From: a virus
Virus record (IMG/VR): IMGVR_UViG_3300023181_000014
Coordinates: 1 to 43,109 of that record
DNA: 43,109 bases
Reading direction: 5' to 3' (one strand)
Within the stretch, counting starts at the first letter, position 1, and each line of letters starts with the position of its first letter. Positions 1 to 43,109 of the stretch are shown here, piece after piece. The notes below the pieces were generated by a model. That model worked only from the letters and a program-made list of their open reading frames with translations, had not been told where the DNA came from and did not search any database. The translations under genes and the position numbers were made by a program.

Positions 1-127
1 ATAGACTGGTCAAGCATTCTCCCTGTGGCTGCATTCATCACCTGCTTTGCAATGGCTGGAACCGTCATTGGCTACGGCATCTGCATTCGCATTGGACGGG
101 TGGTATCCGGCCGGCGCGACGAGAAGG
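1..127. repeat. Terminal direct repeat (genome joint), left copy
   Basis: These 127 bases recur exactly at 42983-43109, the right end of the window. An open reading frame enters the right copy and continues through the left copy without interruption, so the two ends join. A 127-base overlap is what a de Bruijn assembler leaves when it closes a circle with k=127, so it is more likely an assembly overlap than a biological terminal redundancy. The unique genome length is then 42,982 bp. Confidence 0.95.
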
Positions 128-198
128 TGGAGAAACTGATAGCCGAGACCCCCGACGAGGTCTTCCTGATGGCCATTCGCAACTTCGATGGGGTTTGA
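1..198 (+). CDS. Small membrane protein, 3' part of joint-spanning gene
   Basis: This is the continuation of the gene that starts at ATG 42971. Joined across the 127-base overlap it encodes about 69 residues, beginning MFIDIDWSSI. It has one hydrophobic segment (roughly residues 10-35, with VAAFITCF and AGTVIGYGI), then a basic stretch (RRDEK) and a charged C-terminus ending IRNFDGV. The frame is open from base 1 to the TGA at 196-198, with no start inside the first bases. A GGAG motif precedes the start at 42971. Function is unknown; a single-pass inner-membrane protein is the only supported statement. Confidence 0.75.
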   Translation: MDWSSILPVAAFITCFAMAGTVIGYGICIRIGRVVSGRRDEKVEKLIAETPDEVFLMAIRNFDGV

Positions 199-200
199 TC

Positions 201-494
201 ATGGCAAAGTTCCGTAAGAAGCCTGTGGTCATTGATGCCGTTCTATGGACCGGAAAGAACGTCTTGGAGGTTTACACCTTCATGCATGGAGCCCCGACCA
301 TCGGCAACAGCCAAATAGCGAGCGAGAAATGGGATGAATATACGCAGTCCCGCGAGATGAGGCCTTGGGTTATTTCCACCCTTGAAGCAGATGAACACAC
401 CGTTTGTGTTGGTGATTGGGTCATCAAAGGTGTCCGTGGCGAGCATTATTCCTGCAAGCCGGAGATTTTTCAAGAAACATACGAACCAGCTTGA
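201..494 (+). CDS. Conserved phage hypothetical protein (RKKPVVI family)
   Basis: A 97-residue soluble protein starting MAKFRKKPVVIDAVLW. An N-terminal [KR]KKPVV[IV][DE]A motif is common in short phage proteins of unknown function from many hosts. I chose ATG 201 over the in-frame TTG at 195 because it matches the usual N-terminus of that family. It follows the joint-spanning membrane gene by 2 nt and is probably the last gene of the rightward operon, since two hairpins (499-520 and 528-564) and a convergent gene follow. No enzymatic motif is visible. Confidence 0.75.
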   Translation: MAKFRKKPVVIDAVLWTGKNVLEVYTFMHGAPTIGNSQIASEKWDEYTQSREMRPWVISTLEADEHTVCVGDWVIKGVRGEHYSCKPEIFQETYEPA

Positions 495-498
495 CGTT

Positions 499-564
499 GA
501 GGCGTGTCCTCCCGCGCCTCCGTCATGGGTGTTGGCGATCTGTCTCCCCTAGGTCGCCAACACC
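499..564. terminator. Paired hairpins between convergent genes
   Basis: Two inverted repeats lie between the convergent genes at 201-494 and 549-749. The first is GAGGCG (499-504) with CGCCTC (515-520). The second has 11-base perfect arms, GGTGTTGGCGA (528-538) and TCGCCAACACC (554-564), with a 15-base loop that contains the minus-strand stop codon. Neither is followed by a clear T-run, so a bidirectional terminator is likely from position rather than proven. Confidence 0.5.
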
Positions 565-749
565 AGCAATCGCGGCAAGAAGAACTGACCCCGCATACGG
601 ACGGCAAGGTCCGCGACGATAAGGTCAAATTCTTCTCCGATCATTACGGGTTCCCTGGCGGGCCTGACGAAGGGGACGACGTTTGAGTACCCGGCAAGGT
701 CTTCGGCGTCGTCTCCCTCGGTAAGAATGTAAGTCGTTCTGACGTTCAT
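549..749 (-). CDS. Small hypothetical protein, leftward
   Basis: A 66-residue protein beginning MNVRTTYILTEGDDAEDL. A good ribosome-binding site (AAGGAG, read on the minus strand) lies about 7 nt before the ATG. It is the only minus-strand gene in this rightward stretch and is divergent from the gene at 830. I see no known domain; the middle is acidic and hydrophobic and the C-terminus (RGQFFLPRLLVLAT) is basic/hydrophobic. The short length and lone position fit a moron-like or regulatory gene, but the function is not known. Confidence 0.5.
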   Translation of the reverse strand: MNVRTTYILTEGDDAEDLAGYSNVVPFVRPAREPVMIGEEFDLIVADLAVRMRGQFFLPRLLVLAT

Positions 750-752
750 GTG

Positions 753-774
753 TGAACTCCTTTGTACGAGTTCA
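753..774. promoter_or_regulatory. Inverted repeat in divergent intergenic region
   Basis: TGAACTC (753-759) and GAGTTCA (768-774) form a 7-bp inverted repeat with an 8-base spacer. It lies in the space between the divergent genes at 549-749 and 830-1168. The left arm overlaps the ribosome-binding site of the leftward gene, so it could be an operator or a translation-blocking hairpin. I could not assign clear -35/-10 boxes here. Confidence 0.35.
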
Positions 775-829
775 ACATCACACAGGGTTCGTCGGAAAAA
801 TGCGAAAATCTCATATGGAGAAATCCGAA

Positions 830-1168
830 ATGTCTACGGTTGAATTTTGCCAGAGCGCTTTGCGAGAAAGGATCGCGCCTCCCTCCATCGGGAGCGTCAA
901 GGATCGTTTGATCTACGCGGCGCGAAAGACTGGCTGGTCGTACGCCAGAGTGAAGGACATTTGGTACGCCGACAAGCGCGTTTCCATCAAAGCTGAACAG
1001 CTATTCCACATCGAAGCCCTATCGGGTCTCGAATACGCACGACAGGAGGTGCGCACCAATGACGCAGCAATCGAACGGGCAACTGCCCTACTTGGCGAAA
1101 ATCCGCATCTGGCTCGCTCGTTCTTTGCTGCGATGCTCAAGATGGTTGGCATTCAAGATCGCGCCTGA
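830..1168 (+). CDS. Hypothetical protein, possible helix-turn-helix regulator
   Basis: A 112-residue protein. ATG 830 is chosen because GGAG lies at 817-820 with good spacing; an upstream ATG at 815 would add five residues. Residues about 22-60 (SVKDRLIYAARK, WSYARVKDIWY, VSIKAEQLFHIEAL) look like a helix-turn-helix followed by a helix, of a type seen next to rhizobial phage early genes, and the C-terminal half is helical. Its position as first gene after a divergent intergenic space fits a regulator of the downstream operon. The regulator call is an inference from secondary-structure pattern only. Confidence 0.65.
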   Translation: MSTVEFCQSALRERIAPPSIGSVKDRLIYAARKTGWSYARVKDIWYADKRVSIKAEQLFHIEALSGLEYARQEVRTNDAAIERATALLGENPHLARSFFAAMLKMVGIQDRA

Positions 1169-1192
1169 GCTTAGGGAAGAGGAGAAAACTAA

Positions 1193-1786
1193 ATGACGGT
1201 CTATTTCATCCGGCGCCAAGGCGACGACACAGAAATCAAGATAGGCACGGCTGTCATGATCGAGAGGAGGCTCGTAACAGTTGCGGCTTCTGTCGGTCCG
1301 ATCGAACTCATAGGGCATATGAGAGGTGGAGAGGCTGTGGAGAGACTGATCCATAGCAAGTTCGCTCTGGATCGTGTCGAGGGCGAGTGGTTCCGAAATT
1401 CAGAAGCATTGAGGGACTTCATTCGCCTTGAGGCTCCGTGCGACACAAAACTATTTGAGCCCAAGGCTAACTCTTGGAAAAAACGGGCTGTCAATCATTC
1501 ATGGGATCTCGACCAAAGGGCAGCAAAAACGGTGATGGATGCGCTGATTAGCGAGTTTCCCAGGGATGTGACCATCACTTCTGCCCACGAGAAAATATTT
1601 CAACGTTTGAACGAGCGTAACGGCGTTTGGTCACGCCGTAGGGTCAGAGCGATTCACGAACTGGCCGCTCGGCGGATCGATGTCTTTGAGATGATCGACT
1701 TGCTGACATTGCTGGATATCCCACCCGAGCAATGGGCGGATTGGATTCGCCCCAAACAAGCCGGACAACTTGTACTAGTCGCCTGA
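1193..1786 (+). CDS. GIY-YIG/T5orf172 (MUG113-like) domain protein
   Basis: A 197-residue protein with a GAGGAG ribosome-binding site before the ATG. Residues 3-80 carry the pattern of the T5orf172/MUG113 branch of the GIY-YIG nuclease fold: VYFIRR at the N-terminus, then IKIG, an arginine-containing helix, ELIGHM, a conserved glutamate and histidine (EAVERLIHSKF) and GEWF. The C-terminal 110 residues are helical and unassigned. DNA cleavage or binding is possible, but in this branch activity is often unproven. A second protein with the same domain, fused to an HTH, is encoded at 30952-31365. Confidence 0.75.
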   Translation: MTVYFIRRQGDDTEIKIGTAVMIERRLVTVAASVGPIELIGHMRGGEAVERLIHSKFALDRVEGEWFRNSEALRDFIRLEAPCDTKLFEPKANSWKKRAVNHSWDLDQRAAKTVMDALISEFPRDVTITSAHEKIFQRLNERNGVWSRRRVRAIHELAARRIDVFEMIDLLTLLDIPPEQWADWIRPKQAGQLVLVA

Positions 1787-1817
1787 TCTAACCCACCCCA
1801 GAAGGGAAAGCAGAACC

Positions 1818-2024
1818 GTGACCTTCCCAGAAGCATATGAGCAGTTCGGCCCTGACACCATGGCAATAGCCAAAGCCCTCCGCATTAGCGAGGCAGCGGC
1901 CGATAGCCTGGTCAATGCCAAGATGGACGCCGGGAAGGTATGGCCACCCGTAGTTAAGCCGCTCCCGAACTATCCGATGCGCCACCCCCGCATTCCGTAT
2001 GCAGGCAAGGAGAGGGCAGTATGA
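1818..2024 (+). CDS. Small hypothetical protein (GTG start)
   Basis: A 68-residue protein starting at GTG 1818, with GAAGGGAAAG about 8 nt upstream. The N-terminal part (TFPEAYEQFG, IAKALRISEAAADSLV) is helical and resembles a short HTH-like segment. The C-terminus is proline and basic rich. It overlaps the next gene by ATGA, so translation is probably coupled. Function unknown. Confidence 0.6.
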   Translation: MTFPEAYEQFGPDTMAIAKALRISEAAADSLVNAKMDAGKVWPPVVKPLPNYPMRHPRIPYAGKERAV

Positions 2025-2425
2025 CCAGCATGTCAGCCGCTCAATACCAGGCCACGCTTGGTAAGCCGCAGAAGAAAGCCAAATACGGAAACGTCAAGGT
2101 TTCCTTCGATGGGCATACCTTCGACAGCAAGAAGGAGTTGGCCCGGTACAAATTCCTAAAGGCTAGGCAAGAGCGCGGCGAGATATCGAATTTGGAACTG
2201 CAGCCAGCCTTCAAACTGAAGTGCGGCGAGCGCCCCATCCTACTCAAGAGCAAAGGCTTTCCGAACGGGCGGCAGGCAAAATATGTAGCCGATTTTGCAT
2301 ACTGGTGTCCCGTTGAGGAGAAGCGTGTGATCGAGGATGTGAAGGGATTTAAAACGGATGTGTACCGTCTCAAGAAGTCAATAGTCGAAGCACAATTTCC
2401 CGGCGTCAAAATCATTGAGGTCTAA
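2021..2425 (+). CDS. DUF1064 family protein, PD-(D/E)XK nuclease-like
   Basis: A 134-residue protein. The N-terminal KYGN motif, then FDSKKELARY, YVADFAYW and the IEDVKG motif near residue 108, are the hallmarks of DUF1064, a phage family with an Endonuclease/Holliday-junction-resolvase-like core. In this fold the glutamate of KKELARY and the D-x-K of EDVKG would be the metal site. It is expected to act in phage recombination or DNA processing. It starts by a 4-nt overlap with the preceding gene. The family assignment is strong; the nuclease activity is inference. Confidence 0.85.
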   Translation: MTSMSAAQYQATLGKPQKKAKYGNVKVSFDGHTFDSKKELARYKFLKARQERGEISNLELQPAFKLKCGERPILLKSKGFPNGRQAKYVADFAYWCPVEEKRVIEDVKGFKTDVYRLKKSIVEAQFPGVKIIEV

Positions 2426-2427
2426 TC

Positions 2428-2805
2428 ATGAATGAGATAATGGCAGTTCTTTCCCCGGTTCTTGGCGATGAACTCGCAGCCGATATCATACAGCACCGTA
2501 AAGGCCTCAAGTGCCCCCTGACAGCCCGTGGCGCCCGTTCCCTGCTCAAGCAGTACGAGGCGACTGGAAATGCCGTCAGTGCCGCTGAATACCACCTCAA
2601 CATGGGATGGAGGGGCTTTGATGTGGCCTGGCTGAAGCCAAAGACGAATTTCCGCGACGAACACAATCCGTCACCGATGAAAACCACCGCCAACTACGGC
2701 AACACCCCTCCAGAGCCCCTTCCTTCCGTCGTCAGCGAAGACGAGATGAGACGCCGCCGCGAGATGGTTGCCCGCCTCCGTGAAAAGGGAGTTCTGAGAG
2801 CATGA
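2428..2805 (+). CDS. Hypothetical protein resembling replication-protein C-terminal segment
   Basis: A 125-residue protein with GAGG 8 nt before the ATG. The pattern IIQHRKGLKCPLT, then ARSLLKQYE and a terminal MGWRGF near residue 64, is the segment usually found at the C-terminal end of phage replication initiators (the helix plus NGW[KRQ]G[FL] motif). Here it stands alone at the N-terminus, followed by a basic, proline-rich linker and a charged helix (EDEMRRRREMVARLREK). It may be a detached replication accessory domain, acting with the DnaA-like gene a few hundred bases downstream. Confidence 0.7.
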   Translation: MNEIMAVLSPVLGDELAADIIQHRKGLKCPLTARGARSLLKQYEATGNAVSAAEYHLNMGWRGFDVAWLKPKTNFRDEHNPSPMKTTANYGNTPPEPLPSVVSEDEMRRRREMVARLREKGVLRA

Positions 2806-2852
2806 ACGAGGTCTACGGCCCTAAGCCTAACAGGACGAGGAGCGCAGGATAA
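2802..2852 (+). CDS. Candidate 16-codon coupled mini-ORF
   Basis: The ATG at 2802 overlaps the preceding stop (ATGA), and the TAA at 2850-2852 overlaps the next start (TAATG). The peptide would be MNEVYGPKPNRTRSAG. Exact bridging of two genes by overlapping start/stop signals is how every neighbour here is organised, so this may be a real minigene or just a translational-coupling relay. Nothing beyond the geometry supports it. Confidence 0.3.
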   Translation: MNEVYGPKPNRTRSAG

Positions 2853-3085
2853 TGACTGACTCGAAGAAAGCCATGCAATCGCTTGCCAATATACTCGACA
2901 CAGTGCTGAACGCAGATGCTGAGCGGATGGACTACGGTTTTGTCCTGCTAGTGTTTAACGCCGAGGGAGAAACGGGTTCGCGTACAAACTACGTTTCTAA
3001 CTGCGAGCGCAAGGACATGATTGCCGCCCTGAAAGAGGTCACCGGCCGTTTTGAAGGCCAGCCGGAACAGAGTGGGAGAGCGTGA
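2852..3085 (+). CDS. Conserved phage hypothetical protein
   Basis: A 77-residue protein of a short family often seen in rhizobial and enterobacterial phages, with the pattern FVLLVFN, YVSNCERKDMI, then a helix ending FEGQPE. AGGA precedes the ATG. It overlaps the next gene start at 3082-3085. The biochemical role is unknown. The compact alpha/beta pattern suggests a small globular protein. Confidence 0.75.
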   Translation: MTDSKKAMQSLANILDTVLNADAERMDYGFVLLVFNAEGETGSRTNYVSNCERKDMIAALKEVTGRFEGQPEQSGRA

Positions 3086-3336
3086 TGCAAGTGGGAATGA
3101 TCGAAGGTATGACACGAGTCATAGGCAAATCACAAGGATATTTCGGCCTACCTCTCCGGGATGTCGTGCTTGACAGCACTGTGACAGGGCCAGAAACGCC
3201 AGCCATGGAGACAGCGTGGTTTCCCACTCCAAAGGAAATCGACGCTATCAATGCGGGCGCTCCCATCATTCTATGCATCATCGGGACTGGACATCCGCCA
3301 GTGATGCTTTCAGTCGGGCAGGAGCCAACGCCATGA
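3085..3336 (+). CDS. Hypothetical protein
   Basis: An 83-residue protein. Tandem start codons (GTG 3082, ATG 3085) follow GGGAG at 3074-3078; I take the ATG. The central segment ([32 protein letters not shown], given here only in part: [23 protein letters not shown]) is a hydrophobic strand pair near the C-terminus and is recognisable in other phage small proteins of unknown function. Gene ends overlap the next start by ATGA. Confidence 0.65.
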
Positions 3337-3863
3337 ACATCCATACCCACATTTCCGAAGCAGAGCAAAGACGATCGGCAGCAGCAACACGCGCCCGCCT
3401 GATGGGAAAGCCTGCGCGAGTGCCACCACGGCTGGCGCCAGTGGTGCAGATAGCTGCCAGCCGCAAGCCAGTCGATGTGTCCTACCACATGGTTCTGTAC
3501 CGGGCATATCAGAAGCAGCGGGAGAGAGCGTTCGCCATGTCCAGTTCATTCCAAATGGTCAATTCCACCGAGTACAGGCCATACGAGACCAAGATCACCT
3601 TCGACTTCAAAACAGTGGTGAAGACCATGAAGGAAATCGCCATGGAGGTTCTGGACGATTATCCGGGCGTGAGCCTGGAGGAGGTGCAGGGGCCACGCCG
3701 TACTCGCAACTTCGTTCGGCCGCGCCAGATGGCAATGTACCGGATTATCAAGGAGCGACCAGACCTTTCGTATCCGATGGTTGGTAGGTTTTTCGGCGGT
3801 CGCGATCATACAACGGTTCTTCATGCGGTGCGGAAGATTGAAAAGCAGAGGGCCACAGCATGA
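3333..3863 (+). CDS. Stand-alone DnaA domain IV-like protein
   Basis: A 176-residue protein. ATG 3333 is supported by GGAG at 3321-3324 and by the ATGA overlap with the preceding gene. The C-terminal 75 residues match DnaA domain [16 protein letters not shown], then [20 protein letters not shown], the DnaA signature helix-turn-helix (about residues 135-170). The N-terminal 100 residues are basic and have no AAA+ motifs (no Walker A or B), so it cannot act as an ATP-dependent initiator. It could bind DnaA boxes to block host initiation, to help phage initiation, or as a regulator. Domain call strong, role inferred. Confidence 0.85.
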
Positions 3864-4345
3864 CACTAGATAGCATCATCGAAAGGCTGGAGAAGGCGGA
3901 AGGCGGCGATCGGGAGCTTGATTGCTGGATTGGTTACGTTGCAGACCTGAGAGAAGACGACATGTCATGGCGCGGCAAGATCGATAAGTTTGGGATAGAC
4001 CATGCTGTCGCGGCAGCAACGGGCTATTCAAATGTGTGGCGCTCGGTCCTGCCATATTACACATCGTCCATGAACGCGGCGATCACCCTTGTTGAAACCA
4101 TGCTTCCAGGCTGGGCATGGAAGGTCGGAACATGCTGCGTATCTGATGATGCTTGGGTCACGCCTGATTTCAACAGCCCAATTCATGGCGAGCGTCTGAA
4201 GCGGGAATTCCCCGATCTCAAGGCCGGTAGCGTTTTCGATACGGGTGTTGACATTGATCTTCGCCCATCGGGACGGCCGGCCATTGCATTGTGCATTGCG
4301 GTTCTCACTGCCCTCAAAGCCAAGCAGGTGGGGGTAGGGGAATGA
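3860..4345 (+). CDS. Phage ABA sandwich domain protein
   Basis: A 161-residue protein with the pattern of the phage ABA sandwich family: an N-terminal [16 protein letters not shown], a central [14 protein letters not shown], a GW-rich strand ([11 protein letters not shown]) and a C-terminal [12 protein letters not shown] helix. The family is common in early regions of alphaproteobacterial and enterobacterial phages and has no known function. It overlaps both neighbours by ATGA, so it belongs to a tightly coupled operon. Confidence 0.8.
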
Positions 4346-4626
4346 GCAAGAAACACCCAGGATATGCAATCAACCCCATGCAGCCCCTCCCAAAGCGGTG
4401 GTTCGACGCGATCGGCCCCATCCGCGTCATATGTGAACCGCACGCGGGGTGGATCATGGCCCGCCGTCACGACAACGCCACTCCTTTTGTGCTTTCGGTC
4501 AGGGAGCTTCTCGGCGGTAAATTCACCCCCATTCTTCCAAAGTCCACAACGAACGTTCGCCAGCGTGTTGCTGAAATAAACGCCCGCCACGAGGCAGCAA
4601 TCAGGGATTATGCCAATGGGAAGTAA
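4342..4626 (+). CDS. Hypothetical protein
   Basis: A 94-residue protein starting [15 protein letters not shown] at the ATG that overlaps the preceding stop. It has two aromatic/basic strands (WFDAIGPIRVICEPHAGWIMARR) and a short C-terminal helix (RVAEINARHEAAIRDY). It overlaps the next gene by 17 nt. No recognisable domain. Confidence 0.65.
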   Translation: MSKKHPGYAINPMQPLPKRWFDAIGPIRVICEPHAGWIMARRHDNATPFVLSVRELLGGKFTPILPKSTTNVRQRVAEINARHEAAIRDYANGK

Positions 4627-5176
4627 GCTTCAGAAAATCCGCAGCCCAAAGAGGGCGCGTGGCCGGCCGAAACTGGAGAATGTAGCTCGGGAACCAAACG
4701 GGCGCGTCTCTCGCTCCCCGCTGGCATCCAACAGCAATGAGATAGGGCGCAGGGCGGATCGCCTTGGCCTTAGCGCCGACCAGGCTCGCGACCAGAAGGC
4801 GGCGACATTCATTGGTTACCTCAACATCCTCGGCAAGCATGATGGCATCAGCAACGATCAATACGAGGCGGCGCTCAAATACATGGATCTGCGTCGGTCA
4901 TACCATCTGGCCATCAAGGCCCCCAATGCAGAGCGCAGCGACGAGGGAACGGGTTGCCATTCGCAGGAGATAAGCGATAGCTACATTGATTGGTGTCGTA
5001 ACACGATCGATCGTCATGACGACTGCAGGAAGGCCATCCAGCAGGCCCAAAACCAGAGCCGTTGCAACCTTTGGGCCGCTCTGGATCTGTGCTTTATCCG
5101 CGACGAAAGAATGCTCCACATGATTGGGGATATTCGCTTACTGTGCAATGCGTTGATAATGTTTTTTCGTGTTTGA
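4610..5176 (+). CDS. Conserved rhizobial phage protein, DNA-binding-like N-terminus
   Basis: A 188-residue protein. The N-terminus is strongly basic (KLQKIRSPKRARGRPK), with the GRP[KR] AT-hook-like core, followed by VAREPNGRVSR and a helical region ending ISNDQYEAALKYMDLRRSYH. This combination is a recurrent hypothetical protein of alphaproteobacterial prophages, usually just ahead of the packaging genes. A small DNA-binding or packaging accessory role is plausible but unproven. Alternative start ATG 4616. It is the last gene before a 480-bp largely non-coding stretch. Confidence 0.7.
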   Translation: MPMGSKLQKIRSPKRARGRPKLENVAREPNGRVSRSPLASNSNEIGRRADRLGLSADQARDQKAATFIGYLNILGKHDGISNDQYEAALKYMDLRRSYHLAIKAPNAERSDEGTGCHSQEISDSYIDWCRNTIDRHDDCRKAIQQAQNQSRCNLWAALDLCFIRDERMLHMIGDIRLLCNALIMFFRV

Positions 5177-5385
5177 CTTTTGGCGCGAATAACGTATTTA
5201 TTGACGTAGTTCATTACATTGGGTGATTTGCGAGTAGCGCTCCCCGGTTGAATTTCCATTTCAAATCGTTATCGACGTTTCACTTTCGTTGATGACGGGG
5301 AAAGAGCAGCAGGGCGGTCGGCAAAACTGGCTCTGCTGCTCACTTATTCCAAAGCCATAGAGTATAGCCGAAAGGCGAAGAGACA
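5177..5385. other. Intergenic region with possible promoter and hairpin
   Basis: About 210 bp that is AT-richer than its surroundings and has no convincing gene. TTGACT (around 5173) and TTGACG (around 5201) are good -35 matches but lack a clear -10. An inverted repeat, GAGCAGCAG (5304-5312) with CTGCTGCTC (5333-5341), could form a 9-bp stem with a 20-base loop. This may hold the late or middle promoter for the packaging operon. Confidence 0.35.
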
Positions 5386-5541
5386 ATGCCATCATCCTAT
5401 TTTGGCTTATATACATCAGATTACAGACGGCTAACGTCTTGGGTGGCGCACTATATGGCGAAAGGCTGCTCGAAGCGGAAGGCTGAAGAGGTCGCCCGCA
5501 AGAAATGTCGCTCGTCGCTCACTTGGCCGCGCTTGATATAG
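5386..5541 (+). CDS. Small ORF, basic 51-residue protein
   Basis: ATG 5386 opens a 51-residue frame beginning MPSSYFGLYTSDYRRLTSW and containing MAKGCSKRKAEEVARKKC, a typical amphipathic basic helix. GAAGAG lies 5-10 nt before the start. The sequence reads like a protein (helix-forming, low Leu/Arg shadow bias), but its length and modest ribosome-binding site leave doubt. A terminator follows about 85 bp downstream. Confidence 0.45.
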   Translation: MPSSYFGLYTSDYRRLTSWVAHYMAKGCSKRKAEEVARKKCRSSLTWPRLI

Positions 5542-5623
5542 GTTATTGTTAGAATAATCATATCGCCGAATGCCAAGGTCTCACCGGCCAGTAGAAATAA
5601 TATTCCACAAACAGACTGAAACA

Positions 5624-5643
5624 GCCCTTTCCGGGGCCTTTTT
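5624..5643 (+). terminator. Intrinsic terminator
   Basis: GCCC (5624-5627) pairs with GGGC (5634-5637), extended by wobble/CC-GG pairs, followed by CTTTTTG. It ends the small ORF transcript just before the DUF3309 gene. The stem is short but GC-rich and the T-run is good. Confidence 0.65.
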
Positions 5644-5658
5644 GCGTGAGGACAGAGC

Positions 5659-5811
5659 ATGTCAGTAGCAACCGTACTGTTGATAATTCTGATCCTGCTC
5701 CTCGTCGGTGCACTTCCAAACTTCGGATACACGACAGGCTGGGCACCATCGGGCGGCATTGGGCTGGTGGTCGTGGTGCTGGTTCTCCTCATATTGCTCG
5801 GCAAGATCTGA
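5659..5811 (+). CDS. DUF3309 family small membrane protein
   Basis: A 50-residue protein starting MSVATVLLIILILLLVGALP and ending LVLLILLGKI. It has two hydrophobic helices separated by a short FGYTTGWAPSGG turn. This is the DUF3309 family, very common in Alphaproteobacteria, both chromosomal and phage. Function unknown; it inserts in the inner membrane. Its place directly behind a terminator suggests its own promoter or read-through. Confidence 0.8.
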   Translation: MSVATVLLIILILLLVGALPNFGYTTGWAPSGGIGLVVVVLVLLILLGKI

Positions 5812-5876
5812 TGCAGGCACTCACGCTCATCCTTGAGCAGAAACAGCCAAGCAAGAACGTTCGATAGGAATACGAG

Positions 5877-6074
5877 ATGGCTCTCACCAGCAAAATCCTT
5901 TCTGCCGCGATCAAGATGGCATCCGCTCGCCAATCCCCTGATGTGATGCGGATTTCACAGGAAACAGCGCGGTCCTTCATCAAGGGGCAGATGCCAAATC
6001 TTCACATGCTCTACAGCGCCGCTTGGGATGCTGGGTACACCGTCAACGGCATCCATCCTCCCAAGCACGTGTAA
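5877..6074 (+). CDS. Small hypothetical protein
   Basis: A 65-residue helical protein beginning MALTSKILSAAIKMAS, with AGGAA before the ATG. No recognised domain. It lies immediately upstream of the small terminase candidate and may be part of the same transcript. Confidence 0.6.
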   Translation: MALTSKILSAAIKMASARQSPDVMRISQETARSFIKGQMPNLHMLYSAAWDAGYTVNGIHPPKHV

Positions 6075-6102
6075 TTGTATAACAAAGCGTTAGGTGAATT
6101 TA

Positions 6103-6375
6103 ATGGCCGGTAGACCGCCAAAGGAAAAATCCTTCGCCAACATGCTCAACATCGCCATCAAACAGGCGCATGACGAGGGCCGCGATAAGCTCCGCGCTGT
6201 TGCTGATGCGTTGGTCGAGAAGGCCATCAGCGGCGATGTCCAGGCCATCAAGGAAGTAGCCGATCGTTTGGACGGTAAGGTGCCACAGGGCATCGTTGGT
6301 GGTGACGAGGATGATAACCCAATCGTGCATGAGATTGTCATTCGGGGCATCTCTGCCAAGCCAGCCGTTAGATAA
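6103..6375 (+). CDS. Putative terminase small subunit
   Basis: A 90-residue protein starting MAGRPPKEKSFANML at ATG 6103, with AGGTGA five bases upstream. The GRPxKEK N-terminus, the helix AHDEGRDKLRAVADALVEKA and GDVQAIKEVADRLDGKVPQ are the hallmark of a short phage protein that nearly always lies directly before a PBSX-type large terminase. It is expected to recognise phage DNA and load the motor subunit. It overlaps the terminase start by TAATG. Function is inferred from family and position. Confidence 0.75.
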   Translation: MAGRPPKEKSFANMLNIAIKQAHDEGRDKLRAVADALVEKAISGDVQAIKEVADRLDGKVPQGIVGGDEDDNPIVHEIVIRGISAKPAVR

Positions 6376-7757
6376 TGTCAGTTCTTGAACTCAGTGCCCC
6401 CGAGGTACTGATGCCGCTATTGCAGCCCGCTCGATACAAGGCGGCGCATGGTGGACGAGGAGGAGCTAAATCACATTTCTTCGCAGAACAGATCATTGTT
6501 CGATGCTTCGCCAAGAAAACGCGTGTTGCCTGCATTCGTGAAGTCCAGGCCACCATAAAGGATTCGGTTCGCCAGCTCTTGGTGGACAAGATTGAAAAGC
6601 TAGGGCTCGGGTCTGAGTTCGAATGCCTTGAGACGGAGATACGCGGCAAGAATGGTTCGCTGATCGTTTTCAAGGGCATGCAGAGCTACAACGCCCACAA
6701 CATCAAGTCCCTTGAGGATTTTGACATCGCATGGGTTGAGGAAGCCCAGACGCTCTCTGAGACATCGCTGCGGTTGCTTCGCCCCACCATTCGTAAGGAT
6801 GGTTCGGAGATCTGGTTTTCTTGGAACCCACGCCACGACACGGACGCGGTGGATAAGTTCTTCCGGGGCGATAACAAGCCGCACAACTCAATCGTCATCC
6901 CGGTCAACTGGTACGACAATCCTTGGTTTCCTCCGATCCTAGAGGATGAGAAGAACCAGGACTACGAAAACGACCCCGAGATGGCCGACCATGTATGGGG
7001 CGGCGGATATGAGCGCATCACAGAGGGCGCCTACTACGCCAAGCAGATTGCAGCGGCAGAACGTGAAAGGCGCGTTGGCTACTTCCCTCACATCATCGGA
7101 AGCCCGGTCTACACTGGCTGGGATATCGGAGTGGACGATTACACGGCTATCTGGTTCTTCCAGATCATCGACGGCGTAAGGGTCCGCATCATCGATTATT
7201 ATGAGGCATCGAACCTTGGCCCGCAGGACATCCTGCCCGAGGCAATGCCCGAATACACACAGGATGTTCAAGACAGAGCGGCAGCAATGGTCGAATTGGA
7301 TCGATCAGCCCGGTTTGCCTATCAGCGCCATTTCTTCCCGCACGATGTGAAGGTGAGAGAATGGGGCTCAGGCGGCAAGGCCCGCGTCCAGACGCTTACT
7401 GAATGCGGTATGCCGATGGAGAGCATAAAGCCTGGCGCCGCTCAAAACCCTGAAGAGCGCATCAACGCTGTTCGTCGCATCCTGCCCATATGTGAGTTTC
7501 ACCAGACAAAGCGCGTGATGCTGGGCCTACAAAGGCTTCGCAGATACAGCCGCAAGAAGAACGAAGCGCTCGGCACCTATCTTGGCCCGCTTCATGACGA
7601 GAACAGCCACGGCGCTGATGCCTTCGGAGAGTTTGCAGCCAACTGCGGCATTTCCCCTCCCAAGGAAAAGCCCAAGGCTCTGCCAATCCCGCCACCCGGC
7701 AAGATTATTGCCCCTCCGCCTCCCATGGCGCGTTCATCGAAGCGGATCTCACTATGA
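6375..7757 (+). CDS. terL: Terminase large subunit (Terminase_3, PBSX type)
   Basis: The 460-residue DNA-packaging motor. The N-terminal ATPase has a Walker A-like GGRGGAKS at residues 26-33 and a Walker B FDIAWVEEA around 116-124. The C-terminal RNase H-like nuclease starts with the YTGWDIGVDDYTAIW strand (first catalytic Asp, about residue 245), with later acidic residues near HDENSHGADAF. The length is normal for the family. It couples ATP hydrolysis to DNA translocation through the portal and cuts concatemers. It overlaps the flanking genes by 1 and 4 nt, so the packaging operon is translationally coupled. Confidence 0.95.
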   Translation: MSVLELSAPEVLMPLLQPARYKAAHGGRGGAKSHFFAEQIIVRCFAKKTRVACIREVQATIKDSVRQLLVDKIEKLGLGSEFECLETEIRGKNGSLIVFKGMQSYNAHNIKSLEDFDIAWVEEAQTLSETSLRLLRPTIRKDGSEIWFSWNPRHDTDAVDKFFRGDNKPHNSIVIPVNWYDNPWFPPILEDEKNQDYENDPEMADHVWGGGYERITEGAYYAKQIAAAERERRVGYFPHIIGSPVYTGWDIGVDDYTAIWFFQIIDGVRVRIIDYYEASNLGPQDILPEAMPEYTQDVQDRAAAMVELDRSARFAYQRHFFPHDVKVREWGSGGKARVQTLTECGMPMESIKPGAAQNPEERINAVRRILPICEFHQTKRVMLGLQRLRRYSRKKNEALGTYLGPLHDENSHGADAFGEFAANCGISPPKEKPKALPIPPPGKIIAPPPPMARSSKRISL

Positions 7758-8002
7758 CAAAGCAATGGAAGACCGCTGAATTGATACAGGTTGCCTCTAT
7801 GGCCGTCGCTGACGCACATCTAATGGGGCGGAACCCCCGGCAGGGCTTTGATCTTGCTGGCGTCAGGTATGAGGTCATCAGGGCCGCAATCAGCACTAAT
7901 GGGGCAAAGGAACGGATTATAGATGCCATGAGCGCGGCTATCGATCGGTTCATGCCTCCTCCCGGCATTGTTATGCCTTGGGGCACGGTGGTGAAGCCAT
8001 AA
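7754..8002 (+). CDS. Hypothetical protein between terminase and portal
   Basis: An 82-residue protein, ATGA-coupled to the terminase and TAATG-coupled to the portal. It is helical (MTKQWKTAELIQVASMAVADAH, IDAMSAAIDRFM, shown only in part) with a proline-rich C-terminus. No known domain; the position suggests a packaging or portal accessory. Confidence 0.65.
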   Translation: MTKQWKTAELIQVASMAVADAHLMGRNPRQGFDLAGVRYEVIRAAISTNGAKERIIDAMSAAIDRFMPPPGIVMPWGTVVKP

Positions 8003-10350
8003 TGACAGACACCGATTTCGAACAGCCAGAGTTTGACCCGTCCATCGAGCCTGAACTCTCGAAGGTGTGGCTAAACCTGATTGATGACGCAGAAAAGGCG
8101 TTCAAGCGCTATCAGGAGATCTGCGACAGCGTAGACAAGAAGTTTGCCGACTTGGAACGCATGGCCGGCACTGTGACGGGAGACCGTGAGTTTCAGCTGT
8201 TCTGGGCTAATATCCAGGTTCTCGGCCCGTCCATCTATTCACGGCCTCCAGTCCCTGTTGTCGTGCCACGTTTTCGCAATCGCAAGCCTATCCCACGCAC
8301 TGCTTCCGAACTGCTTGAGCGCGCAACCAACGTCAGCTTTGAGCAGGAAGATATCGACTCTACGATGATCCTCATTCGTGACGATCTAACACGGCTGGCA
8401 CGCGGCTGTGCATGGATCAGATACGAGGACAAGCAGAAGAAGGGCAAGAAGCACGAGCGCGTCTGCATCGATCATGTGGACCGTCGCGACTGGCTTTGCT
8501 CGCCGGCCCGTAAATGGCAGGAAGTTGACTGGGTTGCTCGTCGCGCCTGGATGACAGCCGATGAGATGGAGAAGCGCTTTAAGGGCGATAAGTGGAAAGA
8601 AGCCGCCTTCGAGGAGAACGACCGCGATCAGAAGGACCGTGGCAACCGTGATCCCATCCTGAAGGCTGGCGTGTGGGAGATTTGGTCTAAGTCTGAGGAC
8701 CGCGTTGTGTGGGTTACTGAGGGCGTTGACGAGGTTCTTGATAGCGATGAGCCACATCTGACGCTGGAAGGCTTCTTCCCGTGCCCACGGCCTGCATATG
8801 CCACGGTACAGCCTGGCTCACTCGTTCCTGTCCCTGATTATGTCTATTACAAGGACCAGATCAGCGAAATCAACGAGCTGACGGCCCGTATTTCGTCGCT
8901 GTCCGAGGCTCTGAAGCTCAAGGGCTTCTATCCTGGCGGTGGTGAGATTGGTGATGCTATCGAGGCGGCAATGGCCCGCAGCGATGATCAGGCCATTATG
9001 GTTCCGATCGCCAATTGGGCAGCATTCGGCGGCTCTGGTGAGCAAATCATCTGGTTGCCGATCGACATGGTTGCGACCACGATTGCTGGCCTTGTGGATC
9101 TCCGCAAGCAGCTGATCGATGACGTTTACCAGATCACCGGCCTGTCAGACATCATGCGCGGCTCGACCAATGCCAATGAGACGCTTGGAGCACAGGAACT
9201 CAAGAGCCAGTATGGTTCTGTCCGCGTTCGCGACCGTCAGAATGAACTGGTGCGCATAGCTCGGGACATCACGCGCCTAGTTGCCGAGGTTATGGCCGAA
9301 AACTTCGGTCAAAAGACGCTCGAAGACATGACGCAGATGGATCTTCCGACAGACGCCGAGATCAAGAAGCAGGTCAAGGCCCTCGAAGACCAGGGCAAGC
9401 AGATTGCGGCCGGCGTAAAGCAGCAGGTTCAACAGGCCCAGAGCGACCCCGAAATGATGGCCAAGGCCAAGGAAAACCCGGAAGAGGCGCAGAAAGCACT
9501 GCAGCAGATGCAACAGCAGGCTCAAGAGCAGCTGGCACAGATCCAGAAGCAGGTTGAAGAGGTTGGCGAGACAGTCACCATTGAACAGGTGATGAAGCTC
9601 CTCAAGGACCAGCGCCTTCGCCCGTTCATGCTGGATATCGAGACAGATTCAACCATTGCGCCGGATGAGAACGCTCAAAAGCAGCGTGCAACCGAGTTTG
9701 TGACGGCTGTCGGCGGCTACATGGGGCAGGCCTTCCCGCTCGTTCAGGTCATGCCACAGTCGGCGCCATTGGTTGCTGACATCCTGAAATACGTGGCCAG
9801 CCAGTTCAGGGCAGGGCGCGAGCTAGACACGACGATCGATGAGTTTGCCGAGAACATGAAGGCTGCGGCTTCCCAGCCCAAGCCTAACCCAGAGGCGGAC
9901 GCAGCGCAGGCCACGGCACAGGCCGAACAGCAGCGCCTGCAGATGGATCAACAGCGCCAACAGCAAGAGATGCAGACCAAGCAGGCTGACACTCAGCTGA
10001 AGATGCAGCAGGCCCAGGCAGACGAGCAGCGCAAGCAGCAGTCCGCGCAGGCTGATTTGCAGATCAAGGGCCAGATGGCAGACCACCAGGCCAAACTGCT
10101 CGAAGCCAAGACCGGTCAGGAAATCCAGGCCATTCAGCTCAAGGCCCAGCAGGACGCCGAAAAGCACGGTCAGGAGCTGGAGCTAGGCGTTCTGGAGATC
10201 GAGCTACTGCGCACCAAGATTGAGCAGACGAAGGTCTCCACGGCCAGCACGCTCGAAAAGACACAATCGGACATCCAGGCCAAGGAAGCAGGCGTCGAGA
10301 TCAGCGCCAAGAGTGCCGAAGCCAAGGCAAGCGCACGGGATCAGGACTAA
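8002..10350 (+). CDS. Portal protein (P22 type)
   Basis: A 782-residue protein, longer than P22 gp1 (725). ATG 8002 is chosen because it overlaps the stop of the preceding gene (TAATG). The N-terminal part has the P22-like portal core (FQLFWANIQVLGPSIYSRPPVP, in part) and the central helical region. Residues about 480-560 and 630-780 are very rich in Gln/Ala/Lys coiled coil, matching the long barrel helices of P22-like portals. It forms the dodecameric DNA channel at the head vertex. The Q-rich C-terminal barrel is unusually long. Confidence 0.9.
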   Translation: MTDTDFEQPEFDPSIEPELSKVWLNLIDDAEKAFKRYQEICDSVDKKFADLERMAGTVTGDREFQLFWANIQVLGPSIYSRPPVPVVVPRFRNRKPIPRTASELLERATNVSFEQEDIDSTMILIRDDLTRLARGCAWIRYEDKQKKGKKHERVCIDHVDRRDWLCSPARKWQEVDWVARRAWMTADEMEKRFKGDKWKEAAFEENDRDQKDRGNRDPILKAGVWEIWSKSEDRVVWVTEGVDEVLDSDEPHLTLEGFFPCPRPAYATVQPGSLVPVPDYVYYKDQISEINELTARISSLSEALKLKGFYPGGGEIGDAIEAAMARSDDQAIMVPIANWAAFGGSGEQIIWLPIDMVATTIAGLVDLRKQLIDDVYQITGLSDIMRGSTNANETLGAQELKSQYGSVRVRDRQNELVRIARDITRLVAEVMAENFGQKTLEDMTQMDLPTDAEIKKQVKALEDQGKQIAAGVKQQVQQAQSDPEMMAKAKENPEEAQKALQQMQQQAQEQLAQIQKQVEEVGETVTIEQVMKLLKDQRLRPFMLDIETDSTIAPDENAQKQRATEFVTAVGGYMGQAFPLVQVMPQSAPLVADILKYVASQFRAGRELDTTIDEFAENMKAAASQPKPNPEADAAQATAQAEQQRLQMDQQRQQQEMQTKQADTQLKMQQAQADEQRKQQSAQADLQIKGQMADHQAKLLEAKTGQEIQAIQLKAQQDAEKHGQELELGVLEIELLRTKIEQTKVSTASTLEKTQSDIQAKEAGVEISAKSAEAKASARDQD

Positions 10351-10535
10351 TGGTTCAAAAAACCCCCGCCAGTATTTCTCAATCTTGGGTGAGTCTGGTG
10401 CTGAATTTTCGGCTCCTGGCAACTCAAATTCTCATCGGATGGATCATCGCTGTTACCCCTCGATCCCATCGACACACCATAGCTGCAATAAGCGTTTTGA
10501 TGGCTGCAATAGACTACGACGAGGCAAGTAAATGA
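10350..10535 (+). CDS. Small hypothetical protein with possible membrane segment
   Basis: A 61-residue frame that fits exactly between the portal stop (TAATG overlap at 10348-10352) and the next start (ATGA overlap at 10532-10535). A moderately hydrophobic stretch (QILIGWIIAV, IAAISVLMAAI) could be one membrane helix. The perfect coupling geometry argues for a real gene, but the sequence is not recognised. Confidence 0.5.
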   Translation: MVQKTPASISQSWVSLVLNFRLLATQILIGWIIAVTPRSHRHTIAAISVLMAAIDYDEASK

Positions 10536-10867
10536 GACAGCGCCTTTGTAAGCAGTGCCGACAATGGCACGAGACAGAAGCATGGCCGCTGGAATGCTAT
10601 CCTGTAGCGGCTAAGGGCCAATCAGACACGTTGGCTATCCCGTATTTCATCAGCGACACCTGCGAACCCACGCTGCACCCGATCGATCAGAAGCATTACA
10701 CCAGCAAGAGCACGTTCGAGAAAATCACCCGTGACGCTGGATATGAGACCGTTGGCAACGATCCGGCCCGATTGAGGCCCGCTCCCAAGCCAAAGGCAGA
10801 CCGTGCTGCAATCAAGCAGTCCGTTGAAAAGGCCATCTCTCGCTTCAACAACGGCGAGCGCGTCTAG
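10532..10867 (+). CDS. Conserved phage protein with zinc-ribbon-like N-terminus
   Basis: A 111-residue protein starting MRQRLCKQCRQWH; a CxxC pair and a further Cys (SDTCEP) could bind zinc. The C-terminal part has a basic linker (RPAPKPKADRAA) and a helix (VEKAISRF). A similar short protein lies between portal and scaffold in related podovirus genomes. Function unknown. Confidence 0.75.
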   Translation: MRQRLCKQCRQWHETEAWPLECYPVAAKGQSDTLAIPYFISDTCEPTLHPIDQKHYTSKSTFEKITRDAGYETVGNDPARLRPAPKPKADRAAIKQSVEKAISRFNNGERV

Positions 10868-11244
10868 CCCTTCTTAGGAAAGGCCATGAAAACCACGTTT
10901 GCTGGGATTGCGTCTTCCTCCCGGTATTCGGGGTATGAGCAGCCTTTCCGCAAGCCAACGCCACCATCAATCTGATGAATAACTAGAGATGATTTTGAAG
11001 ATTTTGGAAACTCCAAGATTTTTGAAGGCATGAAAACCCCTAGATGGATTGAAATGTGAAGACTGGCCGGTTCGCAACTTCCTGGCTTAAGACTTTTGTG
11101 GGCGTCACCATCTCTGGCTACTTGTTGGACAGACCCTTACGGGCAACGGTCAGTATCACCTTAGTTTCCCTGCGCTTCTGCATTCAGCGCCGCAGTCTTC
11201 ACTCCTAGAGAATAACACAACTCCTCTCAGACAGGAATAACACC
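10868..11244 (+). other. 377-bp region without clear gene between portal and scaffold blocks
   Basis: The longest gap within the otherwise tightly coupled head genes. It contains a 29-codon frame (10886-10975, MKTTFAGIASSSRYSGYEQP at its start) preceded by a strong AGGAAAGG ribosome-binding site, an AT-rich stretch around 10985-11030 and a weak hairpin around 11170-11195. No terminator with T-run and no convincing promoter were seen. A promoter, processing site or leader for the highly expressed scaffold and capsid genes is likely. Confidence 0.35.
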
Positions 11245-12387
11245 ATGACCGACGAAGCAAATATTGCTCCGGCCGCGCCTTCTGCTGCGGTCATCGATGC
11301 ACCTACGCCCAGCACCCCGGAACTCGGATCGCAAACCCCTGTAGCTGACAAGCCAGAACCGAAGCAAGAAGCCAAGGTTGAGGCAAAGCCAGCCGAAAAG
11401 ACCCCATCCAAGAGCGCGGAAGAGGCAGTCAAGCGGGCTCATGATGCTGTAACGGCAAAGGAAGCCGAAAAGGCCAAGACAGCCGAGCCCAAGACCCCGG
11501 CAAAGGCTGAAGACACCCAGGCCACCGATAAAACGAAGGTTGCCGCCAAAGAATCGCCGGCCGAAAAGCCACGCGATGAGACCGTGCAGGCGAAGACGGA
11601 AGGCAACCAAACGTCTGAGGGGCGGAAGCCTCACCATGAAGCGCCTGCACGGTTTCTAGAGAACGCCAAGCGCGACTGGGAGAGCGCTCCTGAATCGGTG
11701 AAGGAAGAAGTTCACCGGACCATCAAGAATATGGAAGATGGGCTCCACAAGCACAAGGAAAGTGCCGACCGTTACGAGAAGGTGCGTGAATACGACGAAT
11801 TGGCCCGCAAGAATGGCCGGGAAGGCGTTCACGAAAGCCTGAAGCAGGTTGTCGAGCTGGAAAATGCCTTCAGCCGTGACCCGATCGAAGGCTTCAAAAA
11901 GGTAGCCGAGCATTTCGGCATCAATTTTCAGGCCGTTGCGGCGCGTGTGATGGGCGAAAACCCAGATCAGCGCGTGCATGAGGCCCACACCCGCATTCAG
12001 GAGCTAGAAGCCAAAATCCAGCACATGGAAATGGCCGCAAAAGCCCCCGATCTCGTCGCAGAGTTCGCGGCGAAGAATGAACGGTTTGAAGAGCTTTCGA
12101 CCGTGATTGCCACACTGCTTAAAAACGGCGTGGCCCATGACCTGGAGTCGGCTTACGAGCTTGCTTCAGCACTGAAGGAACCGGCCTCATCGGCTGGTCA
12201 GAAATTGGCCTCATCGGCCCAGACAGAAGCCACGGCCTCACCGGCACAGGCTGACATCCCGCTTAATCCAGCAGGACAGAAATCCGTGTCAGGTGCGCCG
12301 ACCGGTGGCATTAGCCCCGCTTCGAAGCGACCTGTCCCAAAATCCAATCTCGAAGCCCTACGAGCCTCCCTGGCCCGCGTAGGCTAA
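11245..12387 (+). CDS. Scaffolding protein
   Basis: A 380-residue, highly charged, Ala/Lys/Glu/Pro-rich protein. Residues 1-125 are low-complexity (alternating EAK and KPAEK runs). Residues 130-310 are helical, and the C-terminus is basic (KRPVPKSNLEALRASLARVG). It sits directly before the major capsid gene, the position of scaffolds in P22- and T7-like phages. It would template procapsid assembly and then leave. An AGGA ribosome-binding site precedes the ATG. The call rests on composition and synteny. Confidence 0.8.
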   Translation: MTDEANIAPAAPSAAVIDAPTPSTPELGSQTPVADKPEPKQEAKVEAKPAEKTPSKSAEEAVKRAHDAVTAKEAEKAKTAEPKTPAKAEDTQATDKTKVAAKESPAEKPRDETVQAKTEGNQTSEGRKPHHEAPARFLENAKRDWESAPESVKEEVHRTIKNMEDGLHKHKESADRYEKVREYDELARKNGREGVHESLKQVVELENAFSRDPIEGFKKVAEHFGINFQAVAARVMGENPDQRVHEAHTRIQELEAKIQHMEMAAKAPDLVAEFAAKNERFEELSTVIATLLKNGVAHDLESAYELASALKEPASSAGQKLASSAQTEATASPAQADIPLNPAGQKSVSGAPTGGISPASKRPVPKSNLEALRASLARVG

Positions 12388-12403
12388 ACAAGGACACATC
12401 GCA

Positions 12404-13435
12404 ATGCCCATTAATCCACTTGCTCAGTACCAGCAGGTTCTTTCGATGGCTCTCGAAGACCGTGGAACCGGTTATGAAGACCTCGTATCGAACACCATCC
12501 CGCTCATCGGCCTGATGAAGTCGAAGGGCCTCATCAAGAACTACTCTGGCCCGCGCATCCGTGAAACCCTGCAGATCGGCAAGCCGACCGGCCAGTGGTA
12601 TTCCGGCTATGACTTCCTGGACAATCCGCCCGTTGAACTGTTCAACGACGCGTATTGGACACCGAAGATGCTGGCGGTTCCGATCTCCCTCACCAATGAG
12701 GAAATCCTCAACAACTCCGGCAGTGCCCAGATCCTCGACGTTCTCGCATCCTACATGGACGTTGCGGAAACCACGCTGACGGAAACGATCGAAGCCGGCC
12801 TCTATTCGGACGGCACGGCCAACAACGGCAAGCAGCTCACCGGCCTTGCCGCAGCTGTTCCGATCGTCACCAATACAGGCGTCTATGGCGGCATCGACCG
12901 TGCAACCTATGCCCTGTGGCGCACCACGTCCTACGATGCGAACTCGGCGTTCCCGTCCATCGGCACCCAGGTTACTGCGGCAACCATCCGTCCGATGCTC
13001 ACGCAGATCTTCATGGCACGTTCGCGTGGCAAGCAGTCTGCAGACATCCTCCTGATGTCAAACGAGCACTATGCAGCCTATGACGGCGCACTCGTCGCCC
13101 TGCAGCGCATCACCGAACGTAGCGGTTCCGGCCGTATGAACGCTCTCGGCTTCAACAACCTCGCCTATGTCGGCGCTGGTCGTGAAGTTGCGGTGGTCAT
13201 GGGCGGCGGTATCGGTTCGTCCATCCCGGCCAACACCACGTTCGGCCTCAACTCGGACAGCCTGCGCCTTCGCGTCAACCCGATCCGTGGCATGGGCTCC
13301 AAGCTCTTCCCCGGCGACGGCCAGATGCCCATCAATCAGGATGCTATCGCTCAGTTCATGGGCTTCATGGGCGAACTGACCATGACGAACCCGCTGTTCA
13401 ACTGGCGTCTCTTCGACTCCAACCCGGCAGCGTAA
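12404..13435 (+). CDS. Major capsid protein
   Basis: A 343-residue protein, a suitable size for an HK97-fold coat protein, with AAGGA before the ATG. The N-terminus (LAQYQQVLSMALEDRGTGYE) is followed by PLIGLMKSKGLIKNYSGPRI, strongly beta central strands and a C-terminal FMGELTMTNPLFNWRLFDSN, all typical of a capsid family found with P22-like portals in alphaproteobacterial phages. Codon use is strongly biased to C/G third positions, as expected for the most highly expressed gene. It forms the icosahedral shell. Confidence 0.85.
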   Translation: MPINPLAQYQQVLSMALEDRGTGYEDLVSNTIPLIGLMKSKGLIKNYSGPRIRETLQIGKPTGQWYSGYDFLDNPPVELFNDAYWTPKMLAVPISLTNEEILNNSGSAQILDVLASYMDVAETTLTETIEAGLYSDGTANNGKQLTGLAAAVPIVTNTGVYGGIDRATYALWRTTSYDANSAFPSIGTQVTAATIRPMLTQIFMARSRGKQSADILLMSNEHYAAYDGALVALQRITERSGSGRMNALGFNNLAYVGAGREVAVVMGGGIGSSIPANTTFGLNSDSLRLRVNPIRGMGSKLFPGDGQMPINQDAIAQFMGFMGELTMTNPLFNWRLFDSNPAA

Positions 13436-13447
13436 GGAGAAATCACA

Positions 13448-13756
13448 ATGCCTATTACCTCAACCCCTTCGCTGGGTTCGTCCATCAACGTCAACGGCGG
13501 TCTCGTCGGTCCTATCCCATACTGGGACAGCGGCCGTGCGGTTCCGTCGCCACAGCTCGGCACGCTCATGCAGGCCGTGGATGGTCACACCTACATCTTC
13601 GCTCAGGCTTCGGCCGCAATCGCATCCGCAGCCGTCTGCATTCTGACGGAACCGGCAATGACGATGGCAACCGGCGCCGGCGCATGGACCGCTCCCACGG
13701 TTACGGGTGGCGTTCCGATCAACCAGTACGCCTGGTTCAAGAAGACCGCAGCTTAA
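13448..13756 (+). CDS. Probable head decoration/stabilisation protein
   Basis: A 102-residue beta-rich protein starting MPITSTPSLGSSINVNGG, with AAGGAG before the ATG and C/G-biased codons like the capsid gene. It is small, lies directly after the major capsid gene and ends at a strong terminator. This combination fits a decoration or cement protein on the capsid surface. The call comes from size, composition and position, not from a recognised domain. Confidence 0.65.
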   Translation: MPITSTPSLGSSINVNGGLVGPIPYWDSGRAVPSPQLGTLMQAVDGHTYIFAQASAAIASAAVCILTEPAMTMATGAGAWTAPTVTGGVPINQYAWFKKTAA

Positions 13757-13764
13757 CGATCCAC

Positions 13765-13796
13765 GGCGGGGGCTCCGGCTCCCGCCTTTCTCTTTG
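13765..13796 (+). terminator. Intrinsic terminator after capsid genes
   Basis: A 10-bp stem with two wobble pairs and a CC loop (13765-13786; arms GGCGGGGGCT and GGCTCCCGCC) is followed by TTTCTCTTT. It would limit read-through from capsid genes into tail genes and so set a higher dose of coat protein. Confidence 0.85.
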
Positions 13797-13818
13797 ACCT
13801 CAGACAAGGAAACCGACA

Positions 13819-14547
13819 ATGGCACAAGAAGATACCCGCCTCGTTGTCACATTCGAAAATCATTCGGTTGTGAACGAAGCCCGATCACGGGAAGAAGGCT
13901 CCCCCAAATTTGATGACATGGAAGTCTGCCGCATCCGCATGGGCGGTGATCGCCTGCAGGCTCCTGTATTCCCGGCATGGGCTGAAGCTCCGGGCGGTAT
14001 GGAAAACGACGAGGGCTATATTGTGCCCTGCACCTACGCCGAGAAGTACGCTGAGCAATACAAGCGCTTCAAGGAAGGCAAGCAGCAGACCAAGGACGGC
14101 ACGCCCGTCGAATATCTGCCGTTCCTGACGCCTGCCAAGGTCAAGGAGCTGAAGGCTCTCCACATCTACACCGCCGAATCCCTCGCTGATCTCGACGGCC
14201 AGCCATTGAAGTCGATCGGGCAGGGCGGTCTGGAATGGAAGAACCAGGCGCGCGCCTATCTCGACAATGCGAAAGGATCGGCCGTGGCCACGAAACTCGC
14301 CCTCGAAAACGAAGAGCTTCGCCGCATGCTGGATGAAGCCCGCAAGGAGCATTCCCCGCCCGCCGCACAGGCAACGGAGCGTGTTCAGGAAAATTTGGGC
14401 TACGACAGCAAGCCGAGCGAGTTCGACAGCTGGGAAGATGAGCTTCTGAAGGAGCACATCAAGGAAAAGACCGGCAAGGCTCCCAGAGGCAATCCTAGCC
14501 ATGCCACATTGGTCGCAATGGCCGACGATCTGTCGAGCGAAGCCTAA
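13819..14547 (+). CDS. Virion-associated hypothetical protein with C-terminal HeH-like motif
   Basis: A 242-residue acidic protein. The centre (FLTPAKVKELKALHIYTAES, ADLDGQPLKSIGQGGLEWK in part) looks like a helix-hairpin-helix. The last 35 residues (LLKEHIKEKTGK, PRGNPSHATLVAMADDL) match the short helix-extended-loop-helix motif with the TGK-xPRGNPS core found at the C-termini of phage head proteins. It lies between capsid and tail adaptor genes, as in related podoviruses. Likely a minor virion protein. Confidence 0.65.
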   Translation: MAQEDTRLVVTFENHSVVNEARSREEGSPKFDDMEVCRIRMGGDRLQAPVFPAWAEAPGGMENDEGYIVPCTYAEKYAEQYKRFKEGKQQTKDGTPVEYLPFLTPAKVKELKALHIYTAESLADLDGQPLKSIGQGGLEWKNQARAYLDNAKGSAVATKLALENEELRRMLDEARKEHSPPAAQATERVQENLGYDSKPSEFDSWEDELLKEHIKEKTGKAPRGNPSHATLVAMADDLSSEA

Positions 14548-15245
14548 TGAGCTTCCTCTCAGCTGCCCAAAGCGCATCGCTCCGGTTGGTTGGTAAAAAG
14601 CCAACCACCTTCTTTTCGAGCCAGAACACGTTCGAAATGGAGATTATCGACCTCGCCAACGAAGTCGTGACGGACATGGTGAAATATGCGGATTGGCGCC
14701 GGCTGATTAAACTGCAGCAGATGGTCGGGGATGGCGTGACCTATGGTTTCGGCCTCCCGGCCGACTATGCCCGCATGCCGATCGGCGTCGATATCAGTCG
14801 CGCCAATTGGTACACTTGGGGCTATGTCGATGCGCCCAGCCTCAATTACTGGATGGACCTTGTAAACGGTCTAGCCTCTCCGAACCCTGGCTATTGGATC
14901 ATGCTTGACGGCCAGATCCAGTTTCGGCCAGCTGTCTCGGCCAATACCACGGCGCAGTTCTTCTATGTCAGCAAGAACGCTGTCCTCGATGAGGACGGCG
15001 CGACCCGCAAGCCTGCCTTCACCAAGGATGCGGATACATTCCTGCTTGATGAAGACGTTCTAACCCTTGGGATAGTCTACAAATGGCGTGCACAGAAGCG
15101 TCTCGAATACGCCCAGGATTTCCAAAACTATGAACAGTCGCTTATGCAGGCGTCTGGCCATGACAAGGGGTCCAGGATCACCGTAGGGGCTCGTCGTGCC
15201 TCCATGGGTGTCTATACTGCCTATCCTTGGGCATTAGGCTCATGA
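14547..15245 (+). CDS. Head-tail adaptor (P22 gp4-like/tail accessory)
   Basis: A 232-residue protein TAATG-coupled to the preceding gene. The pattern EIIDLANEVVTDMVKYADWRR followed by LP[AD]DY and W-rich strands, then a helical YKWRAQKRLEYAQDFQNYE, is that of the adaptor under the portal (P22 gp4/T7 gp11 position). It would form the first ring of the short tail. The family is recognised by pattern and order. Confidence 0.7.
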   Translation: MSFLSAAQSASLRLVGKKPTTFFSSQNTFEMEIIDLANEVVTDMVKYADWRRLIKLQQMVGDGVTYGFGLPADYARMPIGVDISRANWYTWGYVDAPSLNYWMDLVNGLASPNPGYWIMLDGQIQFRPAVSANTTAQFFYVSKNAVLDEDGATRKPAFTKDADTFLLDEDVLTLGIVYKWRAQKRLEYAQDFQNYEQSLMQASGHDKGSRITVGARRASMGVYTAYPWALGS

Positions 15246-17134
15246 GAAAGATGGCGCCGAAGAATCGGCCGCGTATCTCTCCCGTGAAGACGTTCCCGGC
15301 TGCAACGGCTGGCTGGATCTCAAACCAGAACCTCGCTGCTCCCCCGTCGAGCCCGCAAGGTGCTGCAGTGCTGGAGAACGTGTTTCCGACTGCAACGGGC
15401 GGGGAAGTCCGTCGCGGGTCGGCCATTTACGCTACACTGCAGGATGAGACAAAGCCCGTAACTGCGCTGTTTTCCTACAATAACGGGAACAACAAGAAGC
15501 TGTTTGCAGCCAATGACGAGAAAATCTATGACATCACCGTCATAACCTCTCCCATCAACTTCGATCTCGTCACCGACATTCCAGAGGACATCGTTACAGA
15601 CCTTGGCGACACTCTGGGGGAAAGCTCCACAGACGGGCTTGATGTTGTTGTCGGCCAGACAGGCGGAAACTGGATTGTTACGCAGTTTGCAACGACCGGA
15701 GGCGTTTACCTCGTCGGCGTGAATGGTGAGAACGATCTGGAGCTATACGATGGGGCCGATTGGTATCCGATCAACGGGCAGGTGATCAATTCCCTCAATT
15801 ACGACGCCGAGACAACCCCATTTACTGCCGGCGCAACGCTGACGGGCGGCACGTCGGGCGCAACGGCTACAATCATCCGGGTTACGGACAACGGCACCAC
15901 GGGAACGCTGCTTATCGGTAATGTGACGGGTGGGCCATTCCAGAACAATGAAATCATCTCTGGCGGCGGCGGATCTGCTACGGCGGATGGCACAATAACC
16001 CTGCTATTTGTCGCCATCACGGGCATTGACACGTCTTCACTTTCTTATGTCTGGAGCTACAAAAACCGGCTGTTTTTCATCGAAAAAGACAGCATGAACG
16101 CCTGGTATCTGCCGATTGATCAGGTTGGCGGGGCATTGACGAAGTTTCCCATGGGCGGCGTCTTCCCCACAGGTGGATCTCTTCTATTCGGGGCCTCATG
16201 GTCACTCGATTCATCGGGTGATGGCGGTCTGTCCGAACAGTGCATATTCATCACCACAGAAGGGGAAGTAGCGGTCTATCAGGGCGATAATCCTTCCACC
16301 GCCGCAACATGGTCGAAGGTCGGAACGTATCGCATTGGCAAGCCTCTCGGTCCGCAGGCATGGATCAGGGCAGGCGGCGATATCGTCATTGCTACGGACA
16401 TCGGCGCCGTGCCGCTCTCCCAGGCTATCCAGCGGGATTATGCGGCTCTTTCGCCGTCTGCCGTCTCCTATCCGATCGAAACGGCCTGGAATGACGCGGT
16501 AGCGCTTCGCCGGTCGGAATACTGGAATTGTGCCGTCTGGGCAGAGCAGCAAATGGTTGTCGTGGCCCTCCCGACCGTCAACGAGCAAACCCCGGCAATG
16601 TATGTGGCCAACGCCAGGACGGGCGCATGGGCCAATTTCACGGGCTGGAGCGGAACGTGTCTTGAGGTCTTCAATGGCCGGCTGTTCTTCGGCTCCCAGA
16701 ACGGGAAGATCATTGAGGCGCTGGTAACGGGGCTGGATCAGGGCTCGACCTACACCGCAACCTATGTCCCGCTGTTTACGGATCTGGGCAATTCAGGCGC
16801 CTTGAAGATTGCTGAAATTGCCCGCGTCGTCACCCGCAGCGCACAGGACATCAACCCGCAGCTTTCGGTCATGCTGGACTTCGTTGTTGATCTCCCGGCT
16901 GCTCCCTCGTCCGCTCCTATCCCTGCCGGTTCCGAATGGGACGTTGGTGTGTGGGGCGAAAGCGTGTGGGGCCAGCAGACGAACAAGAAAATCCAGCAGG
17001 TGTGGACCTCCGTTGGCGGCGCGGCCTATGCGATGGCGCCAGCGGTTCAGATCACCAGCGGTTCAATAATCCCGATCGATTGCGAGCTGATACGGCTCGA
17101 GTTAACCTTCGATACCGCCGATATCGTCTCGTAA
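15242..17134 (+). CDS. Tail hub protein, beta-propeller type (P22 gp10-like position)
   Basis: A 630-residue beta-rich protein. ATG 15242 overlaps the preceding stop (ATGA) and is preferred to an in-frame TTG at 15227. Repeated blade-like strands (LFSYNNGNNKKLFAANDEK in part, YVWSYKNRLFFI, YRIGKPLGPQAWI, LEVFNGRLFFGSQNGKI) suggest a propeller. Size and order after the gp4-like adaptor correspond to P22 gp10 or T7 gp12, the nozzle or hub through which DNA exits. The exact family is not certain. Confidence 0.7.
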   Translation: MRKMAPKNRPRISPVKTFPAATAGWISNQNLAAPPSSPQGAAVLENVFPTATGGEVRRGSAIYATLQDETKPVTALFSYNNGNNKKLFAANDEKIYDITVITSPINFDLVTDIPEDIVTDLGDTLGESSTDGLDVVVGQTGGNWIVTQFATTGGVYLVGVNGENDLELYDGADWYPINGQVINSLNYDAETTPFTAGATLTGGTSGATATIIRVTDNGTTGTLLIGNVTGGPFQNNEIISGGGGSATADGTITLLFVAITGIDTSSLSYVWSYKNRLFFIEKDSMNAWYLPIDQVGGALTKFPMGGVFPTGGSLLFGASWSLDSSGDGGLSEQCIFITTEGEVAVYQGDNPSTAATWSKVGTYRIGKPLGPQAWIRAGGDIVIATDIGAVPLSQAIQRDYAALSPSAVSYPIETAWNDAVALRRSEYWNCAVWAEQQMVVVALPTVNEQTPAMYVANARTGAWANFTGWSGTCLEVFNGRLFFGSQNGKIIEALVTGLDQGSTYTATYVPLFTDLGNSGALKIAEIARVVTRSAQDINPQLSVMLDFVVDLPAAPSSAPIPAGSEWDVGVWGESVWGQQTNKKIQQVWTSVGGAAYAMAPAVQITSGSIIPIDCELIRLELTFDTADIVS

Positions 17135-17136
17135 CC

Positions 17137-17526
17137 ATGATTGTAGCCGACGACAGAGTTCTTCGCTTTGTGAGCGAACAGCTTGATACCTCGTTTTGCC
17201 CTCCTTTCACGACTCTCGGAATTGAGAGAGACGGCGAAATCATCGCCGGCTGCATCTTCAATGTGTTTGAAAGCCAGGATCTTCACGTTTCTGTCGCCGG
17301 CCATGGCTGGGATCGATCGTTCTTCCGAGCCGTTGGCGCCTATGTCTTCGACCAGCTCGGCTACATCCGCATGACGGCGCTCACGGAAAGCCCCGAAGTT
17401 GTCAGGCTTGCTGAGCGTCTCGGCGGTCAAATCGAAGGCTGTCTTCGCAATCACTTCGGCCCAGGCCGCGACGGTATTATCGTTGGCATCTTGAAAGAGG
17501 AATATCGTTTTGGTTTCAACTCCTAA
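17137..17526 (+). CDS. GNAT-fold protein, T7 gp13-like
   Basis: A 129-residue protein beginning MIVADDRVLRFVSEQL. GERDGEIIAG-like strands (IERDGEIIAGCIFN), a central helix, RMTALTESPEVVRLAERLGG and a terminal GRDGIIVGIL follow the GNAT acetyltransferase fold order. The same fold and genome position are shared by T7 gp13 relatives, so a virion assembly role is as likely as acetylation. The ATG follows the preceding stop by 2 nt and no strong ribosome-binding site is seen, so coupling is likely. Confidence 0.75.
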   Translation: MIVADDRVLRFVSEQLDTSFCPPFTTLGIERDGEIIAGCIFNVFESQDLHVSVAGHGWDRSFFRAVGAYVFDQLGYIRMTALTESPEVVRLAERLGGQIEGCLRNHFGPGRDGIIVGILKEEYRFGFNS

Positions 17527-18502
17527 GCCAGAGTCCGCAGCCTCTCAAGCAGCCGCACAGACCGGCCTCAATCGAGATACTGCGCTGACACAACAGCAAA
17601 TCAACATGGTCAACCAGAACACGCCTGATGGCTCGTTGACCTATAACCAGACAGGAACGAGCAAGTTCCTCGACAGCAAGGGCCAGTGGGTCGAGACCCC
17701 CACCTATACGGCCACCACGTCCCTGTCCGCAGCCCAGCAGGCCATCAAAGACCAGACCGACAAGGCAAGCTTGAACCTCGGCACAATTGCCAATGAACGG
17801 ACTAACTTCCTCAAGGATTATCTGGCCAAACCGTTCGACGTGAATACTGAGACGGAAAACAAGCTATATGATCTCGGTGCCAAGCGGTTGGATCCCCGTT
17901 TTGTCGCAGATCAAGACGCGCTCAGAACTCAACTTATTTCATCGGGTATCCGTCCCGGCACAGCCGCTTATGACCAGCAGATGCAGCAATTCGGACAGAC
18001 GAAGAATGATGCATACAACAATCTGGCTCTCACTGGCCGTCAGCAGGCATTCAACGAGGCGTCTTTCGAGCGTTCTCAGCCATTGAACGAGATTTCCGCG
18101 CTAATGTCCGGCGCCCAGGTTGCTGCTCCCCAATTCCAACAGACGCCACAGACCGGTGTTGCCGGGGCCGATTACATCGGGGCTTCCAACAACAACTATC
18201 AGGCTCAATCGCAAGCCGCGCAGGCCAAAATGGGCGGTTTGTTCGGCCTCGCAGCAGCTCCGTTCAGTATGTTCAGCTTGAAGTCCGATCGTCGGGCAAA
18301 GCGGGATATTAAACAGATCGGAACGGCTCCTAATGGCCTTCCTTGGTATGAATTCCGGTATCTCACTGATGCCGACGATGCACCTATCCGTGAAGGCCTG
18401 ATGTCTGATGATGTCCGCAAGGTCATTCCAGAGGCAGTTTCGATCGATCCGGCAGACGGTCTCGACACCGTGAACTATGCTTTGGCTCTGGAGGCCGCAT
18501 AA
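17510..18502 (+). CDS. Virion protein with C-terminal S74-like (tail fibre chaperone) segment
   Basis: A 330-residue protein starting at TTG 17510, supported by GAGGAA at 17496-17501; it overlaps the GNAT gene by 17 nt. The N-terminal part is Gln/Ala/Asn-rich, helical and alanine-repetitive, like ejection proteins. The C-terminus (SDRRAKRDIKQIG, PWYEFRYL, REGLMSDDVRKVIPEAV) matches the start of the Peptidase_S74 intramolecular chaperone domain but is short, and the self-cleavage part is not evident. It may be an internal virion or tail-tip protein. TAATG-coupled to the next gene. Confidence 0.7.
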   Translation: MVSTPKPESAASQAAAQTGLNRDTALTQQQINMVNQNTPDGSLTYNQTGTSKFLDSKGQWVETPTYTATTSLSAAQQAIKDQTDKASLNLGTIANERTNFLKDYLAKPFDVNTETENKLYDLGAKRLDPRFVADQDALRTQLISSGIRPGTAAYDQQMQQFGQTKNDAYNNLALTGRQQAFNEASFERSQPLNEISALMSGAQVAAPQFQQTPQTGVAGADYIGASNNNYQAQSQAAQAKMGGLFGLAAAPFSMFSLKSDRRAKRDIKQIGTAPNGLPWYEFRYLTDADDAPIREGLMSDDVRKVIPEAVSIDPADGLDTVNYALALEAA

Positions 18503-20526
18503 TGGCAACAGTCAGAAACCCGCTGGAATCGTTTGTCTGGGGCCAAGGCGGCGCAGCGTTGACGCCAGAGGAGATTGCCAAGCAGCGAGAAGTTGAGGAG
18601 GCCGTTCGCGCTCGGGGTGTCGATACGTCTCCTGTTGGTCATTGGACGCAGGGTCTAGCCCGTGTCGCTGATGCTCTGGCCGGTTCCGTTCGCCGTGGCA
18701 GGCTCGAAACTGCCGGCGAAGAAAACGCGACATATAATCAGGACATCATCAAGAGCCTGATGGGCGGCGGAGCTACTCCGGCCGCGTCCGCTCCTGCCTC
18801 TGTCTCGTCCGTTATCCCAGCCTCGGGCGCCTCTGCAGAGGTTGCCGCAACCTCCCCGGCTATTGCCGCAGTATCCCCCACGTTTGCCAATGACGGCACT
18901 GAACTTGGCGGATATCTGTCTGACCCAGCCCTCCGTGCAAAGCTCCCGGCAGGGATGAGGAACAACAACCCAGGCAACATCAAGTTTGTGGGTCAGAAGG
19001 TTCCCGGCATCGTTGGCCCATCCGTCAACACAGACCAAGGCGATCCGCAGGCTGTCTTCGCTACCCCTGAAGCAGGCATGAACGCTATGTTCCAGCTTGC
19101 CAAGCGCAAGTATGACGGCGGCAAGAAGACGGCTGATCAGCTAATCGCCGGCAATATGGGATGGACGCCCGGAAATCATGCTGCAGCTGCAAATGTTGCT
19201 GCGTCCATGGGACTTTCCCCTCATGACGATATCAACCTGAATGACCCCGCCATGGCTGCAAAGTTTGTGCGTGGCCTGATTATTCAGGAGCATGGCAAGT
19301 CCGGCTCCCTATACCCGGAAAGCATGGTGTTGAGCGCCATCGGTGGCCAGCCTCCTGTTGAGGTAGCATCGGCCCAGCCGCAGACCGCAACGGATGCGAT
19401 CGAGCAGCAAGCGCCTATGCCGGTTGCTGATCAAGGTCTTTCTGGCGAGGTTGCTGCATTTCGTGGAACTCCCGAAGCTCTGGCCGCTTTTCCCGGCAGG
19501 CAAGAACAAGCTATGCCAGCACAGCAGCCCACAGCCGTTCAGCAGGTGGCGCAGGTACTTCCCACCGCAGGACAGGCTCAGCAGGCCGTTCCCGGCATGA
19601 GTGAAGCGCTGTTGCGTGCCATCTCCGATCCTCGCGCCACGCCGCAGACACGTGCCGTAGTGCAGGCGTTGATGCAGCAGCAGGCCGCACAGCAGGCACA
19701 GGCCGCAGAACAGCAGCAGTGGATGGCTCGCCAGCAGTACGAGCAACAGCAGCAGCAGAATGACCCGCTGAGGCAGATCCAGTTGAAAAAGGGGCAGATC
19801 GAGCTCGATCAGTTGCGCGATCCGCAGGGTAACATCCCTGACAGCGTTCGTGCGCTCAACATACGGGCCCAACAGGCAGGATTGCAGCCTGGAACTCCCG
19901 AATATCAGCGGTTTATGCTGTCTGGCGGCGACAAGGGCATAACCATCAACAACGAAGGCACCATCCCGGCCGGGTATCAGGCGGTTCGCGATCCTGAAGG
20001 GCGCGTAACTGCAATCCAGCCCATCCCCGGTTCCCCGCAAGCGCTCGAAGCTGACCAAGCGAAGCGGGTGCAGGAAACACGAACGGCCGGCAAGGAAACT
20101 ACAGGGAACACGGTAATTACAGCAGCTCAACGGGCTAGAGATGCAATTAACGCCGATGGCCTTCCTGCAACAGGTCTTCTCGGGAAGGCCGCGGCTTTGA
20201 GCCCATCAACGAATGCCGCAGAAGTTCGTAGACAAATTGGCGTTCTGAAATCGAACGCCACCATAGAGACCATCGGGGCAATGAGGGCTGCGAGCCCTAC
20301 AGGCGGTGCCCTTGGCAGCGTTACGGACAAAGAAGGTGAGATGCTGGCAGCCAAGGCCGGTGCACTCGACCCAGACAGCCCTAACTTCGCTCGTGACCTT
20401 GATGATTATGAACTAACTGTTCTGAAGACCATCCACGGTCCGAAGGTTGGGCAAGCCATCTTCGATGACACCCGCAAGAAGGGTCCGGCCGTCATTGACG
20501 GTTACCAAATTGAAGAGGCTGAATAA
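18502..20526 (+). CDS. Internal virion protein with peptidoglycan-active-like domain
   Basis: A 674-residue protein. Residues about 150-265 carry RNNNPGNIKF, TPEAGMNAMFQLAKRKY and the DDINLNDPAMAAKFVRGL pattern, typical of phage structural lysozyme-like modules that begin with R-N-N-NPGN. The flanks are long Ala/Gln/Pro low-complexity regions. It sits between two other large internal proteins, the position of T7 gp14-gp16-like ejection proteins. It probably enters the periplasm with the DNA and opens the cell wall locally. Domain evidence moderate; catalytic residues not assigned. Confidence 0.75.
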   Translation: MATVRNPLESFVWGQGGAALTPEEIAKQREVEEAVRARGVDTSPVGHWTQGLARVADALAGSVRRGRLETAGEENATYNQDIIKSLMGGGATPAASAPASVSSVIPASGASAEVAATSPAIAAVSPTFANDGTELGGYLSDPALRAKLPAGMRNNNPGNIKFVGQKVPGIVGPSVNTDQGDPQAVFATPEAGMNAMFQLAKRKYDGGKKTADQLIAGNMGWTPGNHAAAANVAASMGLSPHDDINLNDPAMAAKFVRGLIIQEHGKSGSLYPESMVLSAIGGQPPVEVASAQPQTATDAIEQQAPMPVADQGLSGEVAAFRGTPEALAAFPGRQEQAMPAQQPTAVQQVAQVLPTAGQAQQAVPGMSEALLRAISDPRATPQTRAVVQALMQQQAAQQAQAAEQQQWMARQQYEQQQQQNDPLRQIQLKKGQIELDQLRDPQGNIPDSVRALNIRAQQAGLQPGTPEYQRFMLSGGDKGITINNEGTIPAGYQAVRDPEGRVTAIQPIPGSPQALEADQAKRVQETRTAGKETTGNTVITAAQRARDAINADGLPATGLLGKAAALSPSTNAAEVRRQIGVLKSNATIETIGAMRAASPTGGALGSVTDKEGEMLAAKAGALDPDSPNFARDLDDYELTVLKTIHGPKVGQAIFDDTRKKGPAVIDGYQIEEAE

Positions 20527-22457
20527 TGCCAACCTTCCAGATCACAGGGCCAGACGGCAAGAAGTATCGTATTTCGGGTGAATCCGCTGAAGGGGCGGTA
20601 CAGGCTCTCAAAAAGCATTTGGGTGACAACTCGTCTGAAGCCAAGCCAAAGTACGACATTCCGTATGGCGCTGGCGCCGCTTGGACTGACGCTGCGACGG
20701 GTGGCATGGCGGGCAAGGCTTCCGCTGGTCTGTCTGCGCTTCTCCGCGCCCCCTTCACCGACAAGACGATCGGGCAGGAATATGATGAGCTATATGGCTC
20801 CCTGAAGGCCTCCCGCGAAAAGTATGCAGAGGAAAGCCCGACTGCCAACATAGCCGCATCTATCGGCGGTGGCGTCATCGGTGGCGGTCAGCTGATGAGT
20901 GCCGCTGGCAATCTGGCAAGCCGTGCCGCTCCTCGCATTGCCGGCGCAATGAATTCCGGCATTGTTGGGCGTACTGCTGCTGATCTTGTAGGCGGGGCTG
21001 CGTTTGGTGGCCTGTCAGCTGCCGGCTATGACCAGGATGTGGCGACAGGCGCAGCAGTCGGCGGGGCCATGGGCGCTCTTGCTCGTCCTATCATGGCCGC
21101 TGGTGGCGCCGGGATCAACACGATTGCTGGCCTTGCTGGCCTTGGCAACCAAGGCAGGGCATCCAACGCCATTGCTGAGGCTGTGGCACGCTCCGGCAGA
21201 ACGGTTGGCGATGTAACGGATGATCTTGTTCGTGCCACCGCAGATGGTCAACCACAATTTGCCGTTGCCGACGCTCTCGGCAATTCAGGCCAGCGTATGC
21301 TTTCCGGTATTGTTCGCGCTCCAGGTGACGGCAGGCAGGCCGTTGTCGAAGCCTTGCAGGCCCGTCAGGCAGGGCAGGGGCGCCGCATCCAGAATGCTCT
21401 CTCCGAAGGCTTTGGCGCTCCTCAGACCGCACAGCAGACGGAAGCAGCAACCCGCGCACTGCGGACGGCCGACGCTCGGACAAACTACGGCGCGGCTCGC
21501 ACTGGCGCTGGCTCTGTAGATCCTACCCGGGCCATTGCTGCCGCTGATGAGTTCCTTGGGACGGCTGGTAGTCTTCCCCGAACAAACATCGCTGATGATA
21601 GCGTAGAGGGCGCCGTTCGTCGGGCTCGTTCGTTCCTGACCGATGGCGATAATGTCGTAAGCGACTTCGATACGGCTTTCCGTGCGAAGATCGAACTCGA
21701 CAACATGATTGATAACGCTCGGGGCACCGTCCAGGCGCGGCTTATTCCTATCCGCGATGCTCTCGATCAGTCTCTTGAGAATTCATCTTCCGCCTATCGC
21801 AATGCCCGCGACACCTACCGCCAGCAAAGCCAGTCTCTTGAAGCTGTTCAGACCGGCCGTGATGCTGCAGCTCGTGGCCGAGTAGAAGACACAATCCCAG
21901 CATTTCGCGGGATGAACCCGGAGCAACAGCAGGGTTTCCGCGCAGGCTACGGCGATAGCTACATTGCCGATGTCCAAAAGGCCGCTGGGCCTATGACGAA
22001 TAAGGCCCGCCCGCTGATCAGTGATGCAACGGCGGCAGAGTTCCCGGCATTTGCAGCGCCGGGGCAGGGCGATCAGCTCATGAACCGGATAGCCCGTGAA
22101 CAGCGCATGTTCGAAACTACCAATCAAGCGCTGGGTGGATCTCGGACGGCTGACAACCTTGCTGATACGGCAGACGCGGGCGGTTTTGACCCGACGATTA
22201 TCGGGAATATCCTGACCGGCAACTTCACGTCAGCAATCAAGACAGCGCTTAGCCAAAGCTCTTCAGCCATCAGTGGCCGGAACCAGGCAACGCGGGACAT
22301 GATCGCCCGCACGCTCATGGAAACCTCCCCGACGCAAGCCAATGCCGCACTGGCAAGCGCAGTCGCCAGAGGCAACCGCATATCAAATGCCCAACAGAGG
22401 GTTATTCAGGCAATTATTTCTGGATCTCTGCCAGCCACAGCGCAGGTTAGAAACTAG
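20526..22457 (+). CDS. Large internal virion/DNA ejection protein
   Basis: A 643-residue Ala/Gly/Arg-rich protein, TAATG-coupled to the preceding gene. The N-terminus is a short beta module (MPTFQITGPDGKKYRIS) seen at the start of many phage ejection proteins. Residues about 100-200 are glycine/alanine-rich hydrophobic helices (IAASIGGGVIGGG, GAAVGGAMGALARPIMAAGGAG in part) that could insert into a membrane. The rest is coiled-coil-like. Likely part of the trans-envelope channel. Its stop overlaps the stop of a minus-strand gene. Confidence 0.7.
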   Translation: MPTFQITGPDGKKYRISGESAEGAVQALKKHLGDNSSEAKPKYDIPYGAGAAWTDAATGGMAGKASAGLSALLRAPFTDKTIGQEYDELYGSLKASREKYAEESPTANIAASIGGGVIGGGQLMSAAGNLASRAAPRIAGAMNSGIVGRTAADLVGGAAFGGLSAAGYDQDVATGAAVGGAMGALARPIMAAGGAGINTIAGLAGLGNQGRASNAIAEAVARSGRTVGDVTDDLVRATADGQPQFAVADALGNSGQRMLSGIVRAPGDGRQAVVEALQARQAGQGRRIQNALSEGFGAPQTAQQTEAATRALRTADARTNYGAARTGAGSVDPTRAIAAADEFLGTAGSLPRTNIADDSVEGAVRRARSFLTDGDNVVSDFDTAFRAKIELDNMIDNARGTVQARLIPIRDALDQSLENSSSAYRNARDTYRQQSQSLEAVQTGRDAAARGRVEDTIPAFRGMNPEQQQGFRAGYGDSYIADVQKAAGPMTNKARPLISDATAAEFPAFAAPGQGDQLMNRIAREQRMFETTNQALGGSRTADNLADTADAGGFDPTIIGNILTGNFTSAIKTALSQSSSAISGRNQATRDMIARTLMETSPTQANAALASAVARGNRISNAQQRVIQAIISGSLPATAQVRN

Positions 22458-22615
22458 CGCATCAGGAATAGAACAACCGACAGGATGACCAAGGGGATCA
22501 TATCGACCCAAGAAGCATCCTCGCCGTATTTCTTATGAACCCAAGCCCGATCGAAGTCGGGTAGCATTTTCTTGCTCGGCTCTTTTGGGTCGTGATCAAT
22601 CTGCATCCCCCACAT
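22454..22615 (-). CDS. Small single-pass membrane protein, antisense to late operon
   Basis: A 53-residue minus-strand frame beginning MWGMQIDHDPKEPSKKM and ending in a hydrophobic helix (MIPLVILSVVLFLMR). The soluble half contains FDRAWVHKKYGEDASW. The sequence looks clearly protein-like: charged N-terminus, one C-terminal membrane helix. Its stop overlaps the convergent stop at 22455-22457 by 2 nt. A second Met at 22606 is an alternative start. No strong ribosome-binding site is seen. It lies just downstream of the HNH gene on the same strand. Confidence 0.6.
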   Translation of the reverse strand: MWGMQIDHDPKEPSKKMLPDFDRAWVHKKYGEDASWVDMIPLVILSVVLFLMR

Positions 22616-22652
22616 TTACATCAACTTTTGAAGCCCTGCAATGCGGGGGGCG

Positions 22653-23237
22653 CTACAACCAACCCCAGCTATCACCTCTGTGTATATGGGAAACATTCCC
22701 GGCAGAGGTGCCATAAAGCCTACCGATCTCTTTGAGCGTCATTTGGCCTTTAAGCGATTTAATCGCTTTCACTGTTTCTTCGGTGAGTTTAGAGGCCCCG
22801 TTTCGTTCGCCTCTGTTGTGAGTGTCGTGAACCAGCTTATCGGCAAAGTTTTCGGCTCTGGTCTTCCATGTGAGGTGGCGCTTGGTGACGCAAGCAAGGT
22901 GCCCATTCCCACAGGAGTGGGCCGCCTCATGGACCAGAGAGGGCGGCGGTCCATTTACTTCTTCGCAAACAGCCCGATGAACTCCTACTCTTTCACCTTT
23001 AAAATCAAAGCGGCCATACCCGTCACTCGTTTTACCGTACGGCCAAGATAAGCAATCGTTGCCCTCGTAAGAAAGAACGACCTCGTTGTAAAATCGAAGA
23101 AGTTCTCCTTTTGAGGTGCCTCCACCTAGCGGGTCTCCGTACCTGCTCCACCTAAGCCAATGGGAATTGCACCAGCCGCGCCCTCTGACAGGCTTGCAGC
23201 AGTTTTCGATAGAACATATACGCTTTGAGATAGCCAT
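22653..23237 (-). CDS. HNH endonuclease (homing-like)
   Basis: A 194-residue minus-strand gene. ATG 23237 is chosen because AAAGGA lies 7 nt upstream; a longer form could start at 23258. The N-terminus has Cys-rich CSIENCCKPVRGRGWC, a zinc-ribbon type seen in phage HNH proteins. The centre carries the HNH_3 pattern (VHRAVCEEVNG, HSCGNGHLACV, HLTWKT). The C-terminus (NGASKLTEETVKAIKSL, LYGTSAGNVSHI) is a helix-turn-helix like the DNA-binding tail of homing enzymes. It is inserted between ejection and tail fibre genes against the direction of late transcription, as a mobile gene would be. Confidence 0.9.
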   Translation of the reverse strand: MAISKRICSIENCCKPVRGRGWCNSHWLRWSRYGDPLGGGTSKGELLRFYNEVVLSYEGNDCLSWPYGKTSDGYGRFDFKGERVGVHRAVCEEVNGPPPSLVHEAAHSCGNGHLACVTKRHLTWKTRAENFADKLVHDTHNRGERNGASKLTEETVKAIKSLKGQMTLKEIGRLYGTSAGNVSHIHRGDSWGWL

Positions 23238-23266
23238 TATTGATCCTTTCGCGATCATCTTGGTCA

Positions 23267-23301
23267 GAACCCGTCGCAGCGCTCCAACGCTCGGCGGGTT
23301 C
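23267..23301. promoter_or_regulatory. Hairpin between divergent HNH and tail fibre genes
   Basis: GAACCCG (23267-23273) pairs with CGGGTTC (23295-23301), with an inner AGCG/CGCT pair (23278-23281 and 23288-23291). It lies in the 148-bp space between the HNH start and the tail fibre start. It has no T-run, so it may be a binding site or an RNA structure that shields late mRNA from antisense interference. Confidence 0.4.
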
Positions 23302-23385
23302 GCTATTTGTACCAGTCCAAAGCGCCCTAATCAACCTCAAGGTCTGCCACTTCTCGTGACAGGCCCTTTTGCCGTGGAGGCTGCT

Positions 23386-24261
23386 TTGCCATTTGATAGT
23401 TCAGGCAATTTTTCGTTAGTTCCCGGGTACTTAGCGACCTCCGGGCAGACAATCCTCACCAGTCAGCACAATGGCCCATTCGAGGACGTGGCGAGCGGCT
23501 TGTCTCAGGTCATTCTGCGCTCTGGCGTGGCGCCGTTCGGTGGCAATCAGTCCATGGGCGGCTTCAAGATCACCAACGCGGCCAATGGTTCGGCGGCTGG
23601 CGACTATACCAATTTCGCCCAGCTAACCGATGTCATTGCCCAGATTACGGCAGTTGCGGCCTCGGTCACGGCTGTTGCGGTGCCCACTGGAGCGGTCCAG
23701 GGCTTCCGGCGAACCACAGCCCCGGCAGGCTGGATCAAGGAAAACGGCGGCACGATCGGCAACCCAACGTCCGGCGCGACCACTCGAGCCAATGCTGACA
23801 CTCAGCCATTGTTCGAACTCCTCTGGGGCCAGTTCGATAACACCACCCTGCCAATCCAGACAAACGGCGGGGTAGCAACAACCCGTGGCGCTTCTGCTGC
23901 TGCTGACTTCGCAGCCAACAAGCGCATGCCGCTGTTTGATCATCGTGCCGAATTCGAGCGCGGCGCCGACGATGGCCGTGGGGTCGATGCAACACTGACC
24001 GTTGGCAAGTCTCAGCTTGATGCAATCCAGAACATCACGGGCGGCTTTACCACCCGCAGGACTGCCGTGGTCAATACCGAGGACATCGCGGATTGGGCGG
24101 GCGCTTTCTTCGATGACGGCCTCGGCGGCACTGACTTGGCTGTTGATGTCTCTTCCCCGGTAGCGAGACGAAAGACGGGCTTCAACGCCTCCTTGGTCGT
24201 GCGCACAGCGACGGAAACCCGTCCTCGCTCCACCACAACTTTACGCTGCATTAAGCTCTAG
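23386..24261 (+). CDS. Tail fibre protein with phage tail collar domain
   Basis: A 291-residue protein. The frame is open further upstream, but that part overlaps the HNH gene and is not protein-like. TTG 23386 is preceded by GGAGG at 23376-23380, and translation from it gives PFDSSGNFSLVPGYLA, the usual N-terminus of this family. The middle contains GAVQGFRRTTAPAGWIKENG, the tail collar signature, followed by LFELLWGQF. A C-terminal part resembles the short tail fibres that bind receptors. It would form a peripheral fibre of the podovirus tail. Confidence 0.8.
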   Translation: MPFDSSGNFSLVPGYLATSGQTILTSQHNGPFEDVASGLSQVILRSGVAPFGGNQSMGGFKITNAANGSAAGDYTNFAQLTDVIAQITAVAASVTAVAVPTGAVQGFRRTTAPAGWIKENGGTIGNPTSGATTRANADTQPLFELLWGQFDNTTLPIQTNGGVATTRGASAAADFAANKRMPLFDHRAEFERGADDGRGVDATLTVGKSQLDAIQNITGGFTTRRTAVVNTEDIADWAGAFFDDGLGGTDLAVDVSSPVARRKTGFNASLVVRTATETRPRSTTTLRCIKL

Positions 24262-24269
24262 GAGCAATC

Positions 24270-26543
24270 ATGGCCGACATTAGAATTAAAGACCTGCCGG
24301 CGGAAGCATCCCCGGTTGCCAGCGAAGTTTTGGCTATCGATGGCAGCACCACGCGGCAAACCACCATTCAAAAACTGGTGGACGCCGGGGCTCCTGTCGC
24401 GTCTCAGGCGGAAGCTGAAGCCGGGACCAACCCCAGCAAGAGAATGACGCCTTTGACGACAAGGCAGGCGTTTGATTCCTACGGGCCGGTTGCCTTCGCT
24501 ACTGCCGCTCAGGGTGCGCTGGCGGATAGTGCGCTTCAGCCAAGCGACATAGGCACCGGGGCCGGGACCGTAGCCGCTGGCGATGACACCCGCATCGTGA
24601 ACGCCGTTCAGAATTCTCGCGCCGTCAACACGGGGGCGGGCTTGACAGGGGGCGGGGATCTCTCCGCCGACCGTTCCATCGCCCTAAACTCGGCCTCGAT
24701 CGCCTCCCTCGCTCTCGCTGATACTGCTGATCAGCCTGTGGCCTCGATCGCAGCTCTCAAGGCTGCAGCCACCGCGACCGGTAGAGTTATGACCCTCACA
24801 GCGGCAGGCCGTTCAGGGTCTTTCGTCTGGCGCCTCGGTAACTACTCCACACAGATCGCTGCCGACACGACAGAGGCTATCTATGTCAAGGCTACGGCTG
24901 TTGCGGCCACGGTTGGCGCATGGGTGCGTATCGGCGGCTGGCAGGTTAGCGGTATCAACCCGAATTGGTGCGGCGTTGTGGGCGATGGCGCCACGATTGA
25001 CACTGTTGCATTCCAAGCCGCTCTCACCTTGGCTGGTTTCATCGGATCGGGCACGGTTCAGTGGGCTGGGCAGACGGCACTCATCGATGCCACGCTGTCA
25101 GCTCCGGCCGCGGTGACCCTCCTCGGCGATTTGACCGGCGTTATCAAGCAGAAGAACGCCGGCGGTCTCGCAGAGCTAATCACCTTTGGCAACAATGCTG
25201 GATCGCGGGGCATCGTTTACGATGGAAACCGGGCGAACAACACGGACAATGCCGCCTACGTTTCTGCTCGCATCGGAAACTCCAATGATGTGCTGTTTGA
25301 GGGTAATACCGTCAGGAACTCGACCGGTAACGGGATTGTCGTCAACAATGGCCTTCGAGCCAAGATCAACAAGAACCTCGTCACGAATTTCTATGATCAT
25401 GGCATCGCGGCCTATGGGAACAGTTCCAAGCATGCCCACATCATCAAGGAAAACCTTGTTACCTCGATCGGCTGGTCGGGAATTTTTCTGCAGCAAAGCG
25501 ACTATTCCGATGTATCCGAGAATACCATCATCGGGCAGATGATTGGAGGGCGATCGGCCCGCGTCAATGTGAACACCTCCGGGACGACTGTCACATGGGT
25601 TAGCGGCCCTGATTTCTCCACCATCAAGGCTGGAAACTTTGTTGTCGTCAACAGCGGCGCAGAATTCAGGATAACCACCGTCAACAGCGCAACTGTCTTG
25701 ACCGTGGCAACCACTCTGCCAACGCTTTCGAACACTCTTGCCACCATTGGGTCAGGCGATTTGCTCGGGGTGACCGCATCTAACCATTGCACGATCAACT
25801 CCAACATACTCGACACCACCGCAACGTTCCTCTTTGGGTTTTCGCTTGGCGCCACCGCGATCCAGTGCGGCAACAACTCGTTTACGAACAACCGGCTGCT
25901 CTTTGCGGGTAAGAACGCCATTAATCTCAATGGCGCAGTTGGCCTTGGCTTCCTGTCGAACAACTCCCTTCTCGGCAACAAGATATTCAATGCCGGTTAT
26001 GGTGGCGGCATCGGTACCACCGACGCCATCGCCATCTTCCTCGCGGGTGGATCGACAGGCACAATCCTCGATACGCTGATCTCCGACAATACGGTTATCA
26101 GTTTTGCAGGGACCGGCCAGACGAGCTATTGGCTCGGAACGGATGGTACCCTGAGTTTCGGCAGCGTCACGAACGGCGGTGGGAACCGGTCTTTTTCTGT
26201 CGCAAACAACGGCATCTACAAGGATATTGTCCTCATCACCCTGTCTTCCGATTGGGGGAGCACGGCGGCAACTTCGAGCGTGACCAGCCATGGCGATCAG
26301 TTGATCTTTACAATCACCTGCTCGGGTACTGGCTATGCCTCAAATCCTAATTTCACAATTCAGAAGATTGTGGATTGCTCCAATGACCTGCCCATCCTCA
26401 CGGCCAAGATCGTATCGAACTCAGGCGGTGCACTCCTTTCCACCATGTGGGGAGAGCAGCTTAGCGTGAGAGGATCTTGGCGGGCGTTCATGGCTGCTAC
26501 ACCAGCAAGCGGCCATGTGTATGTCATTACGATGAAGGCATAG
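24270..26543 (+). CDS. Tailspike, right-handed beta-helix
   Basis: A 757-residue protein with GGAG before the ATG. The N-terminus (MADIRIKDLPAEASPVAS) is the usual particle-binding start of alphaproteobacterial tailspikes. Residues about 230-560 hold repeating short beta strands with stacked Asn/Ile (NDVLFEGNTVRNSTGNGIVV in part, ENLVTSIGWSGIFLQQ, NNRLLFAGKNAINL), the pattern of the pectate-lyase-like parallel beta-helix. A beta-rich C-terminal domain follows. It probably binds and may cleave a surface polysaccharide of the host; catalytic residues could not be assigned. Confidence 0.85.
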   Translation: MADIRIKDLPAEASPVASEVLAIDGSTTRQTTIQKLVDAGAPVASQAEAEAGTNPSKRMTPLTTRQAFDSYGPVAFATAAQGALADSALQPSDIGTGAGTVAAGDDTRIVNAVQNSRAVNTGAGLTGGGDLSADRSIALNSASIASLALADTADQPVASIAALKAAATATGRVMTLTAAGRSGSFVWRLGNYSTQIAADTTEAIYVKATAVAATVGAWVRIGGWQVSGINPNWCGVVGDGATIDTVAFQAALTLAGFIGSGTVQWAGQTALIDATLSAPAAVTLLGDLTGVIKQKNAGGLAELITFGNNAGSRGIVYDGNRANNTDNAAYVSARIGNSNDVLFEGNTVRNSTGNGIVVNNGLRAKINKNLVTNFYDHGIAAYGNSSKHAHIIKENLVTSIGWSGIFLQQSDYSDVSENTIIGQMIGGRSARVNVNTSGTTVTWVSGPDFSTIKAGNFVVVNSGAEFRITTVNSATVLTVATTLPTLSNTLATIGSGDLLGVTASNHCTINSNILDTTATFLFGFSLGATAIQCGNNSFTNNRLLFAGKNAINLNGAVGLGFLSNNSLLGNKIFNAGYGGGIGTTDAIAIFLAGGSTGTILDTLISDNTVISFAGTGQTSYWLGTDGTLSFGSVTNGGGNRSFSVANNGIYKDIVLITLSSDWGSTAATSSVTSHGDQLIFTITCSGTGYASNPNFTIQKIVDCSNDLPILTAKIVSNSGGALLSTMWGEQLSVRGSWRAFMAATPASGHVYVITMKA

Positions 26544-26563
26544 ATTGCACTATTCACGCCATA

Positions 26564-26600
26564 TGGTATCTCCCAGGTTGGAGATGGTTGGGAGATACCA
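26564..26600 (+). promoter_or_regulatory. Perfect 12-bp hairpin burying the ribosome-binding site of the next gene
   Basis: TGGTATCTCCCA (26564-26575) and TGGGAGATACCA (26589-26600) are perfect complements with a 13-base loop. The right arm contains GGGAG (26590-26594), the only good ribosome-binding site for the GTG at 26603. There is no T-run, so this looks like a translation-controlling hairpin and not a terminator. Confidence 0.65.
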
Positions 26601-26602
26601 GC

Positions 26603-27280
26603 GTGGAACAACCCCCTTGGACGATAGAGAACTTCGGAGATGGTGACGTTGGCCATCTAAAAGGCTGGGGCACAAAGCGGCTGCTTGTCATCTTCAGCAG
26701 CTACCAGCCAGACTGGGCTTCTGTTAAGCGCCCGAACGGCTTCGACTTCCTCAATTCGGCAATACGGGTCAGCACTGACGCTCTGATGATTCGGGATACC
26801 AGAAACCTTTGGTATCATGGCGGGGTCGAAGGGCTCGGCTCTGACCCACTGCAAATGGCCGACGCGATCGAGAAATTCACCTCCCAGTATTCCGAGGTTG
26901 TCACTCTTGGCAGTTCTATGGGTGGGTATGCGGCCCTTCTATTCGGGCACCTAATCGGGGCTGACAAGACAATCGCTGTTGTCCCCCAGATTAGGATTGG
27001 CACCGCCGCTGCAAGCTCAATCGGTGATGGTCGGTGGGTTGGCGAGTTCGCCAACATCGATGCTGTTGCGCGGTATAAAGGGCTTCTCTCGCTGGATTAC
27101 CTCCCGATCAGCGGAAACCTCATCTATGGGGAAGCCGACATGGAGGACAGGAACCATCTGGCAACCCTGTCTGAGCATAGATCAATCAATGCGATCACGC
27201 TTCCCGACAAAGACCATAACGGGGCGGCGATAGCCTTCCTCAAGGCCGGAATGCTGGAAGAGCTTCTTCAGGTCGCCTGA
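26603..27280 (+). CDS. Alpha/beta hydrolase-like protein next to tailspike
   Basis: A 225-residue protein starting at GTG 26603. A nucleophile elbow GSSMGG (residues 103-108, Ser105) follows a hydrophobic strand, with a candidate His205 in PDKDHNG and acidic residues near 176-182 (YGEADMED), the order Ser-Asp-His of the alpha/beta hydrolase fold. Position right after the beta-helix tailspike and before the terminator suggests an esterase or deacylase acting on host polysaccharide, either in the virion or in the lysate. The GTG start and hairpin imply low or controlled translation. Confidence 0.7.
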   Translation: MEQPPWTIENFGDGDVGHLKGWGTKRLLVIFSSYQPDWASVKRPNGFDFLNSAIRVSTDALMIRDTRNLWYHGGVEGLGSDPLQMADAIEKFTSQYSEVVTLGSSMGGYAALLFGHLIGADKTIAVVPQIRIGTAAASSIGDGRWVGEFANIDAVARYKGLLSLDYLPISGNLIYGEADMEDRNHLATLSEHRSINAITLPDKDHNGAAIAFLKAGMLEELLQVA

Positions 27281-27306
27281 CCCACATCATCTCTGACCAT
27301 CCACGA

Positions 27307-27329
27307 GGCTCCCTCACGGGGGCCTTTTT
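27307..27329 (+). terminator. Intrinsic terminator
   Basis: GGCTCCC (27307-27313) pairs with GGGGGCC (27318-27324) with one wobble and a TCAC loop, then TTTTT. It closes the tailspike-hydrolase transcript. The endolysin gene behind it would need read-through or its own promoter. Confidence 0.85.
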
Positions 27330-27354
27330 CTGTTCCATCATCAAAGGACATCCC

Positions 27355-28335
27355 ATGAGTGAGATCATCTCGGCTCAGCAACTTCGCTTGGCCGCAAAAG
27401 GCAAGGTGAACGAGAGCAACATAAATTCCGTGCTGGTCGCGTTGAACGCCTACGGAAAGAAGTTCGGGCTGGATAAGCCGCACAGGCTGGCCCACTTCCT
27501 TGCCCAGATCATGCATGAGAGCGGCTCGTTCAAATACGATAAGGAAATCTGGGGGCCAACTGAAGCCCAGAAGCGCTATGAGGGCCGCTCTGACCTTGGG
27601 AACACACAACCAGGCGACGGCAAGCGGTTCATGGGCCGGTCGGCAATGCAACTCACGGGCCGCTATAACTACCGCAAATTCACGAAATGGTGCCGTGAGC
27701 AGCAAATCGACGCGCCCGATTTTGAGAAGTTCCCCGAGAAGATCAATACCGACCCGTTCGAAGGCCTCGTTCCGATCTATTATTGGAGCTCGCACGACAT
27801 CAACAAATACGCCGACCTTGGTGATATTGAATCCGTGACCCGAAAAGTGAACGGCGGAAAGAACGGGCTAGCCGACCGCATGGAGTACTACGGCCGGATT
27901 GCCTTGGTGCTTCTCGGATACAAGGCCGACAACGTGCGCCAGTTCCAGGCGGACCGTCGCCTAGAGGTGGATGGCGATGTAGGCCCTCGCACTCGCGCTG
28001 CGCTTCATGGCGAGCTTGTGGCACTCGTTCCCGGCGAAATGGCCAAGCCCTCGGTGCAGGTGGCTCCTGTGGTCGAGCAAACAACCATTGTCGAGGAAAA
28101 GCCTGTGGTTCCGGTAGCGGTCGATAAGCAGGTGAAAGAAAAGACGAACCAGTCAGGCTGGTTGATCGGCATCCTCGGCTCGGTCGGCACGGCTCTCACG
28201 GGCCTATTCGGGCAAGACTGGCAGACGGTTGTTGCTGTCGGCGGTGTAGCTATCGCGGCCCTCGTGCTGTTGATCCTGCTTCGTCACCAGATCATCGCAG
28301 CCGTAAAAGACATTCGCGGAGCGGTAGAGCAATGA
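27355..28335 (+). CDS. Endolysin: GH19-like domain, peptidoglycan-binding domain, C-terminal membrane anchor
   Basis: A 326-residue protein with AAAGGA before the ATG. Residues 1-190 follow the GH19 chitinase/lysozyme pattern: HFLAQIMHESG (probable catalytic Glu55), YEGRSDLGN, GRSAMQLTGRYNY and YYWSSHDIN. Residues about 193-217 (VRQFQADRRLEVDGDVG, RTRAAL) form a PG_binding_1 repeat. A charged linker (225-265) leads to hydrophobic segments at about 269-286 and 291-309, a C-terminal membrane anchor or hairpin. Such an anchored endolysin would be held at the inner membrane, with activity depending on topology or depolarisation. It overlaps the spanin gene by ATGA. Confidence 0.9.
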   Translation: MSEIISAQQLRLAAKGKVNESNINSVLVALNAYGKKFGLDKPHRLAHFLAQIMHESGSFKYDKEIWGPTEAQKRYEGRSDLGNTQPGDGKRFMGRSAMQLTGRYNYRKFTKWCREQQIDAPDFEKFPEKINTDPFEGLVPIYYWSSHDINKYADLGDIESVTRKVNGGKNGLADRMEYYGRIALVLLGYKADNVRQFQADRRLEVDGDVGPRTRAALHGELVALVPGEMAKPSVQVAPVVEQTTIVEEKPVVPVAVDKQVKEKTNQSGWLIGILGSVGTALTGLFGQDWQTVVAVGGVAIAALVLLILLRHQIIAAVKDIRGAVEQ

Positions 28336-28592
28336 TCAGCAAGGTCTCAGCCATCGTAGGCGGAATTCTTGGGGCGCTCTTTGGCATCGGTCTGTTTGGC
28401 CTTGTGAGCGTCGTTTATTTCCTCCCGCAGGCACGGGAAGAGGGCAGAGAGCTTGAGAGAGCCGCTACCCTGCAAAAATCCATCGAGACAATCCAGAAGA
28501 GGTCCAAGACCAATGCCGAAATCCGCAATCTTAGCGCTTCTGCTCTCTGCCTTGAGCTTGGCGGGGTGTTCTCAGACGGCGAGTGTCACTGA
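28332..28592 (+). CDS. Inner-membrane spanin (Rz-like)
   Basis: An 86-residue protein. Residues 5-32 form one N-terminal membrane helix (VGGILGALFGIGLFGLVSVV in part), followed by a charged helical periplasmic part (REEGRELERAATLQKSIETI in part) and a short Cys-containing C-terminus. It is ATGA-coupled to the endolysin, and a lipoprotein gene is embedded in the +1 frame of its 3' part. That is the classic i-spanin arrangement for disrupting the outer membrane at lysis. Confidence 0.8.
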   Translation: MISKVSAIVGGILGALFGIGLFGLVSVVYFLPQAREEGRELERAATLQKSIETIQKRSKTNAEIRNLSASALCLELGGVFSDGECH

Positions 28593-28725
28593 CGGAAGCG
28601 GGTTTGCGCTTCTTCACCCGTCACCAGCTACCCGCCAGTTCATCATTTCGAACGATCGGCCGTTTGCTGATGAGGTCGCCGGCCATAACCGGACCTGTGT
28701 CAGTCAACCCGGCTGCGCTAAATAA
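28513..28725 (+). CDS. Outer-membrane spanin lipoprotein (Rz1-like), embedded
   Basis: A 70-residue lipoprotein starting MPKSAILALLLSALSLAGCS. The hydrophobic signal ends in the lipobox LAGC, with Cys19 as the acylated residue. The first 80 nt overlap the i-spanin gene in another frame, and the gene then extends past its end. AGAGG lies about 10 nt upstream. The mature part is short and Pro/Gly-containing (FALLHPSPATRQF, VSQPGCAK). With the i-spanin it would bridge both membranes and fuse them after endolysin action. Confidence 0.85.
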   Translation: MPKSAILALLLSALSLAGCSQTASVTDGSGFALLHPSPATRQFIISNDRPFADEVAGHNRTCVSQPGCAK

Positions 28726-28888
28726 TCGGCTAGACGCCCTGCTTCAACAGAGCGCCTAACCTAACCGTAACGATTTCACGGATCGAGAACGGCTCATCGC
28801 AGGATAGCCCCCTATCGTTCCAATTTTCCTAACAGGCATGAAGCAATACGAGGGCATAACGGGAATGGGAAATAATGAGGACAATCAC

Positions 28889-29212
28889 ATGGACGCCGCA
28901 GACCTACGTTCGCGGGTTGTCGCTGTGGAGCACAATTTCTCAGCTGCCCTTGCGCGGTTGGCTATTGTGGAGCAGTGGAGAGCCCAGATGGACATTCTCA
29001 CAGCACGCAGAGATGAACAGTTCAAGAATCTCACGGATCGGTTCGACGGTCTCAACGTCAAGATCGACAACGTGAAGACGGAGATTTCCGGCGACCTTGG
29101 GGAATTGAAGGGGTCGCTAACATGGCTGTCCCGTTTAATCATGGGCTCGATCATTACGTGTGGGATTGCCGGCTTGGTTGGGCTGCTGTTCAAGCTGTCT
29201 CAGCCTGGGTAA
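28889..29212 (+). CDS. XhlA/holin-like protein: coiled coil plus C-terminal membrane helix
   Basis: A 107-residue protein. I choose ATG 28889 for its GAGGA 7 nt upstream; ATGs at 28865 and 28838 are alternatives. The N-terminal two thirds is a coiled coil (LRSRVVAVEHNF, RRDEQFKNLTDRFDGLNVKI in part) and residues about 82-102 are one membrane helix (LIMGSIITCGIAGLVGLLF). This N-out coiled coil with a C-terminal anchor resembles XhlA-like lysis proteins. As the last gene of the lysis cluster it is the best holin candidate, but this is not certain. Confidence 0.65.
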   Translation: MDAADLRSRVVAVEHNFSAALARLAIVEQWRAQMDILTARRDEQFKNLTDRFDGLNVKIDNVKTEISGDLGELKGSLTWLSRLIMGSIITCGIAGLVGLLFKLSQPG

Positions 29213-29216
29213 GCCG

Positions 29217-29251
29217 CCACTCTCTCCTTATATATATAGAGAGTGGTTTTT
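29217..29251 (+). terminator. Strong intrinsic terminator after lysis genes
   Basis: CCACTCTCT (29217-29225) pairs with AGAGAGTGG (29238-29246), a 9-bp stem with a TA-rich loop, followed by TTTTT. It ends the late operon before the attachment region. Confidence 0.9.
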
Positions 29252-29278
29252 GGGAGAACGTCCCTAGAACATAGTGTG

Positions 29279-29467
29279 CTAACCAGGTGCGTAATTTTCC
29301 GGGTTGAGGGCCGGCGACCAAACTATTTCTCGCGCCATAGAAAGAGCAACAAGCGCTTTCTCTCTTGAGAGGTACCATCCCAGCGTTTTCAGGTTTCCGT
29401 CAATCCTCATCGGAAACGAGAGCCCTCTTGCCGCATGGCATCTGTATTTCTCGATAGGCGTGAACAT
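29279..29467 (-). CDS. Small hypothetical protein, leftward
   Basis: A 62-residue minus-strand frame beginning MFTPIEKYRCHAARG and containing LGWYLSREKALVALSMARE, which reads like a real helical protein. An AAAGGA box lies 10 nt before this ATG. A competing ATG at 29471, in another frame and only 6 nt from the same box, would give a 23-residue peptide. It lies beyond the integrase on the same strand, across the attachment site. Uncertain. Confidence 0.4.
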   Translation of the reverse strand: MFTPIEKYRCHAARGLSFPMRIDGNLKTLGWYLSREKALVALSMAREIVWSPALNPENYAPG

Positions 29468-29604
29468 TCATAGTACATCCTTTCGCTTCTGTGTGCCGCC
29501 AGCGTGTCACATGTGCCGCCGCGTTTCTGAATCGTTCCGGTTTTAGGCGTTGTAACCTGCATAGATGATTTCTCGCATTTTCTGCTGGAACATCGAAAAA
29601 GGGC

Positions 29605-29633
29605 TTGATCAGCAAGGGCTTTGCCCGTATCAG
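29605..29633 (+). promoter_or_regulatory. Possible promoter upstream of the tRNA half
   Basis: TTGATC (29605-29610), a 17-base spacer and TATCAG (29628-29633) resemble a sigma-70 promoter whose start would fall just before the tRNA 5' end at 29643. Such a promoter would be needed if the lysogen must express the restored tRNA from the phage side. The match is moderate and not proof. Confidence 0.35.
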
Positions 29634-29642
29634 GGCCTCAAC

Positions 29643-29686
29643 GGAGAGGTGGCCGAGTGGTCGAAGGCGCTCCCCTGCTAAGGGAG
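29643..29686 (+). other. attP: Candidate attP core: 5' half of tRNA-Ser(GCU)
   Basis: These 44 bases match the 5' half of an alphaproteobacterial tRNA-Ser(GCU): acceptor GGAGAGG, D-arm TGGCCGAGTGGTCGAAGGC, anticodon stem CTCCC/GGGAG and a seven-base loop CTGCTAA with anticodon GCT. Homology stops after the anticodon stem, and no variable arm, T-arm or CCA follows. Lying just past the 3' end of the integrase, it is best read as the integrase attachment core for a host tRNA-Ser gene. Integration would leave the host 3' half joined to this phage-borne 5' half. Confidence 0.8.
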
Positions 29687-29792
29687 TTTCCAGTTACTCC
29701 GTTACCTATTCCAACCAATTGATTTCATTATTTATTACTGTCAATATTTTTCTTTGTGTCATCGGCCTGTGCCGTAAAGTTACCAAAGGCAT

Positions 29793-30758
29793 TCATTTTT
29801 TGCCGAAAACCCGGTCGATCACTTCCCGGTTATTATCCCCCTCAACATACGTCTCCATGAGCAGCCGGCGCGATTTCCACCCGCCGTGGTCACCAGTCGT
29901 AGCCGCGTCCACGCCGTTGCGAACGATCATCTCTGTAGCAAAGCCATGTCTGCCAAATTCATGGCTTGTGAGACGCGATAGGCCCGCGTGCTTTATCACC
30001 TTGTCCACCCGCTTTTTGATGGTCGATCGGTTTGCAGCCGCAAAAACTAGTGTCGGGTGAAGGCTGCGAATGTTTGCCAGGTCGATGACCATGGCGCGGG
30101 TCAGGAAGACCTTTCGTGGCGTCGTCTTGGTCTTGGAGAGGAATGCGGTCCCGAGCTGCAGATTCACGTCATCCCATGTCAGCCTGCAGGCCTCAGAGAC
30201 GCGGGCAGCGGTTTCGAACATGAACCGGGCCACAGCGGCGGTCTCTGGCATGTTGAGCTTCTTTGCGGCCTTACTGAAGGCGTCAAGCCATTCCTTGCTC
30301 CCTGCTGGGCGCGAGGTGCGCTCTTCCTTGAAGCGGGTGACTTTCACAGGGTCACAATGGCCGGCATCAGCCGCGTGGTTGATGATAGCCCGCATTGGCG
30401 TCACAACCTGTCGGTTTAGCGTGGCATTGGCTGCTTTCGGGTATAGCTTCTTCGCTGCCTTACGGATCTCAAGGCCGGTGATGTCCTTCACCTTCCAATT
30501 CTTGAAATGCTTAAGGAGGGGCGCCGTGAACCGCCGATCGCGGCCATCATCAAAATAGGCTGCGACAATCTCAGGGAAGGTTAGGACCGCCTTTTCACCG
30601 TGGACAGCGGCACGACGGAGCCTCGCTTCGTGTTGATGCGCGATGTCTTCCGCGAGCCTTCTGTCGCTCGTCTTAGAAGATTTTCGAACCCGTGTTCCGT
30701 CAACGGTGAAATCATACCACCAAATTGTTCCGTCTTTTCTTGTGTAGACGTATGGCAA
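29793..30758 (-). CDS. int: Tyrosine recombinase integrase
   Basis: A 321-residue integrase counted from TTG 30758, which follows a GGAG; the frame extends to 30842 but that part lies in the excisionase gene and is not integrase-like. The N-terminal PYVYTRKDGTIWWYDF is the usual arm-binding start. Catalytic residues fit the family: Arg186 (AARVSEACRL), Lys211, His266 and Arg270 in SHEFGRHGFAT (a HxxxRH variant), Trp294 (HGGWK) and the nucleophile Tyr304 (METYVEGD). It would recombine attP at 29643-29686 with a host tRNA-Ser gene. Confidence 0.92.
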   Translation of the reverse strand: MPYVYTRKDGTIWWYDFTVDGTRVRKSSKTSDRRLAEDIAHQHEARLRRAAVHGEKAVLTFPEIVAAYFDDGRDRRFTAPLLKHFKNWKVKDITGLEIRKAAKKLYPKAANATLNRQVVTPMRAIINHAADAGHCDPVKVTRFKEERTSRPAGSKEWLDAFSKAAKKLNMPETAAVARFMFETAARVSEACRLTWDDVNLQLGTAFLSKTKTTPRKVFLTRAMVIDLANIRSLHPTLVFAAANRSTIKKRVDKVIKHAGLSRLTSHEFGRHGFATEMIVRNGVDAATTGDHGGWKSRRLLMETYVEGDNNREVIDRVFGKK

Positions 30759-30955
30759 GGTGATGGCTCCGGTTTGGCGGCATTGATGATTGTGTCTATG
30801 TCGGTGGGCAGCAAGAACATCGCTTTTCCAATGATCCTGCAAGCCCCGATCGATCGGGCTCGCTCTCGCAGTGTCCTTTCGGATATCTGGATGCCCGCCG
30901 CCTGGAGCTTGGCAACGGCCGTCGCCGGGGATATGGCTTCGTCAAGGACCGTCAT
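30581..30955 (-). CDS. Excisionase-like DNA-binding protein
   Basis: A 124-residue minus-strand gene directly before the integrase, overlapping it by about 178 nt in another frame. The N-terminal 60 residues (SPATAVAKLQAAGIQISER, TLRERARSIGACRIIGKAMF in part) form a winged-helix/HTH_17-like recombination directionality factor of the rhizobial type. The C-terminus is Ser/Thr/Lys-rich (GSRKTSRINTKRGSVV). Its start overlaps the preceding stop by ATGA. Likely Xis; the long C-terminal overlap with int is unusual but the tail reads like protein. Confidence 0.7.
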   Translation of the reverse strand: MTVLDEAISPATAVAKLQAAGIQISERTLRERARSIGACRIIGKAMFLLPTDIDTIINAAKPEPSPCHTSTQEKTEQFGGMISPLTEHGFENLLRRATEGSRKTSRINTKRGSVVPLSTVKRRS

Positions 30956-31365
30956 TTCTGGACCTCGCTTTCAATGAACTCCTTGAGGGAACCGTGATTG
31001 AGAAACCATTCTCCGTGCCGTCTATATTCCGAAAACTGCTTATGCAGCTCCTTCTCACGAGACTTGGCGCCTGGAACGGTCCCTAATAGGGTCAAGTCAA
31101 CCGGGGAGGTGGATCGAAGGTCGCGCAACCGATATGTAAGGTTCACCGTGTAGCCAATCTTGACCAATTCACCAGCCGCCAGAAAGTAGACGGCTCCGCC
31201 GAAAAACGGCTTTGCGCCCGTCTCAATCGCTTCGATCTGATCCGAGTGAATTCGGATTAGGGGAAAATCCATCTTGACGAGATCCCCTCTTTCTATCATT
31301 CGGAATATGGTTGCTTTTGAGCATTCCCATTTCTTGGCAAGGGTGGCCGGCGTGTAGACTGTCAT
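30952..31365 (-). CDS. HTH plus GIY-YIG/T5orf172-like fusion protein
   Basis: A 137-residue protein starting MTVYTPATLAKKWECS at ATG 31365, with GGAAGGA upstream. Residues 1-50 are an HTH_17/excisionase-like DNA-binding domain (ATLAKKWECSKATIFRMI). Residues 55-130 are a T5orf172/MUG113-type GIY-YIG domain: GAVYFLAAG, VKIGYT, a central Arg, KELHKQF and HGEWFL. The same domain without HTH is in the gene at 1193-1786. It could be a site-specific nuclease or a regulator that uses the fold only for binding. Coupled to the excisionase by ATGA. Confidence 0.75.
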   Translation of the reverse strand: MTVYTPATLAKKWECSKATIFRMIERGDLVKMDFPLIRIHSDQIEAIETGAKPFFGGAVYFLAAGELVKIGYTVNLTYRLRDLRSTSPVDLTLLGTVPGAKSREKELHKQFSEYRRHGEWFLNHGSLKEFIESEVQK

Positions 31366-31733
31366 TCCTTCCTCTCCTTTGCGTCTAGCGCGGCGCGGTT
31401 GGCCTCTTGCGTTGATGCAATGTACCAAAGCGTTCCGTTTTCATTGGCGCGAGCCTTGGCTTCGGCCACGCGATCGGCGTTGCAATGCTCCGATGCGTAG
31501 AGGTTTAGCCAGTCATCAATCGCGACGACAGATCTTTCCAGCGCCGCTCTCAGTTCCGCATTTTCCCTTTCGAGAGCATCAGCGCGTTTGTTTGCCGCTC
31601 GTGTCCGCTTATCCAAATCACGTAGACGGCCAGAGAGAATTCGCGCAAGGTCGTAGTCTGATCTTGCCGGACCGTACCGCTTGGCAAAATCAGCATAAGC
31701 TTCTTCGTCTGTCTGGGTGACTAGATAGCTCAT
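31362..31733 (-). CDS. Hypothetical coiled-coil protein
   Basis: A 123-residue protein from ATG 31733, after GGAGGGACGG. The N-terminus is MSYLVTQTDEEAY; residues about 38-70 are a strong coiled coil (RDLDKRTRAANKRADALERE in part). The C-terminal half is helical (RVAEAKARANENGTLW). No enzymatic motif. It overlaps both neighbours by 4 nt. Confidence 0.65.
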   Translation of the reverse strand: MSYLVTQTDEEAYADFAKRYGPARSDYDLARILSGRLRDLDKRTRAANKRADALERENAELRAALERSVVAIDDWLNLYASEHCNADRVAEAKARANENGTLWYIASTQEANRAALDAKERKE

Positions 31734-32233
31734 TCTTCCGTCCCTCCCACTGTCGGAGCGGCGCTCCATTTTTGGCGCTCGGCAAGAACGGCTCTGGCTA
31801 CAGCCTTGCAGACTATAGAGGGAGTTCCATCAAAATTTGTGGGGGAGTAGTCGGCATCTCGGCATGCCTGCGCTGCAATTTGCATTACATCTTCGGGGAA
31901 CTCCTGCACGGACAGCCTTGCCAAGTGGCTTTCGGCTTCTTCCAGCCGGTATTGCAGGGACGCGATTTCGCGCTCGGAGTTCTTATGCTCATCGGTGATG
32001 GAGCGGGCATCGGGTGCGACGGGAACCGGAGACTTCCTTTCGCAGCTTGGGAAATCGTAGTCATCCAGTCTAAAATCAGATGCTCTTGGCGCGTGATTTT
32101 GCGCATCGGCTTGACCGCAATAATAGGCGTTAGAAATCACCATGTGAGGTGACAGAAAATTTCCCCTGTATGGAAGCGCCGGATTGTCATAGCCGATATT
32201 ATAGGCCGTCTGTTCGCTATTAATCTTGATCAC
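31730..32233 (-). CDS. Hypothetical protein (GTG start)
   Basis: A 167-residue protein. GTG 32233 is 7 nt after AAAGGAGG. The N-terminal 75 residues contain aromatic, Asn/Asp-rich segments (YNIGYDNPALPYRG). Residues about 90-115 are a coiled coil (EREIASLQYRLEEAESHLAR), and the C-terminus (VCKAVARAVLAERQKW) is like the end of many small phage accessory proteins. Function unknown. Confidence 0.65.
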   Translation of the reverse strand: MIKINSEQTAYNIGYDNPALPYRGNFLSPHMVISNAYYCGQADAQNHAPRASDFRLDDYDFPSCERKSPVPVAPDARSITDEHKNSEREIASLQYRLEEAESHLARLSVQEFPEDVMQIAAQACRDADYSPTNFDGTPSIVCKAVARAVLAERQKWSAAPTVGGTEE

Positions 32234-33069
32234 TTGCTCTCCTCCTTTGGTGTGGGAGTGGCGAGGGCGGCACGAGCAAGGTGGCGCTCGTAGTATTGCC
32301 TCGCAGTTTCACCGTCCCATCCGATGCGTCGGCCTATCTCCTGCCAATCTGTGCCTTCAGAAAGAGCGGCCTCGACGGTGGGAATATGACCTTGCGCTTC
32401 AAGGCCGAACAATACCGGCTGATCCGAGGTCACCCGCTCCGTTGCGGACGTACCATGGGCGGGCTGGGGAGCGGCGGGAAGTGTGTCCAGGTCGAAATCG
32501 CTGAACTCTGGCTTTGGGCTTCCGGTCAAGGCGTGGTTGATTTCGGCCGCTTCATATTCGGCTCGCCCGCGAATTTTGTGCATGTGAAGCGATATCGCGC
32601 TCTCGCCCTTACCGATCATCACATAGAAATCGGTGGTGCCGTCGCTCTTTCGATAGTCCGAAACCCATGCAACAGGCTCCACATTGCGGAGCTTCGCTAA
32701 TTCTTCTTCCAGCCCAATCACTTTTGCAGCGAACGGCTTCGCAATAATTTCGTATCCGCTCTCGTTGATAGCGGTTATAACAGCGTCTGCCTTCTCATCA
32801 CATCCACAGAAAGGCCAATCACAGTCAGCCGGGTCATTGCCGCCAGATGTTCCCTGCTTACGGGCTTTGCACGCTACCGGCTCCTGTACTGGACGGGCGG
32901 AGAGAGCGGCTTTCATTGCCGACTTCATCACGTCACGCGCCGTTTTCTTCTGTGGTTCGTGCCACAAAGACCAACCGACATTGTGGACGCGACAAGCTCT
33001 TTCGATCATTTCATCCGTCACCCTGCTATCGCCCATGGCGACATATCCGATGTGTTCTTGCTGGGTCAT
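32230..33069 (-). CDS. Ea22-like accessory protein
   Basis: A 279-residue mosaic protein starting at ATG 33069 by ATGA overlap. It carries VTDEMIERACRVH near the start, a Cys-containing WPFCGCDEKADAVITAINES block, a coiled segment ending VEPVAWVSDYRKSD, and a final helix-rich part (IGRRIGWDGETARQYYERH). The mix of short modules, including the EPVAWV segment also seen in the rightward gene at 41516 as DAPVAWIS, is like the recombining Ea22-type proteins of temperate phages. Function unknown; exchange of modules is likely. Confidence 0.6.
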   Translation of the reverse strand: MTQQEHIGYVAMGDSRVTDEMIERACRVHNVGWSLWHEPQKKTARDVMKSAMKAALSARPVQEPVACKARKQGTSGGNDPADCDWPFCGCDEKADAVITAINESGYEIIAKPFAAKVIGLEEELAKLRNVEPVAWVSDYRKSDGTTDFYVMIGKGESAISLHMHKIRGRAEYEAAEINHALTGSPKPEFSDFDLDTLPAAPQPAHGTSATERVTSDQPVLFGLEAQGHIPTVEAALSEGTDWQEIGRRIGWDGETARQYYERHLARAALATPTPKEESK

Positions 33070-33497
33070 GCTTCATCCCTCGATTTTGGAAGACGGCCGG
33101 TAGCAGCCAGCCCTGAAATGATGCGAGACTTCGCCCGCTCGATTGAAATGGCTTCGTCGTAGGATGAATAAATCCCGAATAGCGTCAGCCCGAGAAGGTG
33201 AGGATCGATGCCAAGCGACAACCAGTAGGCGGATTCACCCATCGAATGTTGCCTAAAATGCTCCTCCCGGCAGAGAGGAAGCGCGAACAGATCCGGCGCC
33301 TTTGTGCCCTTAGCTCGGCCCCAATGGCCGTACCAAGGCATGGCGTAGGAGACATGGGCGGCTTGCAGATCGTCTTCACGGCCTGTCGCAGAGCAGCAGA
33401 GATTGTGCAGCCAAGATATATAGGCCGGCTTCTTCTCGGCTCTCCGCTGTGGAGGCTCTGGATCGTGGTGGAAGTGGGCGTAGTTGATGCGGGCCAT
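33066..33497 (-). CDS. DUF968-like (HNH-type) recombination protein
   Basis: A 143-residue protein. Motifs YISWLHNLCC, AAHVSYA, DLFALPLCREEHFRQHSMGESAYW follow the DUF968 and related HNH-fold phage recombination proteins, where the A-H and the C-x-x-H-x5-H residues bind metal. The first CxxC is degenerate here (LCCSATG), so activity may be altered. It may process recombination intermediates with the ERF protein of the same operon. Start ATG 33497; ribosome-binding site weak. Confidence 0.7.
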   Translation of the reverse strand: MARINYAHFHHDPEPPQRRAEKKPAYISWLHNLCCSATGREDDLQAAHVSYAMPWYGHWGRAKGTKAPDLFALPLCREEHFRQHSMGESAYWLSLGIDPHLLGLTLFGIYSSYDEAISIERAKSRIISGLAATGRLPKSRDEA

Positions 33498-33498
33498 T

Positions 33499-33738
33499 CT
33501 ACTGTACCAATCTCGCGGCGAGGACCTTCAGCTTGCCGGCGATCAGCATCAAAGCGTTCGGGCCTTTCTTCCATGCTTCCTCATCGCGGTAGTCGTTGAC
33601 TGCTTTGTCCGCCATTGCCTGGTCGCGGATTTCGCGCTGCAGCTTCGATAGCGTCTCGTCTTGCTTTTCGAGCTGCTTGAGGGTGGATGGCCTCGCGAAA
33701 GGCTTGCGCTGGAGATATCGTTCTGCGCTCGGCGTCAT
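33499..33738 (-). CDS. Small helical hypothetical protein
   Basis: A 79-residue, Lys/Arg-rich helical protein (RPSTLKQLEKQDETLSKLQR in part) with GAAGGAG before the ATG. It is likely a coiled coil and overlaps the upstream gene by 4 nt. No known domain. Confidence 0.6.
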   Translation of the reverse strand: MTPSAERYLQRKPFARPSTLKQLEKQDETLSKLQREIRDQAMADKAVNDYRDEEAWKKGPNALMLIAGKLKVLAARLVQ

Positions 33739-33920
33739 GACAGTTTCTCCTTCGGGAAGATGACCTTATAAGTTTCGACTACAACAATGGCGGGCCAAAA
33801 AATGATGAGGATCAACAGGATATCTTTTTCAGGGTTGGGCTTGTCGTATTTCTCTTGATTTCCAGCGACAACTCCCATGCCAATTGAGAACCAAATGATG
33901 ACGGCGAACAGGTATTTCAT
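33735..33920 (-). CDS. Small two-helix membrane protein
   Basis: A 61-residue protein with two hydrophobic segments, MKYLFAVIIWFSIGMGVVAG at the start and ILLILIIFWPAIVVVETY near residues 35-52, separated by a charged loop (KYDKPNPEKD). The first segment could also be a signal anchor. ATGA-coupled to both neighbours. Membrane location is clear, role unknown. Confidence 0.7.
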   Translation of the reverse strand: MKYLFAVIIWFSIGMGVVAGNQEKYDKPNPEKDILLILIIFWPAIVVVETYKVIFPKEKLS

Positions 33921-34345
33921 GCCGCCTTCTCCCCACGGTTCATGAGCTGGTCGGGAGTGACGCCAAAGTTAGATCCGATCCACTCGATTGCCCGCTCCAG
34001 GTACTCGGCAAAGGATTCTTCCGTCATTTTGTCGAAGGCGATGCTGGATGGCACGAGAACCGTCATCCCGTTCCGTAGCCGGATAGGCGTTGCATGGCCC
34101 AAATCGAGCTTGATCGCTTCGTGGAGTGCTTCCGAGTTCGGAGCGCAATCCGTCGCATCTCTTAGACGGTTCAGCAGTTGCCAGTAGAACCTCAGACGTG
34201 CAGGCGACCGTCCGGTGCGGAGATCCACCCGGATACGCTCTCCGGGCTTCATCTTGCGGATCATCTCGGCGTCTGCCTGCATCTCTGGATAAAGCGCATC
34301 GCCGCGCCTCATGACATAAATTGGGGCGTTCTCTGTTTTGGCCAT
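33917..34345 (-). CDS. DUF1367-like phage protein
   Basis: A 142-residue protein. KPGERIRVDLRTGRSPA, RLRFYWQLLNRL and the pattern VPSSIAFDKMTEESFAEYLE recall DUF1367, a small phage family beside recombination genes; the SIAFDKM segment is the best match. The N-terminus MAKTENAPIYVMRRG differs from the usual. It starts at a TGATG junction with the upstream gene. Association with ERF, SSB-like and DUF968-like genes suggests a recombination role like the NinB group. Confidence 0.65.
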   Translation of the reverse strand: MAKTENAPIYVMRRGDALYPEMQADAEMIRKMKPGERIRVDLRTGRSPARLRFYWQLLNRLRDATDCAPNSEALHEAIKLDLGHATPIRLRNGMTVLVPSSIAFDKMTEESFAEYLERAIEWIGSNFGVTPDQLMNRGEKAA

Positions 34346-34668
34346 CAGAACGGGATCTCCCCATCTTCCGGCAAGTCTCCGTAGCTGTTACGCTCATTGC
34401 GGCGGGATTCACGCACATGAGCTTGGACATCGGCGCGGTCATATGTTTCGCCGTTGTGAGCCGTAATCGTCTGCTCTCGCCGCCGTTCCTGCTTGGGCTT
34501 TGCGGAAAGCGATTGGAACTTGCCCTTCGATCCCTCCTTCGTCCAAGCAGAGATTTCGTACAGGACGCCCCCGATCAGGATTTCGCCGCGTGCGTTCGGG
34601 TGGTTATCGCTGGTGCGATTGTCGTTCTTGAAAAGGCTTCCTTGCCCTTCACGGAGTACATAGGCCAT
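34345..34668 (-). CDS. DUF736-like protein with SSB-type C-terminal tail
   Basis: A 107-residue protein with AAGGAA before the ATG. The N-terminal 60 residues (GQGSLFKNDNRTSDNHPNAR in part, VLYEISAWTKEG, KFQSLSAKPK) match the DUF736 pattern of alphaproteobacterial mobile elements. The linker is charged and the extreme C-terminus is DLPEDGEIPF, like the acidic D-x-IPF tail by which single-strand binding proteins recruit partners. Next to an ERF annealing protein, a single-strand DNA accessory role is reasonable. The tail similarity is seen directly; the function is inference. Confidence 0.7.
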   Translation of the reverse strand: MAYVLREGQGSLFKNDNRTSDNHPNARGEILIGGVLYEISAWTKEGSKGKFQSLSAKPKQERRREQTITAHNGETYDRADVQAHVRESRRNERNSYGDLPEDGEIPF

Positions 34669-34679
34669 ATCTTGTTCCT

Positions 34680-35330
34680 TCAGGCGTTCATGGGATGTCT
34701 GGTTGCTTCTGCGTCGGAAACCGGCATCAGCTCTTGCTTCCGAAAGTCCTTGGCCTTGATGACGCCAATCTCGACCTGCGGGGCTTCATTCTTCAGGCGC
34801 TTGATAACGTCGGCCTCTTGGGTCCAGATCGAGCCCAGATCATCCAATGTCTTAGCCTTGGTCATTCTGCCGATGATCCGGTCACCAGCTGCTACAGGGT
34901 TGAACGGGGGGACATGCGCATCGGCGGGGGAATACGCGATGCTTTCGGTATCGGGGTCATCGCCGGTCTCTAGGCCAAGAGCCTTGAGGAGCGCGTATTT
35001 CACGGCATAAGACATTGCCTTGCCGGGGCCCTTGTCCTGCGGGTCGATGCCGTATCCAAATGTTGGAACATCGAAGAAATCGGCGGGCTCATCCACATTG
35101 ACGAACCGAACAGTCAGAGAGCATTCGGCGCGGTTGCCGTTGTGGAGGTGTTCGCAACGAACCGGATAGTAAACGATCCCATTCTTCAGCAGCACAGGCC
35201 GGACCTTGGCGGTTACAGCATCGTGCGAGACGATGGTGTAATTCATGCCCTGCTTCTTTTCCTTCTGGATGTAGTCAACTTCCAGCATTGCCGCAGCAAG
35301 GCGCTGGTGAACGTTCTTCTTGTCTGTCAT
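34680..35330 (-). CDS. erf: ERF family single-strand annealing protein
   Basis: A 216-residue recombinase. Tandem starts GTG 35333 and ATG 35330 follow GAGG; ATG is taken. The core has the ERF pattern: NVHQRLAAAMLEVDYIQKE, YTIVSHDAVTAKVRPVLLKN in part, CSLTVRFVN, GYGIDPQDKGPGKAMSYAVK and YALLKALGLETGDDPD. ERF proteins anneal complementary single strands and help circularise or recombine phage DNA. The C-terminus after 150 is variable. It lies between Gp157 and the SSB-like gene, a normal recombination cluster. Confidence 0.92.
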   Translation of the reverse strand: MTDKKNVHQRLAAAMLEVDYIQKEKKQGMNYTIVSHDAVTAKVRPVLLKNGIVYYPVRCEHLHNGNRAECSLTVRFVNVDEPADFFDVPTFGYGIDPQDKGPGKAMSYAVKYALLKALGLETGDDPDTESIAYSPADAHVPPFNPVAAGDRIIGRMTKAKTLDDLGSIWTQEADVIKRLKNEAPQVEIGVIKAKDFRKQELMPVSDAEATRHPMNA

Positions 35331-35845
35331 CACTTTGTCCTCACCATCAAGCCACAGTCTCCCATGACGATTTCAGCGCCGGGGGGGATATGCCCTCCGT
35401 CTTTGAATGCTTCCAGAATTGCCTTCTTGTCGGCCTTCCGTTCGGTCTTGAAAAAGCCTTGAGGCAGTTGGTCCACGTCGAAGACATTCACGCCCTCACG
35501 CGCCTTCGTGATCGATAGCGTGGCCTCGGGGAGTGTAACCTTGTCTTGGCCTGCGCTTTCCATAAGCATCTGCATGATCTTTTTGATGCCGTCAGCCTGG
35601 CGCTCGTAGCGGGACCGGCGCTCGCTCAAGGCGTCTTCTCGGGTCTTGATGGCGTCAACCATCATCAAAGCTTCCTGACGCGCTCCCAGAGCCCGCTCAA
35701 GGATGCGGTGGAGATCCGTGCTGCCTTCGATCATGTCGGCCATCAGATCGGCGTCGTCTGCCAAATCAGGGTAGTTGATGAGCATGGCGCTGATCTGGGC
35801 GCGTACGGCCTGAGCGTCGTTAAACAGGAACTTGGCGATTGTCAT
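35330..35845 (-). CDS. Gp157-family (Siphovirus Gp157) protein
   Basis: A 171-residue protein from ATG 35845, after AAGGAAA. The long helical N-terminus, then MMVDAIKTREDALSERRSRYE in part, and the C-terminal LPEATLSITKAREGVNVFD and KADKKAILEAFKDGG follow the Gp157 family found beside ERF or RecT genes in many phages. The role is unknown; a link to recombination or to resistance against host defence has been proposed for the family. GTGA overlap with the ERF gene. Confidence 0.85.
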   Translation of the reverse strand: MTIAKFLFNDAQAVRAQISAMLINYPDLADDADLMADMIEGSTDLHRILERALGARQEALMMVDAIKTREDALSERRSRYERQADGIKKIMQMLMESAGQDKVTLPEATLSITKAREGVNVFDVDQLPQGFFKTERKADKKAILEAFKDGGHIPPGAEIVMGDCGLMVRTK

Positions 35846-36014
35846 TGCTGATTTCCTTCTCTCTGGAGCGCCAGAACTCAACCTGTTTCCGGCAGGCTTC
35901 CAAATGGTCTTGAGCTATCTTGAATTGTTCGGCGGTACGGGCTCTTGAGCGGTCTCTCTTCCAGCCCTGCGCGCTGAATATGAAAATTTCTCGCATCTGG
36001 GTTACTGTGGTCAT
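35820..36014 (-). CDS. Small helical hypothetical protein
   Basis: A 64-residue protein starting MTTVTQMREIFIF at ATG 36014, overlapping the preceding stop. The bulk is basic helix (RSRARTAEQFKIAQDHLEAC in part, QVEFWRSREKEI). It overlaps the Gp157 gene by 26 nt. No known domain. Confidence 0.6.
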   Translation of the reverse strand: MTTVTQMREIFIFSAQGWKRDRSRARTAEQFKIAQDHLEACRKQVEFWRSREKEISNDNRQVPV

Positions 36015-36160
36015 CTCCACCCCCACACAGCGAAGATGATCAGAGAAAGATTTGCAGCAATTAGGAGGGCTGTGAAATCACGCCAGTTTGCTGCCCTGGA
36101 CTGGCTGAGTATGTCAGACGGCTTATTGCGGCCTTCGAAGGTTCCGAGAGAGGTTTTCAT
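36011..36160 (-). CDS. Small membrane protein, 49 residues
   Basis: A minus-strand frame of 49 residues beginning MKTSLGTFEGRNKPS and ending in a hydrophobic helix (FTALLIAANLSLIIFAVWGW). GAGGAGG lies 8 nt before the ATG. The start overlaps the upstream stop and the stop overlaps the downstream start, both by ATGA-type junctions, so it fits perfectly into the operon. Tail-anchored topology is likely; function unknown. Confidence 0.7.
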   Translation of the reverse strand: MKTSLGTFEGRNKPSDILSQSRAANWRDFTALLIAANLSLIIFAVWGWR

Positions 36161-36384
36161 GACCTAGCCTCCTCAGCCCGCTTGAGAGAGACGATGAACT
36201 GTTCATCACCGCCTCCGAAACTCACCTCATTGCCAACACCGATGAACTGGACAAGCACCTGAAGGAAGTCATTCATGCCGTCCTTGGTTTCCAAAGCCAC
36301 ATTAGGGTCCTTCCCGAAGCGGGCGATAAGGACACGTTCGCTCAACGGTGAAAATCGCAGGCCTACATTCTTTAGTTCGCTCAT
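36157..36384 (-). CDS. Small hypothetical protein
   Basis: A 75-residue protein starting MSELKNVGLRFSPLSERV at ATG 36384, with GGGAGG upstream. The frame is open further up, but that part overlaps the next gene and is not protein-like. A mixed alpha/beta pattern with ALETKDGMNDFLQVLVQF in part. Coupled to both neighbours. No known domain. Confidence 0.65.
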   Translation of the reverse strand: MSELKNVGLRFSPLSERVLIARFGKDPNVALETKDGMNDFLQVLVQFIGVGNEVSFGGGDEQFIVSLKRAEEARS

Positions 36385-36578
36385 TGTGCCGCCTCCCACT
36401 GGAAAACACGCGGCTGGTCGAGCGCGGCACCAATCAGCCCACGAACGATCGAAAGGCTTTCCCTCGTCGGAACGAGGTTGCAACGGGCGTCCTCTTCCCA
36501 ATGGGCTACCCATCCGCGAATGTCTTGCAACGTCTCGACTGGTACTTCCACGGCGATATGTGGGCGGTTGGTGATCAT
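36381..36578 (-). CDS. Small hypothetical protein
   Basis: A 65-residue protein beginning MITNRPHIAVEVPVE, with one strand and two helices (LQDIRGWVAHWEED, TRESLSIVRGLIGAAL). It overlaps the genes on each side by 4 nt; GGAGG lies about 11 nt upstream. Not recognised. Confidence 0.6.
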   Translation of the reverse strand: MITNRPHIAVEVPVETLQDIRGWVAHWEEDARCNLVPTRESLSIVRGLIGAALDQPRVFQWEAAQ

Positions 36579-36802
36579 GCTGCTCTAGCCTCCGTCGCGT
36601 CGTAAATCTTGGGGAATGAGGTGCTGGAATACCGCTGGTAGCTTTCCACGACGACTTCCTGGAGATCGAGCGTGTGGATCTCAAACAGGGCGTCTTCCTC
36701 GGTGTCGAACTCAAGTGCGTCTGCGTCGTCATAACTGAAGCCACCGCCCGTCCAACACAGGCCGCACATGGTCTCGATGCGGAAGAGAGTGACCATAGCC
36801 AT
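36575..36802 (-). CDS. Small acidic hypothetical protein
   Basis: A 75-residue acidic protein (SYDDADALEFDTEEDALFEI in part). Tandem starts GTG 36805 and ATG 36802 follow GGGAGG; I take the ATG. A CGLCW motif lies near the N-terminus. The acidic, compact nature would fit a DNA-mimic or a host-takeover peptide, but nothing direct supports it. Confidence 0.6.
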   Translation of the reverse strand: MAMVTLFRIETMCGLCWTGGGFSYDDADALEFDTEEDALFEIHTLDLQEVVVESYQRYSSTSFPKIYDATEARAA

Positions 36803-37056
36803 CACAGGCCTCCCTTGCGGGCTGCAATCATTGCGTCGGCAACCTCATAAGCAGCGTTGGCACCCATGGTGTAGACGCTGGCTTCGTACTGCTTGCCGGA
36901 CCTGACGCTATGGCCGTATAATTCCGCTAACAAGGCGGGAACAGCCTGGCCGGCGAACCAGTCACGCAGGCTCATGCCTTCCTGCGTCCATCTTTTGAAT
37001 TCATTGGCTGCCCCCGCTGCAAAAGCCGGTCCGCCATCATCGATCTTGTCTGCCAT
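36802..37056 (-). CDS. Conserved phage hypothetical protein (GMSLRD family)
   Basis: An 84-residue protein with AGGAG before the ATG. The pattern DDGGPAFA, GMSLRDWFAGQA and a C-terminal AYEVADAMIAAR helix is shared by many small phage early proteins from enterobacterial and rhizobial phages. The role is unknown. The end overlaps the next gene's start. Confidence 0.8.
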   Translation of the reverse strand: MADKIDDGGPAFAAGAANEFKRWTQEGMSLRDWFAGQAVPALLAELYGHSVRSGKQYEASVYTMGANAAYEVADAMIAARKGGL

Positions 37057-37110
37057 GTTTCCGACTCCTGCTAGATTGGTGGGATGGGCTAAGCGGTGGC
37101 TTTCGATGGG

Positions 37111-37311
37111 TTAATCTTCATCTTCCATCGGAACGCCGGTCTTGAATGACGCTCCAAGCTCCGTCGCTATTGCTTCGATGCAGTCACGGACAGCTTGCAT
37201 CCCATCCCAGCCGTGCTCATCATGATTGGTTGACATCAGGCGCTTACCGTTCAGCCAGACTTCCTCGCATTCATCGCCGTCAGTCCGTATTTCGAATTTG
37301 TGCTTTGCCAT
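37111..37311 (-). CDS. Small hypothetical protein
   Basis: A 66-residue protein with AAGGGAG before the ATG. It has an N-terminal beta pair (HKFEIRTDGDECEEVWLNGK) and a C-terminal helix (MQAVRDCIEAIATELGASF). A degenerate copy of the repeated leader lies just upstream (37332-37370). Function unknown. Confidence 0.65.
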   Translation of the reverse strand: MAKHKFEIRTDGDECEEVWLNGKRLMSTNHDEHGWDGMQAVRDCIEAIATELGASFKTGVPMEDED

Positions 37312-37367
37312 GGTTCAGTCTCCCTTGTGTCTTTCTATGCAGTGACCAGATGGGTGAGGTGGTGGGG

Positions 37368-37553
37368 TCAGGAGGTGGCTTTGGAGAGAACATCGCGCAG
37401 GGCGGCTTCGACCTCGATCATGTCGTCAAACGAGCTGATCCACATCATCTCGCCGTTATCGTCTTGGATGGTTTTGCGACGGCCACCGATATCCTTGAAG
37501 GTCTGCTGCTTATTGGCGAGCAGGTTCTGAACCGCTGAAATCAAGTCCTTCAT
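37368..37553 (-). CDS. Small hypothetical protein
   Basis: A 61-residue protein with GGAG before the ATG. Helix-strand-strand-helix pattern (LISAVQNLLANKQQTF, MWISSFDDMIEVEAALRDV). A full copy of the 46-bp leader repeat lies immediately upstream (37577-37622). Not recognised. Confidence 0.6.
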   Translation of the reverse strand: MKDLISAVQNLLANKQQTFKDIGGRRKTIQDDNGEMMWISSFDDMIEVEAALRDVLSKATS

Positions 37554-37576
37554 TTTCGTCTCCGGTCGTTTGCGTC

Positions 37577-37622
37577 TTTCGATGTAGCGACCGGATCACC
37601 GGTTGGGTGGTTGTGGCCGCTG
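37577..37622 (-). repeat. 46-bp leader repeat, copy 1
   Basis: This stretch (TTTCGATGTAGCGACC at its plus-strand start, GTGGCCGCTG at its end) is 45/46 identical to 38144-38189. It lies about 25 nt upstream of the start of the gene at 37368-37553. It holds no ribosome-binding site and no clear promoter. Confidence 0.85.
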
Positions 37623-37630
37623 TGGATTGC

Positions 37631-37837
37631 TTATGAGGTGGCTTTGAGGGCCGCTGACAGCCGATTGATGATGTTGACAACCTGCTGGCGCTTCTCGAAT
37701 TTGATCTCATCAACCAAAGTTGAGAGAGCCCATCCGGCTTCGCGGGCCGCAGCCTGTAAGGCGCTATCGCCGTCACGGCTTGCGTCGAAGCCATCATCAA
37801 AAAAGTCTTTCGGCCCTACAGTCATTTTGTTCTCCAT
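37631..37837 (-). CDS. Small hypothetical protein
   Basis: A 68-residue protein from ATG 37837 (MENKMTVGPKDFFDDG), with GGAGAG upstream; the frame extends further but without protein character. Helical C-terminus (RQQVVNIINRLSAALKATS). Its last residues LKATS resemble the LSKATS end of the neighbouring gene at 37368, which may reflect duplication of a cassette boundary. Confidence 0.6.
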   Translation of the reverse strand: MENKMTVGPKDFFDDGFDASRDGDSALQAAAREAGWALSTLVDEIKFEKRQQVVNIINRLSAALKATS

Positions 37838-37915
37838 TTGCCGTCTCTCCGAGCTGCCACGTCTGCCCACCGACGTTCATGACCGCGACATCCTCGCGGC
37901 GGGGCCGAGCGGGTA

Positions 37916-38128
37916 TTAGGCCGCTAAGCCGAGAAGAGTTTCATTGAGGTGGATGGCCCATTCTGCAGCCTGCTTTTCAGCATTCGCTCCCTTGAAGGCC
38001 CGAGCCTTGCGACCATCAGGGCTGACAACGTAGAAGCCGGAAACCTTCGCACGCTTGCCAGTGCCGTTCGGGCCAATACCAACGCCCCATTCGGTGGAAG
38101 CTTCGATTGTGTAGATTGCCTTTTCCAT
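37916..38128 (-). CDS. Small hypothetical protein, first gene of leftward operon
   Basis: A 70-residue protein with GGGAG before the ATG. A beta-rich centre (YTIEASTEWGVGIGPNG, VSGFYVVSPDGRKARAF) and a C-terminal helix (KQAAEWAIHLNETLL). As first gene behind the proposed leftward promoter (38201-38229) it would be expressed immediately on derepression. Function unknown. Confidence 0.65.
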   Translation of the reverse strand: MEKAIYTIEASTEWGVGIGPNGTGKRAKVSGFYVVSPDGRKARAFKGANAEKQAAEWAIHLNETLLGLAA

Positions 38129-38143
38129 CTTCGTCTCCCGAGG

Positions 38144-38189
38144 TTTCGATGTAGCGACCAGATCACCGGTTGGGTGGTTGTGGCCGCTG
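38144..38189 (-). repeat. 46-bp leader repeat, copy 2
   Basis: Second copy of the repeat, with one difference (A for G after GCGACC). It lies about 16 nt upstream of the start of the gene at 37916-38128, between that start and the leftward promoter. A degenerate third copy is visible at about 37332-37370 before the gene at 37111. It may be a shared 5' leader or a site of homologous exchange of small genes. Confidence 0.85.
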
Positions 38190-38200
38190 CTTACCTACAC

Positions 38201-38229
38201 AACATCGCACGCTTTTGCGGTCACGTCAA
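38201..38229 (-). promoter_or_regulatory. Leftward early promoter with operator in spacer (PL-like)
   Basis: Read on the minus strand: TTGACG (38229-38224), a 17-base spacer, then GATGTT (38206-38201). The spacer contains CGCAAAAGCGTGC, identical to the one in the rightward promoter at 38804-38832 at the same distance from the boxes. Repressor bound there would block RNA polymerase. The -10 is weak (3/6), the -35 good (5/6). It would drive the leftward operon from 38128 to the integrase. Confidence 0.7.
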
Positions 38230-38252
38230 GCGTGGTGAACGCAAAAAAGTGC
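38207..38252. promoter_or_regulatory. 46-bp imperfect palindrome, double operator
   Basis: Outer arms GCAC/GTGC, then TTTTGCG/CGCAAAA, then TCAC/GTGA pair symmetrically around a 10-base centre, 15 of the outer 18 positions matching. It consists of two inverted copies of the operator, CGCAAAAGCGTGC (minus, 38207-38219) and CGCAAAAAAGTGC (plus, 38240-38252), placed head-to-head with the leftward -35 box near the centre. This suggests two cooperatively bound repressor dimers. Confidence 0.7.
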
Positions 38253-38446
38253 ACGACAAAACGGCTGAAAACGTGGTATAGGAATTTATCCCCATTTACA
38301 AAGCGCACGCACTGGCGTTCAATGGATGGGCAGGGATGGAGCCTGTAACAGGGGAGGGATTATCGCCACTATGGATATGACGGAGAAAATCGCGCTGTCG
38401 TGGATGGCGCTCACACGGGCACAGCGGGACGTTGTGATTTTGAACG
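38253..38446. other. Intergenic region downstream of repressor
   Basis: About 190 bp between the double operator and the repressor stop. TTATCCCCA at 38286-38294 differs by one base from a DnaA box (TTATCCACA). A plus-strand frame from 38371 begins MDMTEKIALSWMALTRAQ but runs antisense into the repressor gene and lacks a well-placed ribosome-binding site, so I do not call it. No terminator with T-run was seen. Confidence 0.3.
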
Positions 38447-38752
38447 TTATTTGTTCTGGCGAGTTTCGAGCAGACCTAACAGGTGCTCTTTCTCTTTGTC
38501 GGACATACCCGCCACGATCTTCAGAAATTCTTCATCCTGCCGAGACATTTCCACGCCCGTAAATATATAAGCCAGGCTGATCTCTAAAACTTCTGCCAGC
38601 TTGACTACCCTGTCAGTGCTGGGCGCTTTTTCGCCAGCTAGCAGTTCACTCACAAAATTGGTTCCGAACCCGCATTCGCGTGCGATTTCGCGACGGGAAC
38701 GACCGTCTTTCTCAATTGCATCTGTGAGTCTGGTTCGCCAATCGGTAGCCAT
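38447..38752 (-). CDS. XRE-family phage repressor (short CI-like)
   Basis: A 101-residue protein. Residues about 18-65 form an XRE helix-turn-helix (SRREIARECGFGTNFVSELL, then LAEVLEISLAYIFTG). The C-terminal 35 residues (EEFLKIVAGMSDKEKEHLLG in part) are helical, with no S24 LexA-like peptidase domain, so RecA-mediated self-cleavage is not expected. It is divergent from the Cro-like gene and leftward of the rightward promoter. It is the probable lysogeny repressor binding CGCAAAAGCGTGC. No ribosome-binding site is seen before the ATG. Confidence 0.85.
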   Translation of the reverse strand: MATDWRTRLTDAIEKDGRSRREIARECGFGTNFVSELLAGEKAPSTDRVVKLAEVLEISLAYIFTGVEMSRQDEEFLKIVAGMSDKEKEHLLGLLETRQNK

Positions 38753-38803
38753 GCTGCTAATTACCAGATTTCAAATTAATTGCATGAACGTTGTTGCGGG
38801 CAC

Positions 38804-38832
38804 TTGCGGCGAACGCAAAAGCGTGCATAATA
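38804..38832 (+). promoter_or_regulatory. Rightward early promoter with operator in spacer (PR-like)
   Basis: TTGCGG (38804-38809), 17-base spacer, ATAATA (38827-38832). The spacer ends in CGCAAAAGCGTGC (38814-38826), identical in sequence and offset to the leftward promoter; 15 of 17 spacer bases are the same. TTGCG and CGCAA (38804-38818) form an additional inverted repeat over the -35. Transcription should start about 7 bases after the -10, at or next to the ATG at 38839. Confidence 0.75.
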
Positions 38833-38838
38833 GCCCTC

Positions 38839-39054
38839 ATGCAAACGAACCTTCTCACAGACATCGAAGCCTTCCTTGCTGAAACAGGCATGAGCGAACC
38901 GAACTTCTGTAGGTCAGTCGGCAATGGCCGATTGTTCGAGCGGCTTCGCAGTGTCGGCGTCAGGGGGAAGTCTGGGCGAGTATGGCCCGAAACCGAAGCT
39001 GAAATCCGCGCTTTCATGATCGCCCATCGGCGCATGGAAAAGGCGTCTGCGTAA
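38839..39054 (+). CDS. Cro-like regulator, probably leaderless
   Basis: A 71-residue protein starting MQTNLLTDIEAFLAETGM. It has the pattern of short rhizobial phage Cro-like proteins (DIEAFLAETGMSEPNFCRSV, then RVWPETEAEIRAFM). The ATG lies 7 bases after the -10 ATAATA and has no Shine-Dalgarno sequence, so the mRNA is predicted to start at the ATG. It is divergent from the repressor and first in the rightward operon. Probably represses early promoters and opposes the repressor. Confidence 0.75.
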   Translation: MQTNLLTDIEAFLAETGMSEPNFCRSVGNGRLFERLRSVGVRGKSGRVWPETEAEIRAFMIAHRRMEKASA

Positions 39055-39983
39055 TGAGCGGCCGCTCTTCCTCACCCGGAGGTGTGTTCGCCGTATCGAG
39101 GGGGATTTTTGAAGATCCTGATTTTCCCCCTGAGCCATTCACACAGCGAGAGGCCTTTATCTGGCTGGTCGCAAGTGCGGCATGGAAGGAACACAAAACA
39201 CGAGGTTCTTTTGGGCCGGTAATTTTGGAACGAGGCGAATTTTGCTTCTCTGTCAGGTTCTTAGCTGAGCGTTGGAAATGGTCAAAATCGCGCGTCGATC
39301 GCTTCATTTTGGCGCTGAAAAAGCGGGACACAATACGGGACAGCAAGCGGGACAGAGAGCAAGTCTGGATTATCAATAAATACAATGACTTCCAGATACT
39401 GGCCGCACCAAAGAGGGACAGCAAGCGGGACACGAAGAGGGACAGCAGCGGGACAGCAGCGGGACAGCAGCGGGACAAAGAAGAAGACATTGAAGACATT
39501 GAAGACATTGAAAGCTCCTCACTACGTTCGGAGAGGTTTGGCCCCGACGAGGCGTTTTCTGAGTTTTGTGAAGTGGTCGGAAAGGCAGGGTTCAATCTTC
39601 CCAAGCTCCTTACCAAGGACAGACGGGAGAAGCTCAAAGCCAGACTGGCTGAGCACGGCAGAGAGGCATGGGCCGAAGCCGTGAGGCGGATGGCGGCTAG
39701 CAAGTTCTGCCGGGGTGAGAATGAGAGGGGTTGGAAGGCTGACCTGGATTTCGTCCTTCAGTCTAAATCCTTCAACGGTCTTATCGAAGGCAAGTACGAC
39801 GACAAAATACCGGTGCTGAAGCCTGCCCCCAAGACGGCTTTCCAGCAACACCAAGACGAATGTGCAGCTGAACTCGACAAAGTAATCAACAGGAGCCGAG
39901 GGAATGACGAATTCACTGACAACATCATCGACCTTGCAGCGACAGATTTCCGTGGCCACGGCAAGGCTGACTCCGGCCGGTGA
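39054..39983 (+). CDS. Replication initiator-like protein with internal iterons
   Basis: A 309-residue protein, TAATG-coupled to the Cro-like gene. The N-terminal 100 residues (REAFIWLVASAAWKEH, GEFCFSVRFLAERWKWSKSR, VDRFILALKKRDTI) are a winged-helix of the phage replication initiator type. The middle is low complexity, KRDSKRDTKRDSSG and EEDIEDIEDIESS, caused by DNA repeats (iterons). The C-terminal part is a helical domain that ends in FVLQSKSFNGLIEGKYD, a common initiator ending. It would bind its own gene to open the origin, as lambda O does. Confidence 0.8.
   Translation: MSGRSSSPGGVFAVSRGIFEDPDFPPEPFTQREAFIWLVASAAWKEHKTRGSFGPVILERGEFCFSVRFLAERWKWSKSRVDRFILALKKRDTIRDSKRDREQVWIINKYNDFQILAAPKRDSKRDTKRDSSGTAAGQQRDKEEDIEDIEDIESSSLRSERFGPDEAFSEFCEVVGKAGFNLPKLLTKDRREKLKARLAEHGREAWAEAVRRMAASKFCRGENERGWKADLDFVLQSKSFNGLIEGKYDDKIPVLKPAPKTAFQQHQDECAAELDKVINRSRGNDEFTDNIIDLAATDFRGHGKADSGR
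39325..39477 (+). repeat. GGGACA iterons, probable replication origin
   Basis: Nine copies of GGGACA lie in two groups. Group A starts at 39325, 39337 and 39349 (12-base steps). Group B starts at 39415, 39427, 39439, 39450, 39461 and 39472 (12 then 11-base steps). The 60 bases between include an AT-rich piece near 39370-39390. Near helical-turn spacing and location in the initiator gene are typical of a theta origin. Confidence in the repeat is high; the origin function is inference. Confidence 0.8.
39486..39512 (+). repeat. Three tandem 9-bp repeats
   Basis: GACATTGAA occurs three times in a row at 39486-39512, directly behind the last iteron, encoding the acidic DIEDIEDIE. It could be part of the unwinding region of the origin or simply a replication-slippage product. 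The composition is AT-richer than the iterons. Confidence 0.85.
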
Positions 39984-40551
39984 GGATGGAGTAGCTAAAG
40001 CGCTTCGGACGCTGCAGACGGGCGGTCTGGCTCTATCAAGCAACATCAAGGCCAAGGATATGAACACTGTTTATTCCTATGCACTTTCGGGGCTGTCGAG
40101 TGATGCTCTGACGATTGCCTGCAAAAAGCTTGTTCGAGGCGAATACGATATCGAGCGCAAGTCTATTATCCCTCTCCCCCCTGAGCTGGCTGCGATGGTT
40201 CGCGCCGAACAACGGTTGATCAGCGACGATCTGGCCAGAGCCCGCGCTACTATGGACTCGATGCAGCCAGCACCGGTTGTTGAGCGTTCGGTAGAGGCCC
40301 AAGCCCGCGTCAAAGCCCTTCGCCTTGGCTTCCTGAATGAGATCCAGGAATACAAACAGCGTAACGGCCTTACCCCTACGCCAGATGAATTCAACGATGA
40401 GAAGGCGGCATACTTCGAGCGCATCATGGCACTCAAAGACGCTCCCGTCATCACAGCCGAACAGATGGTTGAGCGCAACAAACGCTCCCTGCAGATCGCC
40501 AATTCCAACCTTTCCTCCTTCGAGGATACCAAATTAGAGGCACACAACTGA
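39904..40551 (+). CDS. Replication-associated hypothetical protein
   Basis: A 215-residue mostly helical protein that overlaps the initiator gene by 80 nt in another frame; GGAG lies 8 nt before the ATG. Segments VYSYALSGLSSDALTIACKK in part, LVRGEYDIERKSIIPLPPEL and a long C-terminal helix recall proteins that follow phage initiators. The location corresponds to lambda P-type helicase loaders, but no loader motif is visible. TGATG-coupled to the next gene. Confidence 0.65.
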   Translation: MTNSLTTSSTLQRQISVATARLTPAGEDGVAKALRTLQTGGLALSSNIKAKDMNTVYSYALSGLSSDALTIACKKLVRGEYDIERKSIIPLPPELAAMVRAEQRLISDDLARARATMDSMQPAPVVERSVEAQARVKALRLGFLNEIQEYKQRNGLTPTPDEFNDEKAAYFERIMALKDAPVITAEQMVERNKRSLQIANSNLSSFEDTKLEAHN

Positions 40552-40745
40552 TGGCTTACCTCACAAGTGCGCAAGTGCGAGACCGCTTCAAGATTTCAGA
40601 CGCAACTCTGTACCGGTGGGAACACGATGCGTCTCTTGGTTTCCCAAAGCCTCTGCAGGTGAAGCGCAGGAAGCTCTACGACGAAGACAAGATGAGAGAG
40701 TGGGAAAAGACCCGCTTCATGCCCGAAAACCCAAAGAGCGAATAG
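40551..40745 (+). CDS. AlpA/MerR-like DNA-binding protein
   Basis: A 64-residue protein. LTSAQVRDRFKISDATLYRW is a helix-turn-helix of the AlpA/HTH_17 group, followed by the usual FPKPLQVKRRKLYDEDKMRE wing. Such proteins regulate or assist excision in prophages. Here it lies in the replication operon, far from int, so a transcriptional role is more likely. Confidence 0.8.
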   Translation: MAYLTSAQVRDRFKISDATLYRWEHDASLGFPKPLQVKRRKLYDEDKMREWEKTRFMPENPKSE

Positions 40746-40756
40746 GAGCCATGTTG

Positions 40757-41170
40757 ATGCTGGACGTTCCCTTGGACAAGCACGCTCTGAAGCGGTCGCT
40801 AGTGCACTTAGAAACAACTACCGCGTACTCCCTCGATGAGGGGGATTTAGCAAATGCCATTAACGAATACCTTTCGTGGGTTAGTTCCGAAGACCGTGAT
40901 TTCTCTGACGAGATGCTTTCCGCCCGCAAGAAGTTCTCCCAACTGATCCTGGAACAGCCAGACGAATGCCATTCAAAGCTCTGGGAAGACTGCTTGCGTG
41001 AAATTGGCAGGCTGCCCCCTGAACCAAAGGCTCGTGCAGATGGGAAAAAGCTAATTTCCGAAGCCATAACTGAGCGCTTTGGAGATAAGTGCGCCAAGTA
41101 CGATCCCGATTGTGACACGTGCAGAGCTTGGAACTCCTTCGGAGCTTTGTTGGGGCATGCGCCTCCCTGA
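40757..41170 (+). CDS. Hypothetical protein with C-terminal cysteines
   Basis: A 137-residue protein. ATG 40757 has AGGAG at good spacing (8 nt); an ATG at 40751 is too close to it. Largely helical and charged, with a C-terminal CAKYDPDCDTC cluster that could bind metal. The last gene before a short gap with no strong signal. Function unknown. Confidence 0.65.
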   Translation: MLDVPLDKHALKRSLVHLETTTAYSLDEGDLANAINEYLSWVSSEDRDFSDEMLSARKKFSQLILEQPDECHSKLWEDCLREIGRLPPEPKARADGKKLISEAITERFGDKCAKYDPDCDTCRAWNSFGALLGHAPP

Positions 41171-41235
41171 AGGGATCGTAACCTAAAAGGTACGGGCAGA
41201 ACTTACGGGTTCCACCAAGTTTTGGGAGAGACGGA

Positions 41236-41466
41236 ATGAGCGAGATACCACTGGAAGTCCAAATGCATGCTGAGCGCCTTTATGATGAGGGCGGCTGTGA
41301 AGCCGTTCCAACAATCATAGCCAAGGCCATCATGGCAGAACGTGAACGCGCCGCGAAGATTGCTGAGGAATTCCCTCCAGTAATCACTGAAACGATGGAG
41401 TTGCCCCCGTCGCAGTACGACATCGCCACCGCTATCCGCACCCCATCTCCAGAGCATACCCCATGA
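41236..41466 (+). CDS. Small hypothetical protein
   Basis: A 76-residue helical protein with GGGAGAG before the ATG. It contains MHAERLYDEGGCEAVPTIIA in part and a helix AKAIMAERERAAKIAEEF, which resembles the end of many phage Ea22-like proteins. Possibly a small accessory module. Confidence 0.6.
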   Translation: MSEIPLEVQMHAERLYDEGGCEAVPTIIAKAIMAERERAAKIAEEFPPVITETMELPPSQYDIATAIRTPSPEHTP

Positions 41467-41515
41467 CCCCTCCCACCCTTAACCACCTCACAGACAGAAC
41501 CACGGGGAGGCTGCA

Positions 41516-42097
41516 ATGAGCGAAGATAACAAGACTAACAAGACACCATCACCCCAAGATCATGTGGACGCCCCCGTTGCTTGGATTTCCAAGGATCGAT
41601 GGGAGCAGATGACGGCGGCAGAGACATGGCTTACTAACACCGTCTATTCCATCGACCAGAGCCCATCATTCCCTTGCATCCCACTCTATGCCGCTGGAAA
41701 GTCGTTTGAGGATGGCATCCGTGATGCTGCCAACCTTTTCATCACTGATCCAAGTGAACCGATTGACGATCTGACAAAGCTGACCCGTGAAGCGAGCAGG
41801 CAGCGCATATTAGCTTTGATCGGCCACCAAAAACCCGAACCAAAAAATCCCCTGACGCACGGTGAACTCGAGACGGCCATCGAAAAAAAACTTTGGGAGG
41901 TTCGAGGCGAAGAGCACGCGAAGCTTGGGGCAATGCTTGCCGATGAAACCAAAACCCAGATCGAGACAAACTGGCAAGGCGGAAAGGTCAATGGTCTTAC
42001 CGTAGCCATTGAATTTTTGCGTTTCCTTAACCCATCGCCCGCGCAGATTGTGATTGGCTCTGACTCTCCCAAGCCCTCTTCGGAGCCCACCCCATGA
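41516..42097 (+). CDS. Hypothetical accessory protein
   Basis: A 193-residue protein with GGGAGG before the ATG. DAPVAWISKDRWEQM near residue 18 is like the EPVAWV module in the leftward gene at 32230. The middle is helical (FEDGIRDAANLFI), as in small proteins with 'aa-helices then ALIG' endings of temperate phages. ATGA-coupled to the next gene. Function unknown. Confidence 0.6.
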   Translation: MSEDNKTNKTPSPQDHVDAPVAWISKDRWEQMTAAETWLTNTVYSIDQSPSFPCIPLYAAGKSFEDGIRDAANLFITDPSEPIDDLTKLTREASRQRILALIGHQKPEPKNPLTHGELETAIEKKLWEVRGEEHAKLGAMLADETKTQIETNWQGGKVNGLTVAIEFLRFLNPSPAQIVIGSDSPKPSSEPTP

Positions 42098-42630
42098 ACG
42101 ACATAACCCAACGCTCCACCCTCTACTCCAACGCTATAGCCCGCGCTGAGAAGGCTGAGGAAGCGCTGCGCCAATTCGCATGGAAGCCGATCTCCGAGGC
42201 AGACAAGAGCATCGATCAGGTGATCGGCTCTGCAATCGGACTGCCAATTGGCAATTCCTTGCCCATATGGGCGCGTGACGATGATGGTCGCATATTTGAG
42301 TGCCTTTGGTCTGATGACGGGAAGCGCGCCTACTGGTGGGATATCGAGGGCGAGAGCCCTGTCGATCCGGTCGAGTTCATGCCTCATCCGCTTGACCCAC
42401 GCTTTGCCGCTACTGCATCGGATTATCTGTCGCAGAAGAACCAGAGTTTAGACATCCTCGGGTGGGTAGATCGGCATCTGAATAAAACTCCAATGCTTCC
42501 TATTCGCGTCGATGAAATGAACGAAACCGAAGCGAAAATTTTTGAAGTTGTCGCTTATCATAACGGATTTCTCCAATTTCTTCGCTCCTCTCTCGCCTCT
42601 CCGCCACCACCAGTAAGGGAGACACCATGA
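42094..42630 (+). CDS. DUF551-like hypothetical protein
   Basis: A 178-residue protein. N-terminal coiled helix (IARAEKAEEALRQF), then WKPISEADKSID and a beta region with IWARDDDGRIFECLWSDDG in part and YWWDIEG, resembling the DUF551-type 'W-x-PI-x-x-A' phage proteins. The C-terminal 60 residues are helical. ATGA overlaps on both sides. Role unknown. Confidence 0.6.
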   Translation: MNDITQRSTLYSNAIARAEKAEEALRQFAWKPISEADKSIDQVIGSAIGLPIGNSLPIWARDDDGRIFECLWSDDGKRAYWWDIEGESPVDPVEFMPHPLDPRFAATASDYLSQKNQSLDILGWVDRHLNKTPMLPIRVDEMNETEAKIFEVVAYHNGFLQFLRSSLASPPPPVRETP

Positions 42631-42980
42631 GCGACTTCCACTCCTCCCGAGACATCAAGAGAACACGAAAGCAGTACGTCTGCGAGCAGTGCAACAAGAT
42701 GATCGATGCCGGATCTCCTGCCCATTACGGCTTCGGCGTTTATGAGGGTGACACTTACAGCACCCACACCCATACCGAGTGTCATGCCGCCGCCTGTGAA
42801 TATGCCAAGCTGAACAATGCATACGGCGAGGAATGGCCGTGGTTCCAGCACATGGATAACAGTGAGTTTGAACATGCCGAATGGCTCCTCATTAATCATC
42901 CAATCGTCGCTGATCGGCTCAATTTATCTGCAGTACCACCTTCAACCGCCGAAACCCACGGAGAACTAGCATGTTCATAG
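42627..42980 (+). CDS. Zinc-finger-like conserved phage protein
   Basis: A 117-residue protein with GGGAG before the ATG. RKQYVCEQCNKMIDAG, a CxxC knuckle, followed by THTHTECHAAACEYA with further His/Cys, suggests one bound zinc. The pattern of CxxC, then YGFG-x-x-EGD and HTEC, is common in small phage proteins of unknown function. It overlaps the joint-spanning membrane gene by 10 nt. Confidence 0.75.
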   Translation: MSDFHSSRDIKRTRKQYVCEQCNKMIDAGSPAHYGFGVYEGDTYSTHTHTECHAAACEYAKLNNAYGEEWPWFQHMDNSEFEHAEWLLINHPIVADRLNLSAVPPSTAETHGELACS

Positions 42981-43109
42981 ACATAGACTGGTCAAGCATT
43001 CTCCCTGTGGCTGCATTCATCACCTGCTTTGCAATGGCTGGAACCGTCATTGGCTACGGCATCTGCATTCGCATTGGACGGGTGGTATCCGGCCGGCGCG
43101 ACGAGAAGG
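42971..43109 (+). CDS. Small membrane protein, 5' part of joint-spanning gene
   Basis: ATG 42971 follows GGAG and overlaps the previous gene. The frame is open to the end of the window. On closing the circle it continues from base 128 to the TGA at 196-198, giving about 69 residues with one membrane helix. Function unknown. Confidence 0.75.
   Translation, partial: MFIDIDWSSILPVAAFITCFAMAGTVIGYGICIRIGRVVSGRRDEK
42983..43109. repeat. Terminal direct repeat (genome joint), right copy
   Basis: Exact copy of bases 1-127. It should be collapsed with the left copy when the circle is closed. It lies inside the coding sequence of the small membrane protein that starts at 42971. Confidence 0.95.

Follow-up and report, generated by a model that had tools for sequence, protein, structure and literature searches.

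A tRNA gene half beside a phage integrase gene

The DNA analysed here is a stretch of 43,109 nucleotides (the window; IMG/VR virus record IMGVR_UViG_3300023181_000014), and it raises a simple question: why does a phage carry the 5' half of a host tRNA gene, preceded by what looks like a promoter, next to its integrase gene? Comparison with host genes identified the 44 bases at positions 29643-29686 (+ strand) as the acceptor 5' strand, D-arm and anticodon stem-loop of tRNA-Ser(GCU), as a preliminary description of the sequence had proposed; the copy is exact through the whole anticodon stem. T29687 is likewise the same as in the host gene, and the match stops at 29688. With at most one mismatch, the 44-mer is found in 116 of 120 genomes from the genus that includes the lysogen Rhizobium sp. 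BK313; it is single-copy in 115 of the 120, and that lysogen alone has two copies. ARAGORN and Rfam yielded no complete tRNA in the window, as expected of a half gene, and the predicted folding of the half-tRNA transcript was not notable (z -1.86).

The core ends 106 bp from the stop codon of a tyrosine integrase gene (int, 29793-30842, - strand; Pfam PF00589, E 7.5e-19). The catalytic residues R214, K237, H294, R298, H319 and Y332 are all present and are invariant among relatives. The 349-aa ORF was called from an upstream TTG (window 30758-30842), and alignment to relatives places the start at TTG 30758, giving a likely product of 321 aa. Beside int, positions 30952-31428 (- strand) encode a GIY-YIG/T5orf172-type protein with a helix-turn-helix. 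To the left of the tRNA half, PHROGs matches identify lysis genes (endolysin, a small gene and a holin/XhlA-like gene; 27355-29212, + strand). With lysis genes on the left and int on the right, both flanks are phage DNA, and the site is thus an attP rather than a junction with host DNA. Like the attachment sites of tyrosine-integrase prophages in tRNA genes, it adjoins int and shares a block of identity with the host tRNA gene, a block that also recurs at both junctions of lysogens.

A search of viral contigs with this block returned 48 stretches, in which copies consisting of the half alone mostly adjoin a related integrase gene. Relatives whose integrases are 67-78% identical, among them Rhizobium phages RHph_I1_23 and RHph_TM3_3_3, have this half too, in the same orientation. 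Where flanking sequence was available, the distance from the tRNA half to int was about 100 bp in all relatives except one (284 bp). In a more distant integrase group (51-53% identity) the order of arms, promoter and tRNA is kept, and int lies on the promoter side, adjoining a complete tRNA. In two such stretches, L098 (G198) and L038, the attP layout is otherwise the same and the integrase gene has shifted to the promoter side; a partner junction was looked for in both and was not found.

We consider it about 93% probable that positions 29480-29790 are the attP of a temperate Rhizobiales phage, in a reversed arrangement in which a phage promoter takes over the tRNA gene. The half could instead be a gene remnant or a recent pick-up of host DNA rather than a working attachment site, and its exact identity to the host gene, together with the lack of a complete tRNA in the window, is what such an origin would leave behind. 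That reading is hardly credible in view of the fixed position relative to int, the conserved repeats flanking the core and the used junctions in relatives' lysogens described below.

Junctions in the lysogens of relatives

A search with the terminase for closer relatives returned many matches at up to 75% identity. A lysogen of the window phage itself was not found, and the junctions analysed are those of relatives with 67-78% identical integrases. Both junctions were recovered for four lysogens, comprising three genomes, namely Rhizobium sp. BK313 (G001), R. lusitanum Opo-234 (G004) and a Hyphomicrobiales MAG (G002), and one IMG/VR prophage contig (G005); the junctions of G004 and of G002 are each split over separate contigs. 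In G001, 62.9 kb separate the two copies of the 44-mer.

All four lysogens have the same two junctions. One (attL) consists of the host promoter, the 5' half lacking a 3' half, and int. Its upstream DNA matches the native upstream region of a sister host (89.5% over 600 bp in G001, 82% in G004, 77% in G002 and 97.6% in G005), and its downstream DNA showed no match to the sister host in any of the four. The other (attR) consists of phage DNA, a promoter assigned to the phage by its sequence, and a complete tRNA-Ser(GCU), which ARAGORN calls as tRNA-Ser(gct). Upstream of attR, no host match was found within 600 bp in any of the four lysogens; downstream, the 3' half of the tRNA matches the host, as does the flank in G001 and G005. 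The element therefore brings the 5' part of the gene, and the complete attR gene lies downstream of element DNA. Upstream of the complete tRNA in G002 lie a small gene and a gene whose product, judged from its sequence, is endolysin-like and similar to the endolysin on the left of the window's attP. The hexamer TGTGYC occurs at -151, -140 and -131 from the complete tRNA in the attR of G001 and G005, shifted by one base in G004, and at -151 in the further stretch L009. These are the left-hand repeats of the free phage site, and they mark the DNA before the complete tRNA as phage attP; exact left-hand TGTGYC is absent from the attR of G002, which has variants only.

The junctions thus map to tRNA-Ser(GCU), and the identical segment does not extend over the 3' half; neither of the two outcomes that the preliminary description had named as refuting it was seen. 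Comparison with host genes and prophage junctions, which the preliminary description had called for, upholds the attP assignment through the same half near int in relatives and the used junctions in their lysogens. It also agrees with the prediction that the restored tRNA would lie behind phage DNA and a phage-borne putative promoter.

An ordinary tRNA-targeting attP, after whose integration the tRNA keeps its host promoter, would be the expected arrangement. Retention of the host promoter is the usual case, and a review states that bacterial recombinant tRNA genes use their original promoter with very few exceptions (PMC8371274); the distantly related integrase of phage phiU (40% identity) is also associated with a 3' tRNA part. 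In all four lysogens, however, phage DNA lies upstream of the complete tRNA and the host promoter is found at the other end with the 5' half alone. This refutes the ordinary arrangement for the relatives and makes it highly improbable for the window phage.

A pattern consisting of the anticodon loop CTGCTAA followed by a T-arm detected one complete tRNA per genome in six of six genomes, three of which are lysogens. In these three, the only complete tRNA-Ser(GCU) gene detected consequently sits behind the phage promoter. A gene for the tRNA that decodes AGC and AGU is essential. The phage promoter should therefore be needed in these lysogens, and its importance for lysogen survival may be inferred for the group. 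ARAGORN also calls a 97-nt tRNA-Ser(gct) at the R. lusitanum Opo-234 attL, on the 5' half and adjoining phage DNA (L079, 1501-1597); this call is a false positive, and at face value it would credit the lysogen with a second gene.

A putative tRNA promoter on the phage side

The promoter predicted in the preliminary description consists of a -35 element TTGATC (29605-29610, + strand) and a -10 element TATCAG (29628-29633, + strand), separated by a 17-base spacer, with the latter ending 9 bases before the tRNA. The combination TTGATC-N17-TATCAG at 29605-29633 is unique in the window, where 0.01 chance matches are expected. Many native Rhizobiaceae tRNA-Ser(GCU) genes have the same layout, with TTG at -38 and TA at -15. 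A matrix built from 59 native sequences, hand-picked and preselected for TTG at -38, ranked position 29605 first among 86,142 window positions, with a score of 28.3 against 18.6 for the next. The box is thus the best match to a tRNA promoter in the 43 kb, and its position is kept in relatives, TTG being found at -38 in 12 of 12 non-redundant phage sites. A generic sigma-70 and terminator scan of 29200-29900 gave no matches; the blank sigma-70 result is explained by the departure of TATCAG from TATAAT.

Column entropy in the 12 phage sequences, which share ancestry and are not fully independent in this comparison, was 0.51 in the hexamers as against 1.08 in the spacer (p 0.007) and 1.33 in the far flank (p 5e-6). 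Two promoter types predominate, TTGATC/TATCAG and TTGCAA/TAGTTA. Since the promoter of the G001 prophage resembles that of other Rhizobium lineages and not that of its own host, its sequence suggests capture from another host.

Such capture would also fit a promoter that is only a passenger, acquired with the tRNA half while the rebuilt tRNA is transcribed from elsewhere in the phage. The phage promoters do look like native promoters of other lineages, and the native type found in other Rhizobium species differs from one of them (L080) at 8 of 38 positions. Against a mere passenger, the hexamers have stayed alike where spacer and flanks have diverged, and the genes directly upstream are lysis genes, which are expected to be silent in a lysogen. 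We consider a passenger promoter very unlikely and favour an active phage promoter. Because attP itself contains the tRNA promoter, placed after the P arms and before the core, one could further imagine that arm-bound Int or excisionase modulates the host's only AGC/AGU-decoding tRNA, that lysogeny alters its level through the swap of promoter type, and that the tRNA promoter facing the 3' end of int in attP and attL gives rise to antisense RNA. These effects are rather unlikely, if conceivable.

Direct repeats flanking the core

Putative arm sites of the type TGTGYC flank the core on both sides as direct repeats (+ strand). On the left (P) side, TGTGCC at 29492-29497 lies at -151 from the tRNA half, and 11 of 14 phage-side sequences have TGTGYC at -151 or -152. 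The variant CGTGTC at 29503-29508 (-140) stands where relatives have TGTGYC at -140 or -141, and TGTGCC at 29512-29517 (-131) is likewise a positionally recurrent site. On the right (P') side, the sites are TGTGTC at 29755-29760, 69 bases after the core, and TGTGCC at 29768-29773 (+82); the common positions in relatives are +82 and +93. In total, 32 TGTGYC words were counted on the left against 3.1 expected and 21 on the right against 1.15 expected, 10 to 18 times the shuffled expectation. The window itself has four in 284 bp, where 0.09 are expected (P ~3e-6). The repeats would be protein-binding sites.

The preliminary description had instead proposed GTTAC words to the right of the core as arm sites. 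Such words do exist, and their starts at 29693, 29701 and 29779 are off by one base or a few from the positions first given. As arm sites they were rejected, as the same stretch of 16 relatives has no GTTAC; only the one at 29779 coincides with an arm-site position of relatives (+93). A scan of viral contigs for triple TGTGYC, aimed at other target tRNAs, gave matches outside the known family that have no tRNA nearby and look like chance. Between the left arms and the promoter (window 29518-29570), many relatives share the further conserved words GAATCGTTCYG and, less strictly, AACCTGCA; this stretch is possibly an IHF or excisionase site.

Strand exchange and a model for integration

The anticodon stem-loop CTCCC-CTGCTAA-GGGAG (29670-29686, + strand) is the probable site of strand exchange, with a 7-base overlap at 29675-29681. 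In G002, the right stem is that of the phage (GGAAG) at the end of the half copy in attL and that of the host (GGGCG) in the complete attR copy, which places the exchange to the left of this stem. The anticodon loop is named as the usual exchange site in PMC8371274, and the dyad symmetry fits this. Exchange most likely occurs in the anticodon loop, at a cut position predicted from these sequences.

Taken together, the + strand would read TGTGYC P arms, sigma-70-type tRNA promoter, tRNA-Ser(GCU) 5' half, TGTGYC P' arms, and int directed toward the core. Within the core, the anticodon loop would be the most likely place for Int to exchange strands. The integrated phage would have an attL made up of host promoter, 5' half and int, and an attR in which the P arms and the phage promoter precede the 5' half, now fused to the 3' half from the host. 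The presumably active phage promoter would then drive transcription of the only tRNA-Ser(GCU) of the host.

Comparison with known systems

Almost every bacterial element that inserts in a tRNA gene leaves transcription to the host promoter, and this group of rhizobial phages appears to substitute its own promoter at a single-copy, presumably essential tRNA gene. Its natural lysogens are ready-made promoter swaps for measurement, and the presence of two partial copies of tRNA-Ser can be the sign of a prophage.

One phage for comparison is Rhizobium phage phiU (AB004561), which has a related integrase (40%), an annotated 44-bp core and TGGCACA (= TGTGCCA) repeats beside the core, on its outer side as well. 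What it carries, however, is a 3' part, from another tRNA and in the usual orientation, and it was rejected as a precedent for the orientation seen here. One integrase scaffold can thus use a tRNA target in reversed orientation, and the two cases, the window type and phiU, suggest that related integrases could use their target either way round if the core is symmetric. The phiLM21-like prophages of Sinorhizobium meliloti share the target gene, integrating in tRNA-Ser(GCU), and the gene is reported to be reconstructed on integration (PMC12429752, PMC5537653).

In tRNA-dependent lysogeny of mycobacteriophages, the lysogen likewise needs phage DNA to make an essential tRNA; in that case a whole phage tRNA gene complements the host tRNA, which has been destroyed, whereas half a gene and a promoter are supplied here (PMC10865867). 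That system combines a short core that does not rebuild the gene with a phage tRNA of the same isotype; here a 44-base core rebuilds the gene in relatives, and the window has no tRNA gene.

A similar arrangement is that of the archaeal pTN3-type integrases, whose attB is a tRNA 5' half and whose rebuilt gene uses an element-side promoter (PMC8371274). In the same account it is the promoter of the int gene that drives the tRNA, whereas here int lies on the opposite side of the core and is read toward it, and the tRNA is preceded by a putative promoter of its own, of bacterial type. Recombination with the 5' part is the less frequent class according to PMC6563490, which cites Zhao & Williams 2002 for an element that is likewise bacterial and uses the 5' portion of its target gene for recombination. 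Carriage of a 5' rather than a 3' part, which the preliminary description had singled out as unusual, is rare and already known (PMC8371274, PMC6563490), and the rhizobial phage arrangement is a well-supported further case of this reversed orientation.

Follow-up and report, generated by a model that had tools for sequence, protein, structure and literature searches.

A probable lambda-type immunity switch with its own operator class in a temperate phage related to rhizobial prophages

The immunity locus and its genome

We analyzed a virus record, complete at 43,109 bases (hereafter the window), whose 127-bp direct terminal repeat (1-127 and 42983-43109) indicates that the genome is probably complete and closes into a circle of 42,982 bp. 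On the left, the window carries genes for terminase, portal and tail proteins; recombination genes (Gam and Erf-like) were also found, and the presence of an integrase gene makes the phage temperate. Its relatives include prophages of Ensifer and of further rhizobia, and the closest cellular relative found for the switch lies in Ensifer adhaerens (L152). A DNA search of phage records returned short matches only, located in a methyltransferase and a hypothetical gene at ~42.2 kb. The switch is ~98% identical between the window and a sibling phage (L004), in which every operator site is unchanged. The adjoining replication genes (39054-41470 in the window, 3242-4771 in the sibling) are strongly divergent, a case of mosaic exchange. 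An element of 46-66 bp, GCGGCCACAACCACCCAACCGGTGATCTGGTCGCTACATCGAAA, is repeated before small genes of the left operon (window 37577-37622 and 38144-38189; sibling 5563-5590, 5872-5937 and 6447-6512), and an additional 83-aa gene sits between two of its copies in the sibling, which suggests modular gene exchange at repeated linkers.

The features of the immunity locus are collected in Table 1. An earlier note on this DNA had described two early promoters that face outward and flank a 101-aa XRE open reading frame, an arrangement that was borne out. Its choice of the XRE protein as repressor is also supported, yet it omitted a second regulator, the divergent 71-aa Cro-like protein. The ATG of the DnaD-like gene overlaps the stop codon of the cro-like gene, and the 70-aa protein that opens the left operon matched no family in Pfam or PHROGs.

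Table 1. Coordinates of the features discussed, in window numbering.
Feature	Position	Strand	Details
Integrase	29793-30842	-	PHROG 1, E 1.4e-34
First gene of left early operon, 70 aa	37916-38128	-	ORF; GGGAGA upstream of ATG
Early left promoter pL	38201-38229	-	TTGACG 38229-38224, GATGTT 38206-38201
OL1 GACCGCAAAAGCGTGC	38207-38222	-	in pL spacer; matrix 15.6 bits
OL2 GAACGCAAAAAAGTGC	38237-38252	+	matrix 9.0 bits; 30 bp from OL1
OL3 GAACGCCAGTGCGTGC	38305-38320	-	matrix 14.2 bits; 68 bp from OL2
CI-type repressor, 101 aa	38447-38752	-	XRE HTH and two-helix C-terminus
Possible extra operator ACCCGCATTCGCGTGC	38668-38683	+	inside repressor gene; matrix 16.4 bits
Candidate -10 (TAATTA), repressor maintenance promoter	38758-38763	-	proposed from sequence and conserved geometry
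OR2 GAACGTTGTTGCGGGC	38786-38801	+	matrix 7.8 bits; position kept in most relatives
Early right promoter pR	38804-38831	+	TTGCGG 38804-38809, CATAAT 38826-38831
OR1 GAACGCAAAAGCGTGC	38811-38826	+	in pR spacer; matrix 19.2 bits, top match of the window
Cro-like regulator, 71 aa	38839-39054	+	divergent; predicted recognition helix NGRLFERLR; 81 homologous loci
Right early operon: replication initiation/DnaD-like protein	39054-39983	+	PHROGs 35955, 10469, 345

The repressor matches Pfam HTH_3 (6e-9; 36.2 bits against a curated cut-off of 23), and its AF2 model (pLDDT 90) places helices at residues 71-81 and 85-100 after the HTH. Foldseek returned SinR as the best match, over the full length, and also controller proteins and the P22 c2 domain. 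No match to a peptidase (RecA-cleavable C-terminal) domain was found in Pfam, the protein ending instead in the short two-helix tail, so that RecA-driven self-cleavage is unlikely. The Cro-like family (66-100 aa) is uncatalogued and belongs to no curated Cro/HTH family: none of 58 members matched Pfam at E 0.01, two of the 58 matched NCBIfam (one unrelated model), and three PHROGs were matched weakly by 1-3 members each. The model of the 71-aa protein is four-helical and HTH-like, with middling confidence (pLDDT 78), and its structural matches in the PDB are mostly XRE HTH proteins at non-significant scores (E above 3).

Early promoters and operator sites

The earlier note centred on a 13-mer, CGCAAAAGCGTGC, which indeed occurs exactly two times, at 38814-38826 (plus strand) and 38207-38219 (minus strand), within promoter spacers that agree at 15 of 17 bases (CGAACGCAAAAGCGTGC on the right, after TTGCGG, and TGACCGCAAAAGCGTGC on the left, after TTGACG). 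The word is part of the operator, but the conserved unit is a 16-bp dyad with 6-4-6 symmetry, GAACGC-N4-GCGTGC, and not the asymmetric 13-mer. The two copies claimed are present among at least five sites, five to six copies lying around the repressor gene. A third, near copy of the word (CGCAAAAAAGTGC, 38240-38252) was absent from that note, and its statement that the word ends right before the -10 box needs adjusting at pR, where the -10 is better read as CATAAT and overlaps the last operator base.

Taken by itself, the word proves little, because 13-mers with an opposite-strand partner are common in the window, where there are dozens of such pairs; its significance comes from its location. 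The longer repeats (D1/D2 of 18-20 nt and the 24-nt I2 pair) lie in two short intergenic stretches. Matches to the 13-mer with up to three mismatches were not commoner than chance in the window, and the 16-bp pattern with up to two mismatches gave 9 matches (two sites being counted on both strands) against 6.8 expected. Only position, or a matrix built from relatives, makes the case. TTG-N7-CGCAAAARMGTGC was found in 56 stretches of viral contigs, which are mostly chance since more than one such site occurred only in the sibling of this phage.

We derived a symmetric matrix from the sites of 21 relatives, leaving out this phage and its sibling, and ran it over the window. Six matches of at least 7.5 bits lie within 620 bp of the immunity region, against four in the other 42.5 kb (19604, 10.9 bits; 13560, 9.1; 2871, 8.0; 42129, 7.6), and within the 43 kb OR1 ranked first, OL1 third, OL3 fourth, OL2 seventh and OR2 ninth. 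OR2 and OL2 are thus weak matches in the window, and both half-sites of OL3 are identical to those of OR1. The site inside the repressor gene may be chance; its position is not kept in the nearest relative. OR1 and OR2 share the 86-bp intergenic region between the divergent genes, as in relatives, and OL1, OL2 and OL3 form a second cluster at the left early promoter (38207-38320). The centre of OR2 is 25 bp from that of OR1, and its distance to the start codon of the repressor is 41.5 bp, which would fit an autoactivation site; the candidate TAATTA box stands 5 nt before this ATG, and OR2 adjoins its -35 region. A different palindrome, TTGCG-GCGAA-CGCAA (38804-38818), was dropped after it proved absent from relatives.

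A strict sigma-70 scan with the E. coli consensus detected neither pR nor pL, and the -10 of pL is poor by E. coli standards. The TTG at the position of pR occurs also in relatives, and the E. adhaerens locus carries TTGACG-17-ATAATG at the position of pL. In five relatives (L067, L070, L095, L146 and L156) the pL leader seems to open with a 5' hairpin such as CCCCATC...GATGGGG, on the minus strand just downstream of OL1; this hairpin is absent from the window. As OR1 and OL1 fill the spacers of pR and pL and the -10 directly adjoins the operator, the ATG at 38839 falls ~7-8 nt after the -10. It lacks a Shine-Dalgarno sequence and lies approximately at the expected start of pR transcription, as holds across the class. 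Little or no leader is predicted for the cro-like transcript and, with TAATTA 5 nt before the ATG, for the repressor transcript as well.

Conservation and covariation among relatives

With the 71-aa ORF and two relatives as queries, we fetched 81 homologous loci from viral and bacterial contigs; the Cro-like query performed far better than repressor-based searches, which returned few relatives. A recognition helix of the type NGR[LFI][VFI], as in the window, is found in 37 of the 81 loci, and in 36 of these 37 the 45 bp preceding the ATG contain a GCACGC-N4-GCGTGC site (up to three mismatches), whose first base is 27-30 bp from the ATG in all but one. The 44 other loci have no such site in this stretch. 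The matrix used above was built from 21 of the NGR-class sites. The spacings are shared as well: the distance from the OR1 centre to the cro-like ATG is 19.5-22.5 bp (26.5 in L156), OR1 and OR2 are 23-25 bp apart in nearly all relatives, and OR2 is about 43 bp (41-46 bp) from the repressor ATG in most, the exceptions being a few loci together with those in which a different start codon had been called for the repressor. An OL1-OL2 distance of 29-31 bp, with OL1 in the spacer between TTG and -10, was seen in the window, its sibling and 13 more NGR-class loci, against a background of one such pair in 765 kb. A recognisable OL pair was absent within 2 kb in some relatives. L111, a near relative whose switch sequence is the same as that of the Ensifer locus, has a weaker third left site 68 bp from OL2.

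The earlier note had read the locus as an immunity region whose two early promoters both contain an operator, and had proposed a motif search in related prophages. Independent relatives share the layout, the spacer site and the spacings, which supports this reading, and the search found the 16-base operator in at least 20 related phages. The same comparison bears on whether the spacer match arose by chance or by recent duplication, in either case without regulatory meaning. Apart from the many paired 13-mers in the window, this reading could draw on the AAAA core that OL1 and OR1 share there; relatives, however, carry the same half-sites in the same places with differing cores, which refutes it as far as sequence can, and we give it next to no credence.

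Among named elements, the Roseicitreum plasmid and Synechococcus phage Yong-M2-251, which served as seeds of the homologue search, are both NGR and both have GCACGC sites. Agrobacterium phage Atu_ph08 combines NSELVGRLR with GTCCTCTATAGAGGAT in the same spacer, as predicted for the NSE class. For MinM1 (NDPHLVRQ), the site GCGGGATAAATCCCAC and the neighbouring GTGGGACAATTCCC suggest GTGGGA as the half-site, which differs at a single base from GTAGGA, a variant within its class. Similar dyads are present in the two early promoters of Ochrobactrum phage POI1126, but the divergent small protein of this phage is unrelated. No clear operator was found in Rhodobacter phage RcKemmy, whose Cro-like homologue reads NSRFVDRL, making it an exception or a diverged case. 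The annotated start of its gene 58 (L157 1351-1704) precedes by ~46 codons the ATG to which homology points, a difference that would follow from overlooking a leaderless start. The repressor genes of the Synechococcus phages Yong-M2-251 (L066 3001-3339, OM868082) and Ssp-JY39 (L065 2501-2789, PP438429) are unannotated, as is the divergent Cro-like gene of Yong-M2-251, where overlapping ORFs in other frames were called instead.

We then compared operator half-sites with the predicted Cro-like recognition helix in 51 non-redundant loci with a clean dyad. The two were correlated (Mantel r 0.73), and after removal of similarity in the rest of the protein the partial r was 0.66, a value reached in 0 of 2000 permutations, a count to be taken as an indication and not an exact probability since the loci are related sequences. 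The rest of the protein added little once the helix was known (0.12). Pairs of loci with the same helix triplet shared 84% of half-site bases, those with different triplets 42%. The classes are NGR with GCACGC, NSE with ATCCTC, NTE with TTCCGC, DPH with GTAGGG/A, DRH with GTGTGA/C, DWK/DWA with GCGGGA/G, DKP with GTTGGG/A and DTR with GACGGA, giving at least seven sister specificities beside that of the window. As judged from these sequences, the Cro-like recognition helix is the best predictor of the operator among the regulators.

This closeness raises the question of which protein uses the sites. They might serve the Cro-like protein alone, with the 101-aa repressor acting at other sequences or separately: the operator tracks the Cro-like helix (partial r 0.57) more closely than the repressor (partial r 0.26 with the Cro helix removed), and L153 and L156 have the same operator and very different repressors. 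Nevertheless, the repressor retains a weaker independent signal, as would follow if a single operator were read by the two proteins. Moreover, short repressors share operator-specific recognition segments, G-x-N[FYTW] when paired with GCACGC and G-x-GYVHS when paired with ATCCTC, and OR2 occupies an activating position for the repressor's own gene. We therefore consider a Cro-only role improbable and infer that the 101-aa repressor binds the operators. Less probable still is that a host regulator binds the sites, the phage merely borrowing its operator; lacking a LexA-type cleavable repressor, the phage does need some host input for induction, yet from one related phage to another the operator changes together with a helix that the phage itself encodes.

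A proposed switch and its relation to known systems

Overall, the sites, their positions, their conservation and their covariation are directly seen, and very probably they reflect a lambda-type CI/Cro lysis/lysogeny switch with its own operator class. From them we infer binding, promoter activity, autoactivation, looping and induction. The repressor, in the role of CI, and the Cro-like protein would bind the same 16-bp dyads, GNACGC-N4-GCGTKC. Because OR1 and OL1 lie between the -35 and -10 of pR and pL, their occupancy would shut off both early operons, silencing the replication genes rightward and Gam/Erf and other small genes leftward. From OR2, located ~42 bp ahead of the start codon of its gene, the repressor could also activate its own weak, probably leaderless transcript, and OL2, OL3 and OR2, ~580 bp apart, may permit cooperative binding and looping. 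The Cro-like protein, whose gene opens the right operon, would act as a competitor and shut the repressor off.

The operator class is new, its partner protein is uncatalogued, and the switch logic is ordinary. No description of this operator or of the Cro-like family was found in the open-access literature searched, an absence that is no proof. Most prophage operators in rhizobia and related bacteria are still unnamed, and here an operator, its copies and two likely readers were obtained from sequence. The natural regulator/operator pairs, with at least seven sister classes, form a test set for how a helix reads DNA, and a possible use is in predicting which prophages confer immunity to each other. 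A bolder and decidedly tentative idea is that ~three residues of a single helix set the half-site throughout the Cro-like family, the 6-4-6 frame within the pR spacer staying constant, and that the short-repressor branch is induced through a partner binding the SinR-like two-helix tail, not through RecA cleavage. If so, the operators and immunity groups of many alphaproteobacterial prophages would be predictable from sequence.

In lambda, OR1 lies inside pR and is ~24-25 bp from OR2, the centre of OR2 falls near position -42 relative to the repressor transcript, and the repressor mRNA has no space for a leader. The window resembles lambda in its divergent repressor and Cro-like genes, in OR1/OL1 inside the pR/pL spacers, in an OR1-OR2 distance of ~24-25 bp, in an OR2 ~42 bp from the repressor start, and in a repressor mRNA predicted to lack space for a leader. 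It differs in operator sequence and 6-4-6 symmetry, in a 101-aa repressor devoid of a RecA-cleavable domain, in a Cro-like protein from a different, uncatalogued family whose start codon is also predicted to be leaderless, in an OL1-OL2 spacing of 30 bp and in showing no clear OR3. Rhizobium phage 16-3 (C repressor, OL1, OL2, OR1, OR2) is likewise a temperate rhizobial phage with paired left and right operators, but these are of the ACAA/TTGT type, which would set the window apart. In a 2025 survey of phiLM21-like S. meliloti prophages, no operator sequences of lambda or 16-3 were found, and the operators of these prophages were not identified (PMC12429752). The repressor shares its HTH fold with SinR and P22 c2 and its two-helix tail with SinR, which has a two-helix C-terminal hook (PMC3163267). 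Sequence identity to either is ~16-20%, however, and SinR is a chromosomal biofilm regulator. Finally, the recognition helix of lambdoid Cro proteins reportedly predicts operator half-sites, according to Cordes and colleagues; half-sites are predictable from the recognition helix here as well, but the Cro-like family is a separate one, found mostly in phages of alphaproteobacteria.
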